Position numbers and translations under genes: made by a program. Of a DNA stretch of 45,590 nucleotides, positions 1 through 45,590 are shown one piece after another. The notes below the pieces were generated by a model, which was not told where the DNA came from, searched no databases, and worked only from the letters and a program-made list of their open reading frames with translations. The stretch's first letter is position 1. Every line of letters starts with the position of its first letter. The DNA is from a virus. The stretch lies in the IMG/VR virus record IMGVR_UViG_3300033150_002963, positions 1-45,590 of that record, one strand, 5' to 3'.

Positions 1-268
1 AAGAATGGTCGTTCGAGACTATCAAAGTCTTTCCTGATTCAGCAACAACTTCATAACAAGGAACATTTTTATGAACTGAGTAGCTGTAAGGATTTACCCA
101 TTTAAGCTCCAAAGCCTTTGGATCCATAGCAAGTACTTTAAGATTTTCCTTTACTCTAAATTCTTTAATCTTCCCAGTATCCTTAACTTTTTCATCCTTC
201 GGGAAGTCCTTCAAGTCAGTGAGATGCACCTCATCGTCATTAAGATAGAATATTTCACCCAATACACT
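1..268 (-). other. N-terminal part of an intein inserted in the RNA polymerase active site
   Basis: Directly after the last Asp of NADFDGD the frame leaves the polymerase family: the normal QMAVH-type continuation is absent. A Ser-initiated segment follows that fits intein splicing block A (SVLGEIFYLNDDEVHL). A stretch LAMDPKALELKW comes next, then a block B-like motif GKTLIVSNDHS with the conserved His. Ser1 would be the first splicing nucleophile. The remainder, including any homing endonuclease and the C-terminal His-Asn, lies outside the window. This is a protein-level element and must be removed for the polymerase to form its catalytic loop. Confidence is high for an intein-type (Hint) domain; splicing competence cannot be seen. 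Confidence 0.85.
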
Positions 269-3200
269 ATCACCATCAAAATCAGCATTGAATCCAGCTG
301 TTACTAATGGGTGAATGTGGATTACTTTATCTCGAACTATTCTAGGATAGAAAGCCATCACTCCATATTTATGGAGTACCGGATCCCTTTTTAAATAGAC
401 TGGTCTATTAGCCATCTCCCTCTCAAGTGCCCTTCTAGCTGCTTCCTCCTTATTCTCAACTACTAATCTAGCCCTAGCCGGACTATATCCAGCTTCCACC
501 AATTTTCTCACTACAATTGGTTCAAAGATTTTCCAGGCCATGTCCTCTGGTATACCAACTTCATCTAAATGGAGTGATGGATCAGGGACAATCACACCTC
601 GAGAAGAAAGATCTTGTCTTCTTTTGAGTAGAGCACTTTGAAAGTAACCAAGTTTTGGGCTTGGTCCAATAATAATATCCATCACAGACTTAAGCTTACG
701 ATTTATGCCGACCTCGAGTCCATCAAGCTCCAAAGCTTTAACCGCATCATACAATTTAGCATATACTTTCCCATACTCCGCTTCAGGAAACTCTTTTCTA
801 GCTATAGGTATCTGATTGTTGACCATAGCAATATTTCTATATAAACCATTAATATCATGGACAGATATTCCCCCTTGTTTAAGCTGAACTAGAGGTCTGA
901 AGAAAGAAGGAATGACAACTATGTTTTTTCTAAGAAATATTTCTTCTGGTTTCTTATTTAATTTAATTATATTCCTCAAAATCTTAATTTTTCTGGCTAA
1001 TACTGATTTTCTCTGGTCGTTAGCAGTTTTAATTTCCTGGGTGGCCTTAGCCAACTCTTTCTTTGGATCCAGTCTTCGTAAAAGCATTCTGAAAGCATCC
1101 CCAAATTTGTATTTACCATCTGGAGTAATTTTTCCAGTACTATCTACTCCGAGTTTCCCAGAAACTATATCTTTAAAAGTAGCAGAATTTATCTCCAATA
1201 GAATGCATAATGCTCGTTCAAATATAGGATTTGGAACTACCTCATTAAGAGGAATGTGGTTATATTTAGTGCCGAAGAACCCTCCAGTAAGTCTTGGGTC
1301 AAATAATCCCCCCTCCTCAGCTACTGGGTTTCCTTTTTTCATTCTGATAATTTTAGTTGCATCTATTTCCCCATTCGAGAGCTTAAGAATATCTTCATCA
1401 AATAGAGGAACAAATTGGAGAACGTTTCCGAGCTTCTCTACATTAATCCCCAAGGCCCGAAGGTAAGATTCAAATTTCTGGTAAGTTAGAGGAGTTTTAG
1501 GTCTGGGTATTGGTAGGCCTGATTGGAAAGCATACCAGAAATCTGGATTATAGTCACTTTTGTAGGTTTGTGCTTCATAAAGGTTTGCTTTTGCTCCGTG
1601 AGCCAACATTGCATATAAACCAAGATGCCCCAATGACTGAGCACCACCTTCAGATGATCCAAGAGGCAACGCATCATAACTATACTTTTCTCCTGCCCCG
1701 GCTCCTCGGGCATGTAGTTTAGGTTCCGCCCGATGTTTTAATTTCATAATATATTGTGGTCCTATGAAGACATCCGGTATGGGTTTTCCAGTCTTCGGAT
1801 CAACCAAATCTTCTTTATCTGGAATTTTCAATCTCTTCAATTCATCCCTGATTTTGGAATAATAGTTCCCCATAAAATTTTCTACTGGGTAAGGCTTTCC
1901 GGTCTTCTCTGCTATTTTTCCAGCTAAAGTTTCCAACACCTGCCCCATATTCATACGAGAAATTACTCCAAGAGGATTCAAAACCACATCTATGATTTTA
2001 CCATCCTTAGTTCTAGGCATTTCCGAATCAGGAATGATTGCTCCAATTACTCCTTTGTTTCCGTGCCTATTAGCCAGTTTATCTCCAACTTGTGCCGGCT
2101 CGGTGGTACGAATATAAACCTTAACGAATTTTGGTCTTTTGACTACCTTAACGACCTTACCGGGTGAGGAACGATTCCAAGTTATAGATCTATCTCTTTC
2201 AGGTATAGCTAGTTTTTTAGAAAACTTGGCAAGCAAGAATTGATCAGGAGTGGGCAGTTCTTTGTGGATTACCAAGATAATTGGGTCTCCTTCTTCGACC
2301 ATCTGCCCAACCTTAACTACTCCGTCATCATCTAATTTATTAAGCTGATCTTTAGTAAATAGAGTAGAGGGGAATAGAGAAATATATCTCTTTTTATTTA
2401 AAGTAGTATCCTTGTCGACATATTGGGAAAATTCATATAAATGCTCACTAGTAAGTTTCTTAGCAGCAGACTCCGAAATAACAATAGCATCATCAATATT
2501 ATGTCCTTTGAAAGGCATATAAGCTACTAGGAGATTCTTACCAAAGGCAAATCTTCCTTCTTTAGTGTAATTAGTATCAAACAACAAATCCCCTTTTTTT
2601 ACTTTCTGTCCTTCTTTAACCAGTGGTTCACTATCCAAAAAACCATCTTGTAAAGGATAATCCTTTGGCATAGATATCTTGTGAGTCTTTCCGGACTTAT
2701 CTTTAACGTAAATATACTCAGAAGTAACCTTTGAAACGGTTCCATTAACCGGCGATTTATTGAAGAAGATGCCCATACTATCCAGTAGCTCCTCAGAGAT
2801 TGGTGTTCCATTTATGACTGGGAAAACTAATGGATATTCTCTCTCTTTCAAAGGCAATGCCTGCTCCAATTGTTTTACTGCCATAAGGACTCTATTTCCG
2901 GAATCATAGTTGAGAAATGGCACTAATGAAGTTAGGTGACTAAAAAAATCTAGTGGGTGTAGAGTAAAATAATCTATCTTGTCTTTATTCACAAAACCAA
3001 ATTTCCCTTTACGTAAAGCCATCCACCTATTACCCTTTACTGGTTTGATACCGATTACTGAGTTATATACTTGTTCTGGAGTAAGAAATTCTCTTCTTCC
3101 TCTTTTATCTTTTAAAATAACTACTGGTTTTCCATCTTTATTAAATCCAGAAACTGCTGATGCCAAGTGAAGAGTTGTTCCAATCTTAATATTGTCTGGA

Positions 3201-4336
3201 GTATGCACCGGATCTAAAAAAAGAAAAGTACTGGGATTAATCATTCTCTGCTTATCTGTAACCCGGTGGATGTCTCCGATTCCACCCTCCCCCATAATAG
3301 TAACTTTGTTGACTGCACTCATAGCAGAGATTGGTCCAGTAAAAGATTCAACATTAGATATTTGGCTGTTTGTAAAGAATGAGCGAACGGCAGGGGTAAA
3401 AAAACTACTTAAGCCTAAATCAGCTATTTTTTTGCGCTTGTCAACCGTATTCTTTAATCTATTCTTCAAAATTACCATTTTTCTTAATCTTTCTCCAAGA
3501 ATCTCCGATGGGGTCACTATTTGCTTAAATAAGAGTGAATCTCTATCATCCTCCTTTCCTCCTCGAAGTATTTCAATTAATCTCTCAAGAGACCTAATTA
3601 AAGTATCAACGTCCACTTTCTCGTATTTCTTTCCTAAAGTAGCTTCTGTAACTTCCGGAGTAAGGGTAGTAGAATCCAATAGTTTCTTAAACTCTTCAGC
3701 TGGGTTGGGGGGTGCTTTCTCGTATCCCAAAGCCCTAAATAACTTATTGTAATTTAATGTTTTTTTGTAATTAATAGCATAAATCTTATCTCCAACAATA
3801 TTCCTTAACTTTTCCTCTCCTACTCCCAAGGATAATAGCAACGGGATTAGGGGGATGTGGACAGTGCCATACTCGAGTAGAATAGTAAAGTCTTTTGGAT
3901 TAAGAATTAGCTTAATACCTCTTCCTTTTAGATTGATTTGATTAAAATTTGCTTGGATGGTATTATCTGCCTTCTTTTCATGATACACACCTGGCAACAA
4001 TCTCATCTGAGTAGGAATATGATATTCAGAACCACCAACTAAAAAAGTAAAGCGAGGGGTTAAGATTGGGATTCTTCCAATCAACACTCTTTTCTGATCC
4101 AAAACCTTACCATCTTTCGTCTTTAATACTGCTGTAGCATAAACAGGGATGTCCCAAGTTCTATCCTGCCATCGGTATTCTCGTTGGATATTGTAGTCGT
4201 GGAGATCTTTGTCAAACTTTGCCTCTAAATCTTTTATCTCCAAACGATGATTCTTCCCCTCAACAGGGAAAAAATCCTTGATTGATTCTAAGACGGAACT
4301 GACATACTTACGGATACTGGCTTCAAACTGAGTCAT
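1..4336 (-). CDS. Phage multisubunit-type RNA polymerase, fused beta-beta' subunit with intein (partial)
   Basis: A single open frame of 1356 residues from the ATG to the split catalytic motif, then 89 residues of intein before the window edge; the C-terminal part is missing. Seen: a beta-type segment near residues 750-790 (NRHGNKGVIG, DVVLNPLGV, SRMNMGQVLE) and GGAQSLGHLG further on. It is followed without a stop by beta' hallmarks: SFFRPLVQL, NGLYRN, LLKRRQDLSSRGVIV, RPVYLKRDPVLHKYG and NADFDGD (residues 1350-1356). In the family, the three Asp of NADFDGD bind the catalytic magnesium. Beta and beta' are normally separate genes in bacteria. Inference: it transcribes a subset of phage genes in the host cytoplasm. 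It ends the early minus-strand block and has its own extended -10 promoter just before the ATG. No alpha, omega or sigma gene is visible in the window. Confidence 0.93.
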   Translation of the reverse strand, partial: MTQFEASIRKYVSSVLESIKDFFPVEGKNHRLEIKDLEAKFDKDLHDYNIQREYRWQDRTWDIPVYATAVLKTKDGKVLDQKRVLIGRIPILTPRFTFLVGGSEYHIPTQMRLLPGVYHEKKADNTIQANFNQINLKGRGIKLILNPKDFTILLEYGTVHIPLIPLLLSLGVGEEKLRNIVGDKIYAINYKKTLNYNKLFRALGYEKAPPNPAEEFKKLLDSTTLTPEVTEATLGKKYEKVDVDTLIRSLERLIEILRGGKEDDRDSLLFKQIVTPSEILGERLRKMVILKNRLKNTVDKRKKIADLGLSSFFTPAVRSFFTNSQISNVESFTGPISAMSAVNKVTIMGEGGIGDIHRVTDKQRMINPSTFLFLDPVHTPDNIKIGTTLHLASAVSGFNKDGKPVVILKDKRGRREFLTPEQVYNSVIGIKPVKGNRWMALRKGKFGFVNKDKIDYFTLHPLDFFSHLTSLVPFLNYDSGNRVLMAVKQLEQALPLKEREYPLVFPVINGTPISEELLDSMGIFFNKSPVNGTVSKVTSEYIYVKDKSGKTHKISMPKDYPLQDGFLDSEPLVKEGQKVKKGDLLFDTNYTKEGRFAFGKNLLVAYMPFKGHNIDDAIVISESAAKKLTSEHLYEFSQYVDKDTTLNKKRYISLFPSTLFTKDQLNKLDDDGVVKVGQMVEEGDPIILVIHKELPTPDQFLLAKFSKKLAIPERDRSITWNRSSPGKVVKVVKRPKFVKVYIRTTEPAQVGDKLANRHGNKGVIGAIIPDSEMPRTKDGKIIDVVLNPLGVISRMNMGQVLETLAGKIAEKTGKPYPVENFMGNYYSKIRDELKRLKIPDKEDLVDPKTGKPIPDVFIGPQYIMKLKHRAEPKLHARGAGAGEKYSYDALPLGSSEGGAQSLGHLGLYAMLAHGAKANLYEAQTYKSDYNPDFWYAFQSGLPIPRPKTPLTYQKFESYLRALGINVEKLGNVLQFVPLFDEDILKLSNGEIDATKIIRMKKGNPVAEEGGLFDPRLTGGFFGTKYNHIPLNEVVPNPIFERALCILLEINSATFKDIVSGKLGVDSTGKITPDGKYKFGDAFRMLLRRLDPKKELAKATQEIKTANDQRKSVLARKIKILRNIIKLNKKPEEIFLRKNIVVIPSFFRPLVQLKQGGISVHDINGLYRNIAMVNNQIPIARKEFPEAEYGKVYAKLYDAVKALELDGLEVGINRKLKSVMDIIIGPSPKLGYFQSALLKRRQDLSSRGVIVPDPSLHLDEVGIPEDMAWKIFEPIVVRKLVEAGYSPARARLVVENKEEAARRALEREMANRPVYLKRDPVLHKYGVMAFYPRIVRDKVIHIHPLVTAGFNADFDGDSVLGEIFYLNDDEVHLTDLKDFPKDEKVKDTGKIKEFRVKENLKVLAMDPKALELKWVNPYSYSVHKNVPCYEVVAESGKTLIVSNDHS

Positions 4337-4352
4337 TGTAAGTTATTATAGC
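4337..4352 (-). promoter_or_regulatory. Extended -10 promoter of the RNA polymerase gene, leaderless type
   Basis: On the minus strand the sequence reads TTTGCTATAAT, a perfect -10 box at 4350-4345 preceded by TGC (extended -10). Eight bases then separate it from the ATG at 4336. The expected start of transcription falls within a base or two of the ATG, and no Shine-Dalgarno sequence is present. The -35 region is weak. This suggests transcription by the host sigma70-type holoenzyme and leaderless translation. Confidence 0.65.
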
Positions 4353-4374
4353 AAAGGTTTCATTTCTAAGCATC

Positions 4375-5370
4375 CTACACAAGATGATGCTTTTTTAGAG
4401 TCCTATGTATGTAGGCGAGAGAATCAAAGCATTTGTTAAACCTGTCAACAGTTTCTTGAGCTCTATTATACACATTAACAAGACTTGGATAAGTATTATG
4501 ATATAAAGTATACCCCTTTAAATACTCCATTATTGGACCAATACAAGTCTTTGATTTAGTGGAAAAAATCTTTACCATACTTTCCGGGAAATCAGACCAA
4601 ATATATAAATAGAAACGCCCCCCACCAATACTAGGACTAGGATTAAGGCTAAAACACTTTTCAAATCCATTCTCCTTTGCTTCTTGCTCCAGCATACTTT
4701 TAATACCTTTCACTTTCCTCTCACTATCAGCACGAACTACGGCTATCAACGTATTATTTTCCTGCATGAAATCCCTATTAGCAAACTTTTCCTCAATATC
4801 AATAATAGAGCTACGAAGTTGCTCAAACTTCTGATGATTAAAGATTTCGAAACCCAATTCCCCAACAACATCTGGTAGGTTCTGTAAGGTAGTTAAGTTA
4901 TTTATTACTAAATTCATTGAATCATTAATTCTCATCAGGCTATCAGTAAGAGAAATACTAGATCCAGATGACTCAATAGCACGCCTGATTCGGTTCCTAA
5001 TTGACAAACGAATTGACCGTTTTAACTTTTCTGGCTCTGGATAATATCTGGCTCTATAGCCGGGAAGCGGAGCGACAATAGAAGGATGTATGGCAATCGT
5101 AGCAACTGTACGTTGTGATGAACGTGAAGAGCCAATTTGGCCAAATGAAACCATACTACCCTCACCATATCCTCTAGACGAATCAAACGTTGGTAGCATT
5201 CTTCGTATGCTGCCAAAGATTTCACCTGGAATAGAATCAGACGGTTCTTTAGAAACAAGGACTATAACTGACCCAGGTGGGTATGGATTATTTTGGTTCA
5301 ACTGGACTATCAACTCTATCTTCTCTTCAATCACATCCTCAATATCTTCCACATGTGGTTGAAATCTCAT
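4375..5370 (-). CDS. Hypothetical protein upstream of the RNA polymerase gene
   Basis: 331 residues, not recognised. The start chosen is the ATG giving MRFQPH, which has GGAGGT eight bases upstream; an in-frame ATG five codons earlier contains that ribosome site and is unlikely. No signal peptide or membrane segment is visible. The middle has an Arg-rich stretch (around residues 115-135, KRSIRLSIRNRIRRA) followed by a Ser-rich and helical region; the C-terminus is basic (TLKKHH). It ends about 40 bases before the polymerase gene, so it is the last gene of the upstream operon. A role linked to transcription is possible from position only. Confidence 0.8.
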   Translation of the reverse strand: MRFQPHVEDIEDVIEEKIELIVQLNQNNPYPPGSVIVLVSKEPSDSIPGEIFGSIRRMLPTFDSSRGYGEGSMVSFGQIGSSRSSQRTVATIAIHPSIVAPLPGYRARYYPEPEKLKRSIRLSIRNRIRRAIESSGSSISLTDSLMRINDSMNLVINNLTTLQNLPDVVGELGFEIFNHQKFEQLRSSIIDIEEKFANRDFMQENNTLIAVVRADSERKVKGIKSMLEQEAKENGFEKCFSLNPSPSIGGGRFYLYIWSDFPESMVKIFSTKSKTCIGPIMEYLKGYTLYHNTYPSLVNVYNRAQETVDRFNKCFDSLAYIHRTLKKHHLV

Positions 5371-5375
5371 CTTCA

Positions 5376-5564
5376 CTACCTCCATCGATCAGAAGCAATC
5401 TCTACAGGCAGAAACCCCAAAGATTCATTTATCTTTTTACACGACGGACAGAGGCGGTTATATGGGCCATCAGAAATGAATTCCTTACCACATCTTAGGC
5501 ATTCCCTTCTCTTCCTCCTACGAGACCCCTTCCTATTCTGATGGTACCCATGTTTGGCTGGCAT
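5376..5564 (-). CDS. Small basic zinc-ribbon protein
   Basis: 62 residues. An Arg/Lys-rich N-terminus (RKGSRRRKRR) is followed by a four-cysteine zinc ribbon, CLRCGKEF then CPSC. A good ribosome site (GGAGGG) lies upstream of the ATG, inside the 3' end of the preceding gene, with a 70-base overlap. The basic arm plus zinc knuckle suggests nucleic-acid binding; the specific role is unknown. It is one of about a dozen small zinc-binding proteins in the window. Confidence 0.82.
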   Translation of the reverse strand: MPAKHGYHQNRKGSRRRKRRECLRCGKEFISDGPYNRLCPSCKKINESLGFLPVEIASDRWR

Positions 5565-6481
5565 CCGTTTACCCTCCTTTCCTTTATTAACATAGATAGG
5601 TCGTTAACATCAGAATCTACAACCTCCCAATGCTTCAGGTCAACAATGGTTGACCCCTTTTCTATCTCCCTTTCAAACCAATGAATTACTACCTTTTCTT
5701 CTCCCTTTACTAGCCCAGTGGCAGAGAAAATATAATTATTGACATGTGGTATATCTACATCTTTATGAGGTCCTCGTTCTTCATACCAGTAGAGACAGTT
5801 AAACCTAGTATTGGGAGACGGAAGAAAGAGAGCCGATTGTTTATCAGTAGCGACCTGTACAAAATTCGGGGGAGTATCTGATTCTGTATTATAATAATGT
5901 TGCAAACAGTCTAAAACTATGTCTTTAAAGCGGGCCATATCTAAGTTTACATTTTTTCTTAGTTCCACAACACTTCCTATATATTCCAATCGGCTGTATA
6001 GAAGCCCAAAATCATCATTATGACTGCCTGCAATAGGTACATCTTCTTCTACTAACTCTGCTACATCCCAATGACCTATTTTAAATTCAGTAGGTATAAA
6101 CTCACCCTGTATACTGTGTTGGTATGCTCTGCTCCCTTCCTGGTCAATGATACATAGAACAGAAAGATCTGAAAGATAGAATCCATACTTACATACTTTC
6201 AACCCACTTCTGATCGAAGTCATAACTTTAAGAGTGTCTAACTTAGTTCTTCTTTCATCCAACACTCCGAGTGAGAGCTCGTTGGAAGTATCTTTAAGTA
6301 GAAAGAAGAAATGGGGAATATCAAGGTACTCATCCATAAGTGGAACCAACATCTCACTACACGCTTGCAAAATTTCTCTATCTGTCAAATCATAAACCTT
6401 TGTAGACATCATCTGCACATTGTAATTAGACGGGGCATTGATAACAAGTGCACCGTCACTACGTCTAGTAGTAGATACCAT
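5495..6481 (-). CDS. Hypothetical protein, 328 residues
   Basis: Not recognised. A GGGAGG ribosome site precedes the ATG. The protein is soluble and mixed alpha/beta, with no membrane segment, clear nucleotide-binding loop or cysteine cluster. It begins MVSTTRRSDG and ends in a Gly/Arg-rich tail (RIGRGLVGGREGN). That tail overlaps the following zinc-ribbon gene by 70 bases, implying translational coupling. It sits in the early block between the membrane/coiled-coil protein gene and the zinc-ribbon gene. No function is proposed. Confidence 0.8.
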   Translation of the reverse strand: MVSTTRRSDGALVINAPSNYNVQMMSTKVYDLTDREILQACSEMLVPLMDEYLDIPHFFFLLKDTSNELSLGVLDERRTKLDTLKVMTSIRSGLKVCKYGFYLSDLSVLCIIDQEGSRAYQHSIQGEFIPTEFKIGHWDVAELVEEDVPIAGSHNDDFGLLYSRLEYIGSVVELRKNVNLDMARFKDIVLDCLQHYYNTESDTPPNFVQVATDKQSALFLPSPNTRFNCLYWYEERGPHKDVDIPHVNNYIFSATGLVKGEEKVVIHWFEREIEKGSTIVDLKHWEVVDSDVNDLSMLIKERRVNGCQPNMGTIRIGRGLVGGREGNA

Positions 6482-6492
6482 TGTGAACCTCC

Positions 6493-7140
6493 CTAAAATT
6501 CTATTCTGCAGCCTAACCCTACATTATAAGTGATATCAGAAAACTGGCTGGTTGGTGGGATTTGAAGAAAAGAGTTAAGACCAATGGAGACTCTAACCCT
6601 CTTACCGAAGCCCAAGAAATAATAGTCAAACTGAGCATAGTACCCAGAGACTCCTATACCTACTGTAATTGATGGAGTTCCTATTCTGACGTACTCATTA
6701 ACTTTCGGCTTTTTCTTCTTCAGTTCTTCAATACATTTGTCTAATTCTTTCTGGCAAGGATCATAAAATCCCGGTAATAAAGTCAATCTTCCTGGTACGT
6801 TATCGAATACATTCGGGTCGTAAAATTTCCATCTCCCTTTCTTGTCTACTACGGAATATTCATACTCATAATTTTCAAAGCAACTTTTACAATCAGCGGG
6901 GATTACTTCTACTACTTCCCCACTCGGCTTTTTTAGCTTCTTTATCTCTTCAGTTGCCTCGTTCAACTTACTATTCAATTCTTTAATCTTCTCAGCTAAT
7001 CTATCTCTACTCTCTTCTAAGGCAGCTACCTGCCTTCGATGTAAGACATTTTGGTAGTAATAATAAGCTAAGTTGGCACATAAATAGAGGAATAATACTA
7101 CACCCGCCCAAGATAATACCTTTTTCACCGTGGTGCTCAT
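6493..7140 (-). CDS. Membrane-anchored coiled-coil protein with beta-rich C-terminus
   Basis: 215 residues. One transmembrane helix lies at about residues 9-30 (VLSWAGVVLFLYLCANLAYY). A coiled coil follows at about 36-70 with many Glu/Lys. Then comes a Cys-containing segment (DCKSC) and a beta-rich C-terminal third ending GLGCRIEF. The layout (inner-membrane anchor, periplasmic coiled coil, terminal aromatic residue) resembles a spanin or an envelope-spanning protein. The closing strand ending in Phe recalls an outer-membrane beta-signal. No lysis gene is adjacent, so this is inference only. The ATG overlaps the upstream stop codon (ATGA), so it is translationally coupled to it. Confidence 0.78.
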   Translation of the reverse strand: MSTTVKKVLSWAGVVLFLYLCANLAYYYYQNVLHRRQVAALEESRDRLAEKIKELNSKLNEATEEIKKLKKPSGEVVEVIPADCKSCFENYEYEYSVVDKKGRWKFYDPNVFDNVPGRLTLLPGFYDPCQKELDKCIEELKKKKPKVNEYVRIGTPSITVGIGVSGYYAQFDYYFLGFGKRVRVSIGLNSFLQIPPTSQFSDITYNVGLGCRIEF

Positions 7141-7799
7141 TTGACTAACTTCCTAATCTCTCGCCTGATCTCCTCCTCACTTTTATTAGCTAATCTCTCG
7201 ATAGTCTCTTGTGGGACTTTTATGAATTTTAGATATTCCAAAAGAGATTGCTTATTAAGCGTCTCAAGACTCTGTAAAACATCAGTCAACGAAGCGGGTC
7301 TAAGTTTATCAATCTTCTCCTCTAGCTGCTGGAGAGAGTTCATAATAGCACTAAAATAATCCATCATTCCACTTATTACTAATCTAGCTAAAGTCTCAAT
7401 TCCAGCATCCCCAGTAGCCAAAGTTTGATAAATCTCGTCCATTAACTCCTTTTCATCTTCAGAAATTTCTTCTTCTTCCTTGACCGGGGGCTCTTCAGCC
7501 TCTTTTGCATCCTCTTCAATAGTCTCTTCCTCTTGATGCTCTTGCTCTTCCTGTGGTTTTGCTGGTGGCCTTACTCGCGGTTTAGGAGCTCGATATCTTT
7601 TCTCTTTTTTCGGTATCAATCTCAAAGCTTCCTCTCTGGCCTCTTCATAGCTCTTCCCTTCATTGAGCTTTTGCAAAATATACTCGAGTTGAGCGGTACC
7701 AAGAGTTGTGCTTTCATTTCTTGGCAGCCGAGTTACTCCCAGCTTTTCTTTTAGTTCTCTTACCAAGTCCCAACGTTTCTTAGTAGACGGTGCTTTCAT
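7137..7799 (-). CDS. Hypothetical protein with acidic linker
   Basis: 220 residues. The N-terminus is basic and helical and could be a small DNA- or protein-binding domain (residues 1-65). A Pro/Arg patch (RAPKPRVRPPAKP) follows, then a very acidic low-complexity linker (about 80-120, Glu-rich) and a helical C-terminal domain. The charged linker joining two helical domains is typical of adaptor or scaffolding proteins. It is not recognised as a family. A GGAGGT site precedes the ATG, and the gene overlaps the 3' end of the upstream winged-helix gene. Confidence 0.78.
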   Translation of the reverse strand: MKAPSTKKRWDLVRELKEKLGVTRLPRNESTTLGTAQLEYILQKLNEGKSYEEAREEALRLIPKKEKRYRAPKPRVRPPAKPQEEQEHQEEETIEEDAKEAEEPPVKEEEEISEDEKELMDEIYQTLATGDAGIETLARLVISGMMDYFSAIMNSLQQLEEKIDKLRPASLTDVLQSLETLNKQSLLEYLKFIKVPQETIERLANKSEEEIRREIRKLVK

Positions 7800-8424
7800 G
7801 ACTTACCTCCTCAAAATTAATTTTTATTTTGTAGATATCTCCTTCTTTCCTTTCCAAGTAACCTCTTGAAACTAACAGATCAATCAGGTTACTAATCACA
7901 ACATTAGTAGTATTTAACCTCTCTGTCAAATAAGAAGTGGGCAACACAATAGTGTCTGTTTTATTCATAATGCTAATCGCCAAGCATTCGAGTAGAATCA
8001 TTCTCTGGAATACTGTGAGACTTTTGAAATTGTTGGAGAACCAAAACTCCAGTGGTACGACTAACTCCCCAACAATCTTCTCTGGTTCTTTTGTTTTAGT
8101 GGGTTCTTGAACTGTTTCACTCCTTCCCTGCAGTAATTCTCTAGCTTTAGACCGGAGAGACTCTTCGCTTTCAGAGAATGCTTGGCTGAATCCAATTCCG
8201 GTAAGTTTTGATACTAGATAAGAAAGAGAATAGTGTGACATATTTGGGAGCAGCTCTATTAATTCATTTGGAAATTCTCTAGCAAGATTTGATAAATTTG
8301 ATATCCAACAATTAATCATACATACCGGATGACAGACTTCACAGTTTAAATCACAATCAGCTTGTAGTAAAAGCCTTGCTCGATATTTCTGGATGAACCG
8401 TCTCAGTAAATCCCTTGGTTCCAT
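7780..8424 (-). CDS. Winged-helix protein with N-terminal cysteine cluster
   Basis: 214 residues from the second ATG, which has GGAG six bases upstream; the first ATG (8436) has no ribosome site. Residues about 22-40 hold five closely spaced cysteines (DCDLNCEVCHPVCMINC), suggesting a zinc or iron-sulfur site. The C-terminal third (about 140-205) reads as a winged helix: LTVFQRMILLECLAIS, then SYLTERLNTTNVVISNLIDLL and a wing around SRGYLERKEGDIYKI. It is probably a DNA-binding regulator or replication accessory protein. Its place before recombination genes does not decide between these. Confidence 0.78.
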   Translation of the reverse strand: MEPRDLLRRFIQKYRARLLLQADCDLNCEVCHPVCMINCWISNLSNLAREFPNELIELLPNMSHYSLSYLVSKLTGIGFSQAFSESEESLRSKARELLQGRSETVQEPTKTKEPEKIVGELVVPLEFWFSNNFKSLTVFQRMILLECLAISIMNKTDTIVLPTSYLTERLNTTNVVISNLIDLLVSRGYLERKEGDIYKIKINFEEVSHESTVY

Positions 8425-8445
8425 CTTAAACTCCATATTTTTATA

Positions 8446-8865
8446 TCAATTTTTCTCGCAAATTTGCATCTCCTGAGGATAATAATAAATCTCAATATAT
8501 TCTTGATTGGGAGTATGAATTTTGTCTACTACTATTCGGATATTATACTTGTCATCAATTCCCAAAACCTCAGCTACCACATCTTCAGTTAATTTTATGT
8601 AGTTACTAGTATCTCGTCTGATCAAATCACCCTTCTGAGATTTCCATTTAGAATAAAGACGGATTACAAGAACAAAAGTCTTTCCTTTATGTTCAGAAAC
8701 GAACTTACTGATGTCCTCAAGATAAGTAGTAGACAAATAACCTATACTCTGACTTTTGAATGTACGACTTTCTCGGGAAAGTATCTTCCTCCCTTTCACC
8801 GAAACATAAGCTCGGTTGAGTGGAGGCGGAAAATATGGCAGAATCATGTGCAGTTTATCTGTCAT
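8446..8865 (-). CDS. rusA: RusA-like Holliday junction resolvase
   Basis: 139 residues, the usual length of RusA. Seen: PPPLNRAY at the N-terminus, a KILSRESRTF segment matching the family's LS-x-x-ar region, and the catalytic stretch RRDTSNYIKLTEDVVAEVLGIDD. In RusA the conserved Asp residues of D-x-x-N-x-x-K-x-x-x-D coordinate magnesium and cleave four-way junctions symmetrically. It would resolve branched intermediates from phage recombination or before packaging. It overlaps the next upstream gene by four bases (ATGA). Confidence 0.88.
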   Translation of the reverse strand: MTDKLHMILPYFPPPLNRAYVSVKGRKILSRESRTFKSQSIGYLSTTYLEDISKFVSEHKGKTFVLVIRLYSKWKSQKGDLIRRDTSNYIKLTEDVVAEVLGIDDKYNIRIVVDKIHTPNQEYIEIYYYPQEMQICEKN

Positions 8866-9344
8866 TCCACTACTCCATATTTTTCCTTATCAAAAACCAA
8901 ACTCCTTCTAGAAAGCTCTCTAGATACGAGTCTCCACAAGGAATTATATCTTTTTGCCAATGCCTCGAGGGCTTCTACCTTAGATAGGAAGGACTGTAAT
9001 CGTAAATTTACTGTTATATAGGATTCATGAGCACAGATGTGATCCTTTTTGATTCCTTCCTTTAATAGTTGAGCTTTGACATAGTCAAGAGCTTCTTTAG
9101 CCCCTCTTACTTTGCTTCGCTCAATTGCCAAGGCCTCCTCCAAAAAATTTGACCATTTTACTACTACGGCAGCATAATTACCTAATTCCACATCACTTAA
9201 TTCAACGACATTTACTGCTGGAAATTTCTCTTCAGGAATTTTCCCAAAATCTGTATGACCGAGCCTTTCTTTGACAAATTCCTTCATCTTTTCCTTTGGC
9301 TCGTCTACATATGCCTGGAGCGCTCTTTCATGCAGCTCCATCAT
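8862..9344 (-). CDS. Hypothetical alpha-helical protein beside RusA
   Basis: 160 residues, starting at the first in-frame ATG behind GTGGGGAAA. It is mostly helical and charged, with no cysteine cluster or membrane segment. It lies between the Cas4-like nuclease and RusA in a recombination module. A recombination accessory protein or single-strand annealing protein is therefore possible, but no family motif is seen. Confidence 0.72.
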   Translation of the reverse strand: MMELHERALQAYVDEPKEKMKEFVKERLGHTDFGKIPEEKFPAVNVVELSDVELGNYAAVVVKWSNFLEEALAIERSKVRGAKEALDYVKAQLLKEGIKKDHICAHESYITVNLRLQSFLSKVEALEALAKRYNSLWRLVSRELSRRSLVFDKEKYGVVE

Positions 9345-9376
9345 TTTCCCCACATTTATTGTATATAATCTTCATT

Positions 9377-10216
9377 TCACTCCTCCTTTCTACATCTCTC
9401 TACATATGGACAATATTTTTCACATCCACCAGACCATGAATAGGCACCTGGATTAGGATAGAACAAGTCGGGATTCTTTTTAGCCTCTTGAATAAATTTA
9501 GTAACTTTTCGAGTATGTTCAGCAAATGCCTTAATATCACGGCTAGTCTTAATTAGCTCAATAACCTTAACTTTGGGATCGATTGTATCGGGTATCACAT
9601 TATCAACATAAAGCTTTACTCTTCTTCCAGAAAAATTTTGTAGAGATTCCTTTGGTGGAGCGAGTTCTCCCCCTTTAATTAATTTCACTAAAGCAAAAGC
9701 ATATGCATTCATTTGTAAATTAGTATATGCATCTGCGGAGTAGACCATTCGGTCTCTTACTTTCAAATCACGTAGAACGATTACTTTATCTACCACATCA
9801 AATCTTCCTTTAACCCTTACAGGTAACTTCTTCATATCCACTTCAAAATCATGCTCCACCCAAAGTGGGTCTACAAATCTAGCAACATCATCTATATATC
9901 GATCAATCGCAGCGATTCCGGCTTTAATTTCTCTATCAAAATTGGTCTTGCTCCAATCAGATTTATCCTTACCAGCCTCCATAGAAGCTACAAATTTATC
10001 AACCACATCATTCCTTTTTGGATCTCTTCTCTTTTGTAGCTTTGTATTGTAATAAAGTTCGAAGGCTTCGTGGAAAGCCAGCCCTCTAATCATCAAATAA
10101 GAATATGGAGTAGGTATTTTTAAGATATAACGATAATAATATTGTCGAGGGCAGCGATAGAAAGTTAGTAACTCAGAGGGTCGAATAATAAAAACTTCGT
10201 TAGTCTGATTCTTCAT
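9377..10216 (-). CDS. Cas4/RecB-like PD-(D/E)XK nuclease with Fe-S cysteines
   Basis: 279 residues. Nuclease motifs appear in order: His in RGLAFHEAFE, Asp in GRFDVVD, the D-x-K in LRDLKVRD and the QxxxY in LQMNAYAFA. One cysteine lies near the N-terminus (TFYRCPRQYYY) and three at the C-terminus (CEKYC, then ERC). This is the four-cysteine arrangement that holds a 4Fe-4S cluster in Cas4 and AddB-type nucleases. It likely processes DNA ends for the adjacent RecA-like recombinase. No cas1 or cas2 gene and no CRISPR array is seen, so it is a free-standing phage Cas4-family nuclease. AGGAG precedes the ATG, and the gene overlaps the recombinase gene by 17 bases. Confidence 0.92.
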   Translation of the reverse strand: MKNQTNEVFIIRPSELLTFYRCPRQYYYRYILKIPTPYSYLMIRGLAFHEAFELYYNTKLQKRRDPKRNDVVDKFVASMEAGKDKSDWSKTNFDREIKAGIAAIDRYIDDVARFVDPLWVEHDFEVDMKKLPVRVKGRFDVVDKVIVLRDLKVRDRMVYSADAYTNLQMNAYAFALVKLIKGGELAPPKESLQNFSGRRVKLYVDNVIPDTIDPKVKVIELIKTSRDIKAFAEHTRKVTKFIQEAKKNPDLFYPNPGAYSWSGGCEKYCPYVERCRKEE

Positions 10217-11243
10217 TATTCTGTTCTCCTGTTTCGGTCTGACTTATGTAAGCATAAATTGCCCTTTCTACTTCACTATGAAGTTTTTCGTCATGGTATA
10301 AAGCATCTAATAGCTCACGCTCTCCGTGGAACTTCTTTCCCATAACACTAAAATAGGAGCCACTACGAGTTATTATGCCCATTATTACTCCATAAATTCT
10401 CATCTCCATAATTCGATCTATTCCATGCTCCACTCTTGGAACTCGCTCAAAATAAAGATCAAATGCACCTTTATATCCTTCTAGCATTCCAGCTTTACCC
10501 TTTATTACTTCAAAATTGACCGTCTTCCCTAAGACCTTCTCCTTAGCCTCATCATAGATATAATGTCCAGAGTTAAACATTACTGATCCGATTTTAGCAT
10601 GGCGAAGAGGAAAGCCTACTGGCAAAACATATTCAGACCTACCGGCAAAACTCTCCTGCATTTTCACTCTAACTTGATTAGTAACCAAGAGAGTAGTTAA
10701 ATTTTCTCCTTCAGATGTATAACCGAGTTCTCCATATATAACATTGCGAATAAACCTACTCACCACTCTTACCAAATCTCCTACCGGGATCCCTTTACCC
10801 AAATTAGCACTAAGACTACTCTTAGTAGGAAAGCCTGCAATACTATCAATTATAATCAAAGAATAGTCCTTAGACTTTACAAATTCCGCTACTGCATCTA
10901 AGGCATTCTCAGCACAAGGAAATCTGGAAAAATCAACCTTCGAAATATCCAAACCTAGCCACTCAGCCCAACTACTTTCTGGCTCCTGTTCCGAACAAAC
11001 AAACATTACTCTTCCTAATTTCTGGGCTTCTGCTGCTAATTTAATAGCCATGGTAGTTTTACCAGACCTATCTGGTCCACAATACTCCATTAGAGTGCCT
11101 CTCGGCACCCCACCACCTAAAGCATAATCCAGAGCAATGGATCCGGTTCTGATTCTTTTGGAATATCTTAGTTGTAGCTTGTCTAGATCTACTATGATTC
11201 CCTTCTTAGCTTTGACTACCTTTTGAATTTCTTGTTTTGCCAT
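10200..11243 (-). CDS. recA: RecA/UvsX-like recombinase
   Basis: 347 residues from MAKQ, behind GGAGGGAG. It has the RecA core: TGSIALDYALGGGVPRGT leading to Walker A GPDRSGKTT, Walker B LIIIDSIAG, and a TLLVTNQVR segment in the position of the L2-proximal beta strand. In this family the protein forms helical filaments on single-stranded DNA and catalyses strand exchange. It would drive recombination-dependent replication and repair with the neighbouring Cas4-like nuclease and RusA. The start codon lies inside the 62-residue upstream gene. Confidence 0.95.
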   Translation of the reverse strand: MAKQEIQKVVKAKKGIIVDLDKLQLRYSKRIRTGSIALDYALGGGVPRGTLMEYCGPDRSGKTTMAIKLAAEAQKLGRVMFVCSEQEPESSWAEWLGLDISKVDFSRFPCAENALDAVAEFVKSKDYSLIIIDSIAGFPTKSSLSANLGKGIPVGDLVRVVSRFIRNVIYGELGYTSEGENLTTLLVTNQVRVKMQESFAGRSEYVLPVGFPLRHAKIGSVMFNSGHYIYDEAKEKVLGKTVNFEVIKGKAGMLEGYKGAFDLYFERVPRVEHGIDRIMEMRIYGVIMGIITRSGSYFSVMGKKFHGERELLDALYHDEKLHSEVERAIYAYISQTETGEQNNEESD

Positions 11244-11394
11244 CATCTCCCTCCACAAAAAACCATGGGTCCTCAATAAACTGAAAAATCCATTCCTCTA
11301 AGTCTGGATCTGTAATAGGAATCACCGATTGCCATTGATCCAATTGATCTGCGAGTAATTTGATCAAATCTTCCGGAATTCTAATCAGACTCAT
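11206..11394 (-). CDS. Small acidic hypothetical protein overlapping the recombinase gene
   Basis: 62 residues, with a strong GGAGG site before the ATG. It is acidic and Trp-containing (EEWIFQF, DPWFF), with no known motif. The last 38 bases overlap the start of the recombinase gene, so translation is probably coupled. Unknown function. Confidence 0.68.
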   Translation of the reverse strand: MSLIRIPEDLIKLLADQLDQWQSVIPITDPDLEEWIFQFIEDPWFFVEGDDGKTRNSKGSQS

Positions 11395-11410
11395 CTTGTT
11401 TCCTCCTCAC

Positions 11411-11707
11411 CTAGTCTTCACTAGATACTACTCTAGCACAAAAATCAAGAACATCAAGAAAAATTTCTCTGACCACCTTATCAGTGAGTTTCTTTCCTTT
11501 ATATTTCTTTGTTATCTTCTTAACTCCCTCTTCTACTTTTTCCATCCCTTTTTCGGATAATCTCCATCCATCATCACTAACTAAAAGCTCCGGATGCTTT
11601 AAACAATATCCACATACCTGATAAGTAGGAAGGTCATGCTTTCCATCAGTAAACAACTTAACAGTATATTTAGCCTTATGTTTTCCACAAATATTACACT
11701 TATCCAT
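11411..11707 (-). CDS. Small zinc-ribbon protein downstream of DNA polymerase
   Basis: 98 residues from MDKCNICG. The start is chosen because GGGGGG lies just upstream and the ATG shares one base with the polymerase stop (TAATG). Two CxxC pairs (CNIC, CGYC) form a treble-clef-like zinc site in the first 45 residues; a Lys-rich helical tail follows. The tight junction suggests co-translation with the DNA polymerase. Function unknown. Confidence 0.8.
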   Translation of the reverse strand: MDKCNICGKHKAKYTVKLFTDGKHDLPTYQVCGYCLKHPELLVSDDGWRLSEKGMEKVEEGVKKITKKYKGKKLTDKVVREIFLDVLDFCARVVSSED

Positions 11708-13521
11708 TAGTCCCCCCAAGTATCAACAATTTTTGATTCCACATCAAGAGGAACACTGAGGCTGATATTAAAGATAGATAAAGGATTGGCCATTGTTTTT
11801 CTTACTATTGCCTCTATAAGTTCGGCGGATTCTTCCGGTGCTTCCAATACCAACTCATCATGAATTTGTAAAAGTAATCTAGCCCCCAATTCCTTTAATT
11901 TTGGATTATTTTCAATCTGAATCATGGCTCCACGTAAGATATCTGCTACTCCGGCTTGAGGCCCAGTATTGAGAGCTTGTCTTGCTCCTTCCGCTAAGTC
12001 AGACTTCAGAGCCTTGATATGTCTAGGTCTACCTAAAATACTGCGGAGATGGGGAGGATCATGATTGAGTGCTTCATACTTAATATGGTAATAGTAATAA
12101 GAAAATCTCGGGTATAAAGTAAAATATGAATCGACAAATTCTTTTATCTGCTTGATCGTATAATTATACCCAACCTCTGCTAGCTGAGAGGCAATTGTCT
12201 CAGCTGAAGAACCATAATGAAGCCCCAGTACTAATGCTTTAATAACACTTCTTTGTTCATCAGTTAAATTTCTAATTCCAAATATCCTTTTAGCAGTGAG
12301 AGTATAAAAATCTCCACTCTTACAAGCTTCTATCATATTAGTATCTCCGCAAAGATGTGCCATTACTCTAATTTCAGCCTGTGAATAATCACAGACAATT
12401 AATTTATATCCTGGAGATGCGACAAAAGCTTTTCTGATCCCTACTTTATCATGTCTTTTGGGAATGTTCATGACATTAGGTTTTGAGCTAGAGATTCTAC
12501 CAGTTTCAGTTCCGTGTAAATCAAAAGTGCTGTATAATCTCTTACCATCATACAATTGTATCTTCTCTAAAATGGGATCAACAAAGGAATTGAGTAGTTT
12601 TTGGTAGGCGCGATACTCAAGGATGGGGGCTACATACTCTTGGAATTTTGGGTGGGTAGATAATTTTTGAAGGGCTTTAGAACTGGTGGAAGGTGCTCTG
12701 GTTTTAGAAGTTCTTTGAGTAACCGGAAGACCAGCTGATTTAAAGAGAAAATCTGCTACTTGTTGGCTAGAGTTCAAATTAATCGGCTTACCAGCTAGTC
12801 TAGATACAGTGGTGATGCAGTTACTAACAATGCTTTCTATCTCTTTCTTGATCTCTTGGAGTTTTTCAGTATCAATCCTGATTCCTCTCCTTTCCATCTG
12901 ATACAAGCACATCAAAAATAATTGCTCTACTTCTCGATAATAATCAAATAAACTTTTACCGTCTCTCCAAGGAATTGACTCCAATCTCTCTTTGAGAGCT
13001 AAAAATAAAAGATAAGTAACATAGGCATCAAAAGTAGCATATTCGACTGTTAAATCCATATCTTCTAAAAAATCTGAGTCTTTAAAGACTTCTGAGAAAC
13101 TTTTATTTTTGTAAATTTTTAGGTGGAGTTTACTTAAGTGTTTCAAACTATAATCTTTATTCTCAGTATCCAACAGCCACGCCATTACAATAGTATCATA
13201 AATTTCTCCGGCTACTTTTACCCCAAGATTCTCAAAACAATGCATATCATACTTAGCATTATGAAAAATCTTGGCTATTTTTGGATTAGACAAGAGAAAA
13301 TCACATTCAAATACCAACTCTAAAGGCAAAAAGGCCCTAAATTTATCAGTAGCGACGGACCAACAGACAATTTTGTCCAACAACGCTGAATAGCCTGATT
13401 TTATTGAAGCTCCGTTCGTCTCCGTATCAATAGCAACCAAACTTACTCCTTCTATTAGTCTCCTTAAATCATCCGGATGATTAATAATTATTGGATCTGG
13501 AATATCGTACACGACAAACAT
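11707..13521 (-). CDS. polA: Family A DNA polymerase with 3'-5' exonuclease
   Basis: 604 residues. The exonuclease domain (about 1-190) has AIDTETNG (Exo I), FHNAKYD (Exo II) and YATFDAY (Exo III). The polymerase domain has DYSQAEIRV (motif A), the O-helix RSVIKALVLGLHYG (motif B) and QIHDELV (motif C). No 5'-3' exonuclease domain is present, as is usual in phages. The residue equivalent to E. coli Phe762 is Leu (K-A-L-V-L-G). It is the replicative polymerase of the block, together with primase and helicase about 6 kb upstream. Confidence 0.97.
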   Translation of the reverse strand: MFVVYDIPDPIIINHPDDLRRLIEGVSLVAIDTETNGASIKSGYSALLDKIVCWSVATDKFRAFLPLELVFECDFLLSNPKIAKIFHNAKYDMHCFENLGVKVAGEIYDTIVMAWLLDTENKDYSLKHLSKLHLKIYKNKSFSEVFKDSDFLEDMDLTVEYATFDAYVTYLLFLALKERLESIPWRDGKSLFDYYREVEQLFLMCLYQMERRGIRIDTEKLQEIKKEIESIVSNCITTVSRLAGKPINLNSSQQVADFLFKSAGLPVTQRTSKTRAPSTSSKALQKLSTHPKFQEYVAPILEYRAYQKLLNSFVDPILEKIQLYDGKRLYSTFDLHGTETGRISSSKPNVMNIPKRHDKVGIRKAFVASPGYKLIVCDYSQAEIRVMAHLCGDTNMIEACKSGDFYTLTAKRIFGIRNLTDEQRSVIKALVLGLHYGSSAETIASQLAEVGYNYTIKQIKEFVDSYFTLYPRFSYYYYHIKYEALNHDPPHLRSILGRPRHIKALKSDLAEGARQALNTGPQAGVADILRGAMIQIENNPKLKELGARLLLQIHDELVLEAPEESAELIEAIVRKTMANPLSIFNISLSVPLDVESKIVDTWGD

Positions 13522-13535
13522 ACTAGTCCTCCCTT

Positions 13536-13820
13536 TTATGCTCCTTTCAAAGTCCCTACTACCACTACTTTGTCTCCGGGAGTTACTTTACTGGAGAGCT
13601 TTGCTTCCTTACCATTAATTTGCACTTTTGTCTCTCTAGAATTGAATTCCGACTCAGAGTAGCCATGCTCAACTAACACCTCTTTTACTGTTTTTCCTCC
13701 CTTGTAATCAGTAAGAACAATTGGGTCTCCCCCAGGGAAGACTCCGATCGTGGTAGTTTCAGTGTACTCCTGAGTCGGATCTACAGACTTTGGAAATCCT
13801 TTGGGATCAACTTTGCTCAT
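13536..13820 (-). CDS. Ubiquitin-like (ThiS/MoaD-type beta-grasp) modifier
   Basis: 94 residues. After a 25-residue flexible N-terminus, the sequence fits a beta-grasp fold: strand IVLTDY, helix KTVKEVLVEHGY, then KVQINGKEAKLSSKVTPGDK and a final strand VVVVGTLKGA. The VNG...L..GD.V pattern followed by a short exposed Gly-containing tail is the signature of ThiS, MoaD and related ubiquitin-like proteins. The C-terminus is Lys-Gly-Ala rather than Gly-Gly; removal or tolerance of the terminal Ala would have to be explained. A good AGGAGG site is present, and the gene overlaps the E1 gene by 14 bases. It is the presumed substrate of the E1-like, E2-like and JAMM proteins next to it. Confidence 0.85.
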   Translation of the reverse strand: MSKVDPKGFPKSVDPTQEYTETTTIGVFPGGDPIVLTDYKGGKTVKEVLVEHGYSESEFNSRETKVQINGKEAKLSSKVTPGDKVVVVGTLKGA

Positions 13821-14487
13821 TTGATTCCTCCTCCTTGAACACTTGTAAATTTAATGGGAAGCTACTCGCCACAATATAGTGAGGCACCGTCTTACCCTTC
13901 AAATAAGCGACAACACAATTAACCATAGCATTAGCAATTAATACTGTATTGTTAACAATAGCTCTTTCATTGCATGGACTTTCTTCAGCATTTTCATCAC
14001 TATCAAACGAAATCGAGTAATTCTCAATAATCGAATTCCGTGTGGTATCTACCCCATATACAACTCCATAGCTAATCGACATACGCCCGTCAACCCACAG
14101 CCTGACTTTATCTTTATTTTCTTCCCACAATTTTCTTCTAAGGTCAAGAGAATCAACTGCACAAACCACTATATCATCTAATTCTACCTCTTCTTTGAGC
14201 AAGTCAACATCATGGGTAACTACATTACACCAATCTCCCATCGTTCTTTCAATCAATTCCTTCAGAGCTTCCACTTTTTTCTTACCTATTTCTCCTCTTC
14301 CATAAATCTGGTTCGGGACATTGTGGTCTTCAATCGTGTCGTGATCATATAAGTGAATGTTTCTAATCCCCAATTTTGCTAACTGGTATGCTACCCACGA
14401 ACCCAGTGCTCCTACTCCGAGCACATGTACTTTCCTTTCCCGAAATCTGTTTGGATCAAGAAAGGCAGCCTGTCTTAAGAAGTTCAT
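13807..14487 (-). CDS. E1/ThiF-like ubiquitin-activating enzyme
   Basis: 226 residues, a minimal single-domain E1. Seen: the nucleotide-binding loop GVGALGSWVAYQLAKLG, the DHDTIEDHNVPNQ segment that positions ATP, IGKKKVEAL, and VVCAVDSLDLRR. A cysteine in ESPCNERAIV fits the conserved catalytic Cys region of PRTRC-type ThiF proteins. In the family, ATP adenylates the C-terminal Gly of a ubiquitin-like protein, and the Cys then carries it as a thioester. It overlaps the JAMM gene by four bases (ATGA) and the modifier gene by 14, so the proteins are probably made together. Confidence 0.93.
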   Translation of the reverse strand: MNFLRQAAFLDPNRFRERKVHVLGVGALGSWVAYQLAKLGIRNIHLYDHDTIEDHNVPNQIYGRGEIGKKKVEALKELIERTMGDWCNVVTHDVDLLKEEVELDDIVVCAVDSLDLRRKLWEENKDKVRLWVDGRMSISYGVVYGVDTTRNSIIENYSISFDSDENAEESPCNERAIVNNTVLIANAMVNCVVAYLKGKTVPHYIVASSFPLNLQVFKEEESNEQS

Positions 14488-15113
14488 TTTTTATTACCTC
14501 GCAAGTTATCTCCGTAGCTACGTCCATAATAGTTTGACCCATAGCGTCCAGGATAGTAAGTACTACCTGTGTAGTTGCCATAGTTATAATTGTAATTACC
14601 AGTGTAGGTGAACTTTTGAACCTTGGGTTCCACCTCCTCTTTAATCCACTTATTGCGATCGAAAGGAACCCACAGGCTTGCTTTCACACCCTCAATTTTG
14701 AGTCCAGTTTCTCTCCATAACATACCGAAGTTAATCTCTTCTTTCGTCCCAATTGCCCAGAAGAAATACGGAGCATTCTTAAATAAATCATATTCTGACA
14801 CATCAACTGAACTTGGGGATGTAAACCCGGAATGAGTGTGGAGGTAGAAACGAAGCTCGGACAGAATGTCAATATCTTTCTGGTTTACCAACTCAAGAAC
14901 CGATTCGGGAACTATTTCAACAGAAGCAGCCGAAACTTTTTGCTTAGGGATTAATAACTCCTTTAATAGGAACTCGCTTTTCCCCAACTTTTCTACTAAA
15001 CCAAGTGCTGCTACTTCTGGAGGGATTTGCGTGCATATAGCTCTCATCTTTACCCACACTTCTGGAACAATATACAGAGTGGGAGCAATATCTTGCATTA
15101 AACTAATTTTCAT
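14484..15113 (-). CDS. JAMM/MPN metallopeptidase (deubiquitinase-like) with Tyr/Gly/Asn-rich tail
   Basis: 209 residues. The JAMM zinc motif is visible as LHTHSGFTSPSSVDVSEYD (H-x-H ... PSxxD). An upstream Glu in the first strands (PPEVAALGLVE) could be the catalytic general acid/base. The family cleaves isopeptide or C-terminal peptide bonds of ubiquitin-like proteins, so it would mature or remove the neighbouring modifier. Residues about 168-209 are a low-complexity tail rich in Tyr, Gly and Asn (YTGNYNYNYGNYTG), unusual for the family. An alternative is a lambda K-type tail-assembly peptidase; the E1- and E2-like neighbours argue against it. Confidence 0.92.
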   Translation of the reverse strand: MKISLMQDIAPTLYIVPEVWVKMRAICTQIPPEVAALGLVEKLGKSEFLLKELLIPKQKVSAASVEIVPESVLELVNQKDIDILSELRFYLHTHSGFTSPSSVDVSEYDLFKNAPYFFWAIGTKEEINFGMLWRETGLKIEGVKASLWVPFDRNKWIKEEVEPKVQKFTYTGNYNYNYGNYTGSTYYPGRYGSNYYGRSYGDNLRGNKK

Positions 15114-16308
15114 TGTTTCCTCCTCTCAAGGTTTGTAATATCTGTAAAATCTTATCATTCGGACTGTGGAAGCATTCCAAAATCTCGTCTACTGCGGGTA
15201 ATATCTCAGTAAGAGCCAGATGATTATAAATTGAAGAAGTTCTATCAAAGAAATACATTTCATACTGCTTTTTCTTTTCTTCACCATCCCATTCCAGCCC
15301 CGGGAAAGTCTTTGCTCCGTGAGGAGTACCTAACAGATTCACATACAACCAACCATATTCGATCATAATCGTATGAGGAGAGAAATACTCATTTTCTTTG
15401 GTTTTAAACTGAACTGTCAAAGGAATCTCAAACCAATCCACATCTTCAATTCTCTGATCATCTTTCAGGATATTTGCTGCTTCCTGGATCTTATCTCTTA
15501 GTTCACACAAATATCTTTTCCTAGAAAGCCTTTGGAAATTATTCCTGAACCAACGGTCAACAGATTTTGTAGCATTTATTGCACGAGTCTGAATAACGGG
15601 GGAGATAGTTGCCCGTGGAAAGTTCCCATAAACTGCTAAATGTCTATACTTATCAATGAGTTGTTTTGACTTTTCTAAAAAGTGAGTAAATAGTTCTCTG
15701 GTCTGTTTACTGTCTTCATGAGTAACATCCCAATAGCAGAACAAATCTCCGGGCGGAACCCATCCTCCCGCTAAATTCCCATCATCATCTTTAATAGGAA
15801 TTGCAAAATGATACTTATAAGGTGTGCAGGAGGGCACTTTAATACCAAACAATTTTGTAGGGTTGGTAATAGCAGAGAAATCTCCCCCAAAATATTTGGT
15901 ATCGTAAGAATGGATAACTAACAAATTATCATCACTTACCAACCCACCCGGTCCATGGGGCTGGAAGAAACACACACCTTCATACTTCTCTTCTAAGGAA
16001 TTGTTAAAACTATTAATCATCTTAGCAATCTCAGAAGGATCCCACGATATGTGGGCTCCAAATACAGACACTTCTTGTTTAGGAAGCAAAGAAGTACATT
16101 TATTAACCGGAGGTAGTGTATCCCCCGTAAAAATAGTTGCTAACTCAGTATTATAACTAACTGGAACGAAATTCTTCAATATGTTTTTCCTTGGCACGTT
16201 AATCAATATTGCACAGAAAATCTCTGGTGGCATCATGAACAGATACTTACTTTTTAAATAATCAGTACTAGGAGCGTACCCCGGAAATAGAAACCATTCA
16301 CCACTCAT
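15103..16308 (-). CDS. Unknown protein embedded in the ubiquitin-like cluster
   Basis: 401 residues, not recognised. It sits between the JAMM and E2-like genes, overlapping the JAMM start by 11 bases, with AGGAGG before its ATG. It looks like two domains. The N-terminal one (to about 190) contains QPHGPGG, HSYDTKYFGGD and GGWVPPGDLFCYWD. A basic helical middle (about 225-270) leads to a beta-rich C-terminal domain with LYVNLLGTPHG. Position alone suggests a dedicated partner of the conjugation system, such as a substrate adaptor, a PRTRC protein B-like factor or a second transferase. No catalytic motif was confirmed. Confidence 0.85.
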   Translation of the reverse strand: MSGEWFLFPGYAPSTDYLKSKYLFMMPPEIFCAILINVPRKNILKNFVPVSYNTELATIFTGDTLPPVNKCTSLLPKQEVSVFGAHISWDPSEIAKMINSFNNSLEEKYEGVCFFQPHGPGGLVSDDNLLVIHSYDTKYFGGDFSAITNPTKLFGIKVPSCTPYKYHFAIPIKDDDGNLAGGWVPPGDLFCYWDVTHEDSKQTRELFTHFLEKSKQLIDKYRHLAVYGNFPRATISPVIQTRAINATKSVDRWFRNNFQRLSRKRYLCELRDKIQEAANILKDDQRIEDVDWFEIPLTVQFKTKENEYFSPHTIMIEYGWLYVNLLGTPHGAKTFPGLEWDGEEKKKQYEMYFFDRTSSIYNHLALTEILPAVDEILECFHSPNDKILQILQTLRGGNNEN

Positions 16309-16317
16309 CTTCCCCTC

Positions 16318-17142
16318 CTATTTCTCTTTCCTAGTGCCAATTGCGTAAGGCCAGTTTCTCACATCAGAACCCCATGCATCATCAACATTAACATCAGATA
16401 CGAATGCATCCAGTAGCAATCCTAGTGTCATATAATCCTTAGATTGTATTAGTGAAACCACTTGCTCCGCCACGTTTCCAAAGCATGCATTGTCTTTAAT
16501 ATGTGGATGCACCCTACCACTACCACTCAAATCATGCACATTAACAAATCTCAAATCATCCCTTCTTCTAGACGAATAAGGAATTTTGACTACTACTCTT
16601 CCAAGATCATAGATGTGATTGCTGCTGCCTTTCCAAGTATGGGGGCGTAACACAATATAGACGGCATCAGAAACAGAAAGATACGACATCCCTGGAATAG
16701 GCTCAGCTAATGAAGGGGTAATCTGGAAATTATTTGCTGATCTTGGAACAGGTACTCCATCTTCTCTCAAATCAAAGATCATTTCAGTATCCGAGTGGCT
16801 CACTAAAGCATCCCAATTCCTCACTTTCATATACTTTGCTCCGGCAATTTCTAACTTATCTTTATGATAGACAACAACTTTAGGAAATTTACGGGCAACA
16901 GCTATCCAAAACCCTTCTGCGGGATATACGAGATCATCCTTATCGAGTTCTGGGACATCCTCATTTACATAAATAAATCCTTGTAGTCCTTCATCATTTG
17001 CTATTACTGACATTAATTCTTTCTTGCCTTTACTATTATATAAATACAATCTAATCCAAGGATATTTTTTTAAATCGTGTTGGCTGATTAATTCTGGTAA
17101 TCCATAAATATGTGCCGACGCCGCTCTAATCTTCTTACTCAT
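16318..17142 (-). CDS. E2-like ubiquitin-conjugating protein (candidate)
   Basis: 274 residues from MSKKIR; GGGAGGAG lies just upstream, and the earlier in-frame ATG overlaps that site. The C-terminal domain (about 160-274) has beta strands (YIVLRPH, GRVVVKIPYSSRR, LRFVNVHDL). A motif HPHIKDNACFGN follows, and then helices ending DDAWG and RNWP. The HPxI then Cys arrangement matches the flap and catalytic cysteine of E2 enzymes (HPNI...CL), in the shortened form of prokaryotic E2-like proteins. The N-terminal half has no recognised domain. With modifier, E1 and JAMM genes beside it, a thioester-transfer role for this Cys is the best reading. Confidence 0.75.
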   Translation of the reverse strand: MSKKIRAASAHIYGLPELISQHDLKKYPWIRLYLYNSKGKKELMSVIANDEGLQGFIYVNEDVPELDKDDLVYPAEGFWIAVARKFPKVVVYHKDKLEIAGAKYMKVRNWDALVSHSDTEMIFDLREDGVPVPRSANNFQITPSLAEPIPGMSYLSVSDAVYIVLRPHTWKGSSNHIYDLGRVVVKIPYSSRRRDDLRFVNVHDLSGSGRVHPHIKDNACFGNVAEQVVSLIQSKDYMTLGLLLDAFVSDVNVDDAWGSDVRNWPYAIGTRKEK

Positions 17143-17156
17143 TTTGTCTCCTCCCT

Positions 17157-18185
17157 TCACTCATTAAATACATCTAAGTCTTCAGGTTCATAAGATTTTT
17201 GCTGAGAATAGTCTGGCTCTTCTTGATATGGGACAGTGTGTACAGACTGTTGTTCTTTCTGGTAAGGATTTTTCACTCCTAAAATTATGGCTTGCCTCTC
17301 CAAAGGCAAAGGTCTGAATATCTCCTCAAAATCATACGGTTGAACCGATTCTAGATAATCTTTGGGAAGCTCCCTACACAGTTTCTCCTTGACTATTAAA
17401 GTTTTATATCCTCCTCTTCTTTCTTCTTGTTGCTGAACATACACTTCCAAATCAAATTTATATATTGAACCTCTTATTGCTTTCCCACAGTTACAGACGG
17501 TTTCCTGAATCAACTCGTTTGGCTTTGATACGTGTCTGCAACGAGGGCAGGTCCATGTCAAAGCCACTTGCTTTGCTTGATCAATCGGATGCATTTTCAT
17601 CAGCTGCTGAGGTGGTATCAAGTCTGACCTACATTCCGGGCACTGTAAAGATTTTAGAGTAATATACCCCCCACAACTAACACACTTAGAAGCAAGTTCC
17701 AAATTTTTCTCCCTCAAAACCCCAAAATATCCTGGTCCAACTGTCCAGTAACGACGACCAATAATCTGGGGTTTGTTTCCGGACATACATTTGTCGCAAG
17801 GAATATCTTCAGCTAAGTTCTTTCGGCAAGCTACGAAACTAGTGGAACCATCTTCTGCTTCAATTTTATGGACTAAGTTTAGGTTTAATACAGTAATAAC
17901 TCTACAAAATTGAGTACTAGATACCACGCTTTTCTGATCAGAATAAAAACACCCAACGCATTTTCCACCGAACTCGGGGTGTTCTGCACTGCATACTAAA
18001 TACCTCACCTTCCCCCCCGAGATGCAAACATGTCTTTTTACCTCATAAAACGGAAAAGGGAGAATTCTAATCGTAATTGGCATTGGATGTTTGTCAGGAG
18101 TCTGAATCGGAACTCTCAAAAATTCTTTCCTCTCTGGAGAGCTAAAACCTCTTTCTTCCTGCCCAGGAAACTGCCAGTATTCCAT
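17157..18185 (-). CDS. Multi-zinc-ribbon protein, candidate single-stranded DNA-binding protein
   Basis: 342 residues. At least three zinc sites: CVGC/CDKC in the first half, CVSC with CPEC, and CPRC with CNCG around residues 175-235. The N-terminal third is beta-rich and holds RVITVLNLNLV. The C-terminal end is acidic and Gln/Tyr/Pro-rich. Phage ssDNA-binding proteins of the gp32 type combine a beta barrel, zinc and an acidic tail. The location directly upstream of the modifier cluster and near primase and helicase genes fits that role, but sequence identity is not proven. The start is ATG behind AAGGAGG (a GTG one codon earlier is possible). Confidence 0.72.
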   Translation of the reverse strand: MEYWQFPGQEERGFSSPERKEFLRVPIQTPDKHPMPITIRILPFPFYEVKRHVCISGGKVRYLVCSAEHPEFGGKCVGCFYSDQKSVVSSTQFCRVITVLNLNLVHKIEAEDGSTSFVACRKNLAEDIPCDKCMSGNKPQIIGRRYWTVGPGYFGVLREKNLELASKCVSCGGYITLKSLQCPECRSDLIPPQQLMKMHPIDQAKQVALTWTCPRCRHVSKPNELIQETVCNCGKAIRGSIYKFDLEVYVQQQEERRGGYKTLIVKEKLCRELPKDYLESVQPYDFEEIFRPLPLERQAIILGVKNPYQKEQQSVHTVPYQEEPDYSQQKSYEPEDLDVFNE

Positions 18186-18224
18186 CACTAGTCCTCCTTC
18201 TTGTGAATAATTATTGGTATAAGT

Positions 18225-18326
18225 CTACTTACCCAATTCTTCTTCGGTGAGATCAGATGGGTCAGCTAAAAACTCGAATAGATTATTCACAAACGCAACG
18301 GCCTTCCTTCTCTTCTCTTCATCCAT
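18225..18326 (-). CDS. Small hypothetical protein, 33 residues
   Basis: Begins MDEEKRRKAVAFVNNLFEFL and ends EEELGK. It is preceded by a strong AGGAGGAAAGG ribosome site, and fills the gap between the zinc-ribbon gene and the multi-zinc protein gene on the same strand. Charged and helical; function unknown. Confidence 0.6.
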   Translation of the reverse strand: MDEEKRRKAVAFVNNLFEFLADPSDLTEEELGK

Positions 18327-18389
18327 TCCTTTCCTCCTATCTATTACTTAACCAATCTCAAACCGTTATGACAAATTTATACGATAATT

Positions 18390-18677
18390 TTACTGGGCCA
18401 AATAAGGAGCAAGCAAACTTCTATATAATTCCATTAAGTCCTCATCTGGGTAGAGACGACCACCCCAGTCCGCTATTGAGTGTAAGTCAATCGAATACAA
18501 TTTATACCCACAATTTGGACATTCTAAGGCTTCAAGAATCCATTCTGCGTAACTTATATCTTCCTCTTCAAGAGGATTGGTAGCACTTCCGTAAAAACGT
18601 TCAATGTACAAACTATATACCTTCAAATTTCGTATTTCAGTAATTTGCCCACATTCCGGGCATTTTACTCTGTCCAT
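18390..18677 (-). CDS. Two-zinc-knuckle small protein
   Basis: 95 residues from MDRVKCPECG. The start is chosen because GAGGTGG lies seven bases upstream; a TTG five codons earlier overlaps that site. CPEC near the N-terminus and CPNC at about residue 57 make one zinc ribbon. The gene follows the primase gene by about a dozen bases. The role is unknown, perhaps a replication accessory factor. Confidence 0.78.
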   Translation of the reverse strand: MDRVKCPECGQITEIRNLKVYSLYIERFYGSATNPLEEEDISYAEWILEALECPNCGYKLYSIDLHSIADWGGRLYPDEDLMELYRSLLAPYLAQ

Positions 18678-18688
18678 CAATATCCACC

Positions 18689-19585
18689 TCAACTTTTTGA
18701 TAGAATACCTTGAACTTGTAACCTTAACAAACTTTGCCTCTGGCTTAAAAGTTTTTCAATTTCCTCTTTGGTATAATCATCAGGTTGTCTCTTAGGACCT
18801 ATTACAATTGAAACTCTACCAAAATCTAGTAGCTGGTAATATATTTTCTTGGTGCCTCGTCTACCAGCATCATCATTGTCAAGGAAAATGATGAAATCGC
18901 TACTAAGAGAACCAAGTAATAGAGCCTGTTCATGGCTCATACTCGCTCCCATAATTGCCACTGTATTTTCCCAGCCGTTTTGGACTAACCACAAACAGGC
19001 TTTGAATCCCTCAACAACTATTACTGGCTTCCCTCGCTTAACATGATGACCGTGATAAAGATGTCTGTGAGGATGGAATTCATAATTTGGTACAAACTCT
19101 TTGATTTCAGAAATATAAAATCGATACTTTGGCTGATCGTCAGGATAAATGCTTCTACCAGAAATTCCTACCAAATTTCCTTGGATATCTCTAATAGAAA
19201 ACACTATTCTCTTGCGATAATGATCAAAACCAATTTCATGTTCCTTTAAAACTTGAGGAGTAAATCCTTCTTGTAGCAAAGCTATTGGGCACTCCATAGT
19301 ATACAAAGACAAAATCACATCGCTTAATTTGATATCCTCTCGCTTAGTAATAGATCGTGGGGCCAAAGATACCAGTTTTGGATCTACTCCGATAATGTTA
19401 GCTAATTTTTCCCAGTTACCAGATGCTTGACAAACAAAGCAATGAAATAATCCAGTCCGCAGATTTATGTAGAGATGGTGGTCGTGATCCGGGTGGAAAA
19501 TACACGGCACAGCAAATTCTCGTCCTCCACTTACAATCTTATAGTCAGTAAATTTATCCTGTAATACCTCTAATAAGTCTAGCAT
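18689..19585 (-). CDS. dnaG: DnaG-type primase (zinc finger plus Toprim)
   Basis: 298 residues, shorter than bacterial DnaG because the helicase-binding domain is missing. The N-terminal zinc-binding region has CIFHPDHDHH and FHCFVCQASGNW. The Toprim domain has VIVVEGFKACLWL (catalytic Glu) and IIFLDNDDAGRRG (the D-x-D). It makes RNA primers for the family A polymerase. The ATG lies just after the helicase stop codon (TAG); a GTG three codons earlier would overlap it. Primase and helicase genes are adjacent, as in many phages, here as separate proteins rather than a T7-type fusion. Confidence 0.93.
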   Translation of the reverse strand: MLDLLEVLQDKFTDYKIVSGGREFAVPCIFHPDHDHHLYINLRTGLFHCFVCQASGNWEKLANIIGVDPKLVSLAPRSITKREDIKLSDVILSLYTMECPIALLQEGFTPQVLKEHEIGFDHYRKRIVFSIRDIQGNLVGISGRSIYPDDQPKYRFYISEIKEFVPNYEFHPHRHLYHGHHVKRGKPVIVVEGFKACLWLVQNGWENTVAIMGASMSHEQALLLGSLSSDFIIFLDNDDAGRRGTKKIYYQLLDFGRVSIVIGPKRQPDDYTKEEIEKLLSQRQSLLRLQVQGILSKS

Positions 19586-19587
19586 AG

Positions 19588-20928
19588 CTACCACACGTCA
19601 ATATTTATATCTTCTTCATTTTCTGCTTCCTCTGGCAGCACCCCACCACCAGGAACTCTAAGTTTCTCTGCCTCACGAGCAATCTGTTTTACCCAATCAT
19701 CAACATCTACTATCGGAAAGGTTGTATTTTCTTGCATACTAATTCCAGGTCTTGCTTCTATAACAAATGCACCTTCCTCACCTTCTCTAGATTTTTTGAT
19801 CAGCACAGCAATCATTCCTCTATCTCTAGAATACAGCAACCTAAGTACCACGTCAGTATCTCGGAAAAAGTCATAAGTAAAGGCAATATCGTCTGCAGAG
19901 CGGGAAGCTGCTGAACCTCGACGATTTGCTTGTGAAGTAGCAACAATAGAAAGACGGAACTCTTTAGCAATCTGTTTCATATCTTGTGAAATAGTCATAA
20001 AATTCGTCCAATCCCTTTCCTTTAGCCCCTTAACTCTTAGTAGATGCATACCATCTAATAATAAAACAGCAGGACAAATCTCTTCCAGTTTCATCCTAAT
20101 TACATCCAAAGTGAATTCCCTATCTTCATCAACTGCTTCTGAAATTACAATATTCTGCCCAATTTCTTTTACTTTCTCATTAGCTTCTATCAACTTTTTT
20201 TCTTCTTCTTCATTTAAAGTTCCAGTTCGTAATTTTCGGTAATCTACTCCGGCAACAAATGAAAGAAGCCTTCTAGATATCTGCTCCTTACTCATTTCTC
20301 TAGTAATGAAAAGACACTTCTGCCCGGCCTGGGCCCAAAAGTAACAACAATATACTAGGATCCAAGTTTTCATCATTGCCGAGTTGGCATATATCAAAAC
20401 AAACTGTTCAGGCTCGAGCCCACCAGTAGCTTGATTTAAAGAAGACCAGGGGTAAGGAATTCCTACTAATCCTTGAGAGTGCTTACTTTGCCAATAATCT
20501 TCCATTACTGGATTGTAAAGCTCCTCTAATGTCTTGTCTTCGAAGGAACGAGTATTAAAGACTTGGTGGATTCTTTCGACTTGGTTTTTACATAATTTTA
20601 CAAACTTACGAGGATCATTCTGTAGCAAATGCTCATAGTGAGAAAATAGATTCGCTACTTCTCGACGCATCAACTCACTTTGCACCTTGTCACATACAAC
20701 ATCCAAAGAATCACCAACTTCTTGATAATCAAAATCAGGAAATTTATCTTTGATTAACTCAACACTAGGAACCTCACCATATTTCCGATAATGAGCATCT
20801 ATCTCCGAAAAGATTCTTATTGCTAATGGATCAGAAAGAGTGTTTGGAGTAAGTCGGTATTGCACCTTAACTCGGCGCAATTCTTTATCTTGTAAAATTT
20901 TACATATCAACAAACGCTGCCAATTCAT
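19588..20928 (-). CDS. dnaB: DnaB-type replicative DNA helicase
   Basis: 446 residues. The N-terminal helical domain (about 1-130) is followed by a RecA-fold helicase core. Seen: Walker A region LIYANSAMMKTW, FITREMSKEQISRRLL, Walker B AVLLLDGMHLL, and SIVATSQANRRG with downstream residues of the DnaB motif. The phosphate loop is degenerate: the usual GxGKT has become AMMKT, keeping Lys-Thr but losing the Gly. It is the hexameric unwinding enzyme of the replication fork, paired with the adjacent primase. Confidence 0.92.
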   Translation of the reverse strand: MNWQRLLICKILQDKELRRVKVQYRLTPNTLSDPLAIRIFSEIDAHYRKYGEVPSVELIKDKFPDFDYQEVGDSLDVVCDKVQSELMRREVANLFSHYEHLLQNDPRKFVKLCKNQVERIHQVFNTRSFEDKTLEELYNPVMEDYWQSKHSQGLVGIPYPWSSLNQATGGLEPEQFVLIYANSAMMKTWILVYCCYFWAQAGQKCLFITREMSKEQISRRLLSFVAGVDYRKLRTGTLNEEEEKKLIEANEKVKEIGQNIVISEAVDEDREFTLDVIRMKLEEICPAVLLLDGMHLLRVKGLKERDWTNFMTISQDMKQIAKEFRLSIVATSQANRRGSAASRSADDIAFTYDFFRDTDVVLRLLYSRDRGMIAVLIKKSREGEEGAFVIEARPGISMQENTTFPIVDVDDWVKQIAREAEKLRVPGGGVLPEEAENEEDINIDVW

Positions 20929-21171
20929 TCAGCTTCTCCTAATCTTAAGTTCAGTGACCGAAAACGCATCCTCATTCTCTCTTTCAAATTCCGTTCTCGC
21001 CATAAAATGATCATTTACGTCTATTTCATACAAGTGAATTGCCCTTTTTATAGCTTCTTCTTTGTCATGAGCCCTGACTCGAATTTCGTAGTAAAACTTC
21101 CCCGGAATACCTACTTCGAACAATTTTTCCTCTTGAGGTTCTTGATCCTGATTATGATCATTAACTTTCAT
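20929..21171 (-). CDS. Paralogous small protein 1 of 3 (DpnD/PcfM-like pattern)
   Basis: 80 residues from MKVNDHNQ, behind GGGGGTGG. It shares with the next two genes an MKV start with His, a beta strand (FEVGIPGKFYYEIRVRAH), a KEEA helix, and a closing FERE segment. The strand-then-A-x-x-x-EEA helix pattern recalls the small DpnD/PcfM fold, but that assignment is tentative. It lies just upstream of the helicase gene, its stop abutting the helicase start. Confidence 0.8.
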   Translation of the reverse strand: MKVNDHNQDQEPQEEKLFEVGIPGKFYYEIRVRAHDKEEAIKRAIHLYEIDVNDHFMARTEFERENEDAFSVTELKIRRS

Positions 21172-21191
21172 TTCCACCCCCTAAAAAAGAT

Positions 21192-21422
21192 TCACATGTC
21201 AATTTCCTTAACATATGTGTCTTCTAGCTCAAAAGAAGTTGCTTCCATAAACTCATCACATGAAGCATCATTATATATCCCCCTAGCTAATATCTCAGCC
21301 TCTTCCTCATTATATGCTTCAACATAAAATGTAGTAACATAAACACCACTAAAAGTAACCCGGTACCATCTAATTTGAGGTCTTTCCTCTTTCTGTTCAC
21401 TATTATGCCCTAATACCTTCAT
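21192..21422 (-). CDS. Paralogous small protein 2 of 3
   Basis: 76 residues with the same architecture as its neighbours: MKVLGHNS, strand WYRVTFSGVYVTTFYVEAY, helix EEEAEILARGIYND and a closing FMEATSFELED. The three are diverged enough that the duplication is not recent. Acidic overall; function unknown. The ATG follows a GGAGG site within the end of copy 3, with a one-base overlap. Confidence 0.8.
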   Translation of the reverse strand: MKVLGHNSEQKEERPQIRWYRVTFSGVYVTTFYVEAYNEEEAEILARGIYNDASCDEFMEATSFELEDTYVKEIDM

Positions 21423-21655
21423 TAGTCATCCTCCTCAACCTCAATATCAGATCTTTCAAAGTTAGTACTGGCAAGAAAATCTTCTGGAGAATCCTCCTCA
21501 TATAATATGATAGCATTATCCCTAGCTTCCTCTTTGTTGTGAGCAAGGACCCGAGCTCTATAGGAGAAATAGCCTGATATGGTTACATAATAGTAGCGAA
21601 GCTCTTCTGCACTATCTGTCTCGTGTTTCTGTTCTCCATGCTTAACCACCTTCAT
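21422..21655 (-). CDS. Paralogous small protein 3 of 3
   Basis: 77 residues: MKVVKHGEQ, strand YYVTISGYFSYRARVLAH, helix KEEARDNAIILYEE and closing FLASTNFERSD with an acidic tail. It is the first of the three in transcription order, with AAGGAGGG before the ATG. The triplet is read in tandem just ahead of the replicative helicase. Confidence 0.8.
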   Translation of the reverse strand: MKVVKHGEQKHETDSAEELRYYYVTISGYFSYRARVLAHNKEEARDNAIILYEEDSPEDFLASTNFERSDIEVEEDD

Positions 21656-21665
21656 TTATCCCTCC

Positions 21666-22088
21666 TTATTCAACTTCCCAATTCACAAATACATCATCTG
21701 GGGTTTTAGCAGATTTCTGTTGCTCCTCAGGCTGTGGCTGAGTTTGTTGAGGAGCAACAGGCTGATGGGTTTTCTGTAGTAATGTGGATAATTCTTCCTG
21801 TCCCTTCTTTAATCCAGCTTCGCTCTCTTCTTGGACAATTTCCCATGCTATCTTAAATGCGGCCGAGATATCTTTAAGAGTAGCATTACAAGGTAATCTA
21901 ACCGCCGCACGAGCATGTATTGTCCAAAATGGCTGAACTGGGAACATCTTTTTCATTTCTGCTTCCACATATGCACACGGCTCAGTTATATTTCGTTCTT
22001 CCAATTTGATATCATCACCAACCTTACGAACTGTGGTATTCCCATCCTTTATTTCATACTCCTTGGATCCTTCACCCGACTTAATCAT
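21666..22088 (-). CDS. Hypothetical protein with Gln/Pro-rich C-terminus
   Basis: 140 residues with AGGAGGAG before the ATG. The N-terminal 95 residues are mixed alpha/beta. The C-terminal 45 are a Gln/Pro-rich flexible segment (VAPQQTQPQPEEQQK) ending in an acidic, Trp-containing tip (DVFVNWEVE). Such tips can be protein-docking motifs, and one similar in type ends the multi-zinc protein nearby. Not recognised as a family; unknown function. Confidence 0.76.
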   Translation of the reverse strand: MIKSGEGSKEYEIKDGNTTVRKVGDDIKLEERNITEPCAYVEAEMKKMFPVQPFWTIHARAAVRLPCNATLKDISAAFKIAWEIVQEESEAGLKKGQEELSTLLQKTHQPVAPQQTQPQPEEQQKSAKTPDDVFVNWEVE

Positions 22089-22100
22089 TCTCTCCTCCTA

Positions 22101-22703
22101 CTAATATTTTGCTTGGTATGTCAACCAACTAGAAATCAACGCTTTTACTAATATTGTATGAAAATGCCTAGATGCCTGTTGATCGTGAGTTCTTACCAAG
22201 TAAGAAGGATGATATGTTCGAAAACATGCCAAAGTTTTATCTCCAATTTTAATTGGTTTTGGGTTATTACCAAAAGTACTCAATTTCCCCAATCGAAAAT
22301 AACTAGCAGGTAGTTCCCCTAATATCACAATGCAATTGGCCTTATGTAGCAAGGAAATCTCTTCCAACAAAAAGTCAGCACAAGTCTGGATCTGATTTTT
22401 AGTCGGGTCTTTTACTCTCTTCTCAACATTCGGAAAACACTTAACTAAATTAGTAATATAAATATAAGAAGCTGGGTCTATTCCAAATTTTCCACAAATT
22501 GTCTCTAATTTACTTCTTAATTTTCGGCCTGAGGGACCTACAAAAGGTCTCCCTTGCTCTATCTCTTCTTTACCAGGAGCAATCCCTAAGATTATCAAAC
22601 CTGCATCCTTACTCCCCTCCCCACATACTTTACCATCACTAATCCTATGGAGATCACATTTCTCACAAGCTTGAATTTTCTTGCACAACTCTTCCAAACT
22701 CAT
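22101..22703 (-). CDS. Uracil-DNA glycosylase, Fe-S family 4/5
   Basis: 200 residues from MSLEE, behind AAGGAGAAAG; an in-frame ATG ten codons earlier contains that site. Motif GIAPGKEE (family GEAPG-x-xE), GRPFVGPSGRKL, YITNLVKC and HPSYLVR are all visible. Four cysteines (CEKC near the start, VKC, QTC) match the 4Fe-4S ligands. It removes uracil from DNA to start base-excision repair, reducing mutation from cytosine deamination. The enzyme also argues against a uracil-containing phage genome. It overlaps the upstream SF2 helicase gene by 41 bases. Confidence 0.93.
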   Translation of the reverse strand: MSLEELCKKIQACEKCDLHRISDGKVCGEGSKDAGLIILGIAPGKEEIEQGRPFVGPSGRKLRSKLETICGKFGIDPASYIYITNLVKCFPNVEKRVKDPTKNQIQTCADFLLEEISLLHKANCIVILGELPASYFRLGKLSTFGNNPKPIKIGDKTLACFRTYHPSYLVRTHDQQASRHFHTILVKALISSWLTYQAKY

Positions 22704-24057
22704 GATACTTTCTCCTTTCCGATTTATATCCAATCTCTCGCAGAACCTTCCTCATCTTCAAGGCCACATAATGTATTGGAAGAGATGTTAGATCATCAAA
22801 TACAATCACTAAAGGAGATTTTTTGTTAGCAACATCTCTCAAAACTCTTCCAACAGCTTGTTGGACATTAGACTTATCCGCTAGTGGGGTAAGCATTACG
22901 AGGGTGTCTAAATCTGGCTGATCCAGACCCCGTTTAGCTAACTTACGGATAGCAAAAATTATTTGGCAGGATTGAAGTTGTCGGATTCTCTCTCCCTGCT
23001 CAATCTCCTGAATACACAGCCCAGATCCTTTGAATTCCCTATGCAACCTTTTCAGTTGCTTCTTTCTCTCTCCAAGCACCAGAATCTTCCTTCCCTGCAT
23101 TAATAGATATTCTAAAATTTGCTTAATATATCCTTCCCTTGTTTCATCCTCGCTTAAAGCAGTTACTAAGTTAGCATAATTCTCAGAATAATTCAAATTT
23201 TGCGAGAATGGCAATTCCAAAAAGATAATCCGCGGAATAAGAGGCTGGGTATAGTCCTGATAAATAGGAGTTCCAATATGATATTCATAAATCCGATGCA
23301 TTCCATCTGCCCTCTCTTTAGTAGCAGAAAGCCCAAACCTCTGCCCAAAGAACATATCAGCAGTGCGAGAGTAGACTGGAGTGGACATCTCATCCACTTC
23401 ATCCCATATTACTATCCCAAAATAAGCTCTAAGTTCTTCAGATATTTCCCACCGATGCTTACTTAAGGTCTGAAGCATGGCAATAACTATTGGTTTTTTC
23501 CAATCCCACACACCACCACGAATAACTCCAATCCATTCATCGGGAACAACTAGAAATTCTTTAATCCGATCAACCCATTGAGCTAACAAATGAGTAGTAT
23601 TCACAATAACCAAAGAAGGAGTTTGCCGCTCAGCAATAAGCTTCAACGCTACTACAGTCTTGCCAGAACCACACGGCATTATCACTACTCCGTGCTTGCT
23701 AGACCTCATTGCCTCGAAAGCAGCCAATTGGTTGTCTCTTAATTCAATCCTATCCTCAATCCTTCTAGACAGTTTTGGAGGTTCCGGCCTTCTATCCTCC
23801 AATTTACTGATTATTTCTTTAGGAAGAGGAAAATACCTAGGTAAAATATAATGAGTATCAGTAGCTAGAAAATGAGACAGACAGACAGTTTTGTATTTAT
23901 CAGTATATTGGAAGGTTAGACTAGCCCTCAGGGGGGCTTCTGCTAACCCACAATTCTTCGGAATATAAAGACTTTCGCGTACTAGAAAATCATTCTTCGT
24001 CAGGTTGTTCAGGTAGTATTTCTTCTGTATCTTCTGATTCCTCACTTTGTTCTTCAT
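22663..24057 (-). CDS. Superfamily 2 DNA helicase (XPB/UvsW-like)
   Basis: 464 residues. Motifs: I (MPCGSGKT), Ia region (VIVNTTHLLAQW), II (WDEVDEM, a DEVD box), III (GLSATKERADGMH) and VI (QAVGRVLRD). The GLSATxxRxDG form of motif III is typical of XPB/Rad25 and of phage T4 UvsW-like helicases, which branch-migrate recombination intermediates and restart forks. The chosen ATG overlaps the upstream 70-residue gene by 68 bases; a later start is possible. It likely acts with the RecA-like protein and RusA. Confidence 0.92.
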   Translation of the reverse strand: MKNKVRNQKIQKKYYLNNLTKNDFLVRESLYIPKNCGLAEAPLRASLTFQYTDKYKTVCLSHFLATDTHYILPRYFPLPKEIISKLEDRRPEPPKLSRRIEDRIELRDNQLAAFEAMRSSKHGVVIMPCGSGKTVVALKLIAERQTPSLVIVNTTHLLAQWVDRIKEFLVVPDEWIGVIRGGVWDWKKPIVIAMLQTLSKHRWEISEELRAYFGIVIWDEVDEMSTPVYSRTADMFFGQRFGLSATKERADGMHRIYEYHIGTPIYQDYTQPLIPRIIFLELPFSQNLNYSENYANLVTALSEDETREGYIKQILEYLLMQGRKILVLGERKKQLKRLHREFKGSGLCIQEIEQGERIRQLQSCQIIFAIRKLAKRGLDQPDLDTLVMLTPLADKSNVQQAVGRVLRDVANKKSPLVIVFDDLTSLPIHYVALKMRKVLREIGYKSERRKYHEFGRVVQENSSL

Positions 24058-24202
24058 TTTCCATTTCCACCCATTGTGTGACTCTTTTGGTTATCTCCGC
24101 CATTGCAGTTATCAAAACTCCAGTAACCATCATTTTTCCAGTTTTTTCCATTATCTGCTTGCCAATCTCCTTGGCTTCTCGCTTAATCCCTTCCCAATTC
24201 AT
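23990..24202 (-). CDS. Small amphipathic protein with acidic tail
   Basis: 70 residues and the first gene of the minus-strand early block. A helical N-terminal half includes a hydrophobic stretch (MMVTGVLITAMAEI, about 24-37) that may touch a membrane. The C-terminal 25 residues are mostly Glu, Asp and Ser. A good AAGGAGGG ribosome site precedes it. Unknown; a small early regulator is possible from position. Confidence 0.68.
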   Translation of the reverse strand: MNWEGIKREAKEIGKQIMEKTGKMMVTGVLITAMAEITKRVTQWVEMENEEQSEESEDTEEILPEQPDEE

Positions 24203-24303
24203 ACTTTCCCTCCTTACAGTTTAATTTAGAAACCGGTCAAATTGTTATAACATATTTTCTGCTAATTTGAAAAAAGAAATTTTTGGTCTATAATAAAGCC
24301 GAT
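24203..24303. promoter_or_regulatory. Divergent promoter region between early and late blocks
   Basis: Plus strand: TTGAAA (24267-24272), 16 bases, TATAAT (24289-24294), then nine bases to the ATG at 24304. The start site should fall at about 24301, giving a leaderless or 3-base-leader mRNA with no Shine-Dalgarno sequence. Minus strand: a TGTTATAAC extended -10-like box near 24247-24255 precedes a leader of about 40 bases with a normal AAGGAGGG site for the gene at 24202. The plus-strand promoter is near-consensus for host sigma70. Confidence 0.68.
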
Positions 24304-24882
24304 ATGAAGATTAAATTAGCCTCTAAAGAAGATGTAATTGCTGCCAGCAGCCTTTTCAAGACCGAGGAACTGCTGCCTAGCGAAAAACTGGTCCTAGCTA
24401 AAGCTATCCAAAAAGCAGCTACTCAGCTAGGAGCAGAGGTGGATAGTCAGATAACTAAAGTAGCCAGCTATAATCTCCAAAGGCCAATGGAGAACATCCA
24501 AAAATCACTGGAAGAGCGAAAAGAATACATAGAAGCCAAAAAAGTGGATAAATTATTGGAAAAAGTAGCCAACAAGGTAAAAGCCATTGATAAAATTAAG
24601 ATTATTGAGGAATTCGACGTGGCAAATGGTCTTGACCGCCTTTGGGGAAAGTTTATTGCAGATCCTATCAGCACGGTATTAGATATCAAAGAGAATGAAG
24701 AGAAAAAAGTAAAAATAGCCTCAGCAGAAATACCGGTATCAGTTATAGAACAGAAGAAGGATCATCTTGCAAAATATTTTGTTAAATCCTTTGTAGATAA
24801 GTTACTAGAAGATCCGAATGAGGCAATAAGTTCTCTCAAGCCCCAGACTCAGGAGTTACTATATAGTCTAATTAATGGCTAA
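24304..24882 (+). CDS. First gene of the portal-terminase operon, unknown
   Basis: 192 residues from MKIKLASK. The start is chosen because the -10 box lies nine bases upstream; an in-frame ATG further up would precede the expected transcript. Strongly helical and Lys/Glu-rich, with no cysteine and no membrane segment. Such proteins at the head of a packaging operon can be small terminase subunits or scaffold-like factors, but no HTH or other motif was found. It overlaps the next gene by eight bases. Confidence 0.78.
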   Translation: MKIKLASKEDVIAASSLFKTEELLPSEKLVLAKAIQKAATQLGAEVDSQITKVASYNLQRPMENIQKSLEERKEYIEAKKVDKLLEKVANKVKAIDKIKIIEEFDVANGLDRLWGKFIADPISTVLDIKENEEKKVKIASAEIPVSVIEQKKDHLAKYFVKSFVDKLLEDPNEAISSLKPQTQELLYSLING

Positions 24883-25480
24883 CCAAAACAAAATAGCTAT
24901 CGAATTTGAGGCTCCTACTCTTGCTCAGCTGATTGCAAAACAGCATCCTAAGTATTTACTACTTACCCCATATGACCGGCTACAAATCATACAAGATATT
25001 GTACCTCCTGATATGGTAGAAGTGCTCCATAATAAACTAGAAGGATGGGTAACTCTCAATGTTTGTGAAGATCCGTATCAAGACTGGTGGTCATTTGAAA
25101 AATGTTGCCAGGCGATAAATGGAGTCATACCTCATTTTTTTCTAAGTGAGCCAGTTAGCCCCGCTCAGGCAGCCTACTGTATCTATTTGATTAAAAACGC
25201 AAAACTTACTGAACCTTCTGAAGAAATCTATTGCTATATTGCTGCCTCAGCAGCCCACCAAGGCTATATAGTATTACCTAAAATACTGGAAAAGGCAGAT
25301 AAAGTACTCCCAGAAATCCTATCCGATATTGGTCAGAGTATTAGACAGGAGATATTGAATAATCGTGCTACAAAGGAGATAATAAAGGAACAAAGGAGGA
25401 AATTATCAATTATTTCCTCATATTTAAATTTAAAGCTTTCTAAACTAATGCAAGAAAGGAAATTGGTGGAAAAATGGTAA
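24875..25480 (+). CDS. Hypothetical protein before portal
   Basis: 201 residues; the ATG lies inside the last codons of the preceding gene with no clear ribosome site, so translational coupling is likely. Mostly helical, with five cysteines scattered through the middle and a basic C-terminus (KEQRRKLSII ... RKLVEKW). Not recognised. Its place directly before the portal gene is where a small terminase subunit or minor head protein can lie. Confidence 0.78.
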   Translation: MANQNKIAIEFEAPTLAQLIAKQHPKYLLLTPYDRLQIIQDIVPPDMVEVLHNKLEGWVTLNVCEDPYQDWWSFEKCCQAINGVIPHFFLSEPVSPAQAAYCIYLIKNAKLTEPSEEIYCYIAASAAHQGYIVLPKILEKADKVLPEILSDIGQSIRQEILNNRATKEIIKEQRRKLSIISSYLNLKLSKLMQERKLVEKW

Positions 25481-27198
25481 GAAGGTCACCTGATACTTTG
25501 TCAAACAAAAGTCGTCAAGATGCAACTCTCTTTAATCGGCATCCATATCTACAACTTGCTACTCTGGAGCTGCCTAAAACTGTTAAAGAATCTTTTCCAC
25601 TTATTGAAGCTTTCACCCTCACTTTTCCCTTAATTTCAGAGGCGTTGCGTAAACTTGCCACATATCCGGTTACTAATATCGTGTATGATACTGAAGATGA
25701 AGCAGTAAAAGAGAGTTGGCGAGAAATTATTGAGGATGTTCTAAATCTCCCAGAGAAACTCTGTGATATTAATTATAATTATCTTTTGTATGGTAATACC
25801 TTCCTTTCATTAACTATTCCAAGAGAGAAAGTAGGTAAATGCCCTCTTTGTAATAAAAGATTCCCACTAAAGTCTGACATTGTTACCTTCACTGCTGGAA
25901 GGATTGATATTAGTCAATGCCCCAAATGCGGAAGAAGATCTTTTGAAGTAGAAATTACAGAAAAACCAAAAAAAGATCCTCATCAATTGAATTTGCTACT
26001 TTGGAACCCTAAAAACATCATCATTGAGTATAATCCTTATACTGGTCAAAGCGAGTATTGGTATCAAATACCTCCTCAGGAAAAAAATATTTATTTAGGG
26101 AAAAGTTCTACTCCACTTTTCAAACAGCAAATACTTGAAACTCCTTTGAAATTTTTGGAAGCAATTCTGCAGGGGAAGATGGCACATATTAGAAGAGACA
26201 AAATTCTCCATATGCGCTCACCAGTACTTAGCGGATGGGATCAAGCCTGGGGATGCCCAAGGCTACTTTTTGTATTGAAACATATGTATTATTTGTTACT
26301 TATGTTAAGAGCCCAGGAGGCAATTCTTAGAGACCATTTGGTTCCCCTGAGAGTATTGCATCTTCCTACAGTAGTCCAAGGTATGCAAGGAATTGTCGAT
26401 ATAACCCTCCAAGATGCTAGAAAAAGATTGATTTCAGAAATAGAAAAATGGAAACAGGATCCGAACCACATCTCCATAATTCCTTTACCAGTTACTTACT
26501 CGAACTTTAGTGGCCAAGGTAAGATGTTAAATATAACCGCGGAAATAACTGAGTGGTCTAGACAAATCATTGCTAGCCTAGGAATACCACCGGAATTCAT
26601 TTATGGTCAGCTAACTTGGAGTGGTAGCAATGTTTCTTTGAGAATGTTGGAAAATGATCTACTTACTCTTAGGAATTATGACGTGAAGATTTTGAATTTT
26701 ATAGTAGATCAAGTTCGTAGTTACTTCCCTGAATTTCCCCCGATCAAACTTCACCTCTCCGAATTCAAGATGGCTGATGATGCTACCCGGAGAGAAATGC
26801 TACTACAACTGGCTAGTAAAGAAATGATATCCTATTCTACTTTACTTCAAGATTTCAACATTGATTTCAAAAAGGAGATTGAAAAGAAGATTCAAGAAAA
26901 TATTATGCTCGCAGAGCTTGACATGTCAGTTATGCTTAGACAAATCAAGGCACAATCAGAAGCCCAGCTACAAAAGTTTATAGAGGAAAGAAAACTACAG
27001 CAATCAATTAGCCCTGCAATGGCTGCTGGCCAACAATCAGTGCAGGCTCCACCAGCCCAATTAGAAGAGGAGGAACCACCCAAGCCTCAGGAAGAAAAGG
27101 CACCAAAAGAGAAAGAAAAAGCTATTAAACAAATGGAGAAAGAACAACTGCCTGAGCAAAAACCTCCTAGAAGAGGCCCCGAATCTAGTCAGATCTGA
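25474..27198 (+). CDS. Portal protein with zinc-ribbon insertion
   Basis: 574 residues. The central region has the order expected of phage portals: HPYLQLATLELPKT, NYNYLLYGNTFL, WNPKNIIIEYNPYTG, and LGIPPEFIYGQLTW near the crown/stem part. A four-cysteine insert (CPLCNKRF and CPKCGRRS, about residues 125-155) looks like a zinc ribbon and is unusual for portals. The C-terminal 70 residues are Gln/Pro/Glu/Lys-rich and probably disordered. The portal forms the dodecameric DNA channel at one capsid vertex and docks the terminase, whose gene follows with a one-base overlap (TGATGG). GGTGG precedes the start. Confidence 0.85.
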   Translation: MVRRSPDTLSNKSRQDATLFNRHPYLQLATLELPKTVKESFPLIEAFTLTFPLISEALRKLATYPVTNIVYDTEDEAVKESWREIIEDVLNLPEKLCDINYNYLLYGNTFLSLTIPREKVGKCPLCNKRFPLKSDIVTFTAGRIDISQCPKCGRRSFEVEITEKPKKDPHQLNLLLWNPKNIIIEYNPYTGQSEYWYQIPPQEKNIYLGKSSTPLFKQQILETPLKFLEAILQGKMAHIRRDKILHMRSPVLSGWDQAWGCPRLLFVLKHMYYLLLMLRAQEAILRDHLVPLRVLHLPTVVQGMQGIVDITLQDARKRLISEIEKWKQDPNHISIIPLPVTYSNFSGQGKMLNITAEITEWSRQIIASLGIPPEFIYGQLTWSGSNVSLRMLENDLLTLRNYDVKILNFIVDQVRSYFPEFPPIKLHLSEFKMADDATRREMLLQLASKEMISYSTLLQDFNIDFKKEIEKKIQENIMLAELDMSVMLRQIKAQSEAQLQKFIEERKLQQSISPAMAAGQQSVQAPPAQLEEEEPPKPQEEKAPKEKEKAIKQMEKEQLPEQKPPRRGPESSQI

Positions 27199-28790
27199 TG
27201 GCTGAAGCTAAATCATATCTTAATATGACTCCCTCGCAGTTTGTCGAGAACTTTATTCGTATCTCGGGAAGAGAGTTTAAAGGTGAATGTGGGTTTGAAT
27301 ACTGGCCATACCTAAAAAGAGTCTATGACACTCCACACCGCATGATTATTCTCCATTCTTCAAGACAGAGTAGTAAGAGTACTACTATTGGAAACTTGCT
27401 CCTCACTTATGCAGTGATCGAAGCACCACTAAGTGCTCTATATGTAGGGAGAAGTGATAAACAAGTAGCACAATTTAGTAGAGATAGACTTAAAGTTACC
27501 ATGTCTACCTCTCCGTTACTAGCAACACTTACTTCGGACAGTAATTTATCTCAAAATGTTTCGGAAAAAGAATTCTCAAATGGTTCAATAGTCAGACTCC
27601 GATCAGCTGGGGCACACCCGGATACAGTGCGAGGAATTGCTGCTCGATTCTTAGCTGTTGATGAAGCTCAAGAAATTCAAACCAACTTCCTTCCAGTAAT
27701 CTTCGAATGCACCGCAACATATCCAAAAGATAAGATTATTTTTATTGCTGGAACTCCTCTCAGTCAAGATAATACTCTAAGTAGATATTATTATCAGTAC
27801 TCCACTATGAATGAATGGATGATTAAATGTGAAGGTTGCAATAGATGGAATATCCTTGGAGTAGAGAATATAGGTGAGTCTGGAATTATATGTGCTAGGT
27901 GTGGCAGACCGCTCGATTACCGCAAAGGTATCTGGATAGCAGGAAGAACTGATGCGGAGTTTGAAGGATTTCGATTTAGCCAGCTAATTACTCCTTACTC
28001 ATACTACGACTGGGAGAAATCAGTTCTTCTTAAATATAAAACTTATCCAATTAATCAATTTTTTAATGAAGTCCTTGGGCTTCCTTATGAACAGGGAATT
28101 AAACCAATTACCTATGACCAAATTGTTGCCTGCTGTCAGAATTATGACATTATTACTGAGCCAAATAATGCTCTAAAAGTAACCCAGAGCTTCGCCGGCA
28201 TAGACTGGGGTACTGGTGAAAGTTCTTATACGGTTCTCTCAATTGGGGCTATGTTGGGTAACAAGGTCAAAGTTTACTTTATTAAAAAATACCGTGGAGT
28301 AGAAGCAGTTCCAGATAGATGCTTGGATGATATCTGTAAGATGATTAAAAAATATCAGGTCAATACTGTAGCAGCTGATTGGGGTGGAGGCATGAAATAT
28401 AATTTCGACTTATACAGCCGCCTCTCCCCACAACACACAGTCGTACAAGTACAGGAAAGTGGTACTCTAAAAGAAAAACTGAAGTTTGACCGAAGGAGTG
28501 GATACTATGTAGTCAATCGAACTATGTTTCTTAGTGATGTATTTTGGATGATAAAAAAGAAAATGATCATATTTCCAAAAAAAGATTTCTTCATGCCAGA
28601 TTTTGCTCAAGATATACTATCAGTATATCAGGAAGAAACTGCTAGAGGAATTCGTTATGACCATCCACCGGGAGAGACGGACGATACGTTACACTCTCTA
28701 GCATTTATGTTAATAGCTGCTCAACTAACTGTCGGACTCTCCTATCTATATTCTCCCAGAGAAGCAGCAAAAATTCATTTACCAGAATAA
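27198..28790 (+). CDS. terL: Terminase large subunit
   Basis: 530 residues. ATPase domain: Walker A HSSRQSSKSTT (classic R-Q-x-GKS with Ser in place of Gly), Walker B RFLAVDEAQEI, and the coupling segment FIAGTPLSQDN. A zinc ribbon (CEGCNRWN, CARCGRP) lies between the domains. The RNase H-like nuclease domain has its acidic residues in AGIDWGTG, VAADWGGG and ETDDTLHSLAF. It pumps DNA into the prohead through the neighbouring portal and cuts concatemers. It is the last gene of this plus-strand operon; no clear terminator hairpin follows. Confidence 0.95.
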   Translation: MAEAKSYLNMTPSQFVENFIRISGREFKGECGFEYWPYLKRVYDTPHRMIILHSSRQSSKSTTIGNLLLTYAVIEAPLSALYVGRSDKQVAQFSRDRLKVTMSTSPLLATLTSDSNLSQNVSEKEFSNGSIVRLRSAGAHPDTVRGIAARFLAVDEAQEIQTNFLPVIFECTATYPKDKIIFIAGTPLSQDNTLSRYYYQYSTMNEWMIKCEGCNRWNILGVENIGESGIICARCGRPLDYRKGIWIAGRTDAEFEGFRFSQLITPYSYYDWEKSVLLKYKTYPINQFFNEVLGLPYEQGIKPITYDQIVACCQNYDIITEPNNALKVTQSFAGIDWGTGESSYTVLSIGAMLGNKVKVYFIKKYRGVEAVPDRCLDDICKMIKKYQVNTVAADWGGGMKYNFDLYSRLSPQHTVVQVQESGTLKEKLKFDRRSGYYVVNRTMFLSDVFWMIKKKMIIFPKKDFFMPDFAQDILSVYQEETARGIRYDHPPGETDDTLHSLAFMLIAAQLTVGLSYLYSPREAAKIHLPE

Positions 28791-28811
28791 CTTACCTTAT
28801 GGTTCCAAGAA

Positions 28812-29060
28812 TTATCTCAACTCACCATTTAACAATTTGTTTACAAACTCATTCCCTCTCTGTCTATCCTTCGCAACTTTGATCGCCTCTTTTCTTAAAT
28901 CATCAGTGACCTTCTCAAGTCTCACTTCTTGATATGACCATGAGATCCCATCCGACTCAATTAACAAAATACTGTTATTACCCAAATCTAGGGCAATAGG
29001 AGTCTGCTCTGGTGTTAGCCCCTTCCGTATCTTTGCAAGGAAAAGATCCACTACTTGCAT
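28812..29060 (-). CDS. Small hypothetical protein convergent with terminase
   Basis: 82 residues, AAAGGAG before the ATG. Mixed alpha/beta with a hydrophobic centre (IALDLGNNSILLIESDG) and a basic helical C-terminus (KEAIKVAKDRQRGNEF). Not recognised. It is the last gene of the minus-strand accessory block, ending 22 bases from the terminase stop. Confidence 0.72.
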   Translation of the reverse strand: MQVVDLFLAKIRKGLTPEQTPIALDLGNNSILLIESDGISWSYQEVRLEKVTDDLRKEAIKVAKDRQRGNEFVNKLLNGELR

Positions 29061-29114
29061 TGTTTATCTCCTTTCTTGTAATTAACTATGGCAAGGAACT
29101 TATTTAATTTATTC

Positions 29115-29561
29115 TCATAAAACATGCACCTCTTCAGCCTTAAAACCAGCTTTCTGTAGATACTCCCGAACATCAACCCAGAACGAGTACATATCCAGAG
29201 GACTGGATAAGTAACGATAATGATATAGTAACTTTATAAGAGATCCGGTCAGATCTAGCATTTCTTGTAAGTCTTCCAAACTTGCATGCCCATGCAAATA
29301 ATCACTAGTGCATGCGCAAATGCTGTGAAATAAAATTTCTAGCCCTTTCTCTACATCATGTGGAGTATCCACTATTCTGAAAACTGGATCTGCTCCACCC
29401 CGATATATCCAGTATCCAGGCTTCCCTTCAAAAGCACTATCAGTCAAATAATATATAGTTCCTTCTATATGAAAATATCTTTTTATGCTCTCAATATTCT
29501 CATATTTACGGATAAAGACTCTTCTTTGAGTTTTCTCTTGTTCATGAGGAACGACTTGCAT
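29115..29561 (-). CDS. Hypothetical protein, 148 residues
   Basis: Start chosen at MQVVPHEQ because GGAGGAG lies just upstream; an earlier ATG overlaps that site. Contains YFHIEGTIYYLTDSAF and a Cys/His-containing stretch (HSICACTSDYLHGHA), then Tyr-rich helices. No recognised family. It sits in a run of small accessory genes. Confidence 0.72.
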   Translation of the reverse strand: MQVVPHEQEKTQRRVFIRKYENIESIKRYFHIEGTIYYLTDSAFEGKPGYWIYRGGADPVFRIVDTPHDVEKGLEILFHSICACTSDYLHGHASLEDLQEMLDLTGSLIKLLYHYRYLSSPLDMYSFWVDVREYLQKAGFKAEEVHVL

Positions 29562-29581
29562 ATTTCTCCTCCATAACGCTT

Positions 29582-29836
29582 TCATCTTCCAGCTCTTTTA
29601 TTCACCCTAGCTCTCATATAATCAAACAGCAAAATTGTAAGCTGACTACATAACATAGATGTTATCAAACTTCCTAATGCCAAAAACACAAAAACACTAG
29701 ACTCAGTAAGTACCCAAAGAGCGGTGAGCACAAAAAACATAATCATTCCAATTATAAAATAGACAGATAAAACCTTAATTCCATAAATTCTGCATTTTGC
29801 TAAAATACCCTTCTCATTCATTTTATCATCTCCCAT
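29582..29836 (-). CDS. Small two-helix membrane protein
   Basis: 84 residues. Two transmembrane helices at about 21-41 (VLSVYFIIGMIMFFVLTALW) and 48-70 (VFVFLALGSLITSMLCSQLT), with a basic C-terminus (RARVNKRAGR). Its size and topology fit a holin or a superinfection/immunity membrane protein; nothing distinguishes these. An internal ATG five codons in (MNEKG) is an alternative start. Confidence 0.72.
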   Translation of the reverse strand: MGDDKMNEKGILAKCRIYGIKVLSVYFIIGMIMFFVLTALWVLTESSVFVFLALGSLITSMLCSQLTILLFDYMRARVNKRAGR

Positions 29837-29854
29837 CTTTATCCCCCATCCTCC

Positions 29855-30052
29855 CTATTTCTCCTTTTCTTCTAAAAAAGGACACCAATCAGGAATAGGA
29901 AGATACTCTAATCCCCTTGAATAGAATTCTCCTTTAAACATGATAACCCTTCTTTCAGCCTTCCCACATTCCCAACAAACATCTCCTAATTCTCTCAAAA
30001 AAGGGCATTGGAAACAGTTGCTAACCTCAATAGTTACCTTAAACTTCCTCAC
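29855..30052 (-). CDS. Cysteine-rich small protein
   Basis: 65 residues with a GTG start behind CGGAGG. Five cysteines (CFQC, CWEC and one near the C-terminus in DWCPFLEE) with spacing typical of a zinc or metal site. It opens with a short beta strand (KFKVTIEVS). One of the many small metal-binding proteins here; function unknown. Confidence 0.72.
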   Translation of the reverse strand: MRKFKVTIEVSNCFQCPFLRELGDVCWECGKAERRVIMFKGEFYSRGLEYLPIPDWCPFLEEKEK

Positions 30053-30110
30053 TATTCTTTTCCTCCGAAAACTTCATCGCAGACTTTTCATCCAGAATTC
30101 CTTGATACAT
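30039..30110 (-). CDS. Tiny ORF, 23 residues
   Basis: MYQGILDEKS...NSEEV, with a strong AGGAGGAAGAA site and overlap with the start of the cysteine-rich gene that follows. It may be a real micropeptide or a translational leader for that gene. Confidence 0.4.
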   Translation of the reverse strand: MYQGILDEKSAMKFSEEKNSEEV

Positions 30111-30136
30111 TTCTTCCTCCTACAAAACAGTTTTTA

Positions 30137-30580
30137 TCAAATATTTTTGAGTTCTGGTAACTTCGGGCATTTATCTTTATCCTTTTTCAATGCTTTCCCT
30201 GGCCAAACTACAAGAACATGTGCCTCTACTGACTCGCCTAAGTACCCTACGTCTTTGAGTCTTATCTCCCACTTTTTTCTTCCCGCTAGCATATTTCCCT
30301 GATAAAGGTAAGGGATGAACCCATGTAACATAAATAAATCTATTCCCAGTCGAGCATTAAGAGTAAATTTGTGTAAATCATCAACATCGATATCTTCGAG
30401 TTGCCTCTTAGAAGGCTCACCCAGCTCGATTATACCCTCCAAGCCAGTCCTGTTACTGGCAAACGTCAAATCATATTGTCCCTGCAGATTTACCCTTACT
30501 TCATCCTGGTAAAAAAGTAATTCGTCAAATAGTTTGGCTAATATGGCTTCCCACAGTATTTTCTCTTCCGCTAATCCCAT
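30137..30580 (-). CDS. Hypothetical protein, 147 residues
   Basis: Start chosen at MGLAEEK behind AAAGGAGAAGG. Acidic middle (LEDIDVDDLHKF) and a Lys-rich C-terminus. Contains GLEGIIELGEPS and HVLVVWPGKAL. The fold is probably alpha/beta, with no known motif. It is flanked by small zinc and membrane proteins of the accessory block. Confidence 0.72.
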   Translation of the reverse strand: MGLAEEKILWEAILAKLFDELLFYQDEVRVNLQGQYDLTFASNRTGLEGIIELGEPSKRQLEDIDVDDLHKFTLNARLGIDLFMLHGFIPYLYQGNMLAGRKKWEIRLKDVGYLGESVEAHVLVVWPGKALKKDKDKCPKLPELKNI

Positions 30581-30649
30581 CTTCCTTCTCCTTTCTCCTT
30601 TGCTCTTTTCTCCATTTAAGATCCTCTTCAAAGGATCTTATCCAAAATT

Positions 30650-30841
30650 TCACCTATCTCCTTTCTCTTTTATTTCTTTTTTAATCTCTTCGTATATCTT
30701 TTTATATCTTTCACAAACATCTTTTCCTTTACAAACAAGAACAAATGTATTTCTACAGCAATCATAACAATAGAATGTAGGGTAAATCAGAGCTGGGCAT
30801 TTTATAACATCTTTGTCCGAACCACAATAGCTACATTTCAT
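30650..30841 (-). CDS. Small zinc-finger protein
   Basis: 63 residues. CSYC near the start, CYDCC in the middle, with additional cysteines (KCP, VCK, VCERY), suggest one or two zinc sites. A Lys/Glu helix closes the protein. AAGGAGG precedes the ATG. Function unknown. Confidence 0.74.
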   Translation of the reverse strand: MKCSYCGSDKDVIKCPALIYPTFYCYDCCRNTFVLVCKGKDVCERYKKIYEEIKKEIKEKGDR

Positions 30842-30843
30842 AA

Positions 30844-30900
30844 CTAGCCTCCTTTCCTTATACTCAAACCCTCAGTATCAATAATTATATTCTCCAGCAT
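30844..30900 (-). CDS. Tiny ORF, 18 residues
   Basis: MLENIIIDTEGLSIRKGG with AAAGGAGG upstream; its own last codons contain the ribosome site of the following zinc-finger gene. It may be a leader peptide or chance. Confidence 0.3.
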   Translation of the reverse strand: MLENIIIDTEGLSIRKGG

Positions 30901-30941
30901 CTTTGTCCTCCTTTCCTTTTTCTTATCCTCTATAAAACTCT

Positions 30942-31055
30942 TTATCCATCACTCTCATCTAAATCAAACAACACTTTAATAAATTCCCCACTTTCCTCAT
31001 TCTTGGGGTAACAAATAATATCTCCATCGCTGTTTCTTTCCCCCCTTTCAATCAA
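30942..31055 (-). CDS. Possible small protein with TTG start, 37 residues
   Basis: A frame open from TTG at 31055 (AAGGAAGAG about 12 bases upstream) reads MIERGERNSDG, then IICYPKNEESGEFIKVLFDL, to DESDG. The composition looks protein-like, but there is no ATG and the ribosome site is far away. It fills an otherwise empty 220-base gap. Confidence 0.35.
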   Translation of the reverse strand: MIERGERNSDGDIICYPKNEESGEFIKVLFDLDESDG

Positions 31056-31060
31056 AAATT

Positions 31061-31516
31061 TTATTTGCTCTTCCTTGGAGGCAAAGGTTTAAGTTCCGTT
31101 ATCTTTGATGAATAAAAAATAGATGGACCGAATAGAAGATACCAAGTATTCTGTCTCTTCACTTGAAATTCAGCCAGTAAAGCGTTGGCTTCCGCCTTTG
31201 CGTTAGCACATTCTGTAATATATTCAGAAAGGGTTTTACTTTGTTCCATATTATCCAAAGCCCCACCAACTAAGGACCCAGGCTTCACAGAATACCGTGC
31301 CTCTCGAACCAATTCTACATGCTCCTGCAAAGTTATCGCCTTTTGCCTCATACCCACCAACTCCGGGTAAGCTCTAATTCCAGTAGCAACAACTGCAAAA
31401 GAAGCCACCCAGAAAATCACACTGAAAATAAAAGCAAAATATGCAGCCCCATTGTCGCGTTTGGCAAAGAATACTGTAAGAAAAGTTGCCACCAGTGCCA
31501 AAATTAACCAGATCAT
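31061..31516 (-). CDS. Membrane protein with two N-terminal helices
   Basis: 151 residues from MIWLILALV behind AAGGAGG. Two transmembrane helices (about 1-18 and 27-48) precede a long helical domain (about 55-110, RQKAITLQEHVELVREARY) and a basic C-terminus. It resembles membrane-anchored helical proteins such as spanins or LemA-like proteins only in layout. Unknown. Confidence 0.74.
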   Translation of the reverse strand: MIWLILALVATFLTVFFAKRDNGAAYFAFIFSVIFWVASFAVVATGIRAYPELVGMRQKAITLQEHVELVREARYSVKPGSLVGGALDNMEQSKTLSEYITECANAKAEANALLAEFQVKRQNTWYLLFGPSIFYSSKITELKPLPPRKSK

Positions 31517-31532
31517 CCTTCTTCCTCCTTCT

Positions 31533-32066
31533 TTAAATTCTACAAAAACTAGGTAATCCGATTCGCTGGAACCAGGTTCTCTTCTGATGAGGCTTCCCCA
31601 ATTCCCAAAAAGCAACAACTCTAGCGTCAGAAAACCCGGGGCTTGCCAAATCTCTAGAGCCCAAGGCTACTCCACTCACTTCTTCTACTTTATCTACTAA
31701 CAAAACATCTCCTATCCTCTTAAATACTAACTCTGCCTCTAAACTACAAGTATCTAGCTTTTTTCTCCGAATCAAATCGCAAACTTCTGAATCACTAATA
31801 TGAGCCAGTATTAAGGCATTAAGACGATTATCAAACTCCTCTGCCCAGCTATTAACAACCTCTCCTACTTTCCGACGAGGAGAATTGTGAAAAAGATATA
31901 CTGGCAAACCCGATTTAAATCCATTTATTAACTCTTCTATCTGATTACGCCCCCAGAATTTCCCTATCGTATGCCCGTTTATACCATCTATAAAAATCTT
32001 TCCTCGACTGATCCCCTCATAGGCAACCAAAAGCTTTGCCAAAAAGGGGTAAGAACTTTTTTGCAT
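31533..32066 (-). CDS. Prohead maturation protease (candidate)
   Basis: 177 residues from MQKSSYPF. The order matches caudoviral prohead serine proteases. A His after a hydrophobic strand (VYLFHNSPRRKVGEV) is followed by a spacer strand (LNALILAHISDSEV). A candidate catalytic Ser lies in KLDTCSLEAEL (family form SIE), and then comes VEEVSGVALGSRDLASPGFSDAR, like the family's conserved tail. It would cleave scaffold and capsid during head maturation. Oddly, it lies on the minus strand among accessory genes, apart from the portal-terminase operon. Confidence 0.68.
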   Translation of the reverse strand: MQKSSYPFLAKLLVAYEGISRGKIFIDGINGHTIGKFWGRNQIEELINGFKSGLPVYLFHNSPRRKVGEVVNSWAEEFDNRLNALILAHISDSEVCDLIRRKKLDTCSLEAELVFKRIGDVLLVDKVEEVSGVALGSRDLASPGFSDARVVAFWELGKPHQKRTWFQRIGLPSFCRI

Positions 32067-32206
32067 GGCAAACACCCCCCTTCCTTAAAGAAATTATTTA
32101 TTTCTCTCCATCAAAGAAAATAACTAGGGAAATTTACACACAAAGGTACAATCTGTTTACACTTTTTAATAAGTGATGACGTTTTTGTCCATCTTAAAAT
32201 GGAGGG

Positions 32207-32298
32207 CACCTAGTGGCGGAATTGGTAGACGCAATGGATTGGAAATCCATTGCGGGAATATCCCGCATGCGGGTTTGATTCCCACACCTAGGTGCCCA
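32207..32298 (+). tRNA. Non-canonical class II tRNA, anticodon GGA (Ser) on a Leu-like body
   Basis: The D-arm TGGCGGAATTGGTAGACGC is the bacterial tRNA-Leu consensus. The anticodon stem-loop is ATGGA-TTGGAAA-TCCAT, anticodon GGA (Ser UCC/UCU). A six-pair variable arm GCGGGA-ATA-TCCCGC follows. The ends pair CACCTAG/CTAGGTG with C73 and encoded CCA, and pairing extends to ten bp outward (GGGCACCTAG/CTAGGTGCCC). The T-loop is TTTGATT (C56 missing), its stem has a C-A mismatch, and one or two extra bases precede the acceptor. A TAAAAT box at 32195-32200 could be its -10. In the rest of the gene-free stretch 32067-32376 nothing else was seen. Confidence 0.62.
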
Positions 32299-32376
32299 AC
32301 TCTATCATTATATCTATTCTTTAGTAATATCTTCCAATGAAACGTGTGCATTAAGCAATTGTGCTACCTTCATATT

Positions 32377-32598
32377 TTAGAATCCAACTAGTGCTAAAAA
32401 GTAAGCAAATCCTATTAAAATGCCTAGAATTCCAAGGATCATTCCTGATAAAGAAAGACCTTTCTCTTCCCGAACCTGGGTAGCCAAAGCTATAGCTATA
32501 GCACCACTAGCCCAAGATATTAATGGAACATATAACCCAAAGAGAATTGAAACAATACCACAGACTAATGCTAAAGATGCCTTTCCCTTACTACTCAT
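32377..32598 (-). CDS. Small membrane protein, DUF4190-like
   Basis: 73 residues from MSSKGKASLAL behind AAGGAGGAG. Two hydrophobic helices (ALVCGIVSILFGLYVPLISW and GMILGILGILIGFAYFLALV) with Gly-rich packing resemble DUF4190-type bacterial membrane proteins. It may have been captured from a host. Function unknown. Confidence 0.74.
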   Translation of the reverse strand: MSSKGKASLALVCGIVSILFGLYVPLISWASGAIAIALATQVREEKGLSLSGMILGILGILIGFAYFLALVGF

Positions 32599-32831
32599 CT
32601 TCTCCTCCTTCTGTTTTTTCGAGTCTGGAGAATTCTCTTCCCATCTGACATAAAGTCTTTTACACATCTGAGGCACAGATAAATTTTTTCATCTTTCCGA
32701 GGCTTATGCCACGCAACTAGAAAAGGTACTGGTTCATCACAAATCCCACGTTTAGGATCATAGTTCCACTGAACCCACTGCTTTTCCAAGTAAGCCTCTG
32801 CTGGCTCACCACAATTCTTACATCGCTTCAT
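32595..32831 (-). CDS. Small zinc-ribbon protein with Arg-rich tail
   Basis: 78 residues from MKRCKNCGE. CKNC and CLRC form a zinc ribbon around a Trp-rich middle (WVQWNYDPKRG). The C-terminus is strongly basic (TRKNRRRRR), which suggests nucleic-acid contact. It overlaps the membrane protein gene by four bases and follows the HTH gene with a one-base overlap. Confidence 0.76.
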   Translation of the reverse strand: MKRCKNCGEPAEAYLEKQWVQWNYDPKRGICDEPVPFLVAWHKPRKDEKIYLCLRCVKDFMSDGKRILQTRKNRRRRR

Positions 32832-33424
32832 CACAAGCCTCCCCCTCTTCGATATCGCAGATCATTTTCTCTTCTCTTTTCCCAATACTTGTCTGACCGA
32901 TGAGTAACTCCAATTACCTTTCTTCTTAACCCAGCAGTACAATCACTAAGTACTATGTTAGTAGAAGCACCAACAATCTTCCTGTATTTAGCAATAGTAG
33001 AAGAAGACCATCCATACTTTTCTTGTAACTGACGATATGTTAGAGTATGAAGATCCATGATTTCTTCCCAACTCAAATTATTGCGGATCGAAGCATCACA
33101 AAAGTCTTGAACATAAGTCGTAGAATTTGGATCTATCCCTAAATACCTTTTCAGTTTTTTCACTACTCGTATAGGGACATCGTATTTCTCCGCAAATGCT
33201 CTTTCTGGTAAGAACAAGTCTGATACCATTTCAGGAGTGAGTGTAAACTGAGAAATATCTCTAACTTTTCGTGATTTCTGTCTTCTATGTTCTCCCCGCT
33301 CTGACTGCCTTTTATAATCTTTCTTCCATTTCCATGCCGTTTGTGGATGTACTCCATATTTAATAGCCAACTCCTCAGCTCCTAACTTTTCCAAATCCCT
33401 TTTTGATACTTTGTGCTTGATCAT
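32831..33424 (-). CDS. Triple helix-turn-helix DNA-binding protein
   Basis: 197 residues. Three repeats of an HTH pattern are visible: EELAIKYGVHPQTAWKWKKD (about 17-36), AFAEKYDVPIRVVKKLKRYL (about 75-95) and RQLQEKYGWSSSTIAKYRKI (about 130-150), each with the short turn and basic recognition helix of homeodomain-like HTHs. It may be a transcriptional regulator or a small terminase subunit, which also uses HTH domains. The second of two ATGs is preferred (GGAGGG at five bases). Confidence 0.78.
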   Translation of the reverse strand: MIKHKVSKRDLEKLGAEELAIKYGVHPQTAWKWKKDYKRQSERGEHRRQKSRKVRDISQFTLTPEMVSDLFLPERAFAEKYDVPIRVVKKLKRYLGIDPNSTTYVQDFCDASIRNNLSWEEIMDLHTLTYRQLQEKYGWSSSTIAKYRKIVGASTNIVLSDCTAGLRRKVIGVTHRSDKYWEKRRENDLRYRRGGGL

Positions 33425-33804
33425 CATTCCCTCCTTTCCGATTTCCCATCTGTTTTGGGAGTAAATTTATCCAAATTATAATGGTACCACTGACACATAC
33501 CAAACATTACTCTTACTTCTTTTGGTACTTCCTCTTCCCCCTCCAAATTAACTAGCTCAACTCCCTGATAGTAATAATGCAATATTAACCAACTAGGGTA
33601 AGTCTTTACAGCATAAACCTCCCATGTATCCCGTTGTATATAGTCTACTTCAATTTTAGAATGCTCATTCAAATAATTGGTAATCTCTTCAAAAGAAACT
33701 GTTGGCTCACTATCATGCCACCAAATACTTACTAACTTAATTTTATCATCCTGAGTTGATAACCCCTCATGGTATCTTGCTAGAGATTCTTGTAGTGTTG
33801 GCAT
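33424..33804 (-). CDS. Hypothetical protein, 126 residues
   Basis: Trp/Tyr-rich, with one cysteine (FGMCQWYHYN) and an acidic middle. No family recognised. Its stop overlaps the start region of the triple-HTH gene (ATGA), so the two are probably co-translated. GGAGG precedes its ATG. Confidence 0.73.
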   Translation of the reverse strand: MPTLQESLARYHEGLSTQDDKIKLVSIWWHDSEPTVSFEEITNYLNEHSKIEVDYIQRDTWEVYAVKTYPSWLILHYYYQGVELVNLEGEEEVPKEVRVMFGMCQWYHYNLDKFTPKTDGKSERRE

Positions 33805-33833
33805 TATATACCTCCTCCAAATCTCCGTTCTAC

Positions 33834-33908
33834 CTACTTGATATTAGAATCTCCTCCCAATAATCCTTCCTGAAACTTTATTAAGGATTGCTCCAATTCA
33901 GTAGTCAT
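33834..33908 (-). CDS. Tiny ORF, 24 residues
   Basis: Reads MTTELEQSLIKFQEGLLGGD then SNIK. It follows the kinase gene by a single base and has AGGGGGG upstream, overlapping the kinase stop. It is plausible as a translated micropeptide and fills the gap to the next gene. Confidence 0.5.
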   Translation of the reverse strand: MTTELEQSLIKFQEGLLGGDSNIK

Positions 33909-33909
33909 G

Positions 33910-34467
33910 TTATCCCCCCTTCAACATCATTGAGATTCTCTTAATAACTTCTTCTTCATTTTCAAAACCCTTCTTTAATCTAAGAGTTTCATATGCAAAG
34001 CCAAGACTGTCTAACAAATCATATAAACTGTCTATCCAACCATCATCATTGACATTCTCACGTCTGAGAACAAAAGTATACATTCTCTCGTTTAGTGAGA
34101 ACAATTCTTCGCATTCCTTCTCTATTACACCTTCCCACAAATCGGGTGGCAGATAGGTCCTGCAATAGGCTATAATATCTAAGAAACTTCTATCACAAAA
34201 TAGAATCTTTTTCTTATCAAGCCAGTATTTCCAAAAAAGTTTTGATGTCTTTAATAATAGTAATTCAAAAGCTAAGTAAAAATTGCGAAAGTTACTTTCT
34301 TCAAACAAATTTGCCCAATTTAAAAGATGTCCGTCTTCCAACATTCCCCGAGCAAATTCTCCAATAGGAACGATATCTGAGGAATCAAGTTGAAGACAGA
34401 CTTTTTTCCAAATGGAAGTTTTCCCGACTCCATGATACCCGGACAAGACAAACACACTCTTCTGCAT
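33910..34467 (-). CDS. P-loop nucleoside/nucleotide kinase-like ATPase
   Basis: 185 residues. Walker A GYHGVGKTS near the N-terminus and CDRSFLD (the DR-x motif of dNMP/NadR-like kinases) at about residue 95; a late segment LRRENVNDDG could form the lid. It resembles AAA_28/NadR-type small kinases that phosphorylate nucleotides or nucleosides. The substrate cannot be assigned. It may contribute to nucleotide supply with the thymidylate kinase and HAD nucleotidase genes at 41 kb. Confidence 0.78.
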   Translation of the reverse strand: MQKSVFVLSGYHGVGKTSIWKKVCLQLDSSDIVPIGEFARGMLEDGHLLNWANLFEESNFRNFYLAFELLLLKTSKLFWKYWLDKKKILFCDRSFLDIIAYCRTYLPPDLWEGVIEKECEELFSLNERMYTFVLRRENVNDDGWIDSLYDLLDSLGFAYETLRLKKGFENEEEVIKRISMMLKGG

Positions 34468-35268
34468 TTAATCCCTCCTCATCAATTTTTTCTTGTATCT
34501 TATTTGTATTGATTCCTTGCTAGGAAAAGAATATTCTTTTCCTTCCTTAAGACAACTCAGCCAATCTTCCACATCTTCAAGAATGATTTCACAAAGAATA
34601 GGAGACCAAACTTCTTCATCTATCCCAAATTGCTCTTTATATTCATACTGCAAGTCCCAGCATTTATGCTTACTGGAAGCTCCAAAAGGAGGGCTTTCCA
34701 TCTCGTACTTCCTTTTTAGAAACTCCATATAAAGTTTCTGGATTGGGCATTGATGGCAAGTAAGAAAAAATTTATCAAATCCACACCTTGGAGTTTCAAA
34801 ATCATTTTCACTCTTTATTTTTCGCAATAGTTCCAATACCTCATCATAACTCACATATTTTATTTCAAATTCTTCATATGGCTCCTTCCATACATAACAA
34901 CGATCGTAGTATCTTTCACTTGGTTCTTCCTCAAGTATCTCTCCAGTTTCCTCATCTACTTCTTTCAATATAAATTCCTCTTCCAACTCATCATCGTGAT
35001 CTTCTTCAAGCATCCCCTTCCATAATTCTCCGTCGCGATGTAAGGCTCCAGTCAATCCCATGCAATATCCATTTCCCTCATAAGGAGACAAATAAACTTC
35101 TTTATCACACTTGTCGCAGCGTATTACTGTTACATAAACTACTGCTGAACTCTCATAAGTTGTGTTGATACCTGGGTGATCTATATTATTGATTAGACGT
35201 ACAGGCTGGATAACATCACCTCCTAAAATTGCCTCCTCACCACAAGTTCGACAGAATATCTTTTTCAT
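34468..35268 (-). CDS. Acidic protein with N-terminal zinc ribbon
   Basis: 266 residues. CRTCGEEA near the N-terminus and CDKCDKEV at about residue 52 make a zinc ribbon. An acidic middle (DDELEEEFILKEVDEETGEILEEEP) follows. A second cysteine cluster (CGFDKFFLTCHQC, about 155-170) and a basic C-terminus close the protein. Unknown; the ribbon may bind nucleic acid or protein. Confidence 0.76.
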   Translation of the reverse strand: MKKIFCRTCGEEAILGGDVIQPVRLINNIDHPGINTTYESSAVVYVTVIRCDKCDKEVYLSPYEGNGYCMGLTGALHRDGELWKGMLEEDHDDELEEEFILKEVDEETGEILEEEPSERYYDRCYVWKEPYEEFEIKYVSYDEVLELLRKIKSENDFETPRCGFDKFFLTCHQCPIQKLYMEFLKRKYEMESPPFGASSKHKCWDLQYEYKEQFGIDEEVWSPILCEIILEDVEDWLSCLKEGKEYSFPSKESIQIRYKKKLMRRD

Positions 35269-35294
35269 ATTCTTATCCTTCTTTTGCTTAAACG

Positions 35295-35468
35295 TTAATC
35301 CTGTTTCCCAACGAAGTTCTCCTCTACATACTTAAGTGCTTCATCAAAACTCGTAAACGTGTGTAAGTCTGGAGTCTCACCGTCATGAGCTATTAGCTGC
35401 CAATAGTATCCTTCATCAGCAAGTGGCATCCTCTGGATTTCTATTCGAGTAATTTCTTTCCTTCCCAT
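35295..35468 (-). CDS. Small hypothetical protein, 57 residues
   Basis: MGRKEITRIEIQRMP ... HTFTSFDEALKYVEENF. It starts behind GGGAGGTAAAAG, inside the end of the HicB-like gene (53-base overlap). One beta strand with Trp, followed by a helix; the sequence is not HicA-like because the Gly/His signature is absent. Function unknown. Confidence 0.68.
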   Translation of the reverse strand: MGRKEITRIEIQRMPLADEGYYWQLIAHDGETPDLHTFTSFDEALKYVEENFVGKQD

Positions 35469-35751
35469 CTTTTACCTCCCTTAGCCATTTACTTAGTCGC
35501 ACATATCCCTCTATTGGCTCTGGTTCAGGTATTTCTATTCCTCTCTCTAAATATTCAGTGACCAAACGACAAAATCGGTGGGCAAGATCTACTAATGCTT
35601 CTCTTACGGTATCTCCATCTCCGATACAAGTCCATTCCCCAAGTAGGGGGATTGACGCTTTCCAACCTCCTCCAAGCTCATCTGGTATTTGTTCGACCTT
35701 GATTCTCCAAGGAAGATTAAGATAATAATCAAGGTCTTTTTCCTTTCTCAC
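35416..35751 (-). CDS. HicB-like protein
   Basis: 111 residues. WRIKVEQIPDELGGGWKASIPLLGEWTCIGDGDTVREALVDLAHRF followed by RGIEIPEPEP is the pattern of HicB/DUF1902 partial RNase H folds (strand, gap with GDT-x-x-EAL helix, iP-x-P end). HicB is normally the antitoxin of HicA; no HicA-like gene is adjacent, so this is an orphan. It may act as a small binding protein or repressor. Confidence 0.72.
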   Translation of the reverse strand: MRKEKDLDYYLNLPWRIKVEQIPDELGGGWKASIPLLGEWTCIGDGDTVREALVDLAHRFCRLVTEYLERGIEIPEPEPIEGYVRLSKWLREVKDGKERNYSNRNPEDATC

Positions 35752-36220
35752 CTTTTCCCTCCTTTAATGAGTCTTGTAAGTGCTTAAATTTTCTTACACA
35801 ACTCCAGCAAATAACCTTATTTTCTTTACCAATAAATCCTATCTTCACCCTCCTCCCACAAAACGTACATTTATGATCACCAATTACTTGAGTTATAGGA
35901 GTTTGTATTCTGAACAACTCAGTAACTTCAAGATCTTTATTATGGCAGAATGGGCAAACTGATACAGCAGCATGATTCATACTTTTGATCAAGGTCAAAT
36001 GACCACATTTCTTACATTCAACCTGATACACTGTGTCGATTGAGGAATGACAATGAAGGACGACATGAAAGAAATCCTGACTCTCTACATCTTGCACCCC
36101 AAGCAGAGTTAAGATGTCTTTTAGGCTATACAACTCTCCCGGTTGGAGACATTCCCTAATGACCTGCTCTACCTTCCTAATCCCTTCCGCAATAAACTTC
36201 TCAAAATCAATATCAAACAT
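35729..36220 (-). CDS. Double zinc-ribbon protein at divergent promoter
   Basis: 163 residues. Two zinc ribbons: CKKCGHLT with CPFCHNK, and CTFCGRRV with CWSCVRK; the C-terminus is Lys-rich. The N-terminal 60 residues are helical and might be a wing or HTH (ALKD-type motif not certain). It is the first gene of the accessory block, with a leaderless-type promoter shared divergently with the spike gene. That position suits a transcription regulator, but this is inference. Confidence 0.76.
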   Translation of the reverse strand: MFDIDFEKFIAEGIRKVEQVIRECLQPGELYSLKDILTLLGVQDVESQDFFHVVLHCHSSIDTVYQVECKKCGHLTLIKSMNHAAVSVCPFCHNKDLEVTELFRIQTPITQVIGDHKCTFCGRRVKIGFIGKENKVICWSCVRKFKHLQDSLKEGKGEKGKRP

Positions 36221-36288
36221 CCATAATATTATAACAAAAAATTGCTATATGTTGACTCTTTAAATGAGAAAAGTTAAAATTTTATCAG
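36221..36288. promoter_or_regulatory. Divergent pair of leaderless-type promoters
   Basis: Plus strand: TTGACT (36252-36257), 17 bases, TAAAAT (36275-36280), then eight bases to the ATG at 36289. Minus strand: extended -10 TGTTATAAT with the TATAAT at 36233-36228, then seven bases to the ATG at 36220. Neither start has a Shine-Dalgarno sequence. Both transcripts should begin at or within a few bases of the ATG. Confidence 0.7.
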
Positions 36289-37122
36289 ATGCCAAAAGTT
36301 GAACAGGAAGCTGCTGCTCTTACTTATATTGACCCTACCACCTATCGTGCAAAAGCTCAAGGAATGGTGAGCGGAGTAGAGTACAATTGCATACTATATC
36401 CATTCTTTTATGACCCATTCTCTGGAGCTACTATGGTCTATATGCCTACAGTAGGATCTGTAGGCTATATAACTGATATTCTAGGTGGAAAATATTTCAT
36501 TCCCTCCATGATAGGAGGAAGAGACAAACCAACTGAAAATCTTCCTATGTTGCAACCTGGAGAAATAATTATTAAAGGGCCCAGTGGAGCACAAATAAAG
36601 ATTGCTATCGATAAAATTACAATTAGTGCCGGAATGGGGTTAGCTTCCCGTCAGTACATCGGCAATTCAGATTCAATTATGGATGTCTGCAGAAGGTACC
36701 TACTCAATAGTTCCGGAGTACAAATTACTGCTGGGCCTACTATCCCATCCCCTTCACCAGTCTCACCAACCAGGCTGAGTATTGAAGTGAAAGAAACCGG
36801 TGGTACCTCTTTACAACCACCGGATTTAGTAGTTCAAATGGGAACTACTACTTTATCTGGAGTAATTTTATTGATATCACATCTTGCCAGTATGACTATG
36901 ATGCTTCTCAGAAAAACTGGAGAGCTTGAAATGAGGCTTTTGAAAATGACTATTGGTAATTCTGCTACTGCAAAAAGATTAGTTACAGAAAATTTTCTTA
37001 ATGCATTCCTTAATCATACTCACCAAGATGCAGGAAAAATACAATTCGATCAACAACAATATTCTGACCTATTGGCAGGTATTTTCACTAATTACATAAC
37101 CTCTAAGCTTTGTAGTGAGTAA
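36289..37122 (+). CDS. Baseplate spike / gpV-like protein (candidate)
   Basis: 277 residues. The N-terminal part looks like an OB-fold (TYRAKAQGMVSGVEYNCILYPF ending near residue 75). It is followed by GEIIIKGPSGAQIKIAIDKITISAG, the beta-repeat style of tail-spike stems. Near the C-terminus FLNHTHQDAG recalls the His-x-His iron-binding tip of phage spikes, although more residues follow. It would sit at the tip of the tail in the assembled particle. It is alone on the plus strand, leaderless, and ends three bases from the convergent tRNA. Confidence 0.6.
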   Translation: MPKVEQEAAALTYIDPTTYRAKAQGMVSGVEYNCILYPFFYDPFSGATMVYMPTVGSVGYITDILGGKYFIPSMIGGRDKPTENLPMLQPGEIIIKGPSGAQIKIAIDKITISAGMGLASRQYIGNSDSIMDVCRRYLLNSSGVQITAGPTIPSPSPVSPTRLSIEVKETGGTSLQPPDLVVQMGTTTLSGVILLISHLASMTMMLLRKTGELEMRLLKMTIGNSATAKRLVTENFLNAFLNHTHQDAGKIQFDQQQYSDLLAGIFTNYITSKLCSE

Positions 37123-37124
37123 AT

Positions 37125-37200
37125 TGGCTCCGGGCCGAGGGTTTGAACCTCAATTTCTGGGGTCAAAGCCCAGCGTCCTACCAAATTAGACGAGCCCGGA
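37125..37200 (-). tRNA. tRNA-Gln (anticodon UUG)
   Basis: A complete 76-base cloverleaf. Acceptor TCCGGGC/GCCCGGA with G73 and encoded CCA. D-arm GTCT/GGAC. Anticodon arm CTGGG-CTTTGAC-CCCAG gives anticodon TTG (reads CAA). T-arm TGAGG-TTCAAAC-CCTCG. It decodes CAA Gln codons, common in AT-rich genes, and is likely a phage supplement to the host tRNA pool. Confidence 0.93.
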
Positions 37201-37201
37201 A

Positions 37202-37459
37202 TTATTGGTTTCGTTTATCTACCATCTTACCAGTAACATATGTACCTGATGCTACTCCAGTAATGACCCCGAGTAGCATGGCTATCTCATTTAGATCATC
37301 AATAACATGGCAGAAGTAAAGAATACAGGATGCAAGGGTAAGGATAAGAACTTCAAACATGGAAATAGTAAAAAAGAAGGCTTTTTTGGAGAGATTTCCT
37401 TGATTATCTTGGAGCAAGAAGATCCAGTTTATTTTCCTATGTTTTTTTCTACGTGCCAT
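37202..37459 (-). CDS. Small two-helix membrane protein, holin-like
   Basis: 85 residues. A basic N-terminus (MARRKKHRK) and an amphipathic stretch (WIFLLQDNQGNLSKKAFFF) precede two transmembrane helices (about 31-50 and 57-75). The D-x-x-GN-x-S-x-K lead-in resembles a family of phage membrane proteins often annotated as holins. It starts inside the end of the ligase gene (31-base overlap) with a weak ribosome site, suggesting coupling. No endolysin gene is visible in the window. Confidence 0.7.
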   Translation of the reverse strand: MARRKKHRKINWIFLLQDNQGNLSKKAFFFTISMFEVLILTLASCILYFCHVIDDLNEIAMLLGVITGVASGTYVTGKMVDKRNQ

Positions 37460-38880
37460 CTTACAAATGCTGGTGCTCTTAATTTTCCTGGTTTGGAAGG
37501 ATCCTCAGGATCAGGAAATACTTCCAGACAAGAAATTTCTGCGATTTTTCCTTTATACTTATTCCAATTCTTGTAAATTTCCCTTCTCTGAGCATCAGTA
37601 AACCCAGTTCCTACATGAGTAACCAATCTACCCCCTTCCGGGATTACTAATAATGCTCCGATAGCCTTTCCCTTTAGCCTACCTTTTCCTTCAGTATACC
37701 CAACCACTTTGCAGTCAATCGTAGGTCTAAACTTCACTTTAATAAATCTAGTAGGTAATCTTTCTGGATCATATAATACTACTCCTTCTTCGGTTAGTGG
37801 GTGTTTCTTCTCTTTGATTAATTGATATATCTTTTCCTTTTGGGCAGGAGTTCTAGCTATTGGCATTAGTTTGATTTTTGGTATTTTCAGCTTTTTTACA
37901 ATTTCCTTTAATAATTCATATCTTTCCGAATAAGGAAGCTTATCTTCTACATCTTTTCCTTTATATCTTACTACATCAAAGATATAGTACTGGAAGTCGT
38001 AGCCTCTCTCTTTTTGAACTCTGCGGGCCTTCTCGGGAGAAGCATTCAGGATGCCGGAAATTATCCTAGCGGGTAAAAATTTTTTCTTCCCTCCTACTTT
38101 ACGAAAACCAATTACTTCCCCTCTCAAGACCGTCCCAGCCAACTCCCTGGGAGGTTTTTTATAGGTAATCTGTGGGAATCTAGGAGTATACTCAATAGCA
38201 CTTAATACTTCGTGTTCTGGACGATGAGAAAACATCCTGAGTATCGGTTGCTTTGGTTCTATATGTAGAGTGGCAAAGGACCCATCTAATTTAGGCAGCA
38301 ACCATTCTATTCCAGTAAACTGGATCTTATCTGGATCCCAGTTTACGAAACTAGGTTTTGCTGGTGGGATCTTTTTATCTCCATGCTTAGGAGTAGTGCA
38401 CATTATAAGCCATTCTTTTCCTCTTATTTGCCTAAGTAGATATTCTCTTGGGAAGCGACGATGAAGAGTAACGAAACGAACCATATCAGGCCTTGCTTCC
38501 AACACTTCTATCCTACCTCTATCCGCTTTCCTAACTGTCCCGGCTCCATATCCCGCCTTAATTTTTCCTGAAAAATCAAAGTAGTCTATGTCATGATCAA
38601 ACGTACGGACAGCCAGTCTTTTCTGACCAGGATCTGGTAATCCCTTTCTTAATACCCATGAATATCCCTTGTTAGCTCTTAAATCTCCCAGCCTCAAGTC
38701 ATAATGAGTGCCTCGTTTAGTAGTATGTTCGTGTAAGACATATTCCCACTCCTCTGGATTTTTAACTCTCCTGATCCTGGAAGTATTATCAGATGTGATT
38801 CCAATAGCCCTAGAAGCTATTTTTATAGGAAATTCCAGGGGACGGACACGGGCAATTCGCACCAAGCTACTGATCTCCAT
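37429..38880 (-). CDS. ligD: LigD-like 3'-phosphoesterase fused to ATP-dependent DNA ligase
   Basis: 483 residues. The N-terminal domain (about 40-120) matches the LigD phosphoesterase: VLHEHTTKRGTHYDLRL (catalytic His/Arg), KRLAVRTFDHDIDYFDFSG and GYGAGTV. The ligase domain has motif I KLDGSF, the RGEVIGF strand, GVVLYD near motif IV and FIKVKFRP (motif V). It then has an OB-fold C-terminal domain. In bacteria the two domains trim 3' ends and seal breaks in Ku-dependent end joining; the LigD polymerase domain is absent here and no Ku gene is visible. The ATG is six bases after an extended -10 box and has no ribosome site, so it is probably leaderless. Confidence 0.93.
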   Translation of the reverse strand: MEISSLVRIARVRPLEFPIKIASRAIGITSDNTSRIRRVKNPEEWEYVLHEHTTKRGTHYDLRLGDLRANKGYSWVLRKGLPDPGQKRLAVRTFDHDIDYFDFSGKIKAGYGAGTVRKADRGRIEVLEARPDMVRFVTLHRRFPREYLLRQIRGKEWLIMCTTPKHGDKKIPPAKPSFVNWDPDKIQFTGIEWLLPKLDGSFATLHIEPKQPILRMFSHRPEHEVLSAIEYTPRFPQITYKKPPRELAGTVLRGEVIGFRKVGGKKKFLPARIISGILNASPEKARRVQKERGYDFQYYIFDVVRYKGKDVEDKLPYSERYELLKEIVKKLKIPKIKLMPIARTPAQKEKIYQLIKEKKHPLTEEGVVLYDPERLPTRFIKVKFRPTIDCKVVGYTEGKGRLKGKAIGALLVIPEGGRLVTHVGTGFTDAQRREIYKNWNKYKGKIAEISCLEVFPDPEDPSKPGKLRAPAFVRWHVEKNIGK

Positions 38881-38898
38881 ATAATCAATATAACATTA
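38881..38898 (-). promoter_or_regulatory. Extended -10 promoter of the ligase gene, leaderless type
   Basis: On the minus strand TGTTATATT (the -10 TATATT at 38892-38887 with TGT before it) is followed by six bases and the ATG at 38880. There is no Shine-Dalgarno sequence. The expected transcription start coincides with the A of the ATG. Confidence 0.55.
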
Positions 38899-38917
38899 AA
38901 TTGAGTAGGAAGGGAGA

Positions 38918-38933
38918 TGTTCCACGTGAAACA
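38918..38933. promoter_or_regulatory. parS: parS centromere site
   Basis: The 16-base sequence TGTTCCACGTGAAACA is an exact match to the bacterial parS consensus TGTTNCACGTGAAACA, bound by ParB/Spo0J. The palindrome has one asymmetric pair. It lies in the only gene-free gap between the ligase gene and the next gene upstream. No parA or parB gene is seen in this window, so either a host ParB or one encoded outside would bind it. Confidence 0.85.
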
Positions 38934-38938
38934 TTTAT

Positions 38939-39442
38939 TTATTGGTAAAGAGGCCCCGACTTAGTCAAATCAACTTTCCTTAAATGATGTATAGTCTTCC
39001 CTTCGTCGTTGCAAATAAACACATCATAAGTAGTTACAACTTTACCAGATTTACCATTGGATCGTTCATATTTCACCATATTTACAAACGCTTCGCCGGG
39101 TGGTAACTCGTCCCAAAAGTAATTAATTTCATCAGGAACTTCGCCGACCTGTTCTTTCAGCTCCTCTTCAACAGCATCCCAAATAGTTTCCCAGTCTGTC
39201 TTTTCATCCAGCTCCTCTTTATATTCCTTCATCACCTCAGACACTATCGCTTTCAGCTCTACTTTGAAAGCCCCTTCATCATCTTTTAACTTCTTGAAAT
39301 CCTTACTCTTTTTCTCAATGAGCTTAGAAAGCTTCCGCATCAGCTCCCTTTGGGTATCATCAGTCATCATTTGTTGGTAAAAGAGAGACGTTATTCCATC
39401 AACCATAAATGTCCCTTCTGAAGTCTTGCAAAAAATTATCAT
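38939..39442 (-). CDS. Hypothetical acidic helical protein
   Basis: 167 residues with AAAGGAGG before the ATG. The protein has a short beta start (MIIFCKTSEGTFMVDG) and a long charged helical middle (about 30-95). A beta-rich end follows (KVVTTYDVFICNDEGKTIHHLRKV). Not recognised. A GATA tandem repeat lies just upstream of its ribosome site, and a parS site just downstream of its stop. Confidence 0.74.
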   Translation of the reverse strand: MIIFCKTSEGTFMVDGITSLFYQQMMTDDTQRELMRKLSKLIEKKSKDFKKLKDDEGAFKVELKAIVSEVMKEYKEELDEKTDWETIWDAVEEELKEQVGEVPDEINYFWDELPPGEAFVNMVKYERSNGKSGKVVTTYDVFICNDEGKTIHHLRKVDLTKSGPLYQ

Positions 39443-39462
39443 CTTTCTACCTCCTTTCTTAA

Positions 39463-39494
<32 letters not shown>

Positions 39495-39503
39495 GGGGCC
39501 TCT

Positions 39504-39902
39504 TTAATAAGTAATGGCACAAATATGTTCTCGAGACTTACATCTAACTGCTTCTTCTATCACAGTAGCTAAATACTCCTTGAAAGCAGTCTTTTCAGTA
39601 ATCACTTGTGCCAATTTTTCTCCACATTCGTTGCATCTTATTACAATCTTAATGCTGCTTTCTCCTATAAGATTTATGTGTACTCGATATCCTTTTACTA
39701 CCTTCTCAACCAAGTAATATCCAGTACCACTACCAAAAACATTTTTCTTATGGACTTTCTCACCTAGCAATTTTTCTATACTTCTGCGAATCTGCTCTTT
39801 TTCTTGTTCTTCTTTCCTTAAAGCATTTTCAAACAGCTCTTTTAGCATTTGTGCATCCTCCTCCACAAGACCCTTTTGATGTCTACTCCTTTTCTCTTTC
39901 AT
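39504..39902 (-). CDS. Hypothetical protein with cysteine pair
   Basis: 132 residues. A basic N-terminus and coiled-coil-like segment (about 10-45, KEEQEKEQIRRSIEKLL) lead to a beta-rich domain with CNEC and, later, RCKSREHIC, which may hold zinc. Not recognised. It overlaps the preceding 65-residue gene by 20 bases. Confidence 0.73.
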   Translation of the reverse strand: MKEKRSRHQKGLVEEDAQMLKELFENALRKEEQEKEQIRRSIEKLLGEKVHKKNVFGSGTGYYLVEKVVKGYRVHINLIGESSIKIVIRCNECGEKLAQVITEKTAFKEYLATVIEEAVRCKSREHICAITY

Positions 39903-40080
39903 TCTTAATTACTGCTCCACATACACCACAGGTCTGATATTTTCCGTCAGAGCTACTTACAATAACCCAACCATGTTTACCAACTAGACACAGAATTCTT
40001 CCGAGCAGCATGAAGATCGGCTGAAACCTCCAGCCAGCAAGACGCCCATCCCAAATGTACCTTCTAATAAACGTTCTCAT
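39883..40080 (-). CDS. Small protein with CxxC knuckle
   Basis: 65 residues. A hydrophobic segment (FQPIFMLLGRILCLVGKHGWVIV, about 19-41) might insert in a membrane; a CGVC pair follows near residue 52. Basic start (MRTFIRRYIW). It overlaps the next upstream gene by four bases and has a GGAGG site. Unknown. Confidence 0.68.
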   Translation of the reverse strand: MRTFIRRYIWDGRLAGWRFQPIFMLLGRILCLVGKHGWVIVSSSDGKYQTCGVCGAVIKNEREKE

Positions 40081-40571
40081 TTTTCACCTCCTCTATTAAG
40101 TAATGTATCTCTCACAACCTCTTCCAAATCCTCTTCAAATAAATCATTTGCATAAGGACAATTTCCCTCTTTCGCAGACCATATAACAGTATTACAGAAC
40201 TTACATCTTATTTCTGTGAGTTCATCATAACGATCCCTTTCCGTGAAATGATCTGGGTATCCGGTCCAGATATGCTTTTCAACAATTTCATACTTCATGT
40301 CATTAAGGCCCAAATCTTTTCCGCAATTCATACACTTAGTTAAGACTCCTTCCTCCCCTTCATCACCATCTTTTTCTTCATTTTTGGGCATATTATGTCC
40401 AAATTTAGCTATCTCACTCTCAAGCTCTTTGACCTTGTTTTCTAAAAGCGACATCCTTTTTTCTATTGAGCTTGCTTTCTCCTTCAACTCCAGTATATAC
40501 TCCACAATTTCATCAGTTCTTTCTTTCATTTTAATTATTTCCTTTTCCATTAGCTCAATCTCTTTTTCCAT
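40077..40571 (-). CDS. Coiled-coil zinc-ribbon protein
   Basis: 164 residues. The first 65 are a strong coiled coil of Lys/Glu heptads (MEKEIELMEKEIIKMKER...). The C-terminal half has CMNCGKD and CKFCNTV plus one further Cys, a zinc ribbon. It probably forms dimers or trimers that display zinc domains. The gene is preceded by AAAGGAGG. Unknown function. Confidence 0.75.
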   Translation of the reverse strand: MEKEIELMEKEIIKMKERTDEIVEYILELKEKASSIEKRMSLLENKVKELESEIAKFGHNMPKNEEKDGDEGEEGVLTKCMNCGKDLGLNDMKYEIVEKHIWTGYPDHFTERDRYDELTEIRCKFCNTVIWSAKEGNCPYANDLFEEDLEEVVRDTLLNRGGEK

Positions 40572-40608
40572 ATCTTCTTCCTCCTTTTTCTTTATCTGAG
40601 GACTTTAT

Positions 40609-41145
40609 TCAAATTAACTGTAGATACTTACTCACCGGATCTTCAAGATCTTTCAGATTATGTATCCGATAAATACTCTGGTATTTACCATCTGGAAATA
40701 ACTGAATTACATCAGTAGTATACTGAGAATTGTATGGCCAGGAGTAAATGAAACGAATAAATGGTGCAGGAGCAAAATGTTGGGGTGCATCATCTATCAA
40801 TCCTATTGCCTCAAGCTGTGCGGTAAGTAAATATTTCTCTTTCATAGACTCAACATGGTAAATAATTGGACTATCATACCCATGCTTCTCTAACCACTCC
40901 TGAGTAATATCTGGTGGGATCGGCCTAGTGCTAGCGAATACAAAATCTATTAACCCTTTCCATTTAAGCAAGAAAGAAAGAGAAGAAGGAATCGGCTCAA
41001 GTGATAGATAAAATTCTGGATCTCGAAACATATTAAAAATGTATTCAGGAAAATTATTATAACTCCAATCCCACTGTGGGTAGACCTGAAACATCTTTTT
41101 CGGAGTATTAGCCACCACTCCATCTATATCAATTACCAATTTCAT
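40609..41145 (-). CDS. HAD-superfamily 5'(3')-nucleotidase-like phosphatase
   Basis: 178 residues from MKLVIDIDGVVAN, with GGGAGGAGG just upstream; an earlier ATG overlaps that site. DIDGVVA is HAD motif I (D-x-D), FASTRP fits motif II, and LIDDAPQH is motif IV. The pattern is like cytosolic deoxyribonucleotidases and phage HAD nucleotidases that dephosphorylate nucleotides. It sits next to a thymidylate kinase, suggesting tuning of the deoxynucleotide pool. Confidence 0.85.
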   Translation of the reverse strand: MKLVIDIDGVVANTPKKMFQVYPQWDWSYNNFPEYIFNMFRDPEFYLSLEPIPSSLSFLLKWKGLIDFVFASTRPIPPDITQEWLEKHGYDSPIIYHVESMKEKYLLTAQLEAIGLIDDAPQHFAPAPFIRFIYSWPYNSQYTTDVIQLFPDGKYQSIYRIHNLKDLEDPVSKYLQLI

Positions 41146-41713
41146 TTGCCTCCTCCCTCGATTCACTTATCCAATTCCTAATAATTTCCTCTGCTTCCTG
41201 AGATACATAGGCAAAATGATTGTCGGCATCAATAACTGCTGTTCTCCAATAGAACGGAAACTGATATTCATATAACACTTGATCATACCGTCGCAGAAGC
41301 TTCTTTAGCTTCGACACTCTAACATTCTCTCCTTTTACACGACATCTTGCCGCTGCCATTGGGGCACTAACTCTGAGATAAATTACATAATCTGGATCCT
41401 TAAGAAATCTCTTTAACCACAAACGCTTACCATAAACTCTCCGAGATATAGGTAAATAACGATCACAGACAATCACCCAGTCCGGGTATCTGGAAAGAAA
41501 GTATTTGTAATGAAAGAAATGATCTAGATAGAAAAGTGGAGTAGTTAGAAATGAGAGGTGTAGTCGAAAGAGAAAGCGAATAATCTTCTCTATGACTATA
41601 CAGACTAAAACATGTGGTGATCCAGGTTCTTTAGTAGTGATGTAAAACTGGGACAACCATTTGCACAAAGTAGTTTTGCCTGATCCATCAATTCCCTCAA
41701 TCGCGATTATCAT
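41129..41713 (-). CDS. tmk: Thymidylate kinase-like dNMP kinase
   Basis: 194 residues from MIIAIEGIDGSGKTTL; GGAGGAGGAAG precedes this ATG, so the earlier in-frame ATG is rejected. Walker A GIDGSGKT, the DR motif VCDRYLP, YVIYLRVS and a lid region with Arg residues (AARCRVKGENVRV) follow the family. It phosphorylates dTMP to dTDP. It overlaps the HAD phosphatase gene by 17 bases. Confidence 0.88.
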   Translation of the reverse strand: MIIAIEGIDGSGKTTLCKWLSQFYITTKEPGSPHVLVCIVIEKIIRFLFRLHLSFLTTPLFYLDHFFHYKYFLSRYPDWVIVCDRYLPISRRVYGKRLWLKRFLKDPDYVIYLRVSAPMAAARCRVKGENVRVSKLKKLLRRYDQVLYEYQFPFYWRTAVIDADNHFAYVSQEAEEIIRNWISESREEANEIGN

Positions 41714-41942
41714 CTTCCTCCTCCATTTCAGTATTTTTAGCTCTTTCATCTATCCATTCAGAAAAATCTGGTAATGACCTAAAGAGAGTATGTTTCGTCT
41801 GTGAGTAGTTACAATAAGGGCATGTAAGAGTCAAAGAGAATAATCCAACAGTAAGCCCAATATCATCAACACATATCAGCCTTTGACAATCCGGGCATTT
41901 CCAGTTTACGGATGTTTGGTCAGAATGATTAATTACTCTCAT
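41697..41942 (-). CDS. Small zinc-ribbon protein
   Basis: 81 residues. CPDCQRL and CPYCNYS form a zinc ribbon, followed by an acidic C-terminus (EMEEEDDNRD). It overlaps the thymidylate kinase gene by 17 bases. Unknown. Confidence 0.74.
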   Translation of the reverse strand: MRVINHSDQTSVNWKCPDCQRLICVDDIGLTVGLFSLTLTCPYCNYSQTKHTLFRSLPDFSEWIDERAKNTEMEEEDDNRD

Positions 41943-41975
41943 CTTACCCTCCTACTAACATACTTTTCTTACTCG

Positions 41976-42698
41976 TTATAACACAATTTCTATCTCCCCT
42001 TTCAAAGTAGCCGCATATTTGCCCACCAACCAAATCGGTGGGTCAATACTAGACTGCTTGATAAGCTTCTTACTAGTAACGACTTTCGAACTGCGGGACC
42101 AAAGAAAGTTACATGCCTTGTCAACATTGCCATGAGAGAACAATTTTACAATATACCCTGGTTCAGCAATAGTTACATAGAATCCCTCTATTGGAGTAAG
42201 AGAAATAGCTGGAAAGGAAGTAATATCCGTTCTAATCTGTTTTGTGGGCTTACAGTACCAAAATCCTTTAAAATATGCAGCTTTAATGGCATATTCTAAA
42301 ACCTTATTTGACAGATGGCGAGCAATATTAAGTGATACCTCCAGTGGATCTATTTTTAATGAATAAAGATTATTAAGAGCTGTGGTCATACCCAAGATTA
42401 TAGGAGCCCAATCCAAAGCACTGTCTAAGTCCAGTAATGTTGGTATCAGAATATTGGTAGGCTCAGCAAGATCTAGAAGCGAAAAGATCATGGAGCAGAT
42501 AGGAAAACTAACTCTATTGTCCCGGAGAAATGTATCTAGTGAGTAGGTAAATTCACCTATTGAAGAGATTAACTTTACATTATGCTCTTCTCCCTTTTCT
42601 ACCCCAACATATACCCATTGAGAAATTGGAGCAAGAAGAGCCTTCTGTTCAGAGGTACAGAAACAAATTACTTCCGGATATAGAGCCTCTGTGGTCAT
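41976..42698 (-). CDS. Hypothetical protein beside sugar-nucleotide genes
   Basis: 240 residues, ATG overlapping the stop of the nucleotidyltransferase gene (ATGA). Mixed alpha/beta with a hydrophobic middle (DLDSALDWAPIILGMTTALNNL) and a late strand IWLVGKYAATL. No catalytic motif recognised. The coupling suggests a role in the same sugar or surface pathway. Confidence 0.73.
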   Translation of the reverse strand: MTTEALYPEVICFCTSEQKALLAPISQWVYVGVEKGEEHNVKLISSIGEFTYSLDTFLRDNRVSFPICSMIFSLLDLAEPTNILIPTLLDLDSALDWAPIILGMTTALNNLYSLKIDPLEVSLNIARHLSNKVLEYAIKAAYFKGFWYCKPTKQIRTDITSFPAISLTPIEGFYVTIAEPGYIVKLFSHGNVDKACNFLWSRSSKVVTSKKLIKQSSIDPPIWLVGKYAATLKGEIEIVL

Positions 42699-43411
42699 GT
42701 GATCACTTTTTGGATGACTAGTTGATTAGCCCGATGATAACTTTCAAAAGTACCTGCGTCTACCCAGGCTCCTTCAAGAAAATAATGATGAAGCACCCCT
42801 CTTTTAATATATTCATTGAAGACGTCAACGATTTCTGTCTCCAATCTTTTACTAGGTTTAAGACGTGGAATAACACTCCAAATATATGGGTCAAAATAAT
42901 ATATCCCAGTTACTGCATATTCGCTAGGTGGCACTACTGGTTTCTCAACGATTTCTATAATTTCATTTGCCTCATCAAATTTTGGTACTCCAAATCGGGA
43001 AGGATCAGAAACTTTAGCAAGGAAGACAACACACCCATCTGGTTCCTCTTCTACTATCTCAATAGGAAGTGGATCATCAAAGATATTGTCGCTGAGTAAC
43101 ACAAAAAACTTCTCATCACCAATAATATCCTTAGTTAACCATATTGCACTAGGTATTCCGTTAGGCTCTTCCTGAACTACATAGAAAAACTGGCACCCAA
43201 ATTCAGCACCAGAACCTAAGAGATTGATAATATCCCCACTATGCTCTTTCCCCGTAATAACAGCTATTTGAGTAATACCAACATTTACTAATTTTTCTAC
43301 TGAGTAATAAATCATGGGTTTGTTGCCTACCGGTAGGGTGGCTTTATTATGAACTTTAGTTAACGGATAAAGTCTAGATCCTGTCCCCCCCGCGAGAATG
43401 ACTCCCTTCAT
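42695..43411 (-). CDS. rmlA: Glucose-1-phosphate thymidylyltransferase-like nucleotidyltransferase
   Basis: 238 residues from MKGVILAGGTGSRL, with GGAGGAG upstream of this ATG. Family motifs: the nucleotide loop GGTGSRLYPLT, NKATLPVGNKPMI, DNIFDD (metal site) and VEKP. The last part, GAWVDAGTFESY, matches RmlA-type enzymes that make dTDP-glucose from glucose-1-phosphate and dTTP. It works with an RmlD-like reductase encoded nearby; RmlB and RmlC are not in the window. The product could feed glycosylation of phage DNA, virions or the host surface. Confidence 0.9.
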   Translation of the reverse strand: MKGVILAGGTGSRLYPLTKVHNKATLPVGNKPMIYYSVEKLVNVGITQIAVITGKEHSGDIINLLGSGAEFGCQFFYVVQEEPNGIPSAIWLTKDIIGDEKFFVLLSDNIFDDPLPIEIVEEEPDGCVVFLAKVSDPSRFGVPKFDEANEIIEIVEKPVVPPSEYAVTGIYYFDPYIWSVIPRLKPSKRLETEIVDVFNEYIKRGVLHHYFLEGAWVDAGTFESYHRANQLVIQKVIT

Positions 43412-43760
43412 AACTCTCCTCCGTAATAAATTGAATTTTGAGAAATACCCCGTCCGACATTGATATGGGAACAACTGTTATTTTGGGGGATTTCTCAGTG
43501 ACTTTTAACCATGCCGCATATACTAAACTTTTTTGGCACAATTCTGGAATAGAAGTATCAAGAGCAGATTCGAGGAGTACATCAAGATTATTATCTTTAG
43601 CTAACATAAAGCAGTATTTACACATACATCTCTCCAAATGACCTAAATTGTCAAAAGTAGGATTCTCATGGGCTTTGGCCCACGCATCTACTACCTCATC
43701 ACCAAAGTATATCTTCAGATATTCCTTGGTTTTTCTAAGTATTGCCTCGTAATCCACCAT
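43374..43760 (-). CDS. Hypothetical protein between sugar genes
   Basis: 128 residues, helical, with a Cys-rich piece (LERCMCKYC, about 42-50) that may bind zinc or an Fe-S cluster. Its 3' end overlaps the nucleotidyltransferase start by 38 bases, and its start lies inside the RmlD-like gene's 3' end. Not recognised. Confidence 0.7.
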   Translation of the reverse strand: MVDYEAILRKTKEYLKIYFGDEVVDAWAKAHENPTFDNLGHLERCMCKYCFMLAKDNNLDVLLESALDTSIPELCQKSLVYAAWLKVTEKSPKITVVPISMSDGVFLKIQFITEESYEGSHSRGGDRI

Positions 43761-44640
43761 ATTTATTATACAATGACAACAAATAAGTTTGTAGATCCTC
43801 AGTAAAATGCCTAACCGTGAAGTTCAATTTACCCATGACTATAGAAGTCATTGATGTATTTTTAGGTCTAGGAGCTGGAACTGGGTATTCAGAACTCAAT
43901 ATCGGTTTAATTTTGATATCTTGGATATTCAGTACTTGAAAACAATAGCACGCCAATTCATACTTTGATATTGATCCAGAATTAGTAGAGTGCAGAAGCT
44001 TATATTTTGCAGATGGATAATTATAGAAGAAGTCATGATATAGCAAAATTATATGAGCAGCTCGAGTTGCCCAAGTAGGAGTTCCTACTAAGTCATAAGC
44101 AATTCTAAAATTCCTCTCACCCTCCAAATAACGATGTATTAATCTACTAGGGAAATCTCTCCCATCTTTCCCAAACAACCAAGATACTCTACATACCCAG
44201 AATTCAGCATCCAACACTGCCTTTTCTCCTAACCACTTACTCCTCCCATATTGGTTGATAGGATTCGGCTTTTTTTCTTCATGATAAGGAGGGTTGGTAC
44301 CATCAAAGACAAAATCAGTTCCAATATGAATCAGCCCAACATTAAGATCCCTACAAATATTAGCCAATTCCTTAACCGCTCTATAATTAATATCCATTGC
44401 CAAATCCGGTTCTAACTCACATCTGTCAACATCGGTCATGGCCACACAATTTATTACCATTACCTTCTCAGACTTAGTAATATGATCTTTGATAAAATAT
44501 TGCAACTCTTCAGAATTTCTAATATCAATTTCTCTGGGAACTACATTCAACTTGAGATAATCAGACCAGACCCTAACAATTGCTTGACCAAGCTGTCCAG
44601 TAGCACCGAGTATGATTGCTCGCTTTAATCCTCTAGTCAT
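43735..44640 (-). CDS. rmlD: RmlD-like dTDP-4-dehydrorhamnose reductase (SDR)
   Basis: 301 residues from MTRGLKRAII. The Rossmann loop is ILGATGQLGQ; TDFVFDGTNPPYHE and YGRSKWLGE (catalytic Tyr-x-x-x-Lys) are typical of RmlD; the start codon overlaps the upstream stop (ATGA). The enzyme completes dTDP-L-rhamnose synthesis by reducing the 4-keto group with NADPH. The absence of RmlB/RmlC here implies host enzymes or other phage genes supply the intermediate. Confidence 0.9.
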   Translation of the reverse strand: MTRGLKRAIILGATGQLGQAIVRVWSDYLKLNVVPREIDIRNSEELQYFIKDHITKSEKVMVINCVAMTDVDRCELEPDLAMDINYRAVKELANICRDLNVGLIHIGTDFVFDGTNPPYHEEKKPNPINQYGRSKWLGEKAVLDAEFWVCRVSWLFGKDGRDFPSRLIHRYLEGERNFRIAYDLVGTPTWATRAAHIILLYHDFFYNYPSAKYKLLHSTNSGSISKYELACYCFQVLNIQDIKIKPILSSEYPVPAPRPKNTSMTSIVMGKLNFTVRHFTEDLQTYLLSLYNKYGGLRGNT

Positions 44641-45223
44641 TTTCCCACGGCAGCTTGAAGTCGTCGATAAATGTTCCACACTGCTTACGAGAAGCTAAAA
44701 AATCAGCCAAAAAAAGGAGAATTTGGGGTAGACTAAAGTCATTTAGATTGGTATGGCCTGGAGGCCCCCAGCGTCCCATATGAGTGCGTATTAAATCAGC
44801 TACTTTCATAGCATCTTCCTTAGGATGTTTAGTAACAAATAAATCAGTATTTTGCCTTACTAATTCAGAGGCAGTTAATGGGTGATTCTCATATTCTTTT
44901 CCATTTTTATACTTTATTTTTTTGCCGATATCATGTAAAACGGCTGCCATCAACATTGCCGAGTAGTCTTCTTTTGAAAAATCTAAAGCTTCACAAAACT
45001 GATGGACGAAATAGCAAACTCTCTTAGTATGGATAATTAGACCTCCTTCCCCTCGTGCACACATCGGGTGATGTGTACCACTACTACTTGCAGGAGCAAA
45101 GAAGAACTCATCGGGAATTATTTTTAAAATGAAATTGCGAGTGGTTTCTCGGTAATCCTGGGTCATTTGCAGTAATTCCCACTCAAAGCAAGCCAACTTT
45201 TGTTCATCAGTCAGTTTCTTCAC
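44633..45223 (-). CDS. HD-domain hydrolase
   Basis: 196 residues, GTG start behind AAGGAGG. The HD signature is visible: His in GGLIIHTKRV, the HD pair in AAVLHDIGKKIK, a later His in YENHPLTA and a His/Asp in the C-terminal half (THMGRWGP). HD proteins are metal-dependent phosphohydrolases of nucleotides, nucleic acids or cyclic nucleotides. The substrate is unknown. It overlaps the glycosyltransferase gene by 17 bases. Confidence 0.83.
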   Translation of the reverse strand: MKKLTDEQKLACFEWELLQMTQDYRETTRNFILKIIPDEFFFAPASSSGTHHPMCARGEGGLIIHTKRVCYFVHQFCEALDFSKEDYSAMLMAAVLHDIGKKIKYKNGKEYENHPLTASELVRQNTDLFVTKHPKEDAMKVADLIRTHMGRWGPPGHTNLNDFSLPQILLFLADFLASRKQCGTFIDDFKLPWEND

Positions 45224-45590
45224 CAGTATCCTCCTTGTTAAATTTACTTACCTCCACAAAAGCTCTCTCCCATTCATCAGCTACTTGATCAGAGGTATGA
45301 GTAGCAAAGACCCAATCCCGCAACTTCATACCCAACTTTCTTCTTGAATCATCTTTAATTAACTTTTCCAAAGCATTATACCAATCCTCGGTAGTATTCT
45401 TAACTTTAATCATTACTTCAGAAGGCACTTTCGAGTATTCCCCAACATCAGAAGCTACTACTGGGAAGCCACATAGACCATACTCCAGAATTTTGATATT
45501 GCTTTTTGCACGATTGAATTTGTTGTCTACTAAGGGTGCAATAGCTATATCAAGTGGTAAAGTAAGTAAAGTATCAATGTATTTTTCAAT
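45207..45590 (-). CDS. Glycosyltransferase family 4-like, C-terminal part (5' end beyond window)
   Basis: The frame is open to the right edge, 127 residues visible. DIAIAPLVDNKFNRAKSNIKILEYGLCGFPVVASDVGEY is the donor-binding segment of GT-B glycosyltransferases (E-x7-E type region: K-x-LEYG-x-x-G-x-P). It likely uses a nucleotide sugar such as the one made by the RmlA/RmlD-like enzymes. The acceptor is unknown. Confidence 0.85.
   Translation of the reverse strand: MEKYIDTLLTLPLDIAIAPLVDNKFNRAKSNIKILEYGLCGFPVVASDVGEYSKVPSEVMIKVKNTTEDWYNALEKLIKDDSRRKLGMKLRDWVFATHTSDQVADEWERAFVEVSKFNKEDTGEETD

Follow-up and report, generated by a model that had tools for sequence, protein, structure and literature searches.

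Gene Layout and Genomic Setting

The window is the whole stretch of DNA analysed here, the 45,590 nucleotides of IMG/VR record IMGVR_UViG_3300033150_002963, a tailed phage contig. Five genes on the minus strand, spanning positions 13536 to 17142, encode a ubiquitin-like modifier, an E1, a JAMM peptidase, a 401-residue orphan and an E2-like protein; all five had been proposed by an earlier note on this DNA, and all are present. Adjacent genes within the block overlap by 4–14 bases or are separated by a gap of 9 bases, and the block immediately precedes a DNA polymerase gene. The features discussed below, with their positions in the window, are as follows.

11707..13521, minus strand: family A DNA polymerase, whose gene follows that of the modifier after 14 bases; tblastn retrieves thousands of phage PolA genes
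13536..13820, minus strand: ubiquitin-like modifier, 94 aa; matches to Pfam ThiS, the Ubl family HMM and, by profile, SAMP2
13539..13547, minus strand: Lys-Gly-Ala tail of the modifier
13807..14487, minus strand: single-domain E1 (ThiF-type adenylyltransferase), 226 aa; matches Pfam ThiF
13972..13974, minus strand: candidate catalytic Cys172 of the E1
14484..15113, minus strand: JAMM/MPN metallopeptidase, 209 aa, with a C-terminal tail rich in Tyr and Gly; assigned by hhalign and the match to RPN11
14802..14840, minus strand: JAMM motif H92-T-H94-x(6)-S101-x-x-D104
15103..16308, minus strand: 401-aa orphan, between the E2 and JAMM genes
16318..17142, minus strand: E2-like protein, 274 aa from the ATG; the E2 domain is the C-terminal half (16321-16740)
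16477..16509, minus strand: E2 active-site motif HPHIKDNACFG with candidate catalytic Cys226 (280-aa numbering)
17157..18188, minus strand: Zn-rich 343-aa protein with many CxxC pairs; Zn-finger matches fall below threshold

The ATG start of the E2-like gene is preceded by a Shine-Dalgarno sequence (GGGAGGAG); the longest open reading frame starts at a GTG at 17160 and comprises 280 amino acids. The stop codon of the gene for the Zn-rich protein overlaps this longest frame, in one transcription unit with the cassette, and whether the Zn-rich protein has a cassette-related role is uncertain.

Genes for a polymerase, a primase, DnaB and a RecA-like protein make up the replication setting of the cassette, which lies well away from the terminase and portal-like genes of the window. 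The cassettes of other phages have DnaB, primase and Sak4 genes close by, and the placement inside a replication block described by the earlier note holds here and recurs elsewhere.

The Ubiquitin-Like Modifier

The modifier has an N-terminal tail of approximately 20 residues, followed by a predicted beta-grasp domain (residues 21–94) that ends in Lys-Gly-Ala. Searched alone, it matches Pfam ThiS weakly (0.0012). An HMM of the Ubl family, built from 31 modifiers of other loci, scores it at 30.6 bits (E 7e-8), compared with 11.6 bits for the best of 5,000 shuffled sequences, and hhalign aligns it with the family at P 96 (E 3.6e-9). When run against all PDB sequences, the profile of the modifier family retrieved archaeal SAMP2 (1.2e-7) as well as ThiS and MoaD; among 26 family modifiers, Pfam ThiS is matched by six and SAMP2 by six. 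These sequence profiles point to a beta-grasp fold, as the earlier note had supposed. The top PDB match of the profile, the designed repeat protein dTor, was set aside as a spurious product of repeated short matches.

The SAMP2 tail IKGG is aligned with vKGn of the phage family. Gly93, which does not vary among the aligned modifiers, corresponds to the penultimate Gly of SAMP2. The Lys-Gly-Ala ending that the earlier note had singled out is indeed there, but it is no oddity: it fits a family pattern in which K-G-N predominates (69 units), followed by E-G-G, K-G-G, K-G-A, Q-G-A and R-G-A. A C-terminal Gly-Gly is accordingly lacking in this modifier and is found, as x-Gly-Gly, in a minority of the family. 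Because modifiers with a single Gly are known (UFM1, ATG8/12), the missing Gly-Gly is still compatible with conjugation, although both it and the conserved residue that follows the Gly, usually Asn, weigh against that reading. Some modifier genes carry two to four units head to tail (11 distinct proteins, with joints that are mostly KGN), a polyubiquitin-like arrangement that would require a processing peptidase.

Predicted Enzymes of the Cassette

The E1 matches Pfam ThiF (5.7e-25), and its family profile finds UBA5 as the best PDB match (1.3e-15), then MoeB, UBA1 and ThiF. Its adenylation site (GxGxxG and D/R/K residues) retains G24, G26, D48, D50, K71 and D112 in 131 of 131 distinct relatives, in all of which position 172 is likewise Cys; Pfam and site residues together place the protein in the E1/ThiF superfamily, with its adenylating Rossmann fold.

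Single-sequence family searches of the JAMM, orphan and E2-like proteins returned nothing usable, and in Pfam neither the JAMM nor the E2-like protein had any match on its own. Aligned by hhalign with 71 relatives, its own copies removed, the JAMM protein gives P 99.6 (E 6.1e-24), and the best PDB match of the family profile is RPN11 (3.2e-10). The motif has one residue less than the usual x(7), and the catalytic Glu33 lies upstream. The residues that form the E, H-x-H, S-x-x-D zinc site of JAMM/MPN+ proteins are all present: E33 is kept in 109 of 118 relatives, H92 and H94 in 115, and S101 and D104 in 116, and the motif residues are invariant across 26 aligned sequences.

The C-terminal 93 residues of the E2-like protein align by hhalign with 21 relatives, own copies removed, at P 98 (E 2.8e-13), with HPH...C-x-G in register. 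P219, H220, C226 and G228 are the same in all 20 relatives aligned and conserved at 90% or more in 58 domains. Among the PDB matches listed for the family profile, searched against all PDB sequences, 60 of 60 are eukaryotic E2s (best UBE2D2, at only E 0.001), and the catalytic Cys is aligned in all three alignments displayed, which suggests membership of the UBC/E2 superfamily. An AF2 model of the domain (pLDDT 84.8, pTM 0.78) has six strands, the HPH/Cys site and three helices, and the predicted succession of strands, active-site loop and helix is that of UBC domains. Since Foldseek found nothing significant for this model in the PDB (best E 0.33, not an E2), assignment of a UBC fold rests on the sequence profiles, the motif and the topology. 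Against viral models, the best Foldseek matches are uncharacterised phage proteins, crAss-like ones among them. The full-length protein, modelled with 20 relatives, gave a poor result (pLDDT 56), and tblastn of the E2-like protein against phages gave no matches.

For the 401-aa orphan, searches of Pfam, PHROGs, NCBIfam, PADLOC and PDB returned nothing meaningful; among viral contigs it matched none beyond its own, and tblastn against phages was likewise empty. We considered whether it might be a second, inactive E2 and rejected this, its match to E2 profiles being no better than that of shuffled sequences. The gene order E2-E2-JAMM-E1 exists at some related loci. That the orphan has no assigned place in a conjugation cycle tells against a conjugation reading.

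Profile matches of the E1 to UBA5, the JAMM to RPN11, the E2 to UBE2 and the modifier to SAMP2 bear out the conjugation and removal set envisaged in the earlier note. That note had staked its reading on a UBC-like fold with a conserved Cys at the HPHI...Cys motif and on a beta-grasp modifier; on examination the Cys is conserved and the profiles favour both folds, the Foldseek fold match being not significant.

Distribution and Linkage

Related loci were gathered by E1 similarity, and E2 proteins were counted with an iterated HMM. JAMM and E2 genes are near the E1 gene in 94 of 116 distinct untruncated loci, and an E2 with the conserved Cys is linked to the E1 in 97 of the 116; because the relatives were collected through the E1, these frequencies describe the E1-gathered set. 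Linkage of E1, JAMM and E2 is far above chance. Pairwise distances of the four proteins correlate across loci (r 0.72-0.85; 0 of 2,000 permutations as high), a correlation inseparable from general phage relatedness.

Roughly a hundred further phage loci contain the kit, as do a few bacterial chromosomes. Copies occur in contigs of Candidatus Buchananbacteria that appear chromosome-like, with SOD and UvrB genes as neighbours, and the cassette is therefore not strictly viral. The open-access papers searched yielded no description of a phage E1-E2-JAMM-modifier cassette. Proteasome-like genes have been described in phages, in an account whose consulted passages draw no link to such cassettes (PMC8665760).

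A Proposed Conjugation Cycle

The homology of modifier, E1, E2 and JAMM, the conservation of their active sites, the linkage across phages and the tandem modifiers have all been established computationally. In our judgement, the five genes probably form a phage system for ubiquitin-like conjugation and deconjugation. In such a system the JAMM would trim Ala94, presumably cutting after the Gly, to leave ...Leu-Lys-Gly as the new end of the modifier; the E1 would adenylate this terminal Gly and then carry the modifier, thioester-bound, on Cys172; the modifier would be passed to Cys226 of the E2, which could attach it to a target lysine, presumably on a protein; and the JAMM could take it off again. 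The enzymes would thus act in the order E1, E2, target, JAMM.

The candidate targets that seem likeliest are proteins of the phage replication/recombination complex, or else host proteins encountered at that site, given the coupling to the DNA polymerase gene and the position of similar cassettes in other phages among primase, helicase and recombination genes; we put this forward tentatively, as a suggestion that may well prove wrong.

The cassette might instead serve counter-defence, with the whole of it, or the modifier as a decoy, disarming host Bil, Cap2 of CBASS or Bub. Ubiquitin-like defences do exist in bacteria (PMC10097602; PMC11354881, a review of Bil), a JAMM could strip host tags, and PADLOC E1-E2 models match the E1. 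This is unlikely, however: conservation extends to a full cascade, modifier and E2 included, where an inhibitor would need less, the genes lie among replication rather than accessory genes, and the Buchananbacteria copies suggest a wider role.

Slighter still is the chance that the modifier is a sulfur carrier, a ThiS/MoaD-like donor activated by the E1 for tRNA or cofactor thiolation, its tail simply trimmed by the JAMM. The matches of modifier and E1 to the ThiS and ThiF families, and the presence of ThiS and MoaD among the PDB matches of the modifier profile, agree with such a role, but it leaves unaccounted for the frequent linkage of an E2 with a conserved Cys, the multi-unit modifier genes and tails in Lys-Gly-Asn or Lys-Gly-Ala, not Gly-Gly; nor, on unsystematic inspection of this window, were ThiG, MoaE, rhodanese or thiouridylase genes noticed beside the cassette. 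Attachment of the modifier to structural proteins, or a scaffolding role for it in assembly, as speculated for lambda protein I and the JAB of protein K, has a precedent in the Ub-like and JAB pair of lambdoid tail modules (Iyer et al. 2006; PMC1779556) but is very improbable for a cassette in the replication block, away from terminase and portal-like genes, given that lambda tail modules, as described, have neither E1 nor E2 and that Lambda_tail_I is matched by one of 26 modifiers (0.011).

If the block is a conjugation system, it would add a layer of protein modification to phage biology and supply biochemists with a very large natural collection of minimal E1-E2-JAMM systems, with a 226-aa E1 and a single-domain modifier. 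Recurrence of the kit across phage loci and in a few bacterial chromosomes suggests that phages may regulate proteins by chemistry thought typical of eukaryotic cells. In bacteria, ubiquitin-like conjugation is known from anti-phage defence and has been predicted in mobile elements; in the present case the complete pathway seems to belong to viruses, within their replication module. We give about even chances to a broader proposal: that these loci constitute a large, hitherto undescribed viral ubiquitin-like family, with complete modifier-E1-E2-JAMM sets in tailed phages and some candidate-phyla bacteria, some polyubiquitin-like tandem genes, and an E2 site closer to eukaryotic HPN...C than those of the described bacterial defence E2s, used during genome replication, the modifier, with its unusual tail, being joined through Gly after loss of the conserved Asn or Ala. 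Because the profiles point to UBE2, UBA5, RPN11 and SAMP2, the family may also shed light on how the eukaryotic pathway arose. Related clusters in the cultured phages crAss001, Fpv1 and Xanthomonas PhiXhv-12 make the idea testable now.

Comparison with Known Systems

Eukaryotic UBE2D, UBE2N and UBE2L3 are retrieved first from all of PDB by the phage E2 profile. In the alignments displayed, the phage HPHvnsdGkpClGn pairs with HPNINSNGSICLDAL so that the catalytic Cys residues coincide, and a helix end of the form ..FL..N..D is common to both. The phage family differs in having mostly HPH instead of HPN (HPN occurs at loci L055 and L156), a Cys followed by x-G-N, and additional N-terminal regions that vary in length. 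UBA5, the top PDB match of the E1 profile, is likewise a minimal adenylation-domain E1, and its modifier UFM1 ends in a single Gly once trimmed, as is proposed for the phage modifier. In contrast, the modifier profile matches SAMP2 and ThiS, not UFM1, the phage E1 has 226 residues, and UFC1 is absent among the listed matches of the E2 profile. Archaeal SAMP2, which acts alongside HvJAMM1, is the best natural PDB match of the modifier family, and a JAMM is common to both systems; most phage-family modifiers, however, have Asn or Ala in place of the terminal Gly, and we know of no E2 in SAMP systems.

The earlier note had named PRTRC-like operons (type 6d in the Iyer scheme) and Bil-type operons as related; a close kinship to either was not borne out. 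The PRTRC_ThiF model scores the E1 at 40.8 bits, short of its equivalog cut-off of 144.75, and among the Pfam/NCBIfam models relevant to PRTRC partner genes (PRTRC B, C and others) Prok-E2 and Prok_Ub are unmatched by the modifier, JAMM, orphan and E2-like proteins and by the E2 and modifier alignments. Operon types 6d and 6e (Iyer et al. 2006) and Bil share the part set of Ub-like protein, E1, E2-like protein and JAB, and the tandem modifiers have parallels in the polyUbl of type 6e operons (PMC1779556) and in the two-domain BilA (PMC11354881). The type 6d E2 is without the classical His, type 6e has an inactive E2 and a JAB fused to the E1 (PMC1779556), and Bil has a two-domain E1 (BilD) and a CEHH E2, BilB (PMC11354881). 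Here, E1 and JAMM have a gene each, the E2 carries an HPH..C motif and most carriers are phages; with one ThiF domain in the E1, HPH..C-F-G in the E2 and a single-domain modifier, the cassette stands apart from BilABCD as published. PADLOC E1-E2 models match the ThiF part alone, the phage E1 and E2 being separate genes, and inspection of the neighbouring ORFs revealed no CD-NTase of the kind that would mark CBASS Cap2.

Among phages, lambdoid tail modules contain a Ub-like domain in protein I and a JAB in protein K (PMC1779556), a combination also seen here, except that lambda has no E1 or E2 and its pair sits in a tail rather than a replication module. The clusters of crAss001 (Gp75-Gp79, between primase and uracil glycosylase) and Flavobacterium phage Fpv1 (gp53-gp58) resemble the cassette as well. 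The protein in the place of the E2 there, which has an HSH..C-x-G motif, has no match to the E2 profile at E 0.01, and hhalign gives it E 2.6e-5; the candidate modifier Gp79 of crAss001 matches the Ubl profile weakly (E 0.0009 over 43 columns). In both of these cultured phages an E1 and a canonical JAMM are adjacent, among replication genes.

Gene Organization and Setting

A 142.6-kb IMG/VR contig contains the 45,590-base virus record: positions 83,720-91,719 of the contig match the first 8 kb of the record exactly, and the cassette region is also identical between the two. Phage hallmark genes in the window encode a terminase large subunit, DnaG-type primase, DnaB helicase, RecA-like protein, PD-(D/E)XK nuclease, RusA resolvase, and uracil glycosylase. 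An earlier note had placed a phage ubiquitin-like conjugation cluster of five genes in the replication block, and the placement holds: five coupled genes lie in the replication module, on the minus strand between a Zn-rich gene and the adjoining family A DNA polymerase gene.

11707-13521, minus strand, family A DNA polymerase (flanks cassette)
13536-13820, minus strand, beta-grasp modifier, 94 amino acids
13807-14487, minus strand, ThiF-type E1, 226 amino acids
14484-15113, minus strand, JAMM metallopeptidase, 209 amino acids
15103-16308, minus strand, 401-amino-acid protein
16318-17142, minus strand, E2-like protein
17157-18188, minus strand, Zn-rich gene, 343 amino acids (flanks cassette, overlaps the E2 ORF)

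Coupling is by overlaps of 4-14 bases or gaps of approximately 10 bases, with clear Shine-Dalgarno sequences before most of the genes. For the E2-like gene, the ATG at 17142, preceded by GGGAGGAG, is the most probable start, in agreement with the coordinates first proposed. Several CxxC pairs occur in the 343-amino-acid protein, which may bind single-strand DNA or partner the E2 as a zinc-finger protein. Elsewhere in the window, inspection by eye found a 483-amino-acid protein resembling ATP-dependent DNA ligase, with a LigD-like beginning (37429-38880), and, near the right end (42695-44679), nucleotide-sugar genes for a sugar-phosphate nucleotidylyltransferase-like protein and an RmlD-like reductase.

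A Linked Gene Family

Taken singly, E1 is the sole secure assignment among the five proteins (Pfam ThiF, 5.7e-25); the modifier has a sub-threshold Pfam ThiS match, and searches of family databases with the other three matched no family. A tblastn search with the window E1 returned 84 phage records, including crAss-like phages, Flavobacterium phages, and Xanthomonas jumbo phages. The crAss-like and Flavobacterium neighborhoods encode JAMM proteins (HSHNNM..FFSGTD), and proteins with HPH/HSH...C-x-G motifs are encoded there and in the Xanthomonas phage. The JAMM gene of Flavobacterium phage Fpv1 (locus L007, 2710-5002) is interrupted by an opposite-strand endonuclease gene, perhaps a homing insertion or intron.

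Two overlapping E1 profile scans of viral contigs (80 loci each) and a scan of genome contigs (17 additional loci) gave, once identical E1s were collapsed, 132 distinct loci. Of these, 116 are untruncated upstream: a JAMM is present in 108, an E2-family protein in 97, and the two together in 94. With its own copies removed, the window's proteins align to these families by hhalign at E values of 4e-51 (E1), 6e-24 (JAMM), and 2.8e-13 (E2); its modifier scores 30.6 bits against an HMM of small genes adjoining cassettes, the best of 5,000 shuffles reaching 11.6. Distances between the four proteins correlate across loci (r 0.72-0.85), a pattern that joint inheritance as a module predicts and that phage relatedness alone could also produce. 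The 401-amino-acid protein, sought in the E1-gathered loci and viral contigs, is found in the window's phage only; possible roles for it are ligase, adaptor, or substrate. Downstream of E1, L069 (9803-10945) and about 24 loci like it encode a protein of approximately 380 amino acids with matches to PHROG families of polymerases and reverse transcriptases; it may be a retroelement reverse transcriptase.

The crAss001 cassette has primase on one side and uracil glycosylase on the other; further groups of loci have DnaB, primase, or Sak4-like genes in the vicinity. E2 is rare in cellular genomes (2 of 399 in one phylum, 6 of 380 in another, the starting genome being counted each time). Contigs from two different Candidatus Buchananbacteria MAGs (L101, 1207-9593; L088, 1233-10127) carry the same cassette in a chromosome-like setting, with what is by eye a superoxide dismutase-like gene before it and uvrB-like genes after it, and the window E1 has its nearest relatives in them. 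Some Patescibacteria thus seem to hold the cassette on the chromosome; within the data searched the family is mostly viral and also common to some bacteria.

Active Sites and Distant Homology

Cys172 and the nucleotide-site residues of E1 are invariant in 131 relatives, and JAMM residues E33, H92, H94, S101, and D104 are kept in 109-116 of 118. In E2 (280-residue numbering), P219, H220, C226, and G228 are invariant in 20 full-length relatives and at least 90% conserved in 58 domains, which bears out the candidate cysteine of the earlier note. The motif comes very close to the eukaryotic one in some members, which carry HPNISSDGDICWG or HPNVTLNGHVCFG. In 22 of 101 E2 proteins the motif is followed by two or more CxxC pairs, possible zinc modules. 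Two tandem E2-family genes precede JAMM in L158 (1999-5110), L160 (1952-5082), L183 (1736-4966), and similar loci; the second copy in L110 (3760-5121) has lost the Cys, which suggests an active/inactive pair.

Family profiles were searched against all PDB sequences. For the E2 domain, each of the 60 matches listed is a ubiquitin-conjugating enzyme, UBE2D2 being the best at E 0.001, and the alignments displayed place HPHvnsdGkpClGn on HPNINSNGSICLDAL. JAMM retrieved RPN11 (3.2e-10), then CSN5 and JAMM1; E1 retrieved UBA5 (1.3e-15), then MoeB, UBA1, and ThiF; the modifier retrieved SAMP2 (1.2e-7), then ThiS, MoaD, and TtuB. A confident AF2 model of the window E2 domain (pLDDT 84.8, pTM 0.78) runs strands, HPH/Cys loop, helices, the UBC order. 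Foldseek matched it to uncharacterised phage proteins among viral models, some crAss-like, and gave no significant match in the PDB, so that the UBC fold anticipated earlier, favored by profile and topology, stays a candidate.

Modifier Tail and Proposed Cycle

The window modifier ends in Lys-Gly-Ala instead of Gly-Gly, as first read. Across the family, K-G-N is the commonest tail site (69 units), E-G-G, K-G-G, K-G-A, Q-G-A, and R-G-A are minorities, and one to three residues sometimes follow. Eleven distinct proteins contain two to four head-to-tail units, as in polyubiquitin, and KGN forms most of the junctions. The phage genes at L134 (7905-9056), L136 (7239-7913), and L140 (5302-5943) have three to four Lys-Gly-Asn-joined ubiquitin-like units, beside a separate single-unit gene. 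Such precursors would require cutting, for which the linked JAMM would be available. Aligned to SAMP2, the modifier Gly falls on the penultimate Gly and the Asn/Ala on the last; cutting after Gly appears likelier, since Gly is invariant and the following residue variable, and use of the Asn/Ala itself less likely.

Homology, conservation, and linkage of the parts are observed; from them we infer the chemistry, order, and substrate of a cycle in which JAMM would trim the modifier tail, E1 would activate the modifier (Cys172) and pass it to E2 Cys226 for attachment to a lysine, and JAMM would take it off again. A sulfur-carrier role for modifier and E1 is unlikely because of the E2 and the tandem modifier genes. 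We consider counter-defence an improbable function for the cassette, and a virion role more improbable still.

Comparison with Known Systems

Phage cassettes of this type were absent from the open-access literature searched. Lambda-type tail genes have Ub-like and JAB parts only, in contrast to modifier, E1, E2, and JAMM here. Similar sets of parts, in a different architecture, occur in the bacterial operons predicted by Iyer et al. 2006 (PMC1779556) and in two defence systems, Bil and Cap2; the earlier note had also drawn a comparison with bacterial operons.
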